A stretch of DNA of 64,000 nt, taken from the NCBI RefSeq assembly GCF_945277285.1, contig NZ_CALYPR010000002.1:319214-383213 (forward strand), given 5' to 3'. Of the stretch, positions 1 to 64,000 are shown piece by piece. This stretch comes from an uncultured Bartonella sp. (GTDB taxonomy: Bacteria; Pseudomonadota; Alphaproteobacteria; Rhizobiales; Rhizobiaceae). Both the position numbers and the translations under genes were made by a program. The stretch's first letter is position 1, and every line of letters starts with the position of its first letter. The notes beneath the pieces are model-generated. The model did no database searches, was not told the DNA's origin, and saw nothing but the letters and a program-made list of their open reading frames with translations.

Positions 1-821
1 ATATATTTTGCACCTTGAGCCTCGAAGGCTTTGACAACACGGTCGTGCTGCTCTTCAAGAATGCCGGAAAGAATGATAGAGCCACCTTCTTTAAGTGCCG
101 GCACCATTTGGGGGGCAAGCTCTATCAACGGATTGGCCAGAATATTGGCTACAATCAGATCGAAGGGAGTACGTTTTTTAATCTCTTCATCATCAAGGCC
201 GGTTGCTGTAATGGCTTTAATTGTCTTTGCAACGCCGTTTAAGGCGAAATTTTCTTCTGCAACCTTAATTGCAATCGGGTCTATATCTGTTGCCAATATA
301 TTGATTGGAGAAATCAAAGCAATTCCGATTGCCAGAATGCCACTGCCGGTACCAAGATCAAGCGCATTTTTCGGTTTTTCATTTTCCATGACTTCGGCAA
401 TTAGCTCAAGACAACCAACTGTTGTACCATGGTGGCCGGTGCCAAATGCCTGGCCGGCATCTATTTCAATTGCAAGATCACCGGGCTTGACTTTATCGCG
501 ATCATGGCTGCCATGAACCAAAAAACGACCGGCGCGAACCGGATTTAAGCCTTCAAGACTATGGCTGACCCAATCAATATCGGGCAGGATTTCTATTTCA
601 ATATTGTTTTCATCAACGCCCATGACTTGCGCAAATCGAGGCAAAACATCGTTTTTCTGCGTTTCTTCCACATAAAGGGAAACCTCGTAAATTGCCTTTT
701 CTTCGTCAATCTCAGTGATCGCAAGTGGAAAGGCATCGTCCTCGAAGGCATGGTCTAACAATTCATAATATTTTTCGGCGTCACGCTTTGGTGCTCTCAA
801 ATGGAGGCGAATCTGTCGCAA
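1..821 (-). CDS. prmA: Ribosomal protein L11 methyltransferase (partial, C-terminus beyond window start)
   Basis: Minus-strand reading gives ...[22 protein letters not shown]...[17 protein letters not shown]...[18 protein letters not shown]..., the PrmA SAM-methyltransferase motifs. Probable TTG start at 821 after AGGAAT. Absent from the ORF track because it runs off the edge. Confidence 0.9.
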
Positions 822-837
822 TTTTTATTCCTTTTTC

Positions 838-1443
838 TTATTGTTTGGCCAAACTTTTCAACCGTTCAACCGCAATCTGGTCTTTCAGTTCATTTCTGTT
901 TTCTTCAACGCTATAAGGGATGACGCCAGCGAACTGGCCACCTTTCTTGGTCAACAGAATTGCGGCGGTGTGATCATAAGTATAATCGCCGTTTTCGCCC
1001 GGTACCTTTTTGGCAGCGATATTGAACGATGAAACCAGACTGTGCACTTTCTTCGGATCACCACTGATGCCAACAACCCTGTCAGTAAAATTTGACAAAT
1101 AGTCATGAAGAACTTCCGGAGTGTCACGCTCGGGATCGACAGTAATGAACCAGACATTGATCTTATCAACATCCGGCCCCAATTCTTTGAGCCAATTGGT
1201 CATATTCATCAATGTGGTCGGACAAATGTCAGGACACATTGTATAACCGAAAAAAATAGCCGATGGCTTTTCGCGCAACTCCACTTGAGTGACAGTTTTA
1301 CCATTTGAATCGGTAAGAGAGAAATCTTCACCTAACGGTGGACTGGCAAAGATCTGCCACAAGAATATAAATCCCATAAAAACCGCTACTAATAGAGCAA
1401 TATAAAAGACACTTAAGGCAATGTTTTTATTCTCGGTAGTCAT
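838..1443 (-). CDS. SCO1/SenC family copper chaperone for cytochrome oxidase
   Basis: GYTMCPDICPTTLMN CxxxC motif, DHTAAILL histidine region and N-terminal TM helix; probable start is MTTENKN, not the track start at 1509. Confidence 0.9.
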   Translation of the reverse strand: MTTENKNIALSVFYIALLVAVFMGFIFLWQIFASPPLGEDFSLTDSNGKTVTQVELREKPSAIFFGYTMCPDICPTTLMNMTNWLKELGPDVDKINVWFITVDPERDTPEVLHDYLSNFTDRVVGISGDPKKVHSLVSSFNIAAKKVPGENGDYTYDHTAAILLTKKGGQFAGVIPYSVEENRNELKDQIAVERLKSLAKQ

Positions 1444-1654
1444 TCCTGAAATTCCTTGAACTTGTGGCATCGGCATAAACAACCAACGCAAAAAGTGGCT
1501 GCAAAACACTGTAAACTATATCGACGGTGAGACGATACTGCAATGAAAAGCAAAAGTTAAATTATAATTGCCGGATTGTGGTTGGAAACAGACAAGGATT
1601 GAACTTCCGGCGTGCACGTTCTATGGTCGAAAAAACAGCAAACACAAAAATATT

Positions 1655-2287
1655 ATGAATATATTGCCGACTGACAAACGCTTTCTGGATGGTGAGCCAC
1701 GCATCCATTCAACAGCCAAACTTCATGGTTGCAAACTCGGACGATTTTCAGAAATCGGCGAGCGCGTGGTTTTGCGTGATGTTACAGTGGGGGATTTCAG
1801 TTATTTCGAGCGTAACGGCGAAGCTATCTACAGCGATATTGGCCGCTTTTGTTCGATTGCTTCCAATGTTCGGTTGAATGCCCTTGAACACCCGATGGAA
1901 CGGGTAAGCATGCACAAAATGACATACCGGCCAAATGAATATTTCCGCTTTATGACCTTGGACAGCGCTTTTCGTGAACGGCGACATAATAAGAGAGTGC
2001 GCATCGGTCACGATGTCTGGATAGGCCACGGAACGGTCATTATGCCGGGAGTTACCATCGGTCATGGTGCTGTGATAGGTGCCAATGCGGTGGTAACAAA
2101 AGATGTCATCCCTTACGAGATTGTTGGCGGAGTTCCGGCAAAACGGCTGAGAATGAGGTTTCCGGAAAATATTATTCAGGATCTTCTTGATCTTGATTGG
2201 TGGAATTGGCCACTCAATACAATTTATGAAGCAATACCGGATATGCAAAAACTTTCCGCTGAAGAATTTATTGCCAAATGGAAGTAA
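1655..2287 (+). CDS. Left-handed beta-helix (hexapeptide) acetyltransferase, CatB/xenobiotic acyltransferase type
   Basis: Hexapeptide pattern and [51 protein letters not shown]; probable start [10 protein letters not shown]. Confidence 0.85.
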
Positions 2288-2402
2288 TTTAGAATAGTGT
2301 TAGACTTGTTATCAAAGACACGTGATTAACAATAAGTTCATTTTCAATTTTTTTTAATTTCCTTAAATTTGTTTTGTATTTCAATTTGAAAGGAAATTGG
2401 AA

Positions 2403-4118
2403 ATGTCTTCAAAACGTGTTGGCGAGATCATCGTGGAAACACTGGAAAAAGCCGGTGTGAAACACTGTTACGGCATTGTCGGTGATACGCTCAATTATAT
2501 CACCGATGCTATTTATCGCTCGAAAATAGAATGGGTCCACACACGCCATGAAGAAGCTGCTGCACTTGCAGCAGGAGGAGAAGCTTATCTTAATGGCGAA
2601 TTGAGTGCATGTGCCGGTTCTTGCGGGCCTGGGAGTTTGCACCTTATCAACGGAATTTACGAGGCAAACCGCAATCATGCGCCGGTTGTTGCCATAGCAA
2701 GCCAGCTTTCGACTAATGTTATCGGCAATGACTGGCCACAGGAAGTCGATTTTCGCGCACTTTATTCCCACTGTTCGGTTTTTTGCGAGCAGATTCTCAA
2801 TGCCGATGAGGCACAACGTGTAACTGTTCAAGCATGCCAGACAGCTTTGGCCAAAAAGGGCGTAGCTGTCATTATCCTCCCGGTGGATATTTCTATGCAA
2901 ACGGTAAATTCTGTGACGCGTTATAGTGTGCATCAGCCAAAACCGGTTATCCGCCCTTCGGATGAAGAACTGGAAGAAATTGCTTCCCATCTCAATAGGA
3001 GCAAGAAAGTAGCCATTTATGTCGGATCCGGCGTTAAAGGTGCGCATGATGAAGTGGTTGCACTGGCATCCAAATTGAAAGCACCAATCGGGCATTCGTC
3101 AAAGTCGAAAGATTTTATCGAATATGATAACCCCTATAATATGGGCATGAATGGTATGCTGGGGGGAAAGCCCGGCTTTGATATGGTCGAGCGTTGCGAT
3201 ACGCTGCTTTTACTCGGAACAGACTTTGCCTATACGCAATTTTATCCCGACAAAGCGACAATTATCCAGGTTGACGAGGATGCGTCACATCTGGGACGCC
3301 GTCATCCAGTTGATTTCGGTGTGGTCGGAGACGTCAAGTCGACAGCCGCAGCCCTTCTTAAATATATTGATGAAAAACCCGATAGAAGCTTCCTTGACCA
3401 ATGTCTGAAAGAAAAAGCCGAGGCAGACAAAGCAGAGGACAAGGAAACGGCACCGTCAAAGTCGATTATTCATCCACAATATCTGGTTTCTCTTATCAAT
3501 CAATATGCCGATGATGATGCGCTGGTAACCGGTGATTGTGGCTCGCCGATGGTGTGGTTGCTCAGGCATTTCAAGACCAATGGCAAAAGGCGCACACTTG
3601 CCAGCCTGTCACATGGGACAATGGCTAATGCTCTGCCGCAGGCAATTGGTTTCAAGAAAGCCTGTCCCGATCAACAGGTTATCTCGCTTTCCGGTGATGG
3701 TGGCCTGGCGATGCTGATGGGCGAACTTCTGACCGTCATTCAGGAACAGGTTGATATCAAGATTGTTGTTTTCAACAATTCTTCATTGAACTTCGTTGAA
3801 CTGGAACAGAAGGTCGAAGGTCTTGTCGACCATTATACCGATTTGCAAAATCCCGATTTTGCCAAACTTGCCGAATCCATTGGCATAAAGGGTTGGAAAG
3901 TCGATCAGCCGGAAGATCTTGAAAATGCGGTCAAAGCGTTTTTGAAAGCCAAGGGACCAGCGCTTCTTGACGTGAAAACGAGCGGTTATGAACTGGTCAT
4001 GCCGCCCAAGGTCACTGCCGGAGAAGTCTCCGGTATGGCACTTTATGGCACCAAAGCGATTATGCAGGGGCGTGTCAAGGACGTGAAGGATTTGCTCGTT
4101 CACAATTTCATCAAATAG
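2403..4118 (+). CDS. poxB: Pyruvate dehydrogenase (quinone)/pyruvate oxidase, ThDP-dependent
   Basis: KAGVKHCYGIVGDTLNYITDAI, HTRHEEAAALAAGGEAYL and GDGGLAMLMGELLTV ThDP motif. Confidence 0.9.
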   Translation: MSSKRVGEIIVETLEKAGVKHCYGIVGDTLNYITDAIYRSKIEWVHTRHEEAAALAAGGEAYLNGELSACAGSCGPGSLHLINGIYEANRNHAPVVAIASQLSTNVIGNDWPQEVDFRALYSHCSVFCEQILNADEAQRVTVQACQTALAKKGVAVIILPVDISMQTVNSVTRYSVHQPKPVIRPSDEELEEIASHLNRSKKVAIYVGSGVKGAHDEVVALASKLKAPIGHSSKSKDFIEYDNPYNMGMNGMLGGKPGFDMVERCDTLLLLGTDFAYTQFYPDKATIIQVDEDASHLGRRHPVDFGVVGDVKSTAAALLKYIDEKPDRSFLDQCLKEKAEADKAEDKETAPSKSIIHPQYLVSLINQYADDDALVTGDCGSPMVWLLRHFKTNGKRRTLASLSHGTMANALPQAIGFKKACPDQQVISLSGDGGLAMLMGELLTVIQEQVDIKIVVFNNSSLNFVELEQKVEGLVDHYTDLQNPDFAKLAESIGIKGWKVDQPEDLENAVKAFLKAKGPALLDVKTSGYELVMPPKVTAGEVSGMALYGTKAIMQGRVKDVKDLLVHNFIK

Positions 4119-4137
4119 CAGTTTTGCTTGATGAGAA

Positions 4138-4176
4138 AAAGAGGCAGGAAATAACGAGATATTTTCTGTCTCTTTT
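4138..4176 (+). terminator. Putative intrinsic terminator downstream of poxB
   Basis: Imperfect inverted repeat AAAGAGGCAGGAAATA / TATTTTCTGTCTCTTT followed by T-rich tract. Confidence 0.6.
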
Positions 4177-4258
4177 CTTTAAAGTGGGACATTTTCTACG
4201 ATAATCATATCGTTCAACTCAAACGCCCGGTCCGGCGGCTTTTACACGCGTCATTTTT

Positions 4259-6754
4259 TTAAACTTTTTTGACGAAACTGTCCAATACGCGCTTTTCGCC
4301 CGCTTTATCAAAAGCAATTGTCAGTTTGTTGCCATCTATTGCGGCGACATTGCCATTACCGAATTTGATATGAAAGACCCTGTCTCCCACTTGAAATTCG
4401 GAAGGCTTGTCAGAAACCGATTTGGCCACGAGTTCGCCTTCTATCGTTTTTGATTGTGCCGCGCGTCCCGCTCCATAGCCGGAATCAACTTCGCCATAGC
4501 CAATACGTTCAACATTGGCACCTGAACGGTTGCCCCAATTGGTACGGGTTGCATCAGTGGCATTCTTCTTCGCCCTTTGCCAGCCGGGTGTCGAATAATT
4601 GTTCTGGAACGGTTCCTGCCGGTCAAAGCGCGATTGCCCGTAACCACCATAAGAGGTTTCAACTTCGGCAACTTCAACATGTTCGTTTGGCAATTCATCA
4701 AGAAAGCGCGAAGGAATGGTCGATTGCCATAGTCCGTGTATGCGCCGGTTTGAAACAAACCAGATATGAAGATTTTCTTTAGCGCGCGTAAGCCCGACAT
4801 AGGCAAGTCGCCGTTCTTCTTCGAGTCCGGCACGTCCGCCCTCGTCAAGCGAGCGCTGGTGCGGAAACAGCCCTTCTTCCCAACCGGGCAGAAAAACGGT
4901 GTTGAATTCAAGCCCTTTGGCTGAATGGAGCGTCATCAGGTTGACAGCATCCATATCTTCATTTTTTTCCGTGTCCATCACCAGCGAGACATGTTCGAGA
5001 AAGCTGCGCAAACTTTCAAAATCTTCCATCGAATGGATAAGTTCTTTCAAGTTTTCAAGCCGTCCCGGCGCTTCCGCCGAACGGTCGGCCTGCCACATCG
5101 CTGTATAGCCGGACTCGTCCAGAATAATTTCGGCAAGTTCGGTATGCGGGGTGTTATCAAGCATATTTTGCCAGCGACGGAAATCCTCAACAAGTTTTCT
5201 TAAGGCGCTTCTGGGCTTGGGTTTCAGTTCGTCGGTTTCAACCATTTCTTGCGAAGCTTTGAGCATTGGCACGTTGCGCGCACGCGCTGCATCATGAATT
5301 TGACGCACTGTCGCTTCGCCCAAACCGCGTTTTGGCGTATTGATAATCCGCTCGAATGCAAGATCATCCGAAGATTGCGTAACAACACGGAAATAGGCCA
5401 AAGCATCACGAATTTCCATGCGTTCATAAAACCGTGGGCCACCAATAACGCGGTAGTTCAGCCCCAGTGTGACAAACCTGTCTTCAAATTCACGCATTTG
5501 AAACGACGCACGCACCAATATGGCAATATCATTGAGGGCAAGCCCATGATGCTGAGCCTGTTCGATTTCTTCGCCAATAGCGCGCGCTTCCTCCTCCGAA
5601 TCCCATGCCGCATGAACTTTGACTTTCTGGTCATTGTCATTTTTACTGTCGGTAAACAGTGTTTTGCCCAATCGTCCCTCATTATGGGCAATGAGATAGG
5701 AGGCTGCCCCTAGAATATGCGAGGTCGAGCGGTAATTGCGTTCAAGCCGGATAACGGTTGCACCGGGAAAATCTTTTTCAAACCGCAAGATATTGTCGAT
5801 TTCCGCTCCTCTCCAGCCGTAAATTGACTGGTCGTCATCGCCGACACAACACAGATTGACCGGTTGTCCGGCTGGCCGCTGTGCCAGCAGCCGCAACCAC
5901 AAATATTGCGCGGTATTGGTGTCTTGATACTCGTCTACCAGAATATAACGGAACTTTTTGTGGTATTCGCGCAGGACATCGCCATTTTTCTGGAAAATGT
6001 GGATGGGGTGCATGAGCAAATCACCAAAGTCGCAAGCATTTAGTGTTTGCAACCGCTCCTGATAGGCACGGTAAAGTTCGCGTCCCTTTCCGTTGGCGAA
6101 AGAGCGCGCATCGCCTTCCGGTATTTGATCCGGTGCAAGGCCGTGGTTTTTCCACCCGTCAATCATATTGGCAAAGGTACGGGCCGGCCACCGTTTGTCA
6201 TCAAGCCCTTCGGCCTGAATGAGCTGTTTGATCAAGCGGATGACATCGTCGGTATCAAGAATGGTAAAGTTGCTATTAAGCCCTACTAGCTCGGCATGGC
6301 GACGCAGAATTTTAACGCCGATAGAGTGGAAAGTGCCAAGCCATGGCATGCCTTCGACCGCTCCGCCAACCAGTTCTCCGATACGATTTTTCATCTCGCG
6401 GGCGGCTTTGTTGGTGAAAGTGACAGCCAGTATCTGGCTTGGATAAGCTAGCCCGAGGCGCAATATATGGGCAATGCGGGTGGTCAAAACCCGTGTTTTA
6501 CCTGTTCCGGCCCCTGCCAGTACAAGAACCGGGCCTTCTGTGGTTGTAACGGCAAGGCGTTGTTCAGGATTGAGCTTGTTGAGATAATCTACTTCCTGAT
6601 CGGCGTGGTGGCGTGCTGCCATGGCACGAAAAGCCAGCCCGCTGCCGCTTTCTGCACAATCTTGCGGCGCAGCTTTTCGAGATTGGGCGTTTTGTGACTG
6701 CGGCTTTTTCGGCTCGTCATCAAAAAATGGTATATCATCAGGAAAATCGGTCAT
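4259..6754 (-). CDS. uvrD: ATP-dependent DNA helicase UvrD/PcrA (superfamily 1)
   Basis: LNPEQRLAVTTTEGPVLVLAGAGTGKTRVLTTRIAH Walker A, VDEYQDTN, GDDDQSIYGWRGA, LMTLHSAKGLEF motifs. Confidence 0.95.
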   Translation of the reverse strand: MTDFPDDIPFFDDEPKKPQSQNAQSRKAAPQDCAESGSGLAFRAMAARHHADQEVDYLNKLNPEQRLAVTTTEGPVLVLAGAGTGKTRVLTTRIAHILRLGLAYPSQILAVTFTNKAAREMKNRIGELVGGAVEGMPWLGTFHSIGVKILRRHAELVGLNSNFTILDTDDVIRLIKQLIQAEGLDDKRWPARTFANMIDGWKNHGLAPDQIPEGDARSFANGKGRELYRAYQERLQTLNACDFGDLLMHPIHIFQKNGDVLREYHKKFRYILVDEYQDTNTAQYLWLRLLAQRPAGQPVNLCCVGDDDQSIYGWRGAEIDNILRFEKDFPGATVIRLERNYRSTSHILGAASYLIAHNEGRLGKTLFTDSKNDNDQKVKVHAAWDSEEEARAIGEEIEQAQHHGLALNDIAILVRASFQMREFEDRFVTLGLNYRVIGGPRFYERMEIRDALAYFRVVTQSSDDLAFERIINTPKRGLGEATVRQIHDAARARNVPMLKASQEMVETDELKPKPRSALRKLVEDFRRWQNMLDNTPHTELAEIILDESGYTAMWQADRSAEAPGRLENLKELIHSMEDFESLRSFLEHVSLVMDTEKNEDMDAVNLMTLHSAKGLEFNTVFLPGWEEGLFPHQRSLDEGGRAGLEEERRLAYVGLTRAKENLHIWFVSNRRIHGLWQSTIPSRFLDELPNEHVEVAEVETSYGGYGQSRFDRQEPFQNNYSTPGWQRAKKNATDATRTNWGNRSGANVERIGYGEVDSGYGAGRAAQSKTIEGELVAKSVSDKPSEFQVGDRVFHIKFGNGNVAAIDGNKLTIAFDKAGEKRVLDSFVKKV

Positions 6755-6828
6755 TATTACCAATCTAATGGTTCGAGATATTTTCTGCTAGGCCAGATCC
6801 GATGCTTTACACGAAAATGATCGGAAAA

Positions 6829-7935
6829 TCATTTTTTTTTGCGCTGGGCTTCATATTGATAGACACGCCGGTCTGTCAAATTCTTCCGGTTTTCTATAAT
6901 GGGGGCAACTACAGGCTTTAAATCGGGCTCCCGTTTGATAAGTTCAACAAGGTCATTGAGTTCATTCATAGCAATGAGCTTTATAACATCATCACGGATT
7001 GTGCCGTCACTACGCTTAGGCAATTCATGCACGACTTGTAAAAGTTCGATTTTTTGATCTTTCAAAAGGTTGCGCACATTCTTTTCATCAAGTTTGTCGG
7101 ATTCCACAAAGGCATAAAGTCCGACACCTTTGGCAGGCAGCGAATAGGTTGCAAGCGCAACATTGCCAATGTCGGGATTGTTTTTTAGAAGATTGCGTAT
7201 TATTGGCCCCTGATGCTGGATGCGATCTCCTGTGCCATCGCCATCTGACCATTTGAACATGTCTTTTGTGATAAAATTATAGACGCGCTTGCCGGTTGCC
7301 AACCAAAGCCTTGACGGCCACGAGCGATTTTTCAATATGCGTTTTTCGGTGGGCGTAAGTAAAGCGGGTGCAAAACTTTTCTTTTGTTTAATCAGATGAC
7401 GAAAATCCTCATAGGCAAAATAACGATAAAAAGCACCACGCGTTTTGTGCACACTCGCCAATTGAAAATCGATGATTGACGCTTTTCCTTTGCCTGTCAT
7501 CAGCCAGTTTTGCGGTTTTGCCAGATCGTTATGGGTAATGCCCATACGGCGCAAATTGCGCAATATCTTTAATGCACTTAAATAGAATTCTTTTGTATTT
7601 GGGCGGGCAAGATGCAGAGGTGTGCCTTCGTTCCACGAGCGATAAAGGCCATCTTTATCGACAGCAATCAATTGTGGTACCCCGTCAAGTCCGCGAACTT
7701 TTTTTAACGCGCGTATTTCCCGTCTTGCCAGAATCCATGCAAGCGGGCGTGACCATCTTGGCGATGCGGTTACAATGCGGCGGATAATTTTTTGATGCGG
7801 ATTATCGGCAAAGTAGCCCACACGGGTTTCGGAAAAAACATCCCGTTTCAATACCATAACAGCCACAAATTCGGGCAAGAATTGCGGATCTTTTAAAGGT
7901 GGTAAGGCGCTGTCATGATCTTCAAAATGTTCCAT
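6829..7935 (-). CDS. Ser/Thr (WaaP/RIO-like) kinase-fold protein with C-terminal segment resembling the AMP-binding-enzyme C-terminal domain
   Basis: GITHNDLAKPQNWLM...IIDFQLAS kinase catalytic-loop/DFG-like motifs; C-terminal VALATYSLPAKGVGLYAFVES...ELPKRSDGTIRDDVIKLIA resembles the ANL C-terminal subdomain. Confidence 0.7.
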   Translation of the reverse strand: MEHFEDHDSALPPLKDPQFLPEFVAVMVLKRDVFSETRVGYFADNPHQKIIRRIVTASPRWSRPLAWILARREIRALKKVRGLDGVPQLIAVDKDGLYRSWNEGTPLHLARPNTKEFYLSALKILRNLRRMGITHNDLAKPQNWLMTGKGKASIIDFQLASVHKTRGAFYRYFAYEDFRHLIKQKKSFAPALLTPTEKRILKNRSWPSRLWLATGKRVYNFITKDMFKWSDGDGTGDRIQHQGPIIRNLLKNNPDIGNVALATYSLPAKGVGLYAFVESDKLDEKNVRNLLKDQKIELLQVVHELPKRSDGTIRDDVIKLIAMNELNDLVELIKREPDLKPVVAPIIENRKNLTDRRVYQYEAQRKKK

Positions 7936-8063
7936 GGCGTTGAGTTAGCCGGTTGGCACTCCTCTATCAAGTCCATTTGGATAAAGTTTGTAAATTTATA
8001 TACGAGAAAAAGCAATTATTGGCAGGTTTTGTTAAATTATGACAAGAAAACAGCAAATTTAGA

Positions 8064-8309
8064 TTAAGCTTCAAAATTTTTGGAAAGATTTAGTGCAAAG
8101 ATTCGAAGAGCTGCCGAGAGATTGATGTTCGCAGGACGATTTTCGTCAACGAGCGTGACCAGAGCGGCAAAGGAAAGTGCTAATCGTTCAGCATTATGTG
8201 TTAAAATGTCAATATAGGCTTGTTCCAGAGAAATACTGGTCGCATGCCCGTCTATGCGGATAGAAATTTTCTTCAGCTCTGCTTTTTGCCAGTCAATCCG
8301 GTCGATCAA
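8064..8309 (-). CDS. Ribbon-helix-helix domain-containing small protein
   Basis: KKISIRIDGHATSISLEQAYIDIL RHH-like pattern; sits between DUF4169-like and SspB genes. Confidence 0.65.
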   Translation of the reverse strand: MIDRIDWQKAELKKISIRIDGHATSISLEQAYIDILTHNAERLALSFAALVTLVDENRPANINLSAALRIFALNLSKNFEA

Positions 8310-8328
8310 TATTTGTGTATTGTTATCG

Positions 8329-8511
8329 CTATTTATCGTGAGAAAGCTTCCTTGAACTCAAAAACATGTCCGTTTTGCGTTTTTCCCGTTCATCAAATTG
8401 GCGCTCGGTCTTTGTGCGCCCGAAAAGAATGCGATTCTCGTTTGCATTGCTTTCGTCAATTTGGCGTTTTTTCTTTTTACGAAATTGCCTGAGATTGATG
8501 AGATCAGCCAT
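8329..8511 (-). CDS. DUF4169 family protein
   Basis: MADLINLRQFRKKKKRQIDESNANENRILFGRTKTER, typical DUF4169 composition. Confidence 0.75.
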   Translation of the reverse strand: MADLINLRQFRKKKKRQIDESNANENRILFGRTKTERQFDEREKRKTDMFLSSRKLSHDK

Positions 8512-8522
8512 CGGTAAGGACC

Positions 8523-9104
8523 CTATTTTTTTCGGAAAGCATCAAGCGAGACGACATTGGCCGACGGCTTCTCATCCTTTTCGGTTGATCGGGAATTTTT
8601 CGCCGGTTGCAACTTTTCATGTGTTTTCTGTTTGGCAGAAGGTTTTTTCTTATCCTTCTTCTCGGCTAATAAAGAAAGTTCGGCAGTTTGAGTGTCTTTG
8701 CCAACGGATTTTTCTTGCGGGCTGTCATTGTCGCTTTTTGGCATATCCGAGGCAAGGTCAAAAGCTGCTTCAAAAGCGGCTGTCGGGTCATAAAATACCT
8801 GCACAGCAGAAAATGGAACAACCAGACGTTCGGGAACATCGCCGAAAGACAAACTGACCTCAAATCCGGTATCCGAGACATTCAAATCCCAAAACTGGTG
8901 TTGCAGAACAATGGTCATCTGATCAGGATAACGTTCTTTAAGACGGGCGGAAATTTTTACCCCCGGTGCATTGGTGAGAAAGGTGATAAAAAAATGATGT
9001 TCACCGGGCAGGCCAGCTTTTGCAACTTCAGTTAAAACTTTGCGAATGACACTGCGCAAAGCATCCTGAACCAGAATGTCATAACGGATCTGATCGTGAA
9101 CCAT
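8523..9104 (-). CDS. sspB: SspB-like ClpXP adaptor protein
   Basis: IRYDILVQDALRSVIRKVLTEVAKAGLPGEHHFFITFLTNAPGVKISARLKERYPDQMTIVLQHQFWDL. Confidence 0.9.
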   Translation of the reverse strand: MVHDQIRYDILVQDALRSVIRKVLTEVAKAGLPGEHHFFITFLTNAPGVKISARLKERYPDQMTIVLQHQFWDLNVSDTGFEVSLSFGDVPERLVVPFSAVQVFYDPTAAFEAAFDLASDMPKSDNDSPQEKSVGKDTQTAELSLLAEKKDKKKPSAKQKTHEKLQPAKNSRSTEKDEKPSANVVSLDAFRKK

Positions 9105-9364
9105 GGAAAGCCTGTTCCTTTTTCGACATGTTTTCGTAAATTGACACCGGTCTTTAATGCAATGTAGTCGTTCTTAATGCAATGAGGCAATTGAAATCTT
9201 CTCAGGAATTTTTTTCAAAAACCAACAAATCTCTGCTTTTTGCTGTTACATCTGCTGTTTTTGTCGATAAAAAGCTAAAGAAGATTTTATTTTTTGATGA
9301 ATTACAGTGCTTTGACGTTTAAATTAAAGCACTGCAATAAATAAAAGATGCAAATCAAAGTGAA

Positions 9365-9690
9365 GGCTTCTGTTGCCAGGTGCCTCCGAACCCCGCTTAG
9401 GCCGGCGAAGGCCCAAGGCTTAATTTGAAGCGTTCGCGCCGCAATTAAGCAGCGAGACGAGCTTCCGCATAGTTGTCATTTGCAACTACTTAAGTAGCCC
9501 GATAACGGTGGTACAATGCCGGGTAAAAGAGCAATCTTTACGCCCTTGTCGATCCTATTTCGCCCCCATCATAAAAAAAACGCCAGAAAGAAAGAGTGAC
9601 GTTTTTCTTATGGTGGAGGCGCCGGGTACCGCCCCCGGGTCCAATGGGTTTATTACACTGTCCATTTATTACCATAGCTGGCAAGCCAGC
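9365..9690 (-). ncRNA. ssrA: Permuted two-piece tmRNA (acceptor piece upstream, ~43-nt intervening sequence, then coding piece); outer boundaries approximate
   Basis: Minus strand: GGACCCGGGGGCGGTACCCGGCGCCTCCACCA (3' acceptor half, CCA ends at 9611), hairpin spacer, GGGGGCGAAATAGGATCGACAAG (5' half beginning at 9567). GGGGGCG pairs with CGCCTCC. Tag reading frame follows. Confidence 0.9.
9445..9483 (-). other. ssrA: tmRNA proteolysis-tag reading frame ANDNYAEARLAA*
   Basis: gca aat gac aac tat gcg gaa gct cgt ctc gct gct taa on the minus strand. Confidence 0.95.
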
Positions 9691-9860
9691 ATTTCCAATA
9701 TAGGCAAAGAGGCACGAAGAAGGAAGGGGGGGTGTTTAACTTTTTAGCGCACTATCTCTAACACGGTAGAACCATTGGGCAAGAAAGTAAGAATGAATAG
9801 AATTTGAATTTGCTGAACTGAAATTCAAAATGCCAATTTTTACGCTAGGAGTCAAAATTA

Positions 9861-10166
9861 ATGAGAAATTATTTGGAACAGCTAAAAAAATATGATGCAA
9901 CACCGGACGAGGCCGCTTTGAAGCGGCTCGAAAACCGTTTATCTCTTGCTTTACAAAATCGCGATGCCGCCGAAGTTTCTGTAACAGATCAGGCAGAACT
10001 TCAACGTGTAGAAAATTGGGCAGCTGAAAAGCTTGGTGCAGACACTCAAAAAAGCAGGGATGCCGTCAAGAAAGTGGCTGATCTGCTTAAATCGGAGCGC
10101 ATGAAAAGCCGTGTGACATTCTATTATCTTGTTGCAAAGGAACTGGGTCTTTTAAATAAGTTATAA
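9861..10166 (+). CDS. DUF2853 family protein
   Basis: MRNYLEQLKKYDATPDEAALKRLENRL...VTFYYLVAKELGLL, typical DUF2853 layout. Confidence 0.75.
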   Translation: MRNYLEQLKKYDATPDEAALKRLENRLSLALQNRDAAEVSVTDQAELQRVENWAAEKLGADTQKSRDAVKKVADLLKSERMKSRVTFYYLVAKELGLLNKL

Positions 10167-10232
10167 GAATTTTGTTATGTAGAGGTAATACCGCCTTTTT
10201 GGAAAAAGCAAAAAATTTCTTCGGGCAACGAA

Positions 10233-10257
10233 AAAGCCCCGTAAAATACGGGGCTTT
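10233..10257. terminator. Intrinsic terminator between convergent DUF2853 and dctA genes
   Basis: AAAGCCCCGTAAAATACGGGGCTTT perfect hairpin between converging genes. Confidence 0.85.
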
Positions 10258-10296
10258 GACGGAAATTATCGCTATTGAGCAGTGAAAAGCCTGCTA

Positions 10297-11637
10297 TCAA
10301 GCCTCTTCGCTCTTATGTTCATCAGTATGATGGTGTCCGTGTTGATGTTCATGCCCGCCCAATACTTTGTGAAGTTGAACTGTATCGAGCTCATTTTCCC
10401 AACGCGCAACGACAACACAGGCAACAGCATTACCGATAAGGTTGGTCAATGCACGGCATTCCGACATGAAGCGATCAATACCCAATATAATTGCCATACC
10501 GGCTACAGGAATGGCAGGCACCGCACCAAGAGTTGCAGCAAGTGTAATGAAACCGGCACCGGTTACACCGGCAGCACCTTTCGACGAGATCATGGCGACA
10601 ACCAGAATAAGTAACTGGTGTTCAAGTGTCAGATTGATATCCAGCGCTTGTGCGATAAACAATGTTGCCAAAGTCATATAGATATTGGTGCCGTCAAGAT
10701 TAAACGAGTAACCGGTCGGGATAACCAGACCAACAACCGATTTCTTTGCACCGGCTCTTTCCATCTTTTCCATCAAAGTTGGTAATGCCGCTTCAGAAGA
10801 CGATGTTCCTAGAACCAGCAGCAGTTCATCTTTGATATAACGGATGACTCTGAAGATCGAAATTCCGTTATAGCGGCAAACAGCTCCCAAAATGACAACC
10901 ACAAATAGAATTGACGTGATGTAGAATGTCGCAACCAGGAAGAACAGGTTGACCACCGAGCCGATACCATATTTACCGATGGTAAAAGCCATGGCACCGA
11001 AAGCACCAATCGGTGCGGCTTTCATCAAAATGGCAACCAATTTGAAAATTGGTGTCGATAGTGCATGAATAAAATCCAATATCGGCTTGCCACGCTCGCC
11101 AACCGAACCGAGAGCAACGCCAAACAGAATCGAGAAGAACAAAACCTGCAGAATATCCCCTTCAGCAAAAGCCGAAACCACTGTCGAAGGAATGATGTTC
11201 ATCAAAAATTTGACTATCGAGGAATCATGGGCTTTCTCGGCATAGACCTTAACCGAATTTGCATCCAATGTTGAAGGATCAATATGCATACCGGCACCCG
11301 GCTGCAACACATTGCCGATGATAAGACCGACAATTAATGCCAGTGTTGAGAAAGTTAGAAAGTAAAGCATACATTTGCCAGCAACGCGACCAACCTTTTT
11401 CAGGTCGCTCATGCCCGCAATGCCGCTCACAATGGTCAAAAAGATAACCGGTGCAATGATCATCTTGACCAATTTGATAAAGGCATCACCCAACGGCTTT
11501 AAAGATGCGCCAATGTCAGGATAGAAATACCCCAGTAAAATGCCGCAAACGATCGCGAATATCACCTGGACATACAGCACTTTATAAAGCGCACGATGCG
11601 GACGTGGTTGGTTTAACTGTTCAATTTTATAAGCCAT
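10297..11637 (-). CDS. dctA: C4-dicarboxylate transporter DctA (DAACS family)
   Basis: [63 protein letters not shown]; His-rich C-terminus. Confidence 0.95.
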
Positions 11638-12318
11638 GAAGCCTCCCTCTGATCGACCCCGCCGTCAACTCCTAATAGATTTGGCGGCTCCTCAGCCGCG
11701 CCTAAATTGGCTTTATAACAATAAAGCCACGCAATTCATATGCCAAGACGTTATTGTTCTGCAAGTTTATTTGCTCAAATTACAGTTTTGACGGTTAATA
11801 ATTGTGGGAAAAAAATGTGTAATTGGCGTTAAAAAAGCAGCTGGGCCAGTGCGCAATTATTCAGTAATTGTATTGTGGAAATTTCTTTACCAATAAGATA
11901 GATCTTTTCAAGTGATGTCAAAGAATTAACCGCTTTTTTAAATTCCGGTTTTGTTTTTAAAAAAATAAAGCAACTTTTATCCATTGAGAATCAGTGCAAC
12001 GTTAAAAATGACGCAGTTAATTTTGCAAAAGTCCGTTTTTTGTAATTCCGGGTTGAAGTAAAAAAGCTGCGGTCTTGGCCTTTTAAAGGCTCGTTTGATG
12101 AAATTTTATTAAATGGCGGCAATTGTTGGCTTGTCGCCCGATTGACGTGGTTTTTATGAATTTTTCATTGAAAAGAAACATTGTGTTTTACTGAAGCGGG
12201 ATAGTTCTATGAAGTGATCAGCGAAAGGTCATAAAACCATACAATTATATCTTTCAGAACAGGCATTCAGAAAACGCCGTTTTTTTGAAAGATGTTTTAT
12301 CGAATTTTGTTGTTGTGG

Positions 12319-12717
12319 TCAGTTGACCGGCTTTGCTTCAATATAATCCCATGCTTTTTCAATGTCTTTTTTTGAAAACCATTTGGCTTTGATGCAGCCT
12401 AAGGGGCGAAAAAATTCAAATGCAAGGTTGAGCCATGAAGGACCACCGACAATGGCGTAGCGGTTTAATTTTTGAAAGGCTTCAGCCCTAATTTTTATTG
12501 TATCCTCGTTAAACAGGCTTTCCCAGTTGATGCCATCATATTCTTTAAAAATAACGATCATATCAATAAGATCAAAGTTCTCGGTTTCTGCCGTAAACAG
12601 ACCATAGAGATTTTCAACATCAGCAGAAGAAAGCACGCCGTTAATAGAAAAGCCGATAGCGTCGCGACGATTGGTCTTGATCTTGGAGACTACCGACAGT
12701 GTATCTTCCGGTAACAT
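12319..12717 (-). CDS. STAS/SpoIIAA-like protein
   Basis: ~130-aa protein with GFSINGVLSSADVENLYGLF... and C-terminal WFSKKDIEKAWDYIEA, typical of SpoIIAA-like family. Confidence 0.65.
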   Translation of the reverse strand: MLPEDTLSVVSKIKTNRRDAIGFSINGVLSSADVENLYGLFTAETENFDLIDMIVIFKEYDGINWESLFNEDTIKIRAEAFQKLNRYAIVGGPSWLNLAFEFFRPLGCIKAKWFSKKDIEKAWDYIEAKPVN

Positions 12718-12823
12718 GCTTTTGTCCTTTCTTGGCGTATAATAAAGTTATATGTAGAGGAATAACGTAATATTCCAGTTTGTCTGTATGATGATTTTTA
12801 TGCGGTCTTTATAGGTGCTGTCG

Positions 12824-13561
12824 ATGACAATAAAATTATCTGCTAATCTTAACGCCATCGCGGTTTTGCGCAACCGGCGGAATTTGCCTTGGCCGAGCGT
12901 TGTGGGCATCGGGCGCATTGCACTGGATGCAGGAGCGGATGGCATAACAGTGCATCCGCGCCCCGATCAGCGCCATATCAGATTTACTGATTTACCAGAT
13001 ATACGCCGTTTGATTGATGATGAATTTCCTTCAGCCGAATTCAATATCGAGGGATATCCAGATAATGCATTCCTTGATATGGCAGAAAATTATGCTGACC
13101 AGATAACACTGGTGCCCGATTCTCCTGAACAATCGACATCCGACCACGGGTGGGATTTTATCCACGACAGTGGGTTCTTGAAACCGATTGTCAAACGTTT
13201 GAAAGAACGTTCAATCCGGGTTATCCTGTTTGTAAATCCGGTTAAAGAAGGGCTTTTAGAGGCAAAAAATATCGGTGCAGACGGTGTCGAAATTTATACA
13301 GGCCCTTATGGCGACGCTTATGATAACGATGAGAAACAGTTAAAGACACTCGAAGCGGTAAGTGTTGCTGCAACAGCCGCAAAAGAACTGGGCCTGCTTG
13401 TCAACGCCGGGCATGATCTGACAGTGCCCAATCTTCCACCTCTTGTCAAATCTGTGCCTTGGCTTTATGAAGTTTCTATCGGTCATGGACTTATTGCCGA
13501 TGCTTTGGAACATGGAATGAGGAAGACCGTTTCTAGGTTTAAAAGGGCATTGGTAATTTAA
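12824..13561 (+). CDS. pdxJ: Pyridoxine 5'-phosphate synthase
   Basis: [22 protein letters not shown]...[17 protein letters not shown]...[16 protein letters not shown]...[13 protein letters not shown]. Confidence 0.95.
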
Positions 13562-13664
13562 CCGGTCTATTGGACAAGAACTGAAACAACAGGTTCTATT
13601 AGCTTTTTACCTGTTTCATATTTCTTTAACAGAAAACAACTTTTTCGGCTGAAAGGATTGCGCG

Positions 13665-15590
13665 ATGGCGGAACCTCTGGATATCGATGCGACAAACGCT
13701 GATCCGTCGACGGCTGATGAGAATAACGATCATTCCAAAGAAAGTTTTTTACTGCTTTTAATTGGTGCGATTGGTGTTGTCTATGGCGATATTGGTACAA
13801 GCCCGATTTATGCTTTTCGCGAAGCGTTGCGCGCCGGAGCCGGAAACCATGATATTCTGAAATTCGATGTCTATGGTGTTATTTCGCTGATATTCTGGGC
13901 GTTGTTGCTGATTGTTACCATAAAATATGTGGTTTTCGTGTTACGCGCCGACAATAATGGCGAAGGCGGCATACTCTCGCTGATGGCACTTGCGCGTTCG
14001 ACCTTTCATAAAAGGGGTGGTTGGGCATTGGGTATCGGCATACTGGGCGCATCGTTGTTTTTCGGTGATGCGGTTATCACGCCAGCCGTTTCTGTTCTTT
14101 CGGCGGTTGAAGGTATGGAAGTTGTTGCGCCGGATCTCGAGCCTTTCATTGTGCCACTCACGCTTGTTATTCTTGTCGCGCTTTTTGCTGTACAAAGGTT
14201 TGGCACAGGTAAGGTTGCAATTGTTTTCGGGCCGATAACACTGGTGTGGTTTCTGGCCCTTGGCGGTTTCGGCCTGTTTCATATCTTTGATGATTTGTCT
14301 GTTCTCAAGGCACTTCTACCGTGGTATGCGGTTTCCTATATCGTTGATAACCCCGCGACTTCTTTTGCAGCAGTGGGGGCCGTCTTTCTGGCTGTCACTG
14401 GTGCTGAAGCACTTTATGCCGATCTTGGCCATTTTGGGCGCCGGCCAATTGTGGCGGCATGGTTGTGGATTGTGTTTCCTTGTCTTGTGATCAATTATCT
14501 GGGGCAGGGAGCATTTATCCTTTCCCATGGGCGCAATACGGTGAACCCGTTTTATCAGATGTTGCCGGAATGGTCGCTTATACCGATGATTTGTCTGGCA
14601 ACCGTGGCAACAGTGATTGCCTCGCAGGCGGTTATAACCGGTGCCTTCTCTATGGCACGGCAGGCAGTACAGCTCAATATATTGCCGCGACTTGAAATAT
14701 TGCACACATCAGAAAAAAATCTTGGCCAAATCTATATGCCGCGGGTCAATCTTCTTCTTGCTGTTATTGTTATTCTTCTGGTCATCGGGTTTGAGAAATC
14801 ATCCAATCTGGCGGCTGCCTACGGTATTTCGGTAACCGGCAATATGATTGTGACAACGACGCTGCTTTTTATTGTCATGAGACGCATCTGGAAATGGCGT
14901 TTAAGCTTATGTCTCATTCCGACAATTGCCTTTCTTTGTCTTGATCTTCTGTTTTTCAGTGCCAACCTTACGAAAATCCATGATGGCGGTTGGGTTTCCG
15001 TCGGGCTGGCATTTAGTGTTGTGCTTATCATGTGGACATGGGTCCGCGGCAGCCGTCATCTTTTTGAAAAAACACGCAAAGCTGAAGTGCCGCTTGATCT
15101 TGTGGTCAATAAAATGGCTGAAAAGCCGCCAATTATTGTGCCGGGCACCGCTGTCTTTTTAACAAGTGATCCAAAAAGCGCGCCAAGTGCTTTGATGCAT
15201 AGTCTCAAACACTATAAGGTCTTGCATGAAAACAATGTGATTTTAACAGTCAATACAGCCTCTACGCCGCGCGTACCGTCGGTTGACCGTGCAAGGGTCT
15301 CACAGTTCAATGAGCGTTTCATGCAGGTTACTTTGACATTCGGATATATGGAACAGCCCAATATTCCCAGAGCCTTGGCAATATGTCGCAAACTTGGCTG
15401 GAAATTCGATATCATGACTACGTCATTTTTTCTCTCTCGCCGCTCTATAAAGCCGGCAGCCAAATCCGATATGCCAATGTGGCAAGATAAATTCTATATT
15501 TTTCTTGCTCGAACGGCTGCTGATGCGACCGAATATTTCCAAATTCCAACGGGCCGGGTGGTGGAAATTGGTACCCAGATTACTGTTTGA
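13665..15590 (+). CDS. kup: Kup-family potassium uptake protein
   Basis: GVVYGDIGTSPIYAFREAL, NNGEGGILSLMAL, GDAVITPAVSVLSAVEG. Confidence 0.95.
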   Translation: MAEPLDIDATNADPSTADENNDHSKESFLLLLIGAIGVVYGDIGTSPIYAFREALRAGAGNHDILKFDVYGVISLIFWALLLIVTIKYVVFVLRADNNGEGGILSLMALARSTFHKRGGWALGIGILGASLFFGDAVITPAVSVLSAVEGMEVVAPDLEPFIVPLTLVILVALFAVQRFGTGKVAIVFGPITLVWFLALGGFGLFHIFDDLSVLKALLPWYAVSYIVDNPATSFAAVGAVFLAVTGAEALYADLGHFGRRPIVAAWLWIVFPCLVINYLGQGAFILSHGRNTVNPFYQMLPEWSLIPMICLATVATVIASQAVITGAFSMARQAVQLNILPRLEILHTSEKNLGQIYMPRVNLLLAVIVILLVIGFEKSSNLAAAYGISVTGNMIVTTTLLFIVMRRIWKWRLSLCLIPTIAFLCLDLLFFSANLTKIHDGGWVSVGLAFSVVLIMWTWVRGSRHLFEKTRKAEVPLDLVVNKMAEKPPIIVPGTAVFLTSDPKSAPSALMHSLKHYKVLHENNVILTVNTASTPRVPSVDRARVSQFNERFMQVTLTFGYMEQPNIPRALAICRKLGWKFDIMTTSFFLSRRSIKPAAKSDMPMWQDKFYIFLARTAADATEYFQIPTGRVVEIGTQITV

Positions 15591-15730
15591 CAGACTAAAA
15601 CGAAAGTGGAAAAACTTCCGGCTTTGCCGAAATATTATTCGGAAAAGCGGGATTTCCGGTTTCCTAATAAATAATTCCGGTTGAACGAAAATAATACTTG
15701 CCAATGATGCTTGATCGTAGCATTGTAAAG

Positions 15731-15750
15731 TACCGTACGGTACGGTACGG
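15731..15750. promoter_or_regulatory. Putative operator: overlapping palindrome TACCGTACGGTACGGTACGG upstream of TetR gene
   Basis: TACCGTACGGTA is a perfect palindrome, extended by a repeated GGTACGG, about 11 bp before the probable ATG at 15762. Confidence 0.6.
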
Positions 15751-15761
15751 AATTGGTAAAA

Positions 15762-17461
<1,700 letters not shown>

Positions 17462-17485
17462 GTAATAGATTTTGAAAAACTTGAA

Positions 17486-17513
17486 AAAGGGTTGACTTTG
17501 TCAGCCCTTTTTT
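17486..17513 (+). terminator. Intrinsic terminator downstream of ilvC
   Basis: AAAGGGTTGACTTTGTCAGCCCTTTTTT hairpin plus T-run. Confidence 0.85.
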
Positions 17514-17748
17514 ATCTTTCCAAAAGTTTAATAATATTTTTGTCAGGATAAAAATATATTTCCGACTTATAGGAAATATATTCGTTTTATCTTTTGTATT
17601 TCCGGTCGATTGTCCGGATAGCAATTTTTTATTTATTTTTCTATTATAATTTTCATACATTTTATACTTATTATAGCGTTATTTTTTCTTCTGCAGTGGA
17701 GGAAAACATAGGAAACATCGTCGCAAAATTTTTGTATTTTCTTTTTTC

Positions 17749-18157
17749 GTGTTGTTTTTACCGATGCCTGCTTTGGTTGCTAGAAGACTGCATGACCTAA
17801 ATCGTTCCGGCTGGTGGGCAATGCCAATTGCGTTACTGTTTATTTGTACTTACATGATCTCTGTTTTATCAGTGTTAACGATAATCTTTTCATTGATCAT
17901 ATCGTTTCTGGCCTTTTTAGTATTAATGGTAGCAAAAGCATTTATTTGCGGTTTGTTCAAAAACGGCGCCTGCGACTTCTCCGGTCACGAATTTTGGGAT
18001 ATTTTTCCTTTAGGCGTGATGCCTGTCGGGGGGCTGGGTTTTAATGTTCCTCTGTTGGGGTGTTTTTCTTGGCCTCATTGCAGTTTTTTGTCGAGGAGGC
18101 ACAAATGGCGACAACCGCTATGGGCAAGCTCCAAGCGCGGCGTTTCCAAAAAATAAA
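17749..18157 (+). pseudogene. Decayed DUF805-family membrane protein
   Basis: PALVARRLHDLNRSGWWAMPIALL is the DUF805 signature; the expected C-terminal GTNGDNRYGQAPSAAFPKNK* is present in a different frame (18094-18157). Confidence 0.7.
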
Positions 18158-18196
18158 TGACTGCACTGGTATAACCCGTTCTATTTTTAAAACGAC

Positions 18197-18538
18197 CTAT
18201 TTTGCAAAAGGCGACTTGCAGGTTTGTCTTACACCACCACGATCAATATAGGTGTCATCCGAAGAACGATAACTTTTATAACGGCTGCCACACCATTGCT
18301 GGTGGTTGATATCGGGGCCTTTATCAAGTTTAAAGGTCGGACCGCCCGGTATTGTTTGTTCAGGCCTATAATTACGGTTGGGCCTAGGCACATCATATTG
18401 GGCATGAGGAAGCGGTGCGTTTTGCGGGCGGACTATTGGCGCCAAAGGGCTATTAAGTTCTACCGCTTGGCTGTATGAAGGAACAACAATCGAAATAGCA
18501 AATAGCAAAACTGGTAACTTTGGCAGCCGGCGAAACAT
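18197..18538 (-). CDS. Exported BA14K-like protein
   Basis: Signal peptide MFRRLPKLPVLLFAISIVVPSYSQA; C-terminal WCGSRYKSYRSSDDTYIDRGGVRQTC resembles the BA14K motif. Confidence 0.6.
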   Translation of the reverse strand: MFRRLPKLPVLLFAISIVVPSYSQAVELNSPLAPIVRPQNAPLPHAQYDVPRPNRNYRPEQTIPGGPTFKLDKGPDINHQQWCGSRYKSYRSSDDTYIDRGGVRQTCKSPFAK

Positions 18539-18729
18539 AGATTCCTCGTTTGAATTTTTAAGATTCCACATGATTTGCAATGTGGTTTTTAAAAAATAAT
18601 TACACTCACTTTTTGTGTCTTAAGTTACAAGAATTCAGCGGGCTTTTTTTAAAACTTCCCTTCAAGCAACTTGCATTTTTTTCAATATACGTCAAATTCA
18701 TATATGTTTGTAGATAAGGAACAACGCGA

Positions 18730-19224
18730 ATGTCACATTTTTTGAGAAATATTGTTTTTGCCGGAGTCGCTGCTGGAAGCGCTTTGGTAAGTTTGAATAA
18801 TGCATCAGCCGACGATAAGGTTACAATCGGCATGCTGGTTTGCACAGGCGAGGGCGCAGAAGGGCACATTTTTAAAGCCACTGAAAAACTAAACTGCATC
18901 TATCAACCCAATGACAAAAACGCGCCAACTGACAAATATGCCGGTAAAATTGAACAGCTCGGTATTGATATTGGTAAAGCCGGTGCCGGCCAGTTGTCAT
19001 GGATGGTCATGGCAACAAGTAAAGATTCTTACAAGGCGGGAATTTTGGCCGGAAAATATGAAGGTGTGAGTGTTGATGCTGCTGCCGGCGTTGGTGGGGG
19101 TGCCAATATTCTCGTTGGCGACAATAAGGTATTTTCTCTCCAACCGGTCAGCGTTGAAGCCCACGAAGGTGCAAATATTGCTGTCGGTGTTTCCAAGTTG
19201 ACGCTGAGTGCTGGAACTAAATAA
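18730..19224 (+). CDS. DUF992 family exported protein
   Basis: Signal peptide, then VTIGMLVCTGEGAEG...GKAGAGQLSWMVMA...GKYEGVSVDAAAGVGGGANILVG...SVEAHEGANIAVGVSKLTL. Confidence 0.85.
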   Translation: MSHFLRNIVFAGVAAGSALVSLNNASADDKVTIGMLVCTGEGAEGHIFKATEKLNCIYQPNDKNAPTDKYAGKIEQLGIDIGKAGAGQLSWMVMATSKDSYKAGILAGKYEGVSVDAAAGVGGGANILVGDNKVFSLQPVSVEAHEGANIAVGVSKLTLSAGTK

Positions 19225-19325
19225 AGTCCAGCTCTCGCCCCGTTGTTTGTAACGCATACTAACAAAAACTTCGCTTAAAAATAGTGAAGTATGTTGTGCG
19301 TCGAAAAAAACTGAACTGATAGAAT

Positions 19326-19350
19326 AATGCAGCCCTCGGGCTGCATTTTT
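19326..19350 (+). terminator. Intrinsic terminator downstream of DUF992 gene
   Basis: AATGCAGCCCTCGGGCTGCATTTTT. Confidence 0.85.
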
Positions 19351-19444
19351 GTTTTCCAGCATAATCAAACTTTACATTGACGCTGTTTTCATCCTAAGCA
19401 ATAGGGCAAGAAAGGTCTGAAACTTAATAAGGGGAATTTTTGTT

Positions 19445-20350
19445 GTGGCACACAAAGGCCGATTTTACGAGATATTCGACGTTTTCAGTGACACGATTCT
19501 TTCGGGCAATCCTGTTGCAATTGTGCATGAAACAGAGGGCTTGACTAACCAACAAATGCAGGCCATCGCCCGCGAGTTCAATTTGTCAGAGACCGTTTTT
19601 ATGATTCCGCCAAGGGATCCAAAACACATAGCGCATCTGCGTATCTTCAAGCCTGATGGTGAAATGGCGTTTGCCGGACACCCCACAATTGGTGCAGCTG
19701 TTGCTCTGGCATTGAAAAACAATTTCCGCAATGATGCACTTATTATTCTGGAAGAAGAGGTGGGGATCATCCGTGCTGTTGTTGACCAGAAGGAAAAGGT
19801 GGCTTTTGCTGAATTCGACCTTCCAAAACTACCCGAACAGCTTCCATTGGATACACCGAGAGAAGTGTTTGCGGCCGCTTTCGGGCTTGAGAGCAAAGAA
19901 ATCGGTTTTGAGAACCATGTTCCGTCTTTATGGACGGCCGGTGTTCCGTTTTTCTTTGTTCCCTTACATAATCTCAAAACCGTTGCCAGTGCCTTGCCTG
20001 ATCCGGTTTATATTGCGGAAAATTTCGACAAATTGAATGTGAAAACACCATCTTTCTATCTTTATAGCCGCGAAACGCAACTTTTTCAAAGCTCGTTCCA
20101 TGTTCGTATGTTCAGACCCGACGGGTGGGAAGATGCAGCGACTGGGTCGGCGGCATCGGCTTTTTGCGGTGTTGTCCAGCATTTTGACCATCCTTTGGAC
20201 GGAAAGAAAAATATCTGGCTTGAACAAGGAATGGAAATGAACCGCGTTTCCAAGCTCCGGCTTGAATGGTATGTGGAAAACCGCAAGCTGGTTTCAGCCC
20301 GCATTGGCGGCAATGCTGTCAAATATGCCGAGGGTCGTATTTTTCTCTAA
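19445..20350 (+). CDS. PhzF family phenazine-biosynthesis-like isomerase
   Basis: FDVFSDTILSGNPVAIV, REFNLSETVF, MAFAGHPTIGAAVAL, EDAATGSAASAF. Confidence 0.93.
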   Translation: MAHKGRFYEIFDVFSDTILSGNPVAIVHETEGLTNQQMQAIAREFNLSETVFMIPPRDPKHIAHLRIFKPDGEMAFAGHPTIGAAVALALKNNFRNDALIILEEEVGIIRAVVDQKEKVAFAEFDLPKLPEQLPLDTPREVFAAAFGLESKEIGFENHVPSLWTAGVPFFFVPLHNLKTVASALPDPVYIAENFDKLNVKTPSFYLYSRETQLFQSSFHVRMFRPDGWEDAATGSAASAFCGVVQHFDHPLDGKKNIWLEQGMEMNRVSKLRLEWYVENRKLVSARIGGNAVKYAEGRIFL

Positions 20351-21047
20351 AAGTAAATCGGGCTGTATTGCGCTTTACGGAGTTAAATGAAATTTATCTG
20401 CCGCAATAAAAAGATTTAATCAAAGAGGTTTGTCGTCATATCGGTTGTCAATCACTTTAAAAGCCGCCTTCTTAATAGCGACAGTCGAAAAACTACTAGT
20501 GCGTTATGGAACGCCTGATCCATTCAATGACCCTAAAAACGGTCGAGACTCACTGTTCATGTGAATGGGTTTCTCGGAAGCTGAAAATGCGCAACCTGCC
20601 GTCTCGAAGGCCAGCAAGTGCGCATGAGAAGACGATATCTTTGTTGAGCAGTCACCATAAAGATCTTTATCGGCGTGCATGGGACCGTTGCTAAAACGCA
20701 TTCGCTCATTGTGCATAATACATAATGCTTGATTTATCGTCTGAAAAAAAGTCAGCCGATGAATACTAGGGCAAAGTGTGGACACCGGTGATGGTGGCAG
20801 ATTAAATAAATGGGAAGTCAATTGCCAAAATGCTTCCACTTGTTCAGGTAACAGGGGCTACTTTTCAAGTATGATTTTTTTAAAGAAAAACGGCAGAAAA
20901 TCCCATTAGGTTTTCATAACCTAAAATACTAATTTTTTTGAAATAATTTTCCGAATTTAAAGGAAATTATAGTTATATGTTTCTTATCCTGCCGTAAGAA
21001 ATCAGGAGAATGAGAACCTCATTCCAACTCCCATAAACAGGTTCATC

Positions 21048-21857
21048 ATGAAACGTTATCTCTCCACATTATTGGCAGCAGCTCTCGTGCTTTTTACTGG
21101 CGTTGCCCATGCAGATCGTCTTGACGACATAAAAAAAAACGGTGTTTTAAAAGTTGCATCTTTTGATAGCAATCCGCCATTTGGTTTTGTTGATGAAAAA
21201 ACAAAACAGATCACCGGGCTCGACGTGGATTTTGCCCAGGCTGTTGCTGATAAACTCGGCGTAAAATTGGAAATTCACCCGACCAATCCTGCAAACCGTA
21301 TACCTCTATTAACTTCGGGGCAGGTAGATTTGGTGGTGGCAAATTTTACTGTCACACCCGAGCGGGCCGAGCAGGTTGATTTTTCGATTCCCTATTTTGC
21401 TTCGGGGCAACAATTTATCGCCAAAAAAGGTTTTTTGAAATCGGCTGACCAGCTGGCAAATTTGCGCATAGGTGCTGACAAAGGCACAACCAATGAAATC
21501 AATCTGAAAAAATTATATCCTACAGCAAAAATCATCACTTATGATGATACACCATTTGCTTTTGCTGCTTTGCGAAACGGCAATGTACAAGCCATCACAC
21601 AAGACGGTCCGAAGCTGGTTGGTTTATTGGCAAATGTTCCGGATAAAGATCAATATGAAGTGCCGGCTTTCACCATTTCTGATGATTACATGGCTGCGGC
21701 TGCACCAAAGGGCGAAAAGGCACTCGTTACTGTTGTAAACGAAACACTGCTGGATTTGGAAAAGACAGGAAAAGCGGAAGCAATTTACAATAAATGGTTT
21801 GGCCCGGAAAGCAAAACGCCGCTCCCAAGATTGTTCAAGATTGGTGATAAACAATAA
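21048..21857 (+). CDS. Amino-acid ABC transporter substrate-binding protein (family 3)
   Basis: Signal peptide; GVLKVASFDSNPPFGFVDEKTKQITGLDVDFAQAVADKLGVKLEI...LVVANFTVTPERAEQVDFSIPYF. Confidence 0.92.
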   Translation: MKRYLSTLLAAALVLFTGVAHADRLDDIKKNGVLKVASFDSNPPFGFVDEKTKQITGLDVDFAQAVADKLGVKLEIHPTNPANRIPLLTSGQVDLVVANFTVTPERAEQVDFSIPYFASGQQFIAKKGFLKSADQLANLRIGADKGTTNEINLKKLYPTAKIITYDDTPFAFAALRNGNVQAITQDGPKLVGLLANVPDKDQYEVPAFTISDDYMAAAAPKGEKALVTVVNETLLDLEKTGKAEAIYNKWFGPESKTPLPRLFKIGDKQ

Positions 21858-21892
21858 TTCTACTCACCGCACTTGAACATCATGTTTCGAAG

Positions 21893-21911
21893 GAGCCGGT
21901 GCAATCGGCTC
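21893..21911 (+). terminator. Stem-loop between substrate-binding protein and permease genes (attenuator-like)
   Basis: GAGCCGGTGCAATCGGCTC followed by TTTTGTGTCTTTT. Confidence 0.55.
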
Positions 21912-21963
21912 TTTTGTGTCTTTTAAGGAAAAATTCAATACGCAAGGCTTTTGAGTAAATCAC

Positions 21964-22689
21964 ATGCTGTCACAAGAATATCTAGGCTGGATATGGAACG
22001 GTTATCAGGTAACGATTGCCCTTACTATTCTTTCATGTGTCGCCGCCTCGTTACTCGGTGCTGTCTTATGCAGTATGCGCATAAGCCCGTTTTGGCCTTT
22101 CAAGGCGTGTTCAAAAGCCTATATAGCTGTTTTTCGAAATACACCATTGCTGGTTCAACTTTTCTTTTGGTACTTCGGGGTCAGCCGTTTTGTACCGGAT
22201 AGCATCAGATTTTGGTTACTGGATGCACATCAATGGGTGTTCGGCCCACTTACTTTAAATTGGCCGTCATACGAGTTTATATACGGATTTATCGGTTTGG
22301 CACTCTATACAGCCGCCTATATCGCAGAAGAATTGCGCGCTGGTATAAAGACTGTACCGATAAATCAGGAATCGGCTGCCTATGCTCTTGGCTTTACCCG
22401 AAGCCAGGCTTTCCGTTCGATTATTTTGCCGCAAGCGGTACGCAACGCTCTTTCACCACTGCTCGGCCAATACATGATGGCTTTAAAAAACTCTTCTTTA
22501 ACAGCGTCGATAGGCGTTGCCGAACTTTTCTATGTTGCAAGCCAGATTGAAACGCGTTCGCTTCTGGCATTTCATGTCTATCTTATTTTGACGTTGTTAT
22601 ATTTGATAACCATCGCGTTTATTGAGATAATCGGACGCATTATCGAAACACGCCGGCTTAAAAGCACTGGCCGGAGGGTTCAGGCATGA
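21964..22689 (+). CDS. Polar amino-acid ABC transporter permease
   Basis: HisM-type motifs NTPLLVQLFFWYFG, AAYIAEELRAGIKTVP..QESAAYALGFTRSQAFRSIILPQAVRNALSPL. Confidence 0.92.
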   Translation: MLSQEYLGWIWNGYQVTIALTILSCVAASLLGAVLCSMRISPFWPFKACSKAYIAVFRNTPLLVQLFFWYFGVSRFVPDSIRFWLLDAHQWVFGPLTLNWPSYEFIYGFIGLALYTAAYIAEELRAGIKTVPINQESAAYALGFTRSQAFRSIILPQAVRNALSPLLGQYMMALKNSSLTASIGVAELFYVASQIETRSLLAFHVYLILTLLYLITIAFIEIIGRIIETRRLKSTGRRVQA

Positions 22690-23381
22690 ACTTTTCGTTC
22701 GTTTTCGACAATTTTGAATATTTGATGATTGGTGCCTGGCCAAACGGGCCGGTTGGCGGCTTGGCTTTAACATTGCTATTGTGCGTTTTCTCGGCAGTCT
22801 TTTCGGCTTTGCTCGGTCTTTTATTTGGCATCCTGCTTGTTATGTCGGGCCCGAAATGGCAATCGGTTTTGGTTGCTATTCTCGGGTTTTTCCGGGCCAT
22901 CCCAATTTTGATGTTAATTTTTTGGATCTATTTTTTGCTTCCCATGATGCTTGGCATCTCTGCGCCAAAAGTACAGACCATCGTTTTGGCCTTATCCCTG
23001 GTTAGCGGGGCCTATCTTGGTCATTCTGTCGCAGCTGGTCTGCGCAGCGTTGGCGACGATCAATGGGCAGCCGGACTCGCTTTAGGATTTAATAGATGGA
23101 AAGTTTTATGGTTTTTGATTTTGCCACAAGCACTTCCCCGTATGGCACCATCATTTATCAACCAATGTATCTCGCTTACGAAAGATACGTCATTGGCATA
23201 TATCATTGGCACACAGGAATTCCTCACCCTAGCGCGTCAAATTGACGGTCGCCTGACGGGCGCTTATTCAACTGAAATCTATTTATTCGTCGGTGTCGTT
23301 TACTTCGTACTCTGTATGACATTGAGTTTTTTTGCAGAACGCATCAACAAATACTATTCAAAAGAAATAAAGTTTGCCTGA
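22686..23381 (+). CDS. Polar amino-acid ABC transporter permease
   Basis: FFRAIPILMLIFWIYFLLP, LALGFNRWKVLWFLILPQALPRMAPSFINQ; overlaps upstream permease by 4 nt. Confidence 0.92.
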   Translation: MNFSFVFDNFEYLMIGAWPNGPVGGLALTLLLCVFSAVFSALLGLLFGILLVMSGPKWQSVLVAILGFFRAIPILMLIFWIYFLLPMMLGISAPKVQTIVLALSLVSGAYLGHSVAAGLRSVGDDQWAAGLALGFNRWKVLWFLILPQALPRMAPSFINQCISLTKDTSLAYIIGTQEFLTLARQIDGRLTGAYSTEIYLFVGVVYFVLCMTLSFFAERINKYYSKEIKFA

Positions 23382-23866
23382 AAGACATTTGCAAAAATTA
23401 TGTTTGTATTTTGATACCGGTGCAAATAATTTTAGGAAAAGCAAATTAGATGCGCTTGGATATTTTAAACGTCATTCTAAAATACGTATGGCAGAAATTG
23501 GGACGTAGCAATGTTTAACAACGTTGCAAACACCATGACTGATGCCGATAGATACCGTTGATGAGGAGGGGGAGGTAAAAGGGTCCGCCGCTTGAAGAGC
23601 TACGGCCTATTGCTTCGGCTATTTTTACAAAGATCAGGTATGGCAAAAAACTATTGCTGATGTTTTCGTGTAAAAGACGATTGAGATGTCCAGATAGTAT
23701 GGGCGGGCGACAGACAAGGCCAAAATTGAGAATATTGTCAACTATCGTCAAGGAAGTGAATAGAAGGAGAACAAAAAGTGTCTAACCTTCTTAAAAAGTG
23801 TCTATCCCTTAATTAGCTGAATAACCAATCATCACAGTTAATCCCTAAAAAATCAGAAAGATAAAA

Positions 23867-23942
<76 letters not shown>

Positions 23943-24404
23943 ACATCCGTCTAACATCAACGGCTAGCGGTTCTATAGCGTTCCTAAAGAATGATGTCTA
24001 TAGAAAATTTCGGTTTTTTTTACCGTTTTTTTCTGTAGTTTCAAGTTGCGGTGGGAGATTTCGAAAGCCTCTTGATATTCGTATAAAATAGCCGCAATAT
24101 AGATGTTTCATTCATGCGTGTGACCATTTTGTTGGTACCGGTAAAGAGAGGACGATCGAGCGTAATGCCCGACCAAAATTCAGAAGACCCTTCTTGTAGT
24201 ATCAAGCGGCAGGGGCCGCATTGGGGTGTTTTTCATCACCATCATTATTCAGCTATGGCTTTGTGGATAAAAAAATCGCTCAAGACAATGGACCGTCTTT
24301 GTGCTGCCTTTATTCTACCTCCAGTTTTGAGAAATAAAATGGTGAGTTTGGTGTTTCCTCATCGCTGTTTTTATCGTCATTATTTTTCTAGGAATTAGTT
24401 GATT

Positions 24405-25967
24405 ATGGAATGGATATCAAACCCCCATGCGTGGATGGGGCTCATAACGCTTATTTTTCTGGAAATCGTTCTAGGTATCGATAATCTTGTTTTTATTGCG
24501 ATATTGGCGACAAAACTGCCGGCAAAAATGCGCAATCGCGCACGCCTGACGGGCTTGAGCTTTGCGTTGGTAATGCGTTTGATATTGCTTACAGCAATGG
24601 GCTGGGTAATGACACTTGACCAGCCGATTTTTTCAATCGGCAATTTTGCCTTCAGCTGGCACAGCATCATTCTGATTATCGGTGGTGCTTTTTTACTAGC
24701 AAAAGGAACACTCGAGCTGCATGAGCGGCTTGAAGGAGATGTTCAAGAAAATTCGGGAACCGTTGTTCATGCCGTTTTCTGGCAGGTTATTGTGCAAATC
24801 GTTGTGCTTGATGCGGTCTTTTCATTAGACAGTATTATTACGGCAACCGGAATGATACCAAAAGACCAGATGATGGTGATGTATCTTGCCGTTATTATTG
24901 CTATGGGCGTGATGATGTGGGGCTCGGGGCCGCTGATGATATTCGTCAACCGCCATCCGACTGTAGTGATTTTATGTCTCGGTTTTTTGATGATGATCGG
25001 CTTCAGCCTGATTGTCGAGGGCTTCGGTTTTCATATTCCCAAGGGCTATCTTTATGCAGCTATCGGATTTTCGATTCTTATCGAAGCGTTCAACCAGATT
25101 AGCCGTCACAATCGTGAAAAATTGATTTCAACCAATGATCTGCGTGAACGTACAGCCGGTGCAGTGCTGCGGCTTTTAGGTGGCGGCAAAAAGGATGGCA
25201 ATCTTGGAGAAACGGTTGACCTTATTGCCGAACAGGCGGCTGCCTCGCAAATTTTCCGGCCGGAAGAAAAGCAGATGATTCGCGGAGTGCTTGATCTTGC
25301 CGACCGCCCTGTGCGCTCGATCATGTCACCCAGAAATGAAATTGAATGGCTTGATCTTGACACCAGTGACGAACAAATGCGTGAGGAACTGGAACAGTTC
25401 AAACATAGCCGTTTAGTGCTTGCACGTGAAAAAGTTGACGAGTTTGTCGGTGTGGCTCTGACCAAGGATCTATTGCTTGATTTTGCCGAAGGCAAAAAAA
25501 TAGATTGGCAAAAGGCGATGCGCCAGCCGTTGGTGGTCCACGAAAATACCAGTGTTTTGCGCGTCATGGAAAAACTGCGTCGTTCGCCGATACAGCTTGC
25601 TATTATTGTTGACGAACATGGTTCTTTTGAAGGGGTTGCTACTCCAACAGACATATTGGAAGCAATTGCCGGTGATTTTCCTGATGAAGATGACGAACCA
25701 GTTATTGCCGAACAGTTAAAAGATGGTAGCTTTATGGTTGAAGGTTATGCCGATATTCGCCGGCTGAGCGGCTATCTTGATAAGGATTTGGTGGACGAAA
25801 ATGATCGTTATACAACACTCGCCGGTTTTATGTTATGGCATCTCGGGCATTTACCAGCCACAGGGGAAAGCTTCAATGCCGAAGGTTATAATTTCAAAGT
25901 TGTTGAAATGGAACGCAGAAACATAGCAAAAGTGCTGATTTCGCCCGTTACCAAGGAAGAGCATTGA
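24405..25967 (+). CDS. TerC-family membrane protein with CBS-pair and CorC/HlyC C-terminal domains
   Basis: LIFLEIVLGIDNLVFIAI, VVLDAVFSLDSIITA (TerC); RSIMSPRNEIEWLDL (CBS); C-terminal TTLAGFMLWHLGHLPATGESF. Confidence 0.93.
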   Translation: MEWISNPHAWMGLITLIFLEIVLGIDNLVFIAILATKLPAKMRNRARLTGLSFALVMRLILLTAMGWVMTLDQPIFSIGNFAFSWHSIILIIGGAFLLAKGTLELHERLEGDVQENSGTVVHAVFWQVIVQIVVLDAVFSLDSIITATGMIPKDQMMVMYLAVIIAMGVMMWGSGPLMIFVNRHPTVVILCLGFLMMIGFSLIVEGFGFHIPKGYLYAAIGFSILIEAFNQISRHNREKLISTNDLRERTAGAVLRLLGGGKKDGNLGETVDLIAEQAAASQIFRPEEKQMIRGVLDLADRPVRSIMSPRNEIEWLDLDTSDEQMREELEQFKHSRLVLAREKVDEFVGVALTKDLLLDFAEGKKIDWQKAMRQPLVVHENTSVLRVMEKLRRSPIQLAIIVDEHGSFEGVATPTDILEAIAGDFPDEDDEPVIAEQLKDGSFMVEGYADIRRLSGYLDKDLVDENDRYTTLAGFMLWHLGHLPATGESFNAEGYNFKVVEMERRNIAKVLISPVTKEEH

Positions 25968-26081
25968 TTTAATCGAAAAAAGAGAGTTGGCTTTCCCTTA
26001 TAGAAAAGGCAAATAATAAAAACGTCAAATCAGTTAGACAACCATTTAGCTGAAAAGATTTTAAATTGGAGAGTATTGGAA

Positions 26082-26654
26082 ATGAAACCACATTTGCAAA
26101 TTATTGTTACCCCGACGCGGGCGGGACGTGTGGGAAGAAAGTTCGGGGATTGGCTTTACTCGTTTGCAGTGGACCATTCGAACTTTGAAGTTGAGTTGAT
26201 TGATCTGGCTGACATCAATTTGCCCCTGTTTGATGAACCGAAACATCCGCGTTTGCATCAATATGAACATGCCCATACCAAAGAGTGGAGCAAACTGGTT
26301 GCAAAAGGCGATGTTTATATTTTTGTTATGCCTGAATATGATCATCTACCACCGTCATCCTTCATCAATGCTGTTACCTATCTTTCCAATGAATGGAGTT
26401 ATAAAGCAGTATCATTTTTAAGTTATGGCGGAATTTCCGGTGGACTGAGAGCTGTGGAAGCAGCTCGTCTGATGGTTAACGCTGTAAGAATGGTGCCAAT
26501 TCTCGAGACTTTGCCTATTCCCCAATATACGCAATATATTGATGAAAATGGCAATTTCAGACCAAACGAGGCTATTGAATCTGGCGCACAGGCCGTATTT
26601 GAAGAACTCTTCAAGATGAATAATGGCTTGAAGAACATTCGCCCGAAGTTTTGA
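26082..26654 (+). CDS. NAD(P)H-dependent FMN reductase family oxidoreductase
   Basis: IIVTPTRAGRVGRKFGDWL..., MPEYDHLPPSSFINAVTYLSNEWSYKAVSFLSYGGISGGLRA. Confidence 0.88.
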   Translation: MKPHLQIIVTPTRAGRVGRKFGDWLYSFAVDHSNFEVELIDLADINLPLFDEPKHPRLHQYEHAHTKEWSKLVAKGDVYIFVMPEYDHLPPSSFINAVTYLSNEWSYKAVSFLSYGGISGGLRAVEAARLMVNAVRMVPILETLPIPQYTQYIDENGNFRPNEAIESGAQAVFEELFKMNNGLKNIRPKF

Positions 26655-26694
26655 TAATCTCGTGACGGTCAGCTTTAAGTGATCGGAAAGTGTG

Positions 26695-27711
26695 ATGACT
26701 AAACTATTAGTCTCGCTTGAAGATATTGAAGATGCGCGAATCGCTTATAGCGTTCGCGCAGATATTGTTGTGGTGAAAGGAACATTGCAGAAAATTCAAA
26801 TGCTTTGTTCGGCCATCAAAACAATGGCTGACTATTCACCGCAAATTTGGCTGGAAGTTGCCGACGCTTCCGCCCTCAATGATGAAAAGGTGAAAGCCTG
26901 TGGCGCAACGACAATTGTTGTTTCCTCATCTCCTGAAAAACTGTCGAATTTTGTCAAGGTGCAAGCAAATCAATGTAATGGCTATCGCCTCGTTGCAGTG
27001 ATTGAAGCAGAAAACTCGCCGAATAATGCGTTGATCCCGATCATAGCCGCTCTAGGATTTCAAGGAGTATTGCTCAGACCAAGCAGTATCGAACAGACAA
27101 TTTTGAGCCAGTTAAAAGTGGAAAAAATTGGCCAATTCCTATCAAAAAGCCATTTATTCGGTTTGCAAGCCGGTGTCATTGGTATGCTTGAGGCTCCCGA
27201 TATTCCACGATTGTTACCCTATTCGCCAGAATGGCTGGGTTTTATTATTAAACATCCCGTCAGATCAGGTCAGTTTGGCGATAAGTCAACCAATGCACTG
27301 ATGCGTGCGCTTTTGCCTGCTGATAGCGGGGCAGAGCAGACTGCAGAAGGTACAGGGCTTGGAACCGATCGTATTATTGTCGAAGACTATATACTACCAG
27401 TGGAAATTGGTGCCTATAAGCGTGAATATGGCCGCAAACAGAAAGTTCGCTTTAATATAACTGCCGATGTTGAACGTTTATCGGCAAATCCCGAGGATAT
27501 GCGGCACATTTTTTCTTATGACCTTATTCTTGATGGTATCAAGAATCTGGTATCGCTCGGTCATATAGAGCTGGTTGAAACACTGGCAGAACGTATTGCA
27601 GCACTAATTCTCGCTTACCCGCGGGTCAAGAAAGTGGTTGTACGTGTTGACAAGCTCGAGCTTGGTCCGGCGGCTGTTGGTATCGAGATAGAGCGGGGAA
27701 AAAAAACCTGA
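26695..27711 (+). CDS. Fusion: N-terminal MfnB-like (5-formylfuran-3-yl)methyl phosphate synthase-type domain + C-terminal dihydroneopterin aldolase (FolB-like) domain
   Basis: N-term TKLLVSLEDIEDARIAYSVRADIVVVKGT and SHLFGLQAGVIGMLEAPDIPRLLPYSPEWLGFIIK resemble MfnB/DUF556. C-term DRIIVEDYILPVEIGAYKREYGRKQKVRFNITADV...FSYDLILDGIKNLV...HIELVETLAERIAALIL...VGIEIER is FolB-like. Confidence 0.7.
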   Translation: MTKLLVSLEDIEDARIAYSVRADIVVVKGTLQKIQMLCSAIKTMADYSPQIWLEVADASALNDEKVKACGATTIVVSSSPEKLSNFVKVQANQCNGYRLVAVIEAENSPNNALIPIIAALGFQGVLLRPSSIEQTILSQLKVEKIGQFLSKSHLFGLQAGVIGMLEAPDIPRLLPYSPEWLGFIIKHPVRSGQFGDKSTNALMRALLPADSGAEQTAEGTGLGTDRIIVEDYILPVEIGAYKREYGRKQKVRFNITADVERLSANPEDMRHIFSYDLILDGIKNLVSLGHIELVETLAERIAALILAYPRVKKVVVRVDKLELGPAAVGIEIERGKKT

Positions 27712-27733
27712 TTGTTTCCAGACTTCTGTGCTT

Positions 27734-28720
27734 TCAATTCCTTAATTCCGTCTTTCCAGTTTTTATCGTTTTATCGTCAGTATTCATATTCCGTTGCCGA
27801 TATTGCCCGATTTCAAAGGCAGCAACGAAAAATAGCGAAATAATGAGCGGAATAATCAAATAAAGCAGGCGGAAGACAATCAGCGCGGAAATAACATCAG
27901 CCGGATCCATATTGGGCATACCAGCCATGAACAGGGCTTCCAGAACACCGACGCCGCCAGCCGGTGCATTAGATAAAAGCGTTACCGTAAAGGAAGCAAG
28001 GAAAACACCGAGAACCGCGATAAAACCGGGATTCCCGACATCAGGAAGGGTTGCGTAGATAATTCCCGCAGCGCCGATCAATTCCAATGGGCCAATGATC
28101 AATTGCTGAACAACGATATTAAAATGAGGATAAGAAATCTGGAAAGATTTTCCGATTTTCAAGGGGCGTAATTGTAACAGGCTTCCCAAAATGTAAAGGG
28201 CAACAAAAGTGAGCATGGCCGTACCAATTGTCACCGCAAGCCATGTCGGAATATTATTATGGACGAGCGTGATAATATCAGGCCTGATCACAAGGACAAT
28301 GCCGGAAAGCAGAATGGTACCAAGAGCAAAAGTGAATGAACAAAAGCCCACAAGAATGGCAATTTCAACACCACTCAAGCCTTTACGGCTATAGGCACGA
28401 TAACGCACAACTGCACCCGAAAAAACCGAAGCGCCAATATTGTGGGAAAGTGCGTAAGTAGTAAACGAGCAAATCGCAATATAATGGAGCGGTATTTTTT
28501 TACCCAGATGTTGCAACGCGATGCGGTCGTAGCCGGCAAGGGCGGCATAGGCTAATAGCGAGAAAAAACAGGCAAGCACCCAGTGATGAAGGCTCAATGC
28601 ACCAAGTCTGTCAGTAATATCACTGAAAGAAATGGCTGATAGTTTGTTGTAGAGAATATAAATGGACACCACCATTGCGATGATGCCGATAAGCGGCCAA
28701 ATATATTTCTTCAATTTCAT
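27734..28720 (-). CDS. Lysylphosphatidylglycerol synthetase-like / UPF0104 (YbhN-type) integral membrane protein
   Basis: Multi-TM protein with YALSHNIGASVFSGAVVRYRAYSRKGLS and LLSNAPAGGVGVLEALFM motifs. Confidence 0.85.
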   Translation of the reverse strand: MKLKKYIWPLIGIIAMVVSIYILYNKLSAISFSDITDRLGALSLHHWVLACFFSLLAYAALAGYDRIALQHLGKKIPLHYIAICSFTTYALSHNIGASVFSGAVVRYRAYSRKGLSGVEIAILVGFCSFTFALGTILLSGIVLVIRPDIITLVHNNIPTWLAVTIGTAMLTFVALYILGSLLQLRPLKIGKSFQISYPHFNIVVQQLIIGPLELIGAAGIIYATLPDVGNPGFIAVLGVFLASFTVTLLSNAPAGGVGVLEALFMAGMPNMDPADVISALIVFRLLYLIIPLIISLFFVAAFEIGQYRQRNMNTDDKTIKTGKTELRN

Positions 28721-28778
28721 GCGTTTTTACTCGTATTTTCGGGCTGTTTTTCGTTGCTAGGTAAAGCAGCCATTTCGT

Positions 28779-30488
28779 TTATGCCACATCCGTACCATGT
28801 TCTAGATAGTTCAAATGTTTTAACATACCTTTAGCGACTTCATCGTCATCAGTCACGATTATATTCGCTCCTCTGTCTTTCAGATGGGCTGCTTCAATTT
28901 CGGTTACTGCATGGGCAATGATATTGATTGTTTCATTCAATTTGCGCGCTTCGACAATTATTAGCCCTGCATCAATAGAACTTCTCATTGATATAACCAG
29001 TTCACGGGCTTTATCAATATTGGCAGCTTCCAGCACATTGGCATTGCCCGCATTGCCCAATATTGTTTCTCTGCGATGTTCTTTTGCACGTTGAACCGCC
29101 AAATTATTATTATCAATAATAACAAATGGTGCTTGTCCGGATTGAAGTGCATCGGCAATTTTTTTGCCAATATGCCCGTAGCCAACAACAATGATGTGGT
29201 TTGATTTTTCCGTTTTTAACCCATCATTTTCATCGTCTTCGGCAATATTGACAATAGAGTTTTCGTTATTTTTTGCGTCGAGCCGAACACGCAGTTTATC
29301 AGCCGCAAAACACACCAACGGATTAAAAAGAATAGACAGGATTGCACTTCCGACAATAAGGTCGCGTGCTTCGGTGTTAATAATTCCCAAAGACGTGCCA
29401 AGACCGGCCAGAATGAAAGAAAATTCACCAATTTGGGCAAGGCCAGCGCCAATTGTCAAAGCTGTTGCATAAGGGCGGTGAAAGAGCCGCACGATGAAGT
29501 AGGCTGCCAGTGATTTTCCGCCGATTACGATAAAGAGGGTGACAAGAAGCGGAAAAAAGGAAGTGAGAATTTTTGACGGGTCAAAAAGCATACCGACAGA
29601 AACAAAGAACAACACCGCAAAAGCATCTCGCAGGGGGAGTGTTTCTTCGGTTGCTCGCTGGCTCAGTTCCGACCCACTCATGATCATTCCGGCGAAAAAT
29701 GCTCCGAGCGCAATGGAAACTCCGAAAAGCTGGGCAGAAAAAAATGCAACACCCAAAGCAACTGCAAGAACACTTAAACGAAAAAGTTCGCGTGAACCGG
29801 ATTGGGCAGAAATTTTTAGCAGCCACGGGATAACACGTTGTCCGACAATGAGCATTAGAATGACAAACAAAACAACCTTTGCAATGGTCAGGAGAATTGT
29901 ACCGAAAAGTCCCGATTGTGGCCAAAAAGCTATAAAGTGGGGCTGCACCTGACTAAGACCATTCACGCTTGTTGAAAGGGCAGGGATGAGCACCAGCGCC
30001 AAAACCATTGCCAGATCCTCAACAATGAGCCAGCCCACAGCGATGCGTCCGCGTTCAGTCTCAACAAGATGCCGCTCTTGTAGAGAACGCAACAGGACCA
30101 CGGTGCTTGCCGTTGAAAGTGCCAACCCGAATACCACACTACCGCCAACACCCCATCCCATGACGAGACCGAAACAGAAACCCAGTATTGTCGCAACGGT
30201 CATTTGAACAATGGCACCGGGAATTGCAATTGTTTTAACGGAAAGAAGATCCTTGACAGAAAAATGCAGGCCGACGCCGAACATCAGCAGAATAATACCA
30301 ATTTCGGCAAGCTGGTTGATCAAATGCGAATCTACTTTGAAACCACCTGTATGGGGACCAACAATGACACCAGCCAGAAGATAGCCGACAAGAGGCGAGA
30401 TTCGCAGGCGATTGGCAAGAACACCAAACAGGAATGCAAGACATAGTCCTACGACGATTGTTGTCACCAACGGCGTATCCTGTATCAT
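28779..30488 (-). CDS. CPA2 monovalent cation:proton antiporter with TrkA-N domain (YbaL/KefB-like)
   Basis: Multi-TM Na/H exchanger domain, then HIIVVGYGHIGKKIADALQSGQAPFVIIDNN (RCK/TrkA-N). Confidence 0.9.
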   Translation of the reverse strand: MIQDTPLVTTIVVGLCLAFLFGVLANRLRISPLVGYLLAGVIVGPHTGGFKVDSHLINQLAEIGIILLMFGVGLHFSVKDLLSVKTIAIPGAIVQMTVATILGFCFGLVMGWGVGGSVVFGLALSTASTVVLLRSLQERHLVETERGRIAVGWLIVEDLAMVLALVLIPALSTSVNGLSQVQPHFIAFWPQSGLFGTILLTIAKVVLFVILMLIVGQRVIPWLLKISAQSGSRELFRLSVLAVALGVAFFSAQLFGVSIALGAFFAGMIMSGSELSQRATEETLPLRDAFAVLFFVSVGMLFDPSKILTSFFPLLVTLFIVIGGKSLAAYFIVRLFHRPYATALTIGAGLAQIGEFSFILAGLGTSLGIINTEARDLIVGSAILSILFNPLVCFAADKLRVRLDAKNNENSIVNIAEDDENDGLKTEKSNHIIVVGYGHIGKKIADALQSGQAPFVIIDNNNLAVQRAKEHRRETILGNAGNANVLEAANIDKARELVISMRSSIDAGLIIVEARKLNETINIIAHAVTEIEAAHLKDRGANIIVTDDDEVAKGMLKHLNYLEHGTDVA

Positions 30489-30612
30489 ATCCGGCTGGAA
30501 CTTCTCCCTAATATTTTTAAAATATGCCCCTCGGACTTCTCCTCATACCATAAGGGCCATTTGTGTTAAGCTTGTGACACAAGAAGTGTAACGATAATTT
30601 TTTTAATTAAAA

Positions 30613-30645
30613 AAAGCCGGTGGACTGTGTTTTCCCACCGGCTTT
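30613..30645 (-). terminator. Intrinsic terminator downstream of secDF
   Basis: Minus strand AAAGCCGGTGGGAAAACACAGTCCACCGGCTTTTTTTAA. Confidence 0.85.
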
Positions 30646-30649
30646 GAAA

Positions 30650-33208
30650 TCAGCTAACCTTTGCGGTTTTTGCTGCGGGTTTATCCTCAATAAGGTCACG
30701 CCCCTCGTGGTGGTGATGCCACCAGTTGCCGAGGAACAGCAGGATCGGCGCGGCAATAAAGATTGACGACGAAGTAGCAATGACAACACCGACGACTATC
30801 GGCACCGCAAAATTGTGAACAGCACTGCCACCCCATATTGCCATTGGTAACATTGCAAGGACAGTTGTTGTCGATGTGAAAATACAACGGATCAACACCT
30901 GATTGATCGACATATCAACCAATTGTCTGAGAGCCATTTTTTTATAAAGCCGCATATTTTCACGCATACGGTCATAGACGACCACCTTATCGTTGACGGA
31001 ATAACCGACAATGGTCAAAAGTGCGGCAATTGCTGTTAGATTGAAATCAAGCTGGAAGAGCGCAAAAAAGCCCACCATTTTCGTCGTATCAAGGACAATG
31101 GTCACAATTGCACCGACGGCAAAGAACCATTCAAACCGCCACCAGATATAAAACATCATAGCAATGGCAGCAAGTATCACAGCGGTAAATCCAGCTGTTG
31201 CAAGCTCACCCGAAACTTTAGGGCCGACAACCTCTATCTGATCAAAGGTGACATCGGGATAAACCGTTTTGACCGCTGTCTTCAGTTTTTCGATGGCCGC
31301 CGTTTGTTGTGCTTCTCCGCCGTCCTGCTGCTGGACCCTAATTAACACTGTGTTTTGATTGGCAACATTCTGAAGAGCTATTTCACCAAGCCCCAATTGC
31401 CCTAAGGTTGAACGCAGCGTCGCAAGATCGGCCGGTGCTTTGGTGGTAATGGCCATCTGGCTGCCGCCCATGAAGTCGATACCGAAATTAAGACCGGGTT
31501 TGAAAAACAGTACAATCGAGGCAATCGACAAGAAGATGGAAACACCGATGCCGATGAAGCGCGCATTCATGAAATGGAAATTGGTGTGTTGCGGGATAAA
31601 TTTGAAAAAAGAATGGATGTGTAATTTGTTAATTTTCCATTCGCGCACAACCCACGACATAATAATGCGGACGATGGTAACATCGGTGAACAAGGAAATA
31701 ACGATGCCGAGAAGCATTGTTACGGCAAAACCGCGAATTTGACCGGTGCCAAACCATAAAAGCAAGACCGTCGCAATAGCAGCAGTAACGTTAGCATCAA
31801 TGATGGTCGAAAAAGCGTGTTTGAAGCCACGGTCGAGTGCCGCCATCGACCCCATGCCTTTTTCACTCTCTTCGCGGATGCGCTCGTTGATGAGAATGTT
31901 TGCGTCAACCGCAATGCCGATACCAAGAATAATACCGGCAATACCGGGAAGGGTAAGGGTTGCCCCGATCAGGCTTAAGGCCGCAAAAGTCAACACTGTG
32001 TGAAGGGCAAGAGCAATATCGGCAATAATGCCCCAAAGCCCATAGAGAAGGAATATAAACAGTGCAACAAGAATAAATCCGGCAATACCGGTATAAAGCC
32101 CCATTCTGATAGCATCAGCACCAAGATCAGGCCCGACAGTGCGTTCCTCGATCACTGTCAAAGGGGCAGGCAAAGCGCCGGCCCGCAATAATGCGGCAAG
32201 GGTGGAAGCCTCTTTCGGTGTGAAGTTACCGGTAATCTGGCCGCTGCCGCCGGGGATAACTCCCTGAATAGTAGGTGCTGTCAGTACTTTATTATCAAGC
32301 ACAATAGCAAACGGCCGCCCGATATTTTGACGGGTAATCTCGGCAAAAGTTTTTGCACCAATGGTGTTGAGTTTGAACGTGATAAGGGATTTTCCCGGTA
32401 TTTGTGGGTCAAATCCGGCAGCAGCATCGGTTAGCACACTACCATCAAGCGACACCTGATCGTAAATTGCAAAATGTTGATTTTCATCTGAATAGCCGGG
32501 CAAAATTGAAACACCGGCGGGCGGATTGTTCATATCGACATTGGTTGGTACAAGATGGAACGTCATTTTTGCCGTTGTGCCGAGAAGATCACGCAATTGC
32601 TTGGGATCCTGCAAGCCCGGCAATTGGACTTCGATACGATCAGTTCCTACTTTTTGGATGCTTGGTTCGGCAACGCCCACCTGATCCACACGCCGACGGA
32701 TAATTTCAAGACTTTGATCAACCGCATTGTTTACCCGGTATTTGATACCGGCATCTGTGAGCGCCACACGGATGATGTCGTTCTGTTCGGTAACTTCGAT
32801 ATCGGACGCAGAAGCACGAAATGCACCGGCAGAAATTGGCGTGGCCAATTCTTTCAGAGCTGTCAGGGCAGTCTGTCGCTGGCCGGCATCCGGAATAACT
32901 GCAACAATCGAATCACCAATCATACGCACACTTGTTGATTGGATCTGCTTTTCACGAAGTCTACCACGAACATTGTCGAGCACTGTTCTTAATTGATCGC
33001 GCTTGATCGTTTTGCCATCAACTTCCAAAACAAGTGAAGAGCCACCCCGAAGGTCAAGGCCGAGAACAACTTTCGTTTTTTGCATAAATGAAGGCAAATA
33101 TTCGAGTTGTTTTTCGGTAAGCAAATTTGGTAATGCAACCAGAACCCCCAACAGAAGGATGACGAAATATAAAGTTGTTAACCAGCGTGGTGTTCGCATA
33201 AAATCCAT
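30650..33208 (-). CDS. secDF: Protein translocase subunit SecDF (fused SecD + SecF)
   Basis: VVLGLDLRGGSSLVLEVD (SecD), GIGIAVDANILINERIREE, then NFGIDFMGGSQMAI and VGYSVNDKVVVYDRMREN (SecF) in one 852-aa ORF. Confidence 0.95.
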   Translation of the reverse strand: MDFMRTPRWLTTLYFVILLLGVLVALPNLLTEKQLEYLPSFMQKTKVVLGLDLRGGSSLVLEVDGKTIKRDQLRTVLDNVRGRLREKQIQSTSVRMIGDSIVAVIPDAGQRQTALTALKELATPISAGAFRASASDIEVTEQNDIIRVALTDAGIKYRVNNAVDQSLEIIRRRVDQVGVAEPSIQKVGTDRIEVQLPGLQDPKQLRDLLGTTAKMTFHLVPTNVDMNNPPAGVSILPGYSDENQHFAIYDQVSLDGSVLTDAAAGFDPQIPGKSLITFKLNTIGAKTFAEITRQNIGRPFAIVLDNKVLTAPTIQGVIPGGSGQITGNFTPKEASTLAALLRAGALPAPLTVIEERTVGPDLGADAIRMGLYTGIAGFILVALFIFLLYGLWGIIADIALALHTVLTFAALSLIGATLTLPGIAGIILGIGIAVDANILINERIREESEKGMGSMAALDRGFKHAFSTIIDANVTAAIATVLLLWFGTGQIRGFAVTMLLGIVISLFTDVTIVRIIMSWVVREWKINKLHIHSFFKFIPQHTNFHFMNARFIGIGVSIFLSIASIVLFFKPGLNFGIDFMGGSQMAITTKAPADLATLRSTLGQLGLGEIALQNVANQNTVLIRVQQQDGGEAQQTAAIEKLKTAVKTVYPDVTFDQIEVVGPKVSGELATAGFTAVILAAIAMMFYIWWRFEWFFAVGAIVTIVLDTTKMVGFFALFQLDFNLTAIAALLTIVGYSVNDKVVVYDRMRENMRLYKKMALRQLVDMSINQVLIRCIFTSTTTVLAMLPMAIWGGSAVHNFAVPIVVGVVIATSSSIFIAAPILLFLGNWWHHHHEGRDLIEDKPAAKTAKVS

Positions 33209-34657
33209 CCAATAATTGGCACCTAAAAAACATGTTCTATATTACGATTTTGTGCAGATAAGAACCTTCTTTTTTCAGTTTTGCAACTTTTAGCGAGATA
33301 ACACCTATAATTTAGCCTGAAAATTGATATCTTCCATTTATTCGCCAAGATTTGCCAGAAAATGCCGGGGCAATGTCCCATTAAAATTACGGGAAGAAAT
33401 TAAGTAAGTAACGAGGCAACACGTTTGATGTATCGTGCACTCGTTTTGTTATTGGGGTGTCGTTTTTTATCGTTGATAACCAAGCGGTTTCAATGTTAGT
33501 GAGCCGGTTTTTATCGAGATATTCCGTTGATATAGGAATTTTGTAAAAGGGTTTAATCGACATTCACATCATCGGGTAACAGATAAAACGTCATTTTCTC
33601 CGATCAATTACGCTGGGCTGATCATAAAGGTTCTGCGTTCGAAACATAACAAGCACCAAATATTTGCAGCCTGATTGTTTCATCAAACATATGCAATGCC
33701 GGAGCAAATATAACTGAACTGCGGTTTATTTGTTGATTGGGTCATTGTATTCTCTCTCTGGCGCATAGTGAACTTTGCCAGACATGATGTTAATTTCACT
33801 TGCTCAAGACAACGGGTAAAATTTGTAGATCTATTTCTGAAAATTTAGATCTGTTTTGTAAGAAGTTTTTGAAAAGCGCGAAAGTTTGTGGATATTTTTA
33901 TTGAGAGCAAGTTTAACGATAATGACTTGTTTTCTTTAGCAACTTTGCTCAAAAAAATTGTTTTCCTTGATGCATTTTGAGCCGAATTCAGCCGCTTTTA
34001 TTCAATGCCCTCGGAATAAGGAACGATCTTAATATTCAATGCAAAAACGGCTCCACATCTAAAATTGACGTAGCTGGTAACGCAGACTAATTTTTTGAAG
34101 TGAAAACGATCAGTTATGTCGGTGGCTGTTAGATTGCGTTTTTCAAGAAGTTAAAAAACATGAAGTGGAAAAAAACGGCATCACGCAGAAAAGAAAAATA
34201 TAAAAACAAAAGAACATAGCGACAAAGCCGCGTTTTTTGACCGTTAACAAGAGATTTGTGTAATTAAATAAAACATGTCGTAAATTACGTGAATTCTTTA
34301 TAAAATCATGTGTTTAAGTCAATAGGTTTGATAAAATAGATCCTTAGGATTGGCTGGAATTTGTTTTATAAAGCGAAATGGTGAATGTGCTTGAAAAAAA
34401 CGATATAGCCTATCGCAACACAGAAAAATTCAAAACAGAAAGAATTGTTTACCGGAAGTAAAAATTTTCAAAGTTCGTGCACCAGTTTTTCGGGAAGTTT
34501 TTCACCTGATGTTTTGCGATAACGCAAAAAACTGACAAAGTTTTCGGTAAAATGCAAGAATGTCATAGTTCTGTAAGAATTATGTCGGAAAAGATGAAAA
34601 AGTGATTTTATACAAGGTAAGCTCTCTACAAATTGCTTTTTTGTTTTTAAAACCTAT

Positions 34658-37066
34658 ATGCGCGATTCGTTGTCTGATTTGAGAATGGTAAATCCGTTGA
34701 ATTTTAAAAGTTTGTTTCGAAAAATCTGTTTTGTCTTTGCTTTTGCTGTGGCTGTGCATGCCATGGTTCTGGAAGGTTTTACAGCCTTGGCAGAAGTTGC
34801 CGATGCACAAACGCCACCGGCTACGGACAATGTCGTGTTAAGTCCTGCTGATCTTGTCAAGCAGCAACAAACTGTTGCCAATGGTTATAAGGACCAGTTG
34901 AAAGAACTTTTAAAAAACTATGACGCCGGACAAGATGATGATGGTGTACTGACGGATATTCGCAATAAAGCGCAGGATATCAATGGTAAGATCATCAATA
35001 CAGCACTGCTTTTCCGCTCGCCACTCAACGATATCAATTTGCGGTTGGACCAATTGGGTGAGCCGCAAGACGGCGTGCAGGAAGCAAAAACAGTCACCGA
35101 TGAAAGAAACAATCTGCGCCAGCTCAAGGCCAAGATCAATACGTTGGTTGGTCAGTTGGAAGATAGTTCAATTGATGCTAATCGCCTTGTTGAACGCACA
35201 ATTGCCCAGTCACGCGAACTTTTTGCGAGAACGCTGACACATCGGGTCGAATTTTCTTCGCCGCTTGGTGCCCAGATTGCCCAATCGGCAAAAGATGCCG
35301 GTGCCGACTTTTTCTCGCTGCTTTCTTCGTGGTGGCAATTTGTCTACCAATTCAAGCTGTTATCATTATGTGTTAGCATTTTGATTCCGCTTGTTGTGGC
35401 TTTCATTCTCACGGTTTTCACCCATAAGCTAATCGGCCGCGTCAAACATGAAGCAACAAAAGAAGACGAAGAAGTTTCCTATTTAAAGCGTTTATCATTC
35501 ACATTCGCTGCAACACTTGTTCCAACGATGATATGCGCAATCTTTGTTATTCTTGTTCTGGTATTTTTCCATTATCTCGGAGTTAGCTGGACAAATCTCG
35601 ATCCGGTTTTTCGTTCTGTTGCAGATGTTATCATGTTGGTGTTTTTTATTGCCCGCATGTCTTTTGTCATCCTTTCACCAAGGCTCCCCGAATTTCGGTT
35701 GATGAATATCGCGCCGAGGCCTGCCCGTTTATTGATCGCGCTGCTGACATTATTGGCGCTGGTGATGGGGCTCGATTATTTTTTAAACACCGTCTATCGT
35801 ACCGTTTCCGCACCGCTTTCTCTTGCTATTGCAAAAAGTTTTATTTCGGTCATTCTTGTCGGGATTATTATTCTAGCGATTTCTTTCGTACGTGCGCGCA
35901 CCGACCCTAACGACGATAAGAAAGTAACGGCTTGGCCGCTCTATATCCGTGTTCCGCTGATTGTTGTCGGATTACTGCCAATTTTGACTGCGCTTTCTGG
36001 CTATGTCGGTTTGGCACGTTTTATTTCGCAACAAATCGTTGTCAGTGGCGCTTTTCTTGTTTTGATGTATTTAGGCATACAAACAGCACGGGCAACGGCT
36101 GCCGAAGGGGCTTTTGCAAAAACATTTATTGGCCGGCGTCTGGTTGCACGCTTCAAAATTGACGATGGTACGATGGATCAGCTTGGCCTTGTTGCCGGTA
36201 TTATCCTCAATATAATCGTGATTGTCCTGTGTGTGCCACCCATTATCATGCAATTGGGGTTTTCGGCTGCCGATATACTCTCTGCTTTCATCCATATAAT
36301 GACAGGCTTCGAGATTGGAAATGTCTCGATTTCGCTTGTCGGCATCTTTATCGGTATAATTTTCTTCCTGATAAGCTGGTTTTTGATACGCTGGTTTATC
36401 GGCTGGCTTGATGGTACAGTTCTCGCGCGCGGGAAAGTGGATTCCGGTGTGCGCAATTCCATCCGTACAGTGGTTGGTTATGGTGGCATCGCACTTTCGG
36501 CTTTGATTGGCCTGTCAGCGGCGGGTTTTAATTTAAGCAGTCTGGCATTGATCGCCGGCGGCCTTTCACTCGGCATCGGCTTTGGACTTCAAAATATCGT
36601 CCAGAATTTTGTGTCTGGCCTCATTTTGCTGGCTGAACGGCCTTTTAAAGTAGGCGATTATGTGGAAACTGGAACGACCAGCGGTATTGTCAAGCGCATC
36701 AGTGTGCGGGCAACAGAGGTTGAAACATTCAAACGTCAAACAATTATTGTTCCAAATTCGAGCTTGATTAACAACAATGTCGGCAACTGGACGCATCGAA
36801 ACAAAATAGGCCGTGTTGATGTGACATTTACGGTGCCGGCGATGTCGGATCCCGAACACATTGTCGAAGTGTTAATGGAAACAGCAAATGCCACCGAAGG
36901 TGTCTTGAAAAATCCTAATCCGTGGGTCAGCTTCTCGAGCTTTGATAGCAATAATTTCAACTTCAGTTTGGCAATTTATGTTCCAGATATTACCGCAACA
37001 ATTGATGTGACAAACAGAATCCGTTTTCAGGCTTATAAACGCTTTTCGGATGAAGGAATTACCTGA
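34658..37066 (+). CDS. Large mechanosensitive (MscS) channel with N-terminal DUF3772-type region
   Basis: GGLSLGIGFGLQNIVQNFVSGLILLAERPFKVGDYVETGTTSGIVKRISVRATEVETFKRQTIIVPNSSLI; long N-terminal coiled-coil-like region. Confidence 0.92.
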   Translation: MRDSLSDLRMVNPLNFKSLFRKICFVFAFAVAVHAMVLEGFTALAEVADAQTPPATDNVVLSPADLVKQQQTVANGYKDQLKELLKNYDAGQDDDGVLTDIRNKAQDINGKIINTALLFRSPLNDINLRLDQLGEPQDGVQEAKTVTDERNNLRQLKAKINTLVGQLEDSSIDANRLVERTIAQSRELFARTLTHRVEFSSPLGAQIAQSAKDAGADFFSLLSSWWQFVYQFKLLSLCVSILIPLVVAFILTVFTHKLIGRVKHEATKEDEEVSYLKRLSFTFAATLVPTMICAIFVILVLVFFHYLGVSWTNLDPVFRSVADVIMLVFFIARMSFVILSPRLPEFRLMNIAPRPARLLIALLTLLALVMGLDYFLNTVYRTVSAPLSLAIAKSFISVILVGIIILAISFVRARTDPNDDKKVTAWPLYIRVPLIVVGLLPILTALSGYVGLARFISQQIVVSGAFLVLMYLGIQTARATAAEGAFAKTFIGRRLVARFKIDDGTMDQLGLVAGIILNIIVIVLCVPPIIMQLGFSAADILSAFIHIMTGFEIGNVSISLVGIFIGIIFFLISWFLIRWFIGWLDGTVLARGKVDSGVRNSIRTVVGYGGIALSALIGLSAAGFNLSSLALIAGGLSLGIGFGLQNIVQNFVSGLILLAERPFKVGDYVETGTTSGIVKRISVRATEVETFKRQTIIVPNSSLINNNVGNWTHRNKIGRVDVTFTVPAMSDPEHIVEVLMETANATEGVLKNPNPWVSFSSFDSNNFNFSLAIYVPDITATIDVTNRIRFQAYKRFSDEGIT

Positions 37067-37067
37067 T

Positions 37068-37334
37068 ATGAAAAATTGGTTTCTCGTTTTTTTCTCTTTG
37101 GCATTTTTCGTTTGTCATAACGGCATTGCCGCAACGATTAAAAATACCGATCAGAAAACCCAGTCTCTCGTTGTAACCGAAGGAAGTTCCAGACGGGACG
37201 TTTCGCTGAAAGCCGATCAGACAGTTGATATCTGCCCGAAGGGATGTTTTGTAACTTTTCCCAATGGGGATCGTTTTGCCATCAAAGCAACCGATGCAAT
37301 AGATATTAATGGCAATCGGGCAAGTTTTAAATAG
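37068..37334 (+). CDS. Small exported hypothetical protein
   Basis: MKNWFLVFFSLAFFVCHNGIAATIKNTDQKTQSLVVTEGSSRRDVSLKADQTVDICPKGC; signal peptide, directly follows the mscS-type gene. Confidence 0.65.
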   Translation: MKNWFLVFFSLAFFVCHNGIAATIKNTDQKTQSLVVTEGSSRRDVSLKADQTVDICPKGCFVTFPNGDRFAIKATDAIDINGNRASFK

Positions 37335-37579
37335 TGTAAATTTTGCTACCTTCGTGATTATCGGAAAAGAACAACGTCAAGTGTTTTTCCTGACGGCTTT
37401 TAAAAAACCTCTTCGACTCGGTTGGTACTGATCACAAAGCGACAAAAACATTATGACACTGGACACTTATTGTAAAAGTTACCGTTTTTTTGAAAAAGGC
37501 AGCCCCTTGGCGGGGGAGAACAGCGGATGCACTCGCATTGATCCGGTGACGTTTCATTTCTAAAATTGCTTCAAGTTAT

Positions 37580-37666
37580 TGGTGCGGACGGCGGGACTTG
37601 AACCCGCATGATCTAAAGATCGAGGGATTTTAAGTCCCTAGCGTATACCAATTTCGCCACGTCCGC
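37580..37666 (-). tRNA. tRNA-Leu (TAA)
   Basis: Minus strand GCGGACGTGGCGAAATTGGTATACGCTAGGGACTTAAAATCCCTCGATCTTTAGATCATGCGGGTTCAAGTCCCGCCGTCCGCACCA; long variable arm, loop CTTAAAA. Confidence 0.97.
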
Positions 37667-38427
37667 AGCACTTGCCCTTATAGGGAATGATTATTTAAAT
37701 GTGAAGTCATAATTTTGCATTAATCAAATAACCGGAATGATCCTTATATTTTTGTAAAAAAATAGCTTTTTGAAAATAAGAAAATAAATAAAATCAATAG
37801 TTAATAATGAATTATTAAATTTTACGGGGAGCTTTTTTAGCGCTGTGACTGCCTCTTCCATCGAAGATATGAGAGGTTTGCCATGACTGTTTTGGTTAAT
37901 TCAGTGCTTTGCGCTTTTGTTATGTGACCCATCCTATCATGAAATCATCCTTGGATGACGTCGATAATCTCATCATTTCAAGCTATTTCTAATTTCATTG
38001 TTATTGATAAATTCGAAAAAATTAAAAAATTTTGTTTTAAAATTCTGCTTATTATCTTTAGTAAAATTTGATATCTTTATTATAAATTAAAAACCTAAAA
38101 TATTTTTTTAGTAAAAATAGATTAACATATGTAATGTTTTAAAATATAAATCAATAATTTAATATATTATTGTTCGTAAAACTTATGAATATTATCAATT
38201 AAAATTTAGATATTTTATTTTTAATAGAAGTAACACAGGGATTTTTTTGGAAAAACGATCGATTATTGGTTTTAAAAAACAATATTGGAAAAAAATTTTT
38301 GTTTCTGCCTTTTTGAATGTGAATTTTTGTTGAATAAAATCCAGTTTGTTTTAAGCTGACAAGATAACCTTTTCCCGTTAAAGAAAAGCATCGCGAATTT
38401 TATTGAATAAGGAATGCATTTTATATC

Positions 38428-39696
38428 ATGAGTGAGTTTGTTCAGGATGTCGCTAAAGCTGCCAAAGCTTTGCGCAGTCTTTTTGACGAAACCCCGCTGC
38501 AGCGGAATGAATTTTTAAGCCAAAAATATGATGCAGAAATTTACCTCAAGCGTGAAGATCTGACACCGGTTCGCTCCTATAAAATTCGTGGTGCGTTCAA
38601 TTTTATTTCACAAATGCTCGACAAGGTTGCGCCGGAGGCTGCATTTGTTTGCGCTTCGGCCGGCAATCATGCACAAGGCTTGGCATTTGCATGTCACCAT
38701 TTTCAACGCAAAGGCGTTATCTTTATGCCGGTGACAACACCGCAGCAAAAGATTGACAAGACGCGCACATTTGGCGGCAAATTTATTGAGATACGCTTGA
38801 TTGGTGATACATTCGACCAGTGTTATGCGGCTGCCAAAGCATTTGTTGCCGAGGGTGGCGGGGTTATGGCACCGCCTTTTGACGATAAGCGTATTGTGAC
38901 TGGACAGGCAACTGTCATGTATGAGGCGGCCCAACAGTGGCAAGAGCTTGTTGGCGATCAGAAACCTGATTTGGTCATTATTCCGGTGGGCGGTGGCGGG
39001 CTGGCAAGCGGTATCAGCCATTTTATCCGTGAAAGTGGTTGGACAACAACCCATATCCGTTTTGCCGAACCGGAAGGGGCCGCAAGCCTTTTTACCACTC
39101 TCAAGGAAGGTAAACGCATCAAACTTGACGAGGTTGATACATTTGTTGACGGGGCGGCCGTTGCCCAGATAGGTGAATTGAACTTTGATATGCTTAAAGG
39201 CTTTTCTCCTTTTGATGTTACTATTGTTCCGGAAAATCGCCTTTGCGCGACAATGATCGAGATGCTGAATGTGGAAGGCATTGTGCTTGAGCCGGCTGGC
39301 GGCCTTTCTATCGACGCATTGAAAAGCATTTCCCCGCAAGATTTGAAGGGCAAAAAAGTTCTGCTTATCATTTCTGGCGGAAATTTCGATTTTGAACGTT
39401 TGCCGGAAGTTAAAGAGCGGGCATTGCGCTATCAGGGGCTGAAGAAATATTTTATTTTCCGGTTTCCGCAACGGCCGGGTGCATTACGCGGATTTCTTGA
39501 CCAGTTAGGTCCGGACGATGATGTCGCACGGTTTGAATACTTAAAAAAATCGGCACGCAATTTCGGTTCTGTCCTTATTGCGATTGAAACAAAAAGGTTC
39601 GAGAATTTTGCGGTTCTCGAAGCAAAGTTCAAAGAGCTCGGTTGGGCTTACCGTGACATTACCAATGACAGGGTATTGTTCGATTATATTATTTAA
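38428..39696 (+). CDS. ilvA: Threonine ammonia-lyase (threonine dehydratase)
   Basis: EIYLKREDLTPVRSYKIRGAFNFI PLP-lysine motif, CASAGNHAQGLAFACHH, VGGGGLASGIS, C-terminal ACT-like region. Confidence 0.94.
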   Translation: MSEFVQDVAKAAKALRSLFDETPLQRNEFLSQKYDAEIYLKREDLTPVRSYKIRGAFNFISQMLDKVAPEAAFVCASAGNHAQGLAFACHHFQRKGVIFMPVTTPQQKIDKTRTFGGKFIEIRLIGDTFDQCYAAAKAFVAEGGGVMAPPFDDKRIVTGQATVMYEAAQQWQELVGDQKPDLVIIPVGGGGLASGISHFIRESGWTTTHIRFAEPEGAASLFTTLKEGKRIKLDEVDTFVDGAAVAQIGELNFDMLKGFSPFDVTIVPENRLCATMIEMLNVEGIVLEPAGGLSIDALKSISPQDLKGKKVLLIISGGNFDFERLPEVKERALRYQGLKKYFIFRFPQRPGALRGFLDQLGPDDDVARFEYLKKSARNFGSVLIAIETKRFENFAVLEAKFKELGWAYRDITNDRVLFDYII

Positions 39697-39732
39697 TTTA
39701 ATTGAACGGTTAGATTTAAAAAGGTTGCTCCA

Positions 39733-40263
39733 ATGAAGCTCATTTCTTCGCTTATTTTTACGACAGCATGTGTAGTGTCTGGCAGTGGATTTGCTATTGC
39801 CGGAGAGCTCAATTCAATTCAGAAAGCAGAATTGAACGGTATGGTTGCTGAAATCAACAATGCGGCCGAGCACAAGGATATGAACTTCATTGCCAACAAT
39901 ATGCCGGAACGTCTTTTTAAAGAAATGGCGCGCCGACTGAATATGGATGAAGCCGCCCTGAAACAGAATTTTCTCAAACAACTGGATAGCCAGTTTTCAA
40001 ATCTGCCAGCGGGCGCTTATCATCTTGATGCGGATAAAATAGATTATCGCCAAACATCAAAAGGCATTCCTTATGCACTTGTGCCGACAAGGGTTGAAAC
40101 AAAAGAAACAATTGCCGAATATCCGACATTGGCTATTATTGATAATACCAAATGGCATCTGATCTATGGTGGACAGAAAACCGTGCAAAATCCGGTATTT
40201 CAGGAAATCTATCCTGATTATCAGGATGTGAATATTCCGCAGGAAAAAATCACCCGTAAATAG
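39733..40263 (+). CDS. Exported hypothetical protein
   Basis: Signal peptide MKLISSLIFTTACVVSGSGFAIA; 176-aa ORF; family not recognised. Confidence 0.7.
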   Translation: MKLISSLIFTTACVVSGSGFAIAGELNSIQKAELNGMVAEINNAAEHKDMNFIANNMPERLFKEMARRLNMDEAALKQNFLKQLDSQFSNLPAGAYHLDADKIDYRQTSKGIPYALVPTRVETKETIAEYPTLAIIDNTKWHLIYGGQKTVQNPVFQEIYPDYQDVNIPQEKITRK

Positions 40264-40646
40264 GCTATGATCAGAAATTATATTCTTTGTCATTGTAAGT
40301 TTTGTAAAAATACGCCATCAGAAAGGGTCGGGCGTTGGTTGCACTCGACAAGATGTGGCCAGTAAATAATTGTCTGAATCAATGTATTTTCATTATTCTT
40401 CATGAAAAAGCTGTTGCATTTTTAATGGCGTTGAAGGATAAGGTGTCGTGTGATGCTTGGGTTGGATTGCCAACTTTCTGAAAGGGACTTTGTGGCATCA
40501 TTCACCTTGGTTGAGGTGTTCATTGGTCGCGCAAGTCGCTTACGGTTTTATCCTCAAGCGTTTCGTCCTTGTTTTTGACTGTTTGAGCCTTCCGGTTGCG
40601 CGGAAGCTCAGGATTTAAAAGCCTGCCATATGAATAATGGCTGGCA

Positions 40647-42092
40647 ATGAAAGATTTTATTTTGAAAATACAAAATTCAAATGCCTTCGAGGCATTGGGT
40701 GTATCACCTATTCTTGCTAAAAACCTGCTGAAAGCCGGTATGAATGCGCCAAAGCCCATTCAGGAACAGGCAATTCCGGCGATGCTTGCTGATTGTGATA
40801 TTCTGGGCATTGCGCAAACCGGTTCAGGCAAAACTTTTGCTTTTGGTTTGCCAGTGCTTACCAAAATTCTCTCGATGGGTGACAAACGCCGCCCGAAAAC
40901 AGCGCGTGCATTGATTTTGGCACCAACGCGTGAATTGGCTGTCCAGATTGAAGAAGCCATCCACATGGTTTCCAAGGGAACGCATCTTTCAACTTGCCTT
41001 GTTCTTGGCGGTGTTTCGCGAAACGGCCAGGTCAAACGCATGGCACAGGGTATTGATGTGCTCATTGCCACACCGGGGCGGCTGATGGATTTGGTGCGTG
41101 AAAAAAACATCGATTTATCCGGCACCCATTATCTTGTTCTTGATGAAGCAGACCGGATGTTGGATATGGGCTTTATCAAAGATGTGCGCCAGATCGCGAA
41201 ACTTGTTGATAAAAACCGCCAGACAGCTTTGTTTTCAGCAACGATGCCAAGCGAGATCGAGAAGCTCGCACAGACTTTGCTTCATGATCCGGTTTATATT
41301 GAAGTGGCAAGACAAGGCACAACAGCCGCTGAAATCAATCAGGTGCTGCATACCGTTGATCGGCGTGACAAAAAGGATGTTCTCAACAAGCTTCTTACCA
41401 ACCCATCGCTAAGTTCGGTCATTGTTTTTACACGGACAAAACATGGTGCCGATTCAGTTACAAGAAATCTTGCCAAAACGGGCTATTCGGTTGCTGCCAT
41501 CCATGGTAACAAATCGCAAAATGCGCGGCAAAAGGCATTAAAAGGTTTTCGCGACGGCACGGTGCGCATTCTGGTTGCAACCGATATTGCAGCCCGCGGC
41601 ATTGATGTGCCCGGCATCAGTCACGTTATCAATTACGAGCTTCCCGACGAGGCAGAAAGCTATGTGCACCGGATCGGACGCACCGGCCGCAATGGTGCCC
41701 ATGGCGAAGCCATTACGCTTTATGATGCGAGCATTGAAAGCGCCCGTTTGAAAGCAGTCGAGCGGGTCATCCGGATGAAATTGGTGCGTGAAGATGTGCC
41801 ACCACAATTCGGGCCGCTGCCTGTCAAACCGCACAATGAACAGAAAACCGATGAAGAGAATAAAAAAGGCGGAAGACAAAACAGTCATCGGGTAAAAAAC
41901 AGGCAGCATCATCGCAGACAGTCTTCAGCTGAAAGTGCTGATTTTGGGACATCTGAAGGCCTTAAAACCGTAAAAGCCGGACACAAAAAAGCTCATGTGA
42001 AAGACGATCAGCCGGTGGCCTCAAAAAGAAAAAGGCCAAACAGCCGCAAAAAACCGGTAAGATTTAGAAAATCGGTAAAACGCGCAGCCTAA
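40647..42092 (+). CDS. rhlE: DEAD-box RNA helicase, RhlE-like
   Basis: AQTGSGKTFAFGLPVL, LILAPTRELAVQI, VLDEADRMLDMGF, FSATMP, HRIGRTGRNGAHGEA; basic C-terminal tail. Confidence 0.92.
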   Translation: MKDFILKIQNSNAFEALGVSPILAKNLLKAGMNAPKPIQEQAIPAMLADCDILGIAQTGSGKTFAFGLPVLTKILSMGDKRRPKTARALILAPTRELAVQIEEAIHMVSKGTHLSTCLVLGGVSRNGQVKRMAQGIDVLIATPGRLMDLVREKNIDLSGTHYLVLDEADRMLDMGFIKDVRQIAKLVDKNRQTALFSATMPSEIEKLAQTLLHDPVYIEVARQGTTAAEINQVLHTVDRRDKKDVLNKLLTNPSLSSVIVFTRTKHGADSVTRNLAKTGYSVAAIHGNKSQNARQKALKGFRDGTVRILVATDIAARGIDVPGISHVINYELPDEAESYVHRIGRTGRNGAHGEAITLYDASIESARLKAVERVIRMKLVREDVPPQFGPLPVKPHNEQKTDEENKKGGRQNSHRVKNRQHHRRQSSAESADFGTSEGLKTVKAGHKKAHVKDDQPVASKRKRPNSRKKPVRFRKSVKRAA

Positions 42093-42498
42093 TTTTTATT
42101 TTCCGCTAGCCGGTCAAATTCATTCTGGCTTCTTAAAGGGGAAACGGAATAATGAAACGGCTCACATTGAATAATATTTCTAGCAAATTGATCGCGAAAG
42201 TCCGGGAAAAAATTGATTGTTTTCGAACTTTCGGTTGTACTCATGTAGCTGAAAAAAAATATGGTGGCGAAGAAAATAATTTTTCTTTTGCAAAACGCTA
42301 ACTAAATTGGCAATGGCGGTTGACAGAAAATTTTAACATCGGGAACAAAAATTTTTTGGCATTTTATTTTTCATGAATAGAAATACAATGGAAAGTATTG
42401 CATCATCAAGCGACTCCGCTACTATATTTTTTTGAAATCCTGTCAAAAATCTCATTCGTCTGTTACAGTCAATATTGATCGAAAACCGGAATTTTATC

Positions 42499-43359
42499 AT
42501 GGAAGAACATAGCGAATACATAGTTTCAGCCGATTGGTTAAAATCACGTCTGGGGCAACCTGATCTTTCCGTTCTTGATGCATCGTGGTATTTGCCAGCA
42601 GCAAAACGCAATGGTTTGGAGGAATATAAAAAGGCCCATATTCCGGGAACGGTATTCTTTGATCATGACAAGGTTTGCGACGAAACATCGGGCTTGCCCC
42701 ACACTTTGCCAAGTCCCGAAAAATTTGCCGAATTTGCAAGTAAAATGGGCGTCAATGCTGATGATACGATTGTTGTCTATGACGGGATCGGATTTTTTTC
42801 AGCCCCTCGGGCATGGTGGATGTTTCGTGTGATGGGGGCTAAGCAAGTTTTTGTCCTTGATGGCGGTTTTGCCAATTGGCAAAAAAAACACTATCCGGTA
42901 ACAAGTGAACCGACAAAAATCAAAAATGCGTTTTTTAAAGTCAATTATGACGCTGACAAGGTCGTTCTGATTGATGAAATGCGCCGCCTTGTCGACGGCG
43001 AAGAAATGCAGGTTGCCGATGCGCGCGGGCATAAACGGTTTTTTGGCGAAGAAGCCGAGCCAAGACCGGGAATGCGTTCGGGCCATATGCCGGGTGCCCA
43101 TAATATTCCGGCAACAACTTTATCCGTTGAAGGTAATTTCAAAGACTTAAGTCAAATTAAGACAATTTTTAAAGATGCCGGTATCAATGTTGCTGCGCCA
43201 GTTGTAACAACCTGCGGGTCAGGTGTAACGGCAGCGGTGCTGGCATTAGCGTTAGAATCTTTAGGTAATCACAATGTAAGGCTTTACGATGGCTCATGGA
43301 GCGAATGGGGTTCTAAAAAAGATACGCCAGTTGTTACGGGCAATGATAGGAACAGATAG
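42499..43359 (+). CDS. sseA: 3-mercaptopyruvate/thiosulfate sulfurtransferase
   Basis: Two rhodanese domains: VLDASWYLPAAKRNGLEEYKKAHIPGTVFFD...VADARGHKRFFGEEAEPRPGMRSGHMPGAHNIP...TTCGSGVTAAVLALALE. Confidence 0.93.
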   Translation: MEEHSEYIVSADWLKSRLGQPDLSVLDASWYLPAAKRNGLEEYKKAHIPGTVFFDHDKVCDETSGLPHTLPSPEKFAEFASKMGVNADDTIVVYDGIGFFSAPRAWWMFRVMGAKQVFVLDGGFANWQKKHYPVTSEPTKIKNAFFKVNYDADKVVLIDEMRRLVDGEEMQVADARGHKRFFGEEAEPRPGMRSGHMPGAHNIPATTLSVEGNFKDLSQIKTIFKDAGINVAAPVVTTCGSGVTAAVLALALESLGNHNVRLYDGSWSEWGSKKDTPVVTGNDRNR

Positions 43360-43360
43360 C

Positions 43361-43882
43361 ATGCCACATTTTCTCAAATCCCGTGTCACACATCTGGAAA
43401 TGTATGAACGTCCGCAAATTAGGGTGCCATCGCCACTCAATATGCAAGTTGCAATTATGCGCGCTTATCAAATGCCGGTGCATTTTTATCGCTATCTTTA
43501 TGAGCAGATCGGCAAACAACACCATTGGAATGTGCGTCGCAAAATGACTGATGAGGCATTGAAAGATCTCATTCAATCTGAAAATACTGTGGTGCAAATC
43601 CTCTATATTGGTGGTTGTCCGGCAGGTTTTGCAGAAACAAATTTGAAAGAGTTGCCAAAGTCTGCCGAAATTGTCTATTTCGGTTTGGTGCCTGATTATC
43701 AGGGCAGAGGATTGTCCTATTTCTTTTTCAACGAGGTTTTGCATTCTGCATGGGATGCTAATCCTGAAAAGGTCATTATTCAAACCAATACATTGGATAG
43801 CCCGCGAGCGTTACAATTGTACCAGAAGAGCGGATTTACCCCTGTAAGTTATAATGACGTGATGATCGAGCGCTGGGAATAA
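43361..43882 (+). CDS. GNAT family N-acetyltransferase
   Basis: EIVYFGLVPDYQGRGLSYFFFNEVL...VIIQTNTLDSPRALQLYQKSGFTPV. Confidence 0.9.
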   Translation: MPHFLKSRVTHLEMYERPQIRVPSPLNMQVAIMRAYQMPVHFYRYLYEQIGKQHHWNVRRKMTDEALKDLIQSENTVVQILYIGGCPAGFAETNLKELPKSAEIVYFGLVPDYQGRGLSYFFFNEVLHSAWDANPEKVIIQTNTLDSPRALQLYQKSGFTPVSYNDVMIERWE

Positions 43883-44059
43883 ACTTTTAAAAACGCAGTT
43901 CTCAATGCGCTTGAAATTTTATCGCTTTATCAAAGTCGTTACAGCGATCAACCTAGCGGTATGACCGCTTGGTTGTTTTTTCAAACTCGTCAAAACTATC
44001 ATCTAGCTGTAAATATTTTTTAAACCGTGTTGACGTTTTTCAGGATAAGCGAAACGGTT

Positions 44060-44255
44060 CTTTCTGTTGTGGTTCTCTTATGCCTGATCGGCCAAGAGCT
44101 AAGAGGGAATTCGGTGGGGATGTTAAATCATCCGGTTCCGAAGCTGCCCCCGCAACTGTAAACGGCTAGCTGAAATTCTTTATACCACTGGAATATTTTC
44201 CGGGAAGGTGAACTGAGGCGTTTATCCGTGAGCCAGGAGACCTGCCATGACAAAT
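44060..44255 (+). promoter_or_regulatory. Cobalamin (adenosylcobalamin) riboswitch
   Basis: Conserved core AAGCTGCCCCCGCAACTGTAA (44140-44161) and B12-box-like GAGCCAGGAGACCTGCC (44230-44246), ~100 nt upstream of metE. Confidence 0.93.
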
Positions 44256-44353
44256 ATTGTCCACGGGCGGGGTGTCCCGGTTAGGCACTTCTTGAGATCG
44301 TCTTGATCTCTTGAGAGTCTACGCACTCTTCGCTCCCTTTATAGGGTAGAATT

Positions 44354-46686
44354 ATGACTTCAACACACATGAAAACTGCGATACTCGGTTTTCCTCGCAT
44401 CGGGGAAAAGCGTGAACTGAAATTTGCACTGGAAGATTTCTGGAACGGAAAAATTTCTGAACAGGAATTGTTACGGATAGCTTCTGCAATAAAAAAACGA
44501 CATTGGCAATTACAAAAAGATCTAAAAATAGATGTTATCCCGTCTAATGATTTTTCACTGTATGACCATGTTTCTGGATACAGCCTTTATGTTGGGGGCT
44601 ATCTCCGAGCAATATGTTAAAGAATGCGGCGGGATAAATCTTGAAACTTATTTTTCACTGGCGCGTGGTCGCAATTCGCATGAACCAGAAAGCGGCGACA
44701 AGCATGGCCAGGCACTCAAACCTTTGGAAATGACCAAATGGTTTGATACAAATTATCATTATATTGTTCCCGAAGTTGCCAAACACCAGCAATTCAAATT
44801 GTGGCCGAACAAAGTAATCGAGGATTTTATCAAAGCCAAGGCTATGGGAATTCTGACCCGCCCAGTCATATTGGGGCCGCTTACTTTTCTGTAATTGTCG
44901 AAATGTCAGGGGGAAGAATTTGAACTTCTGTCTTTATTGCAAAAACTAATTCCACTTTATCAGGATCTGTTCAAACAATTGCACGCGCTTGGCTGCGAAT
45001 GGGTGCAAATTGACGAACCCATTCTGGTAACCGACCTTGATGCGAATGCTAAAGGTGCTTTCAACTTTTTTTATAAAAATTTTTCGGATAGTTGCGTTTA
45101 TCCAAAAATAATGCTGGCCACCTATTTTGGTAACATTGGCGACAATCTTTCCACTGTTCTTTCGTTACCGGTCGATGGCATCCATATTGATTTGACTCGG
45201 GGAAAAGATGCGCGTGAAGCACTCCTTTGCCAAATGAAACAAAAACAAGTTCTGTCGCTCGGCATCATTGACGGGCGCAATATCTGGCGAAGAGATCTTT
45301 CCCGATTGGTAGAGCTCATAAAACCGGTTTTGGAAAAAATTGGTGCTGGCCGGATAGAGATTGCACCTTCCTGTTCGTTGCTTCACGTGCCAATTGATCT
45401 TGGAAAAGAAAGCGAAATTGATAATGAAATCAAGCCTTGGCTCGCATTTGCTGTGCAAAAACTTGAAGAACTTAATGTTTTGAATCAAGTTTTTTTCTGG
45501 TGAACATCGGGAAAACAATCAAAAGCTTGCAGAAAATAGCCAAATATTGAACTCACGCAAGAATTCAAAAAGAATCGTCAATCCAAAGGTTCAAAGTGAA
45601 GTGGCTTTGCTGGCATGTGAAGCTCTCCACCGCCATTCGCCATTTCATATAAGATATGGACGGCAAAAAGCAAAACTTCAATTGCCGCCTTTTCCAACAA
45701 CAACAATCGGTTCTTTTCCTCAATCGGCTGATGTCAGAAAAGCCCGCGCTGATTATCTTCATCACAATATGGATGAAAAATCTTATGACGACTTCATCAC
45801 AGAGAAAATCAGACAGGCTATTTTATGGCAGGAAAAAGTGGGGCTGGATGTTTTTGTTCATGGCGAATTCGAGCGCAATGATATGGTACAATATTTTTCC
45901 GAACAACTTGATGGCGTTGCCTTTACCATTCATGGTTGGGTGAAAAGTTATGGTTCCCGTTGTGTCAGGCCACCAATCATCTATGGTGATGTTTCAAGAC
46001 CTGCCTAGATGACTGTCAAATGGTGGCAGATTGCGCAATCTTTTACCGGTAAAATAGTAAAAGCCATGCTGACAGGGCCGGTGACAATTCTTAACTGGTC
46101 TTTTGTGCGCGATGACCAGCCACGATCTGCAACATGTGAACAAATAGCTTTGGCAATCAGAGCCGAGGTTAATGATCTTGAACAGGCCGGAGCAAAAATT
46201 ATCCAAATAGACGAGGCGGCATTGCGTGAAGGTTTGCCGTTACGAAAGCAGGAAAGGGCCGATTATCTCAATTGGGCTGTCCGGTGTTTTCAGATATGCG
46301 AAAGCGGCGTGAAAGATGAAACACAAATTCACACCCATATGTGTTATTCTGAATTCAATGATATTATCGAAGCCATTGCCGCTATGGATGCGGATGTAAT
46401 TTCTATAGAAGCGTCTCGCTCGCATATGGAAATTCTCGACATATTCAAAACGTTCAAATATCCTAACCAGATAGGCCCGGGAGTTTATGATATCCATTCG
46501 CCGCGCGTGCCCGAAACTTCCGAAATCCTGGAATTATTGGGAAAAGCTCTGGAGCATCTGGACGCCAAGCAACTTTGGGTTAATCCGGACTGTGGCTTGA
46601 AGACAGGACGTTGGAACGAAGTCAAACCGGCTATTGCCAATATGGTTGAAGCTGCACGGATACTTCGCAAAAATATAATGGTCTAA
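44354..46686 (+). pseudogene. metE: Cobalamin-independent methionine synthase MetE, decayed (two frameshifts, two in-frame stops)
   Basis: Five collinear ORF fragments (44354-44620, 44532-44894, 44895-45503, 45547-46008, 46009-46686) together match MetE from TAILGFPRIGEKRELK to [28 protein letters not shown]. Confidence 0.93.
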
Positions 46687-46694
46687 CAAAAAAA

Positions 46695-46723
46695 GGGGTG
46701 AAGGTAGTTATTATCTTCACCCC
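46695..46723. terminator. Hairpin downstream of metE remnant
   Basis: GGGGTGAAGGTAGTTATTATCTTCACCCC; the T-run lies on the minus-strand side, so orientation is uncertain. Confidence 0.5.
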
Positions 46724-47118
46724 TTATGTATTAACAAAATTGGACTTCAAAAAAGACAGGATTTCACGCAACTCATATTTTGAAAGAAATCCTGGTAATT
46801 ATTAATGGTGTTTTTAAAAAAACTTCTTTTCTCTTTCAAGAGAGGCATGTGTTTTTAATAGTTAATGACTCAACCGAAATAGATGGTCGAAAAACCCTTT
46901 TTCAGTTTGAATAGAACACCGTGATAAAAATATCATAGAATAGAAAAATGTTAACTAAACTTGTTTTCCTTTTTTGATTATCACGTCTGTTTTGTAACGA
47001 CGCACTTGTTTTTTAGCAAATTTTGTGTTTTCGCTTTAAACTAAAGAAGAGTTTATGTTAGTGGCAAGGCCACAGTAGAAATCTTTTGAATTATTTTGGC
47101 GTGGGGATTTTTCGCAAA

Positions 47119-50100
47119 ATGAAAAAATATTTGAAAACCAATGTATCGACATTTGCATTGGCGTTGGCTCTTGGTACATTAACTGCCTCGGCTGTTTTGG
47201 CCGAGGAAATCACCTATACCGGTATGCAAGCAGATTATGATCAGTTTCATAGTTCAACTGGCAACACTACATATGTCGTTTCTAAGACTTCGGTTGATAA
47301 TAACACCGTTACGATTTCCGATCCTAATAATTTAGGAGCCAATTATAATGCGCCGACGACTGTTGCTGGAAGTTCTGCAAATGTGACAGTTGATGGGACA
47401 ACGATTTCAGGCAACACCGTTAATGTTCAGGACACATCAGTCATAAATGGTGATGTCTATGGTGCAATTATCGGGCAAGGCAATGGCATTGTTGACAAAA
47501 ATAAGGTCAATATTACAGGTGGAACCATATCAGGGCTTGTGGTAGGGGGCGTTTCTAATGAAGGGAGCGCTACCAACAATAGCGTTACTGTTTCAGGCGG
47601 TACTGTCTCGAAAGATATTTATGGTGGTACTGGAAAAACGGGCGCTTCTTCAAATGGAGTAATTTTGCAAGGCGGGACGATTGCTGGCCGAGTGATTGGT
47701 GGTAATTCGACGTCCGGGGAAATCGATAACAATTCAGTTACGTTGGAAAGTGGTACCTATGCCCACGATATTTACGGTGGTGCAAGCAATAATGGGGCAG
47801 TTCATCATAACACCGTGACTTTAAAGGCAGGAAGTGCAGGAGCAACCGTTATAGGCGGGTATTCTTCTGAAAATGGCAATGCTACGGTTTCCAACAATGA
47901 AGTAATTTCAAACGGCACGACAACAACAAAAGACATTGCCGGAGGTTATGTGGATGGAACAGGCGAAGCTACTGGAAACACAGTTACGATTTCAGGCCAA
48001 AGTGTGGTGAGCGGATTTGCTTACGGAGCTTATGTCAATCAAAATGGAGGAAAAGCTTCCGGCAATCAGGCAACAATTAAAGGTAACGCCAAGGTTGATG
48101 CGATAGGTGGGGCAGTAACGTCGGGTGGCATTGCCGAAGAAAACCATCTGGTTATTGAATCGGGCGAAGTTCGAATTGCAACGGGCGGTTTTTCAGAAAA
48201 GAATAGTGCTTTGAAAAACACCGTTGTCATGTCTGGCGGCACAGTCACGACACAGGTTTTTGGCGGGCGTTCAAAAAGTAATGTTGCAGATAATCCGGAC
48301 CATATTTCAGTTTCGGAAAACCAGGTCACAATTTCGGGCGGCGGCGTTACACAAGATGTCGTAGGTGGTGTGGCGGAATATACTGCCGATGCAACAGGCA
48401 ACACCGTTACTATTAGCGGAGAATCGACAAATATTGGCGGACATGTCCGCGGTGGCATGAGTAATTCTGGCAATGTTTCAGGCAATATCGTCAATATTCA
48501 AAATGGTACTGTTGGCGGGCAGATTAGTGGGGGAAATTCAGATGGCGGCGCTGCTTCGGACAACGAGGTTAATATAACTGGTGGTTCTGTGACGGGCAGT
48601 ATTTATGGGGGGTACAGTGCACAAATAGCCAACCACAACAAGGTTGTGATTACCGGAGGGACAATGGGTGGTCAGGTCTTGGGGGGTAGGTCAGACGTGG
48701 CATCTGCAACAAATAACATTGTTGAAATTAAAAATGCCACTGTGGCCAAAGATGTTGTTGCGGGCTTTGCTAACAATGCGAATAATAGCAATGTGAATAA
48801 TGCTCAAAGTAACAGTTTAACGATATCGGATAATGCTGATATTACGGGAACTGTTATTTCGGGCTCTACAAAAGGTGGAGAGGCATCAAACAATACTCTT
48901 ACCGTTAATTCAGCTGTAATTAACAATTATGTGGCTGCCGGTTTCAGTGAAAATGGAGCAGCAAAGGCCAATAAACTTGTTATTGGAGGTAGAGCCCATA
49001 TTACATTAGACGCAATAGGTGGACAAACGTTGAGTGGTGATGCAACCGACAACAGTGTTTCCATTGAGAACGCAACAATTGACGGCAATGTTTATGGCGG
49101 CGTTACTTCAAATGGTAGTGCCACAAATAATTTGATCACTTTGACAGGTGGTAATGTAAAAATTTCCGGAACCATTTATGGTGGTTTTATTGATAATTCG
49201 ACAAGAGCATCAGGAGATGTTGTCACCGGAAACACTTTGAAATTTGTCCATTTCCGTGGTGATATTGCAGGCATTGAAAATGTCCAGAATTACAATTGGG
49301 TTCTTCCGAAAGACGTGGTGAATGGTGAGACACTTGTTCATATTACAGGAACAAATGCTGTCGATCTTGCGAATACAAGCCATGTGGTTGCTCTTGAAAA
49401 TGACGGCAACCGCTTGAATGTTGGTGATAAAGTTACCCTTATCGACAAGACGGTGAACGGGGAAGCTATCGCCAATATGAGGGTAACGCAGGGCAATTTC
49501 CTTATCTACGATATGAAGGCAGAACAAAAAGAAAATGGTTATGTCCTGACTGCCCAGAATAGGACGGGAGACGATAATAACAGCGGTACGACGACAGGTG
49601 GTGGCACAAGCGGCGGTGATACGACCAGTGGCAGCACTAGTGGTGGCGGCAATAATAACGGTACGACGACAGGTGGTGGCACCAATGGTGGTGACACGAC
49701 TGGTGGCAGCAATAACAGCGGTACGACGACCGGTGGCGGCACCAATGGTGGTGACACGACTGGTGGTAGCAATAACAGTGGTACGACGCCTGGTGGTAGC
49801 ACAAGCGGCAGTGACACGAACGGTGGCAGCGCTGGTTCGAATGAATTTGCAGGTCGTCTTAACCCGCAAACCAAAGCCTTTTCTGAAGGGCGTGCAGCTG
49901 CTCTCGGATTTTTAAATCAAGGTTCAGACCTTATTGCCAATTCGGGTATCCGTGCAGCTAGAAGTTCGGTTGCAGAAGGCGGCAAGAATCCATGGCAGAT
50001 GAATTTGATGCCGTTCTTTGTCATTGATGGCAGTTCCAACCGTTATAAAACCGGTAGTCATGCCGATGTTGACGGTTTCAACATGGCTGTTGGTCTGGCA

Positions 50101-50865
50101 ACCGGCTTTGATCTGGCCGACAAACACCCTGTTACTTTAGGTGCATTCTTCGAATATGGCCGTGGTACCTACGACACCTACAACAGCTTTGCTACTTATG
50201 CGTCTGTTCACGGTGATGGTGACACCCATTATACAGGCGGTGGCATATTGGGACGGATAGATTTTGCCGGTACCGGTCTGGGCTTGGTGAACAAGCTTGA
50301 AGACAGGCAGGCTGATGGCCTCTATGCTGAAGCATCGTTTCGTGCCGGACATATTGATAGCGATTTCGACACGGATGATCTGTTAGGCAGCTATGGTGAA
50401 GATAGCAAGTATGATAGCGGTGCCGACTATTACGGTCTGCACGGTGGCATTGGCTATGTCATGAACTTCGACGAACGCAATTCGGTTGATGTTTATGGCC
50501 GTTATCTCTGGACGAAGATTGATAGTGAAACGGTTGATGTTGGTCGTGACCGGCTGCATTTTGATGAAGCCGAAAGCTCGCGCCTGCGCATTGGCACCCG
50601 TTACACAATGATCTATAATGACCAGTTGAAGCCTTATGTCGGCGTTGCTTACGAGCATGAATTCGACGGTGAAGTTGCAGCCCATGCTTATGGTCTCAAA
50701 CTTGATAAACCTTCGCTTGATGGGGATACCGGCGTATTCGAGGCGGGTGTATCAATGAAACCGCTAAGCACGGTAAAAGCCTTAAGTGTTGATGTTAATG
50801 GCCAAGGCTTTATTGGCAGACGCGAAGGTGGCGGCGGCGGTATTAAGATTAAATACCAGTTCTAA
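47119..50865 (+). CDS. Autotransporter (type V secretion) adhesin-like protein with repetitive beta-helix passenger
   Basis: Signal peptide MKKYLKTNVSTFALALALGTLTASAVLA, ~20 degenerate N.VTISGGTV...IYGG repeats, Gly/Thr linker, C-terminal ~300-aa beta-barrel ending in YQF. Confidence 0.92.
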   Translation: MKKYLKTNVSTFALALALGTLTASAVLAEEITYTGMQADYDQFHSSTGNTTYVVSKTSVDNNTVTISDPNNLGANYNAPTTVAGSSANVTVDGTTISGNTVNVQDTSVINGDVYGAIIGQGNGIVDKNKVNITGGTISGLVVGGVSNEGSATNNSVTVSGGTVSKDIYGGTGKTGASSNGVILQGGTIAGRVIGGNSTSGEIDNNSVTLESGTYAHDIYGGASNNGAVHHNTVTLKAGSAGATVIGGYSSENGNATVSNNEVISNGTTTTKDIAGGYVDGTGEATGNTVTISGQSVVSGFAYGAYVNQNGGKASGNQATIKGNAKVDAIGGAVTSGGIAEENHLVIESGEVRIATGGFSEKNSALKNTVVMSGGTVTTQVFGGRSKSNVADNPDHISVSENQVTISGGGVTQDVVGGVAEYTADATGNTVTISGESTNIGGHVRGGMSNSGNVSGNIVNIQNGTVGGQISGGNSDGGAASDNEVNITGGSVTGSIYGGYSAQIANHNKVVITGGTMGGQVLGGRSDVASATNNIVEIKNATVAKDVVAGFANNANNSNVNNAQSNSLTISDNADITGTVISGSTKGGEASNNTLTVNSAVINNYVAAGFSENGAAKANKLVIGGRAHITLDAIGGQTLSGDATDNSVSIENATIDGNVYGGVTSNGSATNNLITLTGGNVKISGTIYGGFIDNSTRASGDVVTGNTLKFVHFRGDIAGIENVQNYNWVLPKDVVNGETLVHITGTNAVDLANTSHVVALENDGNRLNVGDKVTLIDKTVNGEAIANMRVTQGNFLIYDMKAEQKENGYVLTAQNRTGDDNNSGTTTGGGTSGGDTTSGSTSGGGNNNGTTTGGGTNGGDTTGGSNNSGTTTGGGTNGGDTTGGSNNSGTTPGGSTSGSDTNGGSAGSNEFAGRLNPQTKAFSEGRAAALGFLNQGSDLIANSGIRAARSSVAEGGKNPWQMNLMPFFVIDGSSNRYKTGSHADVDGFNMAVGLATGFDLADKHPVTLGAFFEYGRGTYDTYNSFATYASVHGDGDTHYTGGGILGRIDFAGTGLGLVNKLEDRQADGLYAEASFRAGHIDSDFDTDDLLGSYGEDSKYDSGADYYGLHGGIGYVMNFDERNSVDVYGRYLWTKIDSETVDVGRDRLHFDEAESSRLRIGTRYTMIYNDQLKPYVGVAYEHEFDGEVAAHAYGLKLDKPSLDGDTGVFEAGVSMKPLSTVKALSVDVNGQGFIGRREGGGGGIKIKYQF
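47400..49250 (+). repeat. Degenerate ~30-40-aa passenger repeats (pattern: G..(S/T)NN.V.I.GG.V...(I/V).GG.S..G)
   Basis: Recurrent GGTVSKDIYGG, GGTIAGRVIGG, ESGTYAHDIYGG, GGSVTGSIYGG, GGTMGGQVLGG, ATIDGNVYGG in the 47119-50865 translation. Confidence 0.85.
49585..49839 (+). repeat. Tandem repeat, ~60-bp unit (GTTTGGGTNGGDTTGGSNNS), four copies (75+60+60+60 bp), in frame
   Basis: GGTACGACGACAGGTGGTGGCACCAATGGTGGTGACACGACTGGTGGCAGCAATAACAGC repeated at 49660 and 49720, with diverged copies at 49585 and 49780. Confidence 0.93.
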
Positions 50866-51540
50866 CCAACTAATTGAAAAAGATTTAATTATCTGGCCCG
50901 TTGCTTTTCTAGCAAACGGGCCAGAATCATATTGATGACCGGATAATACAGTGGTGGCAATGTCAATTTTGGCGCAGGAAGGCCAAATGATAGGCTAACA
51001 ATGATATTAACTGTAGAAACAGGAAAATCTGCTACGAAGACCGCCAAATGTCGTGAGGGCAGAAATGATATTTTGTCGTTAGGAGCTAGTGAGAAATCTC
51101 ATATTTTCAGAGCTTAATCAACAATGTGACAGCATGCCAATCTTTTTGGATTTGATATGCCGCAATTAGCCTTACTAAATGACAAAACGGGAACAATTGC
51201 AACAAAAGAAAAGGTGTAGCGGCGCTTAAAGGTATTTTCCTTTTTTTAAATTCAAGCAATGGACATTATATTTTTTGCCATTGATTTGAAAATTATACAG
51301 TATCTATAACGCGCTTGACCAAAAATTGTGTAAAACGAGCTTGGCGCATGAAACTGCAAAAATCGGGCGGGTATTCGATTTTTTCAGTCAGAAAAAAATA
51401 AGATTTTAGTTTTTTGATATGCGTTTTCGCCAAATAGGTCGGATATTTTGTGTTAAAATATTGATGTTGTCTTCAAGCACCCTTAAAATTCATACTGTGT
51501 TCCAAATCGAAATTAATGTTCAAATCGCGAGTTACCCAAA

Positions 51541-52221
51541 ATGTTTCAACTTCATATTGCCAATAAGAACTATTCATCATGGTCACTGCGCGCATGGGTG
51601 TTGATGAAAACGTTGGAAATAGAGTTTGAAGAAATCCGCCATTATTTTGAACAAGACAATTACGGGCAGTTCAAAGTATTTTCGCCATCAGCCACCGTTC
51701 CGGTTCTCGTCGATGGGAATATTATTGTCTGGGATAGTCTGGCGATTGCTGAATTTTTGTATGAAAGTTATAAATTTGTTTGGCCAACCAATTATGTGGC
51801 TCGCGCATGGGCTCGTTCGGCAACTGCTGAAATGCATTCTTCTTTTCATGCCTTGCGTACGCAATGCCCGATGTCGGTAGGTGTCTTTGCCAAACTTAAG
51901 CAATTAACTCCGGAACTTGCAAAAGACCTTCGCCGGTTGGATGAGCTCTTCCTTTCCGGACTTGATCAATTTGGCGGACCGTTTCTTGCTGGAAAAAAAT
52001 ATACGGCAGTTGATGCGTTTTTTTGCCCCGTAGCTTTTCGTGTAAAAAACTATGGGCTTTCTTTAAGCGAAAGATCAATAAATTATATTGAAACTTTGCT
52101 GGCACTTCCTTCCATGCAGATTTGGAAGAGGGAAGCGTTGGCCGAATGTGAACGCGACCCCATGGAAGAAGCACAACTTGCTCAATATGCCAATGTCATT
52201 TCGGATATACGACAGAAATAA
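51541..52221 (+). CDS. Glutathione S-transferase family protein
   Basis: FQLHIANKNYSSWSLRAWVLMKTLEIEFEEI...SATVPVLVDGNIIVWDSLAIAEFLYE. Confidence 0.9.
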   Translation: MFQLHIANKNYSSWSLRAWVLMKTLEIEFEEIRHYFEQDNYGQFKVFSPSATVPVLVDGNIIVWDSLAIAEFLYESYKFVWPTNYVARAWARSATAEMHSSFHALRTQCPMSVGVFAKLKQLTPELAKDLRRLDELFLSGLDQFGGPFLAGKKYTAVDAFFCPVAFRVKNYGLSLSERSINYIETLLALPSMQIWKREALAECERDPMEEAQLAQYANVISDIRQK

Positions 52222-52567
52222 TGTTTAACCGGCGAGATAAACTGCTCTGGTGATGGTAGACCTTACACTGGACAGGAAATCCGAAGATCGTTGTAGAAAC
52301 GGGCGGAGAAATCTCATCTTTTGCTCGTGCTAATCGATCTCTGTTATTGGGCACGGCATTTTAACTATGCTGGTGAAACTTGGCTTTAAAATACCCCCCG
52401 GTAAGCGACGATAAATCATAAGGGAAAAAGCAGGAAAAGTATTTGCCGCTGGCGATCATAAGTACCGCTTGTCGCTATGACGATTAAAAAACTTTCTGAA
52501 ACCCCATTAACATCTTAAAAATTATTATTTTCGGAAAATTTTTTCAGGCAGCTGGTATTTATTAAAA

Positions 52568-52642
52568 TGGCTCCCCGGGCCGGATTCGAACCAGCGACCA
52601 ACCGGTTAACAGCCGGTGGCTCTACCACTGAGCTACCGGGGA
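52568..52642 (-). tRNA. tRNA-Asn (GTT)
   Basis: Minus strand TCCCCGGTAGCTCAGTGGTAGAGCCACCGGCTGTTAACCGGTTGGTCGCTGGTTCGAATCCGGCCCGGGGAGCCA; loop CTGTTAA. Confidence 0.97.
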
Positions 52643-53171
52643 ACAGTGCTCATTTGCGTGATGCAGCAGGGCTATAGCAAATGAATTTATGTTTTGCAAA
52701 TAGGGAAATGAGATTTTTTAAAAAAATATCTCAATTCCCTTGGATAATCTCTGTTTTTACTGCTGTAAAACCCAAACCATATGTTTGGCAAAGGCGCGGG
52801 CGGCCCAGTGGATTTGACTTACGAATTTACGCGGAAAAATTTGTATCTTGCTAGCGTGAAATGAAAGGCTGAGAAAAGCTTTTTTGTATATTAACAGATT
52901 GGCAAAGCTGTTGGTTTTGTCAATTTGACAGGGGGGAGACGAAGATAAGTTGAAAAACAAACATTCACTTTTTCAACATTGTTCACGAGATAACTTAATT
53001 TTCAAGGGACTTCGATTCTGGTGATAAAATATTCGCGCGTAATAACCACTTTTAACGGTGACCAATCAACCATTGTCTAAGATTCATTGAAAAATGCGCA
53101 TAATCATATATCTGGTGGCTTGACGGAAGCGTTTGCTTAACTTAATGACCTACGGGGATTTTTTTTCATGA

Positions 53172-53245
53172 GGCCTCGTGGCGGAACGGTTACGCAGAGG
53201 ACTGCAAATCCTTGTAACCCGGTTCGATTCCGGGCGAGGCCTCCA
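53172..53245 (+). tRNA. tRNA-Cys (GCA)
   Basis: GGCCTCGTGGCGGAACGGTTACGCAGAGGACTGCAAATCCTTGTAACCCGGTTCGATTCCGGGCGAGGCCTCCA; loop CTGCAAA. Confidence 0.97.
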
Positions 53246-53753
53246 TTTTTATCAATAAAAGCGATTGTGTTTGATACAGTCGAAGGGATATTTAAATCCT
53301 GAATGAAGCGAACAAATTTAAAATTAAATTTCCCGTTGATTTTCATTATAAATTTTATTCACCGATTGCTGCACTTCTATTTTTCAGAGAAACAATAAGA
53401 ATCATTTGCGGGTTACAATATATAATTGAACAATCATGTTGGACGGCATCCAAAACTATTGTGATGCAGCATTTTATGTTCTTGGAGAAATGAACAAGAA
53501 ACCTGTTCCGGTATTATGTAACACGGTTCATAAATCCTATTTTTGGTGTGATCACAGTTTCTTTTTGTGATATATGTCGGGCAAAATGAGGCCGCGAAGT
53601 TTTTATGGGTGATTGCTCCCATCTTCTTTTTGCACTTTGATGGCTTTGCGAATCTTATGATTGACTGTGGCTATGTTTTTTGCGACATCACACTAGATTA
53701 TATATTTCTGTTACAGTAGTTTCCTGTCACAGGTATAAAAAGGAAGTTCGGTT

Positions 53754-54428
53754 ATGGCAGCAGATTTTGCAATGCTTCGGCGGAGAATGGTAGATGGTCA
53801 GATTCGGACAGTAGATGTTACGAAACTTTCTGTTCTTGCCGCATTTTTAACTGTTCCCCGCGAAAAGTTTGTCCCGGAAAAATTCAAAGAATTAAGTTAT
53901 ACAGATGAAGCAATTCCATTGACAAACCCTAGTGCGGTCAGTTGTGGGCGCTATCTGATGAAACCTGCAGCCTTGGCAAAATTGTTGCAAGTGGCCGACA
54001 TCAAGTCTGAAGATGTTGTGCTCGATATTGGCGCCGGAACAGGCTATAGCGCGGCACTTTTATCCAAATTGGCAAGTTCTGTAATTGCTTTGGAAGAAGA
54101 CGAGAAACTTGCAGTTATCGCCAACGAAAATTTGCAAAAAGGTGGTTATGACAACGTTGTTGTCGTGAAAGGCATGCTTACAAAAGGCTATGCTGAAGAA
54201 GGTCCATTTGACGTAATCCTGCTTGAAGGTGCTGTTGATTTCATTCCGGAATCACTCTTTGCCCAATTGCGGGAAGGTGGCCGTCTGGTGGTTGCTGAAG
54301 GGCACGGGAATGCGGCTGTTGCCCGCGTTTATATGAAAGAGGACGGGGTTGTTTCAGCGCGTCGTGTCTTTAATCTTTCAATCAATCCGCTGGATGGATT
54401 TTTGAAAACGCCAGAATTTGTTTTTTAA
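53754..54428 (+). CDS. pcm: Protein-L-isoaspartate O-methyltransferase
   Basis: MLRRRMVDGQIRTVDVT, VLDIGAGTGYSAALLSKLASSVIALEED. Confidence 0.9.
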   Translation: MAADFAMLRRRMVDGQIRTVDVTKLSVLAAFLTVPREKFVPEKFKELSYTDEAIPLTNPSAVSCGRYLMKPAALAKLLQVADIKSEDVVLDIGAGTGYSAALLSKLASSVIALEEDEKLAVIANENLQKGGYDNVVVVKGMLTKGYAEEGPFDVILLEGAVDFIPESLFAQLREGGRLVVAEGHGNAAVARVYMKEDGVVSARRVFNLSINPLDGFLKTPEFVF

Positions 54429-54570
54429 GACAATTCCATAAAGGGTTGCCGTTGTGCAACGTTCCAATTTTTAATGAATGAACGCATTGCATTTTGGTGA
54501 CGGTCAGGTAAATAGTGTCAGCTTGTCTATGAATGATGGCATGTGTAAAATTTTGATTAGAGGTGTAGCT

Positions 54571-55926
54571 GTGGTGAAAACAAAAAAGGCTCTTTTGTCG
54601 GCTTTGTTGCTGTCAGGCGTTGTTTTTGCGTCGCAACCGGTGCATGCCGAAACGCTGATGGGTGCTCTCGCCAAGGCTTACACAAACAATGGTAATTTGA
54701 ATAGCGAGCGTGCGAATTCCCGTATCCTTGATGAGGATATAGCTATTGCAAAATCGAATTTCCGTCCTCAAATCGAGGGCTTCGGTTCTTATGCACGGGG
54801 GCGTAGTGCCGCTACAACCTATTATACAACAACAGGTTCATTGGGTGTTCAATTAAGCCAAAAAGTTTTTGACGGCTTTGTTACCAAAAACACTGTTGCT
54901 TCGGCTGAAACCAAGGCTCAGGCACAGCGCGAATATTTGCGCAACACCGAGCAGAACATGCTGGTAAATGCAGCTACGGCTTACGCCAATGTTTTCCAAT
55001 ACCGACAAATTGCTGAATTGCGGCGGCAGAACCTTGCAGCACTTGAAGAACAAGTACGTGCCGATAAAGCAAAACTCGACGTGGGCGAAGGAACGCGTAC
55101 CGATCTGGCGCAGTCTGAAGCTGCGCGTTCGGTTGCGGTCTCTGAACTTAGCCTTGCGCGTGCAGATGTAAAATCGGCAGAAGCTGTCTATCGTCAGGTT
55201 ATTGGTGCAGATCCTGATAAACTTGATCGTCCGCCGGTATCGAAAGCAATACCAGCATCCCCCGATGCCGGCTATAAGATTGGCGCTGCGACTCATCCGG
55301 CAATTTTGTATTCAAAATACCTGATTGATGCGAGCTCTTTTAACGTTAAAGCCAAGGAAGGTGCTTTGCTTCCGCAAGTCGATTTGTCGGCAAGTACTTC
55401 CTATAACCAGATTTACAATGGGCCGGGCGATGGTGGCCGTTCCAATTCGGTTGGCGTTTCCATTAATGTGCCGATTTATCAAGGGGGGCGGACATCAGCT
55501 CAAATTCGCCAGTCTAAAGAGCAGTTGGGGCAGGCGAGAATCCAGCTTGATCTAGCGCAGGATAGTGTTCGCGAGAATATGTCGTCATCCTGGTCTCAGT
55601 TGGAAGGTGCCCGCGCTTCTGTTATCGCTTATCGAGACAGTGTACGTGCTGCCGAGATTGCTCTTGACGGTCGTGTACAGGAAAACCGCGTTGGACAGGC
55701 AACAACTCTCGATGTGTTAAATTCGCGCTCACAGCTTATTAACGCACAGATTTCACTTGTCACTGCTGAGCGAAATGTTGTGGTAGCAAGCTACAATGTC
55801 CAGTCAGCAATTGGAAAAATGACGGCTGATCAGTTGGGGCTGCAGGTGGTTAAATACGACCCCGTGGAGCATAATAAAGCTGTTAAAAATAAGTGGATTG
55901 GTGCTCGCACGCCTGATGGCCGGTGA
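54571..55926 (+). CDS. tolC: TolC-family outer-membrane efflux protein
   Basis: Signal peptide KTKKALLSALLLSGVVFASQPVHA, then TLMGALAKAYTNNGNLNSERANSRILDEDIAIAKSNFRPQIEGFGSY; GTG start probable. Confidence 0.9.
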   Translation: MVKTKKALLSALLLSGVVFASQPVHAETLMGALAKAYTNNGNLNSERANSRILDEDIAIAKSNFRPQIEGFGSYARGRSAATTYYTTTGSLGVQLSQKVFDGFVTKNTVASAETKAQAQREYLRNTEQNMLVNAATAYANVFQYRQIAELRRQNLAALEEQVRADKAKLDVGEGTRTDLAQSEAARSVAVSELSLARADVKSAEAVYRQVIGADPDKLDRPPVSKAIPASPDAGYKIGAATHPAILYSKYLIDASSFNVKAKEGALLPQVDLSASTSYNQIYNGPGDGGRSNSVGVSINVPIYQGGRTSAQIRQSKEQLGQARIQLDLAQDSVRENMSSSWSQLEGARASVIAYRDSVRAAEIALDGRVQENRVGQATTLDVLNSRSQLINAQISLVTAERNVVVASYNVQSAIGKMTADQLGLQVVKYDPVEHNKAVKNKWIGARTPDGR

Positions 55927-55980
55927 TGACAACACGTATCTGATATAGAGTTGATGGATGTCAGCTCAATGTGAATTCTG

Positions 55981-56013
55981 AAAGGGCGCATAACTATTAT
56001 ATGTGCCCTTTTT
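55981..56013 (+). terminator. Intrinsic terminator downstream of tolC-family gene
   Basis: AAAGGGCGCATAACTATTATATGTGCCCTTTTTAT. Confidence 0.8.
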
Positions 56014-56421
56014 ATTTCTTCGAATTTTCTGAGTTTTCAATAAAGAAAAATGATTTTTTTGATAGTCAAAGGGGTGTAATTAATTTCTGGATATAAAAGT
56101 ATATAGTAAATTAAAAATAGTAATAACAAATTATAAATTTTATATTATTTATAATTATATAAAATTTATTAATTATAACGGTTTATGAGTATTAATATTT
56201 AAAAATAAAATATTAAAAAATATTTTTAAATTAAAATACTTAAAAAATGCACGTTTCTGATCTTCTTTTTCATAAGAAAAAATAATAGCGCGTTTATTGG
56301 CTAAAAAATAACGCCGGAGTTTTAAAAATGAGAAATCTGTGTGTAGCGGATTGAAACACTAGCTTGTTTGTTTTTGTGGGATTAGTTTCTTGTTGCTAAT
56401 TTGTCTAAGAGGTTAAGAAGT

Positions 56422-57066
56422 ATGGCACAAAGTTCAAATGCGTTGCGGGAACCTACAACGGATGAGATCCTCGCGTCTATACGGGAAATAATTGAAGAGA
56501 ATACTGGTCGAATCAGTATGCAATCCGATGATAAGGCAAATGACGTCAAAAAGCGTAATGAAGCCGATAGCAGCAGTTCCTCATCTAATAATTTCGAAAA
56601 TCGGGATGCTTTAACAGTTGAAGATGCCATGAGGGCATTGGCCGCCCGCATTGGATTAAGAGAAAACACCCAATCAAAGTCAGCCCAGCCGGTAGAGAAA
56701 AATATAAGCAGTAATACGCCATTACCTGAGCAGACGTCTGAAAACGTTGCTGCTTTCAATCAGAATGAGAAAATTATCAACGATGATCGTGTCATTCCCG
56801 ATTATAATAAGGGTATTGCAGGTCAACAAAATATTGAAAATCTTCAAGATAAAAGTGCAAGCGCTGCGGTGCAGCAAGAGCAACTGCAAAGCGCATTAGA
56901 ACTTAGTCCGGCGTTTTGGGCCAGTGTCGATCGTTTGGCTGAAGATGCGTTGCGGCCGATTCTCGTAAATTGGTTGCAAAAACGCTGGCCAGCTTTGGTT
57001 GAAAAGATTTTGCATGAGGAATTAATCCATGCATTTGACCGAAATTTTCCGTCCGAAAAAAAATAA
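56422..57066 (+). CDS. DUF2497 / PopZ-like cell-pole organizing protein
   Basis: N-term EPTTDEILASIREIIEEN; C-term LSPAFWASVDRLAEDALRPILVNWLQKRWPALVEKILHEEL; disordered middle region. Confidence 0.88.
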   Translation: MAQSSNALREPTTDEILASIREIIEENTGRISMQSDDKANDVKKRNEADSSSSSSNNFENRDALTVEDAMRALAARIGLRENTQSKSAQPVEKNISSNTPLPEQTSENVAAFNQNEKIINDDRVIPDYNKGIAGQQNIENLQDKSASAAVQQEQLQSALELSPAFWASVDRLAEDALRPILVNWLQKRWPALVEKILHEELIHAFDRNFPSEKK

Positions 57067-57366
57067 AAGTCTGATTAGAATTCCATATGGATCAAGCCAT
57101 CAACTTTAAAAGATCTACCAGCGTGAGTTCTGAGGTTTTTCTATAACAGAACGATCGGAAGCAATATGCCGGCTGATATTTGTTCTTGTGCTTGATGATT
57201 AGGCTTCATCTTTTTTTGAAAAATTTACAATTTAATTCATTATTTTTTGAAACCTGATGTGAAGTCGGGTACAACCATTTAAAAAGCAAATATTCAGGCT
57301 AAATCCTGAGACTGTTTGAGTTACATCGCAGGATCGTTTGCGTAGCAGTGGTAATTGGAAAAGAGA

Positions 57367-60090
57367 ATGCTAGAAAAAACATATGATGCCGGCTCGACGG
57401 AGCCCCGTATAGAAAAACAATGGGAAGAAAACGGTGTCTTTAAAGCCGGTGCAGGTTCCAAACCCGGTGCAGAAGCCTTCAGTATTGTTATTCCGCCGCC
57501 CAATGTCACTGGATCTTTGCATATGGGCCATGCGCTTAATAATACAATTCAGGATATTATGGTTCGTTTCGAGCGTATGCGAGGCAAAAATGTTTTGTGG
57601 CAGCCTGGGATGGATCACGCAGGAATCGCGACGCAAATGGTTGTCGAACGGCAGCTGGCGCAAAGAAAGGAACCAACGCGTCGGCAAATGGGACGTGAAA
57701 AGTTTGTTCAACGTGTCTGGCAATGGCGCGAGGAATCAGGCGGGAAAATTGCCCATCAATTGCGCCGTCTTGGTGCATCATGCGACTGGTCTCGTGAACG
57801 TTTCACCATGGACGAGGGACTGTCACGCGCTGTTTTGGAAGTTTTTGTTTCTCTTTATAAAGAAGGTCTGATTTATAAGGACAAACGTCTGGTCAATTGG
57901 GATCCTAAGCTGCTGACCGCAATTTCTGATCTGGAAGTAGAACAGAAGGAGATAAAAGGCCATTTATGGCATTTCCGCTATCCGTTGGAGGGAAAAGTAT
58001 TTAATCCCGACGACCCGAGCACATTTATTGTTGTGGCAACAACACGCCCAGAAACAATGCTCGGCGATACCGGAATTGCGGTTAATCCGAAAGATGAAAG
58101 ATATCAGGCGCTCATCGGCCAACATGCCATTTTACCGTTTGTCGGTCGAAAAATAGAAATTGTCGGTGACGACTATGCCGATCCTGAGGCGGGTACCGGT
58201 GCAGTAAAAATTACGCCTGCCCATGATTTTAACGACTTTGAAGTTGGCCGTCGTCATAATCTTCGCATTATTAATATTATGACAGAAGAGGCTGAAATTT
58301 TCCTGCGCGACAATGAAGACTTCCTGAACGGTCTTGATGACACCAAAGAACTTCAAAAGCTGATTGAAACCTTCGATCATATGGATCGTTTTGTGGCGCG
58401 GCAGAAAATTGTCGAGATGATGGAAGAGGGCGGCTATCTCGCCGGGATTGAAGATCACACCCATATGGTCCCGCACGGTGATCGTGGTGGAGTACCGATT
58501 GAACCTTTTTTGACTGACCAATGGTATGTCAACGCGGCAAAGCTTGCTAAACCGGCTATTGATGCAGTTAAAAACGGCAAGACAACAATTATTCCAAAAA
58601 ATTGGGAAAAAACCTATTTTAATTGGATGGAAAATATTGAACCTTGGTGTATCTCGCGTCAATTGTGGTGGGGGCATCAGATACCAGCCTGGTATGGCCC
58701 CGATGGTAAGGTTTTTGTTGAAAAATCCGCTGAAGAAGCACAGGTCGCCGCCGATGCCCATTATGGAAAAGCAGTAGAATTGCGACGCGACGAAGATGTA
58801 CTTGATACATGGTTTTCTTCAGCGTTATGGCCATTTTCAACATTGGGCTGGCCTGATAAAACCAAAGAATTAGAATTTTATTATCCGACAAGCGTAGTAG
58901 TAACAGGGTTTGACATCCTGTTCTTCTGGGTAGCCCGCATGATGATGATGGGGTTGCATTTCATGCATGATGTGCCGTTCCACAACATCTATATGCACGC
59001 GCTGGTGCGTGACAAGAACGGTGCAAAAATGTCGAAGTCGAAGGGCAATGTCATCGACCCACTCGACTTGATGGACGAATATGGTGCCGATGCCCTGCGT
59101 TTTACCTTGGCAATTATGGCTGCTCAAGGACGGGACGTAAAACTTGATCCCGCTCGTATTGCCGGCTACCGGAATTTTGGCACGAAACTGTGGAATGCGA
59201 CGCGCTTTGCCGAAATGAATGGCGTTAGCTATGACCCGTCATTCAAACCGGAAGAAGTCAAATTGTCTTTGAATCGCTGGATATTGACCGAACTTTCCAA
59301 AACCATTGAGGCTGTCACAAGCGGTATTGAAGCCTACCGGTTTAATGAAGCGGCGGCGGCTGTTTATCGTTTTATCTGGAATACTTTATGTGATTGGTAT
59401 CTTGAACTTTTGAAGCCGATTTTCCAAGGGGAAGACGAAGGTGACAAAAAGGAGGCACAAGCCTGCGTTGCCTGGGTGCTCGAGCAGGTTTATAAAATTC
59501 TTCATCCGTTCATGCCTTATATGACGGAAGAATTGTGGACTTTGACCGCAACCGATAAACACAAAAGACAAACAATGTTGGCTCTTGCCAGCTGGCCTGA
59601 TATCAATTTCCGTGATGAAGCGGCAGCCGAAGATATCAATTGGCTGATTGATGTTGTGGGTGGTATTCGTTCGGCGCGCGCTGAAATGAACGTGCCAGCC
59701 GGTGCAATGGCACCTCTGGTTATTGTTGAAGCTGGTAAAATAACGAAAGAGCGTGTGGAACGGCATGATGCTGCCATCAAGCGGCTTGCTCGCATTGAGA
59801 CAATAGAGTTTGCCGACAAGGTTCCGGAGGCTTCTGCTCAAATTATTCTTGGTGAAGCAACCTTTGCGATGCCATTGGGTCAATTGATCGACTTCGAGAC
59901 AGAGCGGGCGCGCCTTGCCAAGGAAATGGGAAAAATTGATCTTGATATAGGTAAAGTCGAGAAAAAGCTTGAAAACCCGAAATTCGTAGAAAATGCCAAG
60001 CCTGAAATTGTTGAAGCCGAACGTGAACGTTTGAGCGAGCTTCAGGCGGCTAAAGAAAAGGTTGCTATCGCGATGAAGCGGCTAGGGTAA
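57367..60090 (+). CDS. valS: Valyl-tRNA synthetase
   Basis: PPPNVTGSLHMGHALNNTIQD, KMSKSKGNVIDPLDLMDEYGADALRFTL, C-terminal coiled coil. Confidence 0.97.
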   Translation: MLEKTYDAGSTEPRIEKQWEENGVFKAGAGSKPGAEAFSIVIPPPNVTGSLHMGHALNNTIQDIMVRFERMRGKNVLWQPGMDHAGIATQMVVERQLAQRKEPTRRQMGREKFVQRVWQWREESGGKIAHQLRRLGASCDWSRERFTMDEGLSRAVLEVFVSLYKEGLIYKDKRLVNWDPKLLTAISDLEVEQKEIKGHLWHFRYPLEGKVFNPDDPSTFIVVATTRPETMLGDTGIAVNPKDERYQALIGQHAILPFVGRKIEIVGDDYADPEAGTGAVKITPAHDFNDFEVGRRHNLRIINIMTEEAEIFLRDNEDFLNGLDDTKELQKLIETFDHMDRFVARQKIVEMMEEGGYLAGIEDHTHMVPHGDRGGVPIEPFLTDQWYVNAAKLAKPAIDAVKNGKTTIIPKNWEKTYFNWMENIEPWCISRQLWWGHQIPAWYGPDGKVFVEKSAEEAQVAADAHYGKAVELRRDEDVLDTWFSSALWPFSTLGWPDKTKELEFYYPTSVVVTGFDILFFWVARMMMMGLHFMHDVPFHNIYMHALVRDKNGAKMSKSKGNVIDPLDLMDEYGADALRFTLAIMAAQGRDVKLDPARIAGYRNFGTKLWNATRFAEMNGVSYDPSFKPEEVKLSLNRWILTELSKTIEAVTSGIEAYRFNEAAAAVYRFIWNTLCDWYLELLKPIFQGEDEGDKKEAQACVAWVLEQVYKILHPFMPYMTEELWTLTATDKHKRQTMLALASWPDINFRDEAAAEDINWLIDVVGGIRSARAEMNVPAGAMAPLVIVEAGKITKERVERHDAAIKRLARIETIEFADKVPEASAQIILGEATFAMPLGQLIDFETERARLAKEMGKIDLDIGKVEKKLENPKFVENAKPEIVEAERERLSELQAAKEKVAIAMKRLG

Positions 60091-60118
60091 TTTGTTTTAG
60101 TTAGTGCTAACACTTTTA

Positions 60119-60151
60119 AACCGCTTGGATCACTATTTCCAAGCGGTTTTT
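60119..60151 (+). terminator. Intrinsic terminator downstream of valS
   Basis: AACCGCTTGGATCACTATTTCCAAGCGGTTTTTTAC. Confidence 0.88.
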
Positions 60152-60166
60152 TACGATCTTAGCCAT

Positions 60167-60198
60167 TACCACTGCCATTACCTACCACTGCCATTACC
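60167..60198. repeat. Perfect 16-bp tandem duplication (TACCACTGCCATTACC x2) across the lipoprotein stop codon
   Basis: Two adjacent identical 16-mers at 60167-60182 and 60183-60198. Confidence 0.95.
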
Positions 60199-60420
60199 CA
60201 TTGATGAAGCATAGTTTTTCCGGATAGCCGGAGCTGGTGCAGGAATGTCGGCAGGGTTTAATGTACGCCACTGGCGTTCGCCATTGTCGCCAAGATACCA
60301 ATAGCCGGTTGTTGCTGTCTCCTCGCTTGTCGTGGCAAGGTCGGCCTTTTGTGTTGTGGAACAGGCAGACACTATCGCTGTAGAAAGCGTGAATGCTATA
60401 ATGCTCACTTTACTCATCAT
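60178..60420 (-). CDS. Small lipoprotein
   Basis: Lipobox STAIVSAC after a short signal peptide; 80 aa. Confidence 0.7.
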   Translation of the reverse strand: MMSKVSIIAFTLSTAIVSACSTTQKADLATTSEETATTGYWYLGDNGERQWRTLNPADIPAPAPAIRKNYASSMGNGSGR

Positions 60421-60751
60421 TACTTCAACTCATAAAAATAAAGGTCCACGTGGTTAAAATGACCACAGATGCTTTTGCAGGGGCTCTATCTCACCATTAA
60501 CAGTAAACAGCGATAGTCCTAATTTTGCATAATTAGTTGGTTGATGCAAATTTAAAAATTGGCGGGAATTTTCGATGATTAATCACAATGTGGGGATTTT
60601 AGTATGTTGCTTTCATGCAACACTCTTATGATTGTTGATTTGAAACAATTGATAACAATGTTGGTGCCTCATTCCCACCACAAAGCGAGAGCAATTCTGT
60701 GAGTGTGAACGATTTAACGTGCAAACCTAGGGCGAGATAGGAAAAGTTCAG

Positions 60752-61546
60752 ATGAATAGATGCAAAGAAGGTTGGTTGGCCAGTGTGACTGCGCTCACAT
60801 TGGGAATCTGTCTTTCTACAGCATCTGCTTTGGATATCAACAATACCAAAACCCAGTCTGAAAGCCCGTTCGAATTTTTCAAAAGCGGCATTTCTGCGTA
60901 TAAAAATGGTAATAAAGACCAAGCTGTCAAAGCGTTAAAATATGCAGCCGATATGGGGCATACCGGCGCAAATTGGAAACTCGCTCGTATGTATGCGGAT
61001 GGTGACGGTGTCGCCGAGAATGATTATCAGGCTTATCAGCTTTACGTTCGCATTGTGCAAGAAGGGGCGGATCCCGGGTCGGAAGATGAAAGTTATCTTT
61101 CCGATGCATTGGTTGAAATAGCAAGTTATCTTGTGACAGGAATTCCAAATTCGCCGGTCAAACAGGATATGGCTCATGCACGCAGTCTTTATTTGCAGGC
61201 AGCAACCAATTTTGGCAATCCGGAAGCACAATATTGTTTGGGCAAAATGTTGCTGAATGGTGAAGGGGGAGAGAAAAACCCCGTTCAGGCTGCCCGCTGG
61301 TTCCAACTTTCGGCGCGAAAGGGCAATCCGGCTGCACAGGCTATGCTGGGCAATATGTTGTTTCAAGCAGGAAAAACCGTGCGCGGTCTTGCAATGATGA
61401 CAGCGGCCTATGAGAAAGCCGGTCCACACGATCAGACATGGATAAGGCAAATGCAGGAACGGGCTTTTGCAGTTTCCGGCGAAGCAGATCGTCGCACAGC
61501 TATTTCAATGGCGGGTGATATTGCCAGAAACAATAACGGTTTTTGA
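60752..61546 (+). CDS. exoR: Sel1-repeat exported regulator, ExoR-like
   Basis: Signal peptide; Sel1/TPR-like repeats GHTGANWKLARMYADGDGVAENDYQAYQLYVRI, GNPEAQYCLGKMLLNGEGGEKNPVQAARWFQLSARKGNPAAQAMLGNMLF; layout as in rhizobial ExoR. Confidence 0.82.
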   Translation: MNRCKEGWLASVTALTLGICLSTASALDINNTKTQSESPFEFFKSGISAYKNGNKDQAVKALKYAADMGHTGANWKLARMYADGDGVAENDYQAYQLYVRIVQEGADPGSEDESYLSDALVEIASYLVTGIPNSPVKQDMAHARSLYLQAATNFGNPEAQYCLGKMLLNGEGGEKNPVQAARWFQLSARKGNPAAQAMLGNMLFQAGKTVRGLAMMTAAYEKAGPHDQTWIRQMQERAFAVSGEADRRTAISMAGDIARNNNGF

Positions 61547-62263
61547 TCTTAAAGAAGCAACCCGCTGTTTTTACAATTCTTTGAAGATTAACTTCTCTGC
61601 TGAAATAATGCATCTGGCTGGTTTTATAGTGAATGCAACACTATGGAGCATTATGCTATTGGCCGGTTTGTGAATTCGGGAGTGTCGTAATGTTCAATTA
61701 TTCATATTCGCGTTCTGAAAAAAAGCACTCCCTGCATTGGTGTCAACTGTGTTTTAGCAATAATACGTTTGCAGGATAACCATCGCTTTCTCTTTCGACC
61801 ATCGGTCATGAATGTCACTGCCATTGTCTGACGAACGGTAGTTATTCTTTGGTCATTCCGCAAGCCCTCAATGAATAAAGTCGAAAATGGTCGTGAAATC
61901 TACTTTTGTCAAAGCTATCGATCGTTTATCAGTTAACAAAAATAGTAACGACAATAAGAATGGCGAAGTAATTTCGACCTGTGAGAATCGATTTGAGTAA
62001 AATTTAACTTGTTAAAATGTTTAGTCGCTAAATAGTTTGTAAAATGTGCTAGCTTTTTGAAACGCCGCTATGAGCATAAGTTGTGACAGAAAAATATAGA
62101 CCACAATGACGGGGTAAACGTTTCTTTTTGCACGCAGTTTAAAAACGACATTTACATAAAAACTGGCTGCTCGTCTTTTTAGAGACAGCAACTAAGCTTC
62201 AACAACTTCGAAATCTGTTTTAAACATCGGAAAAATAAAAGTCGCCGCTTTTCCCTATATGGA

Positions 62264-63010
62264 TTAATGGCTGAGAATTTTTGACAAAAAGTCTCGGGCA
62301 CGTGGGGTTCTGGATTCAGGCGAGGCAAAAAATTCTTCCGAAGTGCAGTCTTCCAATATTGTTCCGCCATCCATAAAAATGACCCGATCTGAAACCTTAT
62401 GGGCAAATCCCATTTCATGAGTAACACAGATCATTGTCATGCCATCTTGGGCAAGCCCTACCATAACATCAAGTACTTCTCCTACCATTTCAGGGTCAAG
62501 TGCCGATGTCGGCTCGTCAAACAGCATAACAATGGGATCCATCGTCAAAGCACGGGCGATAGCAACACGCTGCTGTTGACCACCTGAAAGCTGGCCCGGA
62601 TATTTATCTTTCTGATCAATAAGTCCAACGCGTTTTAAATATTTCAATCCACTTTCAATGGCATCTTTCTTGGAACGATGAAGAACTTTGGTCTGGGCAA
62701 TTGTTAAATTTTCCATCACTGACAAATGCGGGAAAAGCTCAAAGTGCTGGAATACCATACCAACACGACTACGTAAGTGCGGCAAATTGGTTTTTGGCGA
62801 GTGGACGGCCACTCCGTCAACCCAAATCTGGCCCTCCTGGAAAGGTTCCAACGCATTGATTGTTTTGATAAAAGTCGATTTACCTGATCCCGAGGGGCCA
62901 CAAACAACGACGACTTCGCCCTTGCTTATATTGGTCGAGCAATTTTTCAAAACGTTGAATTTTCCATACCATTTGGAAACGTTTTTGACTTCAATCATAT
63001 GTTCGGGCAT
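62264..63010 (-). CDS. Polar amino-acid ABC transporter ATP-binding protein (GlnQ/GltL type)
   Basis: [26 protein letters not shown] Walker [44 protein letters not shown]. Confidence 0.95.
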
Positions 63011-63022
63011 AAATTTTTCCTA

Positions 63023-63736
63023 TCAGCGAATAATAGCAACTTTTTTCTGCAGGTACATTACAGCCTGCGATAACGTAAAACAGATTACGAAATAGAAGAT
63101 AGCGGCAAGTATATAGGCTTCTTGTTTGACACCGAAATTGTTTGCAACAATATCAAAACCTTTTAGCAAATCATTGCCGCTGATTGCATAAACGAGCGAT
63201 GTGTCTTGAAACAGAATGATAACCTGCGTCAAAAGGACAGGTAACATATTCCGCAAAGCCTGAGGCAAAACAACAATGAGCATGGATTGCCAATAGGTCA
63301 TTCCCAAAGCTTCACTTGCATATTTCTGCCCTTGCGGGACAGAGCGTATGCCGGCACGCATAATTTCAGCAAAATAGGCGGCTTCAAAGACGGTGAAAGT
63401 GATTAAAGCGGAATTGTTGGCTCCGATTGAATGACCAGTTACGAACGGTAATAGAACAAAAAACCAGAGAATAACCATGACCAGCGGCACAGAGCGCATG
63501 GCTGTAATATAAATTGTGGCGATCCATGACAAAGGCTTCATCGAAGAAAGCCGCATCATTGCCAGAAGCGTACCGAAGATGAGACCTAAAATAGTGGCCA
63601 CAATTGTGAGAACAACGCTGAAGATCAAACCGGACAGGATATACGTTTTAAATACATCAAAGGTGAAGAAAGAAAAATCCATCCATGAAAAATCAAATGT
63701 CAGGTAATAGGAGAGGGTAGAGCTCAGATTTGACAT
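63023..63736 (-). CDS. Amino-acid ABC transporter permease (GltK type)
   Basis: MRSVPLVMVILWFFVLLPF, AAYFAEIMRAGIRSVPQGQKYASEALGMTYWQSMLIVVLPQALRNMLP. Confidence 0.92.
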   Translation of the reverse strand: MSNLSSTLSYYLTFDFSWMDFSFFTFDVFKTYILSGLIFSVVLTIVATILGLIFGTLLAMMRLSSMKPLSWIATIYITAMRSVPLVMVILWFFVLLPFVTGHSIGANNSALITFTVFEAAYFAEIMRAGIRSVPQGQKYASEALGMTYWQSMLIVVLPQALRNMLPVLLTQVIILFQDTSLVYAISGNDLLKGFDIVANNFGVKQEAYILAAIFYFVICFTLSQAVMYLQKKVAIIR

Positions 63737-63738
63737 GA

Positions 63739-64000
63739 TTAGCGCCCCTCCGTTTGAAAACCGGGTATCTTTACCATTCTTTCAATCACCGACATGACTA
63801 TGAAAATGACCAGCGAAATAAAGACATAAAGAATCGTCACAACGATATAGTTTTCGTAAACGTGGCTGACCTCCTCGATTGCCTGAAACTGAAATTGCAT
63901 CAGTTCGTGAATTGAAACAGCAAAAGCAACAGCCGAATTTTTGACGATGCCCATGGATTCGGAAATGAGCGGTGGCAGAATGGTGCGCATCGCCCTTGGC
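63739..64000 (-). CDS. Amino-acid ABC transporter permease (GltJ type), partial at window end
   Basis: In-frame ...MRTILPPLISESMGIVKNSAVAFAVSIHELMQFQFQAIEEVSHVYENYIVVTILY..., open to the window edge. Confidence 0.85.
   Translation of the reverse strand, partial: PRAMRTILPPLISESMGIVKNSAVAFAVSIHELMQFQFQAIEEVSHVYENYIVVTILYVFISLVIFIVMSVIERMVKIPGFQTEGR

Follow-up and report, generated by a model that had tools for sequence, protein, structure and literature searches.

The closest described counterpart of the barrel considered here is MfnB MJ1099, a 4-HFC-P synthase (PF04476; structures 4RC1 and 4U9P) that shares its fold and family. We take D25, K27, K85, and D151 of MJ1099 to have catalytic roles in MfnB. 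They form a pentad with K155, the one residue of the five whose role in catalysis is taken here from published work. Orf22 of Methylorubrum extorquens is a close known system grouped with MJ1099 (PMC8141765). The gene compared with them here lies in a window of 64,000 nucleotides from an uncultured Bartonella sp. and encodes an MfnB-type barrel followed, in the same chain, by a dihydroneopterin aldolase (FolB) domain. Judging from sequence comparisons, the barrel is probably a pseudoenzyme that was left behind when the C1 pathway was lost and has been kept to serve the genome's only, intact FolB as a structural partner.

Architecture of the gene and state of its two domains

The reading frame is open across positions 26695 to 27711 (+) and encodes 338 amino acids plus a stop codon; the ATG start at 26695 has GGAAAG a short way 5' of it, and a GTG lies in frame at 26692. 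Among the neighboring genes that were examined, which include those for an FMN reductase, a TerC-like protein, and SecDF, none has a C1 or folate role. The N-terminal domain (residues 1 to 208; 26695 to 27318, +) matches the PF04476 (4-HFC-P synthase) profile over residues 47 to 183 (E value of 2.3e-11, 44.3 bits against a Pfam cutoff of 22.4). The AlphaFold model, built from 17 sequences (mean pLDDT of 81), places eight strands within this domain and still predicts the barrel fold with good confidence (pLDDT of 68 to 93 in 10-residue blocks), and the best solved barrel found by Foldseek is MJ1099 (4RC1 and 4U9P; E value of about 2e-9). Profile search, AlphaFold, and Foldseek are thus concordant, and the domain is an MfnB-type (βα)8 barrel similar to MJ1099. 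It is followed by a low-confidence linker (residues 209 to 222; 27319 to 27360, +), disordered in the model at residues 211 to 220 (pLDDT below 50), and then by a FolB fold (residues 223 to 338; 27361 to 27708, +), which matches PF02152 over residues 227 to 333 (E value of 1.9e-16, 61 bits against a cutoff of 31.8); in the Foldseek search against the PDB, the FolB structure 3V9O ranked first, and FolB structures were matched with a target TM-score of about 0.8. The two domains that the initial annotation had recognized, MfnB-like and FolB-like, were therefore both recovered.

The two halves turned out to differ in the state of their active sites. In the FolB half, E244, Y275, E295, and K320, which we take to be the dihydroneopterin aldolase active-site Glu, Tyr, Glu, and Lys, are intact and are 100% conserved in the fused proteins, although these FolB domains score below the standard FolB of Rhizobiaceae (E values of 1e-13 to 1e-20 versus about 1e-27 to 1e-35). 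For the barrel, the window protein and its relatives were aligned to MJ1099, after which the columns are numbered; at the D25, K27, K85, D151, and K155 columns, the window protein has V, K, V, R, and a gap. The D25 column is V26, the K85 column is V75 (codon 26917 to 26919, +), and the region from D151 to K155 (27076 to 27090, +) has R128 at the former position and the gap at the latter, so that the two lysines, K85 and K155, described as lost in the initial annotation are indeed missing. The third lysine, which had been called kept, is present at the K27 column (K28; codon 26776 to 26778, +) but is not conserved: since the nearest relatives carry S (L001 to L005) or G (L006) there and the adjoining D25 is V, its presence is probably coincidental. 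The columns of the GS phosphate-binding loop and of R208 are occupied by M164 and I184, respectively, in place of the phosphate-binding residues of MfnB.

Distribution of intact and decayed fusions

The family sample comprised 249 Rhizobiaceae genomes, with FhcD (PF01913) as the marker for the methylofuran/tetrahydromethanopterin pathway. PF04476 was found in 58 of them, each time with FolB after it in a single reading frame; together with its occurrence in 14 of 71 Bartonella genomes, this shows that the fusion is neither a chance event nor an assembly error. An additional, nonfused FolB was found in 4 of the 58 fusion genomes and not in the other 54, and one genome (G218) has two fusions. 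FhcD was present in 42 of the 249 genomes, namely 41 with a strong MfnB match (E value below 1e-52) and G086, which is without any PF04476 and carries a standard, standalone FolB. The 17 other genomes with PF04476 had a weaker match (E value of 1e-38 or weaker), a broken pentad, and no FhcD; the association between the state of MfnB and FhcD gave a Fisher P value of 5e-15, uncorrected for kinship. In two small genomes (G146 and G162), fusions with a barrel undetected by Pfam were found, again with no FhcD match, and the barrel is shortened in G228 and G162.

At the residue level, all of the aligned intact fusions have the complete pentad; they comprise L017, 40 loci of the family, and the intact fusions of Phyllobacterium, the split-frame G127/L086 having been left out. 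Not one of the 34 decayed sequences has the full pentad, and neither K155 nor P29 is found in any of them. Retention at the catalytic and phosphate-binding columns falls to 0 to 35% in the decayed lineages, and P29, K85, K155, S188, R208, and R217 vary among these lineages with no new common set of polar pocket residues. Outside this sample, the fused MfnB of L162 (G520, family f28) has apparently lost K27 and K85, keeps K155, and has the pattern E-x-x-D-x-P-R; it is a possible intermediate of decay.

Both states occur within each of five genera (g51, g60, g64, g80, and g89), which makes repeated decay or replacement probable. On the best FolB-domain tree, in which few forks are supported, parsimony required 9 changes, and an independent-pairs test on the starred branches of this poorly resolved tree, which offer only 2 independent pairs, was not significant. 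In Phyllobacterium sp. OV277, a decayed and an intact fusion coexist; this strain and three other FhcD-positive Phyllobacterium genomes have, in addition to the decayed copy, an intact fusion located on the same contig as FhcD. In Phyllobacterium sp. 628, the fusion is decayed and FhcD is absent.

The host genome (2.45 Mb, 9 contigs) has Bartonella apihabitans and B. apis among its nearest named relatives, and the gene at 26695 to 27711 is its only match to PF04476 and its only match to FolB. FhcD gave no match in this genome, nor in any of 11 named Bartonella genomes. The proposal of the initial annotation that the fusion is a remnant of C1-cofactor biosynthesis is well supported by this distribution, in which intact fusions accompany FhcD and decayed ones occur where it is absent, and by the lack of FhcD and of a second MfnB in the host genome. 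FolB, PF04476, and FolK (HPPK match with an E value of 4.6e-38 in G000) are present in exactly the same 14 of the 71 Bartonella genomes, and all three are absent from the remaining 57. Given this co-occurrence, the FolB half is most simply the folate enzyme of the group, and the fused protein would most simply be the only dihydroneopterin aldolase of the genome, serving folate synthesis. A frameshift in the barrel of B. choladocola BBC0122 (L007:8001-9007) was considered as a natural knockout and set aside; since the one-base deletion falls at a run of seven C, it may be real or a sequencing error.

Retention of the decayed barrel

Selection was gauged from pairwise Nei-Gojobori dN/dS values of close pairs with bootstrap bounds. 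They were 0.07 to 0.25 for the decayed barrels (bootstrap upper bounds below 0.4), about 0.04 to 0.13 for the intact barrels, and 0.01 to 0.03 for the FolB half; in Bartonella, the rate of evolution of the barrel is several times that of FolB. The decayed barrel is thus under relaxed but far from neutral, purifying selection, which on a tethered domain could amount merely to a requirement not to misfold.

One part of the barrel has been kept through the decay. The motif E-A-P-D-I-P-R (residues 166 to 172; 27190 to 27210, +) is shared, as E166, P168, D169, and R172, by all 44 intact fusions counted in the alignment and by four fused proteins of other families; each of the four residues is kept in 82 to 100% of the 17 decayed lineages, and D169 and R172 are found in all 34 decayed sequences. 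Among the unfused MfnBs of the order (n = 22), none has E166 or P168, 5% have R172, and 55% have D169, and no unfused MfnB that was examined has the full motif. Since the fused proteins with the motif form one clade (support of 93), the motif may be a mark of that clade and not a consequence of fusion, and its association with fusion is not replicated outside this single clade. A second mfnB-folB fusion, apparently recent, was seen in L118 and L120 (family f31); it is without the E-x-P-D-x-P-R motif, and in their close relatives L114 and L126, mfnB and folB are adjacent yet separate genes.

A lysine-free MfnB also occurs unfused. In genus g204 of family f11, outside Rhizobiaceae, four genomes have an MfnB homologue that stands alone and lacks all three catalytic lysines. 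At L172 (9649-12000, -), where the flanks were read, it follows folP, folB, and folK in an operon, and the lysine-free standalone MfnBs (L172, L153, L154, L155, and L169) are under purifying selection (dN/dS of 0.10 to 0.29). The converse arrangement is found in G158 (L167), where a FolB of the fusion class stands alone, with no detectable MfnB remnant nearby, which shows that not every lineage needs the barrel. In this FolB, A240, Y241, and D280, which are invariant or nearly so in the fused proteins, are changed; since the G158 branch is long, these changes are a hint only.

These observations are best explained by the following sequence of events. An ancestor would have made methylofuran and tetrahydromethanopterin, and its MfnB furan synthase would have become fused to FolB at that time. 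The fusion would then have displaced the ordinary standalone FolB, so that the gene could not be dropped along with the pathway. After loss of the C1 pathway, the lysines of MfnB, their acidic partners, and the phosphate-binding residues would have been lost while the FolB half stayed intact, and the barrel would have persisted because folding, assembly, or stability of the fused FolB requires it.

It is also conceivable that the barrel is an idle relic, decaying slowly because a clean deletion is rare and because the essential FolB would suffer from having a misfolded domain attached to it. The loss of catalytic residues wherever FhcD is absent, the shortened barrels of G228 and G162, the complete removal of the barrel in G158, and its faster evolution in Bartonella would all be expected of such a relic. 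We nevertheless regard this explanation as unlikely, if one to be taken seriously, since close-range dN/dS is well under 1, D169 and R172 are retained without exception in the 34 decayed sequences, and the unfused MfnB in the f11 folP-folB-folK operon is under selection with no tether forcing its retention. That the barrel still works as an MfnB, using alternative catalytic residues to feed a cryptic methylofuran-like cofactor, seems hardly credible: the PF04476 score is above the cutoff and a lysine stands at the K27 column, but D25, K85, D151, and K155 are absent, FhcD is missing from the host genome and the 11 named Bartonella genomes, and the pentad stays intact in the pathway-bearing fusions examined.

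The initial annotation had suggested a repurposing for another aldolase chemistry, and a barrel that gained a different catalytic activity, for instance with a pterin or a phosphorylated intermediate of the folate pathway as substrate, would account for a fold that is kept and under selection and for the lysine-free MfnB within the f11 folate operon; TIM barrels, moreover, often change function. This suggestion was not supported, and we consider a new enzyme quite improbable, because the catalytic and phosphate-binding positions P29, K85, K155, S188, R208, and R217 are lost and differ by lineage, and no new combination of active-site or polar pocket residues is common to the lineages. A noncatalytic role in FolB appears to fit better, given that the motif of the fusion clade and purifying selection both persist. 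As a wider and more tentative proposal than the structural partnership itself, and one that we would not favor at present, the dead MfnB barrel might be a hitherto unrecognized accessory of folate synthesis that FolB requires for its assembly or control, having arisen repeatedly after C1 loss, fused in Rhizobiaceae and separate in a folP-folB-folK operon elsewhere.

Comparison with known systems

Our literature search, which left subscription papers mostly outside its reach, found no paper describing an MfnB-FolB fusion. The proteins described here are a natural before-and-after series of one fusion whose first domain lost its pathway, with the intact and decayed states in related species, and they offer a way to test both the origin of a pseudoenzyme and the reasons for its retention. 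For annotation, the presence of such a gene in bee-gut Bartonella should not be taken as a sign of methylofuran synthesis; its FolB half identifies those Bartonella that have kept FolB and FolK.

Unlike MfnB, the window protein is without the catalytic lysines, their acidic partners, and the phosphate-binding residues, is fused to FolB, and comes from a genome without FhcD. With FolB (PF02152; e.g., 3V9O) it shares all four active-site residues, and FolK occurs in the same genomes, but it differs from a standard FolB in carrying the N-terminal barrel and in its lower score. The intact Rhizobiaceae fusions, such as that of Mesorhizobium sp. LHD-90 (L017), have the same architecture, the E-x-P-D-x-P-R motif, and a homologous FolB; the LHD-90 protein differs in its intact D/K/K/D/K pentad and in the presence of FhcD in its genome. 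PDX1.2 with PDX1.3 is a case of a pseudoenzyme that supports an active partner. By analogy, the dead barrel of the window protein is likewise proposed to support an active enzyme; unlike in the PDX pair, the partner that it would assist, FolB, is an enzyme of another kind and belongs to the same polypeptide.
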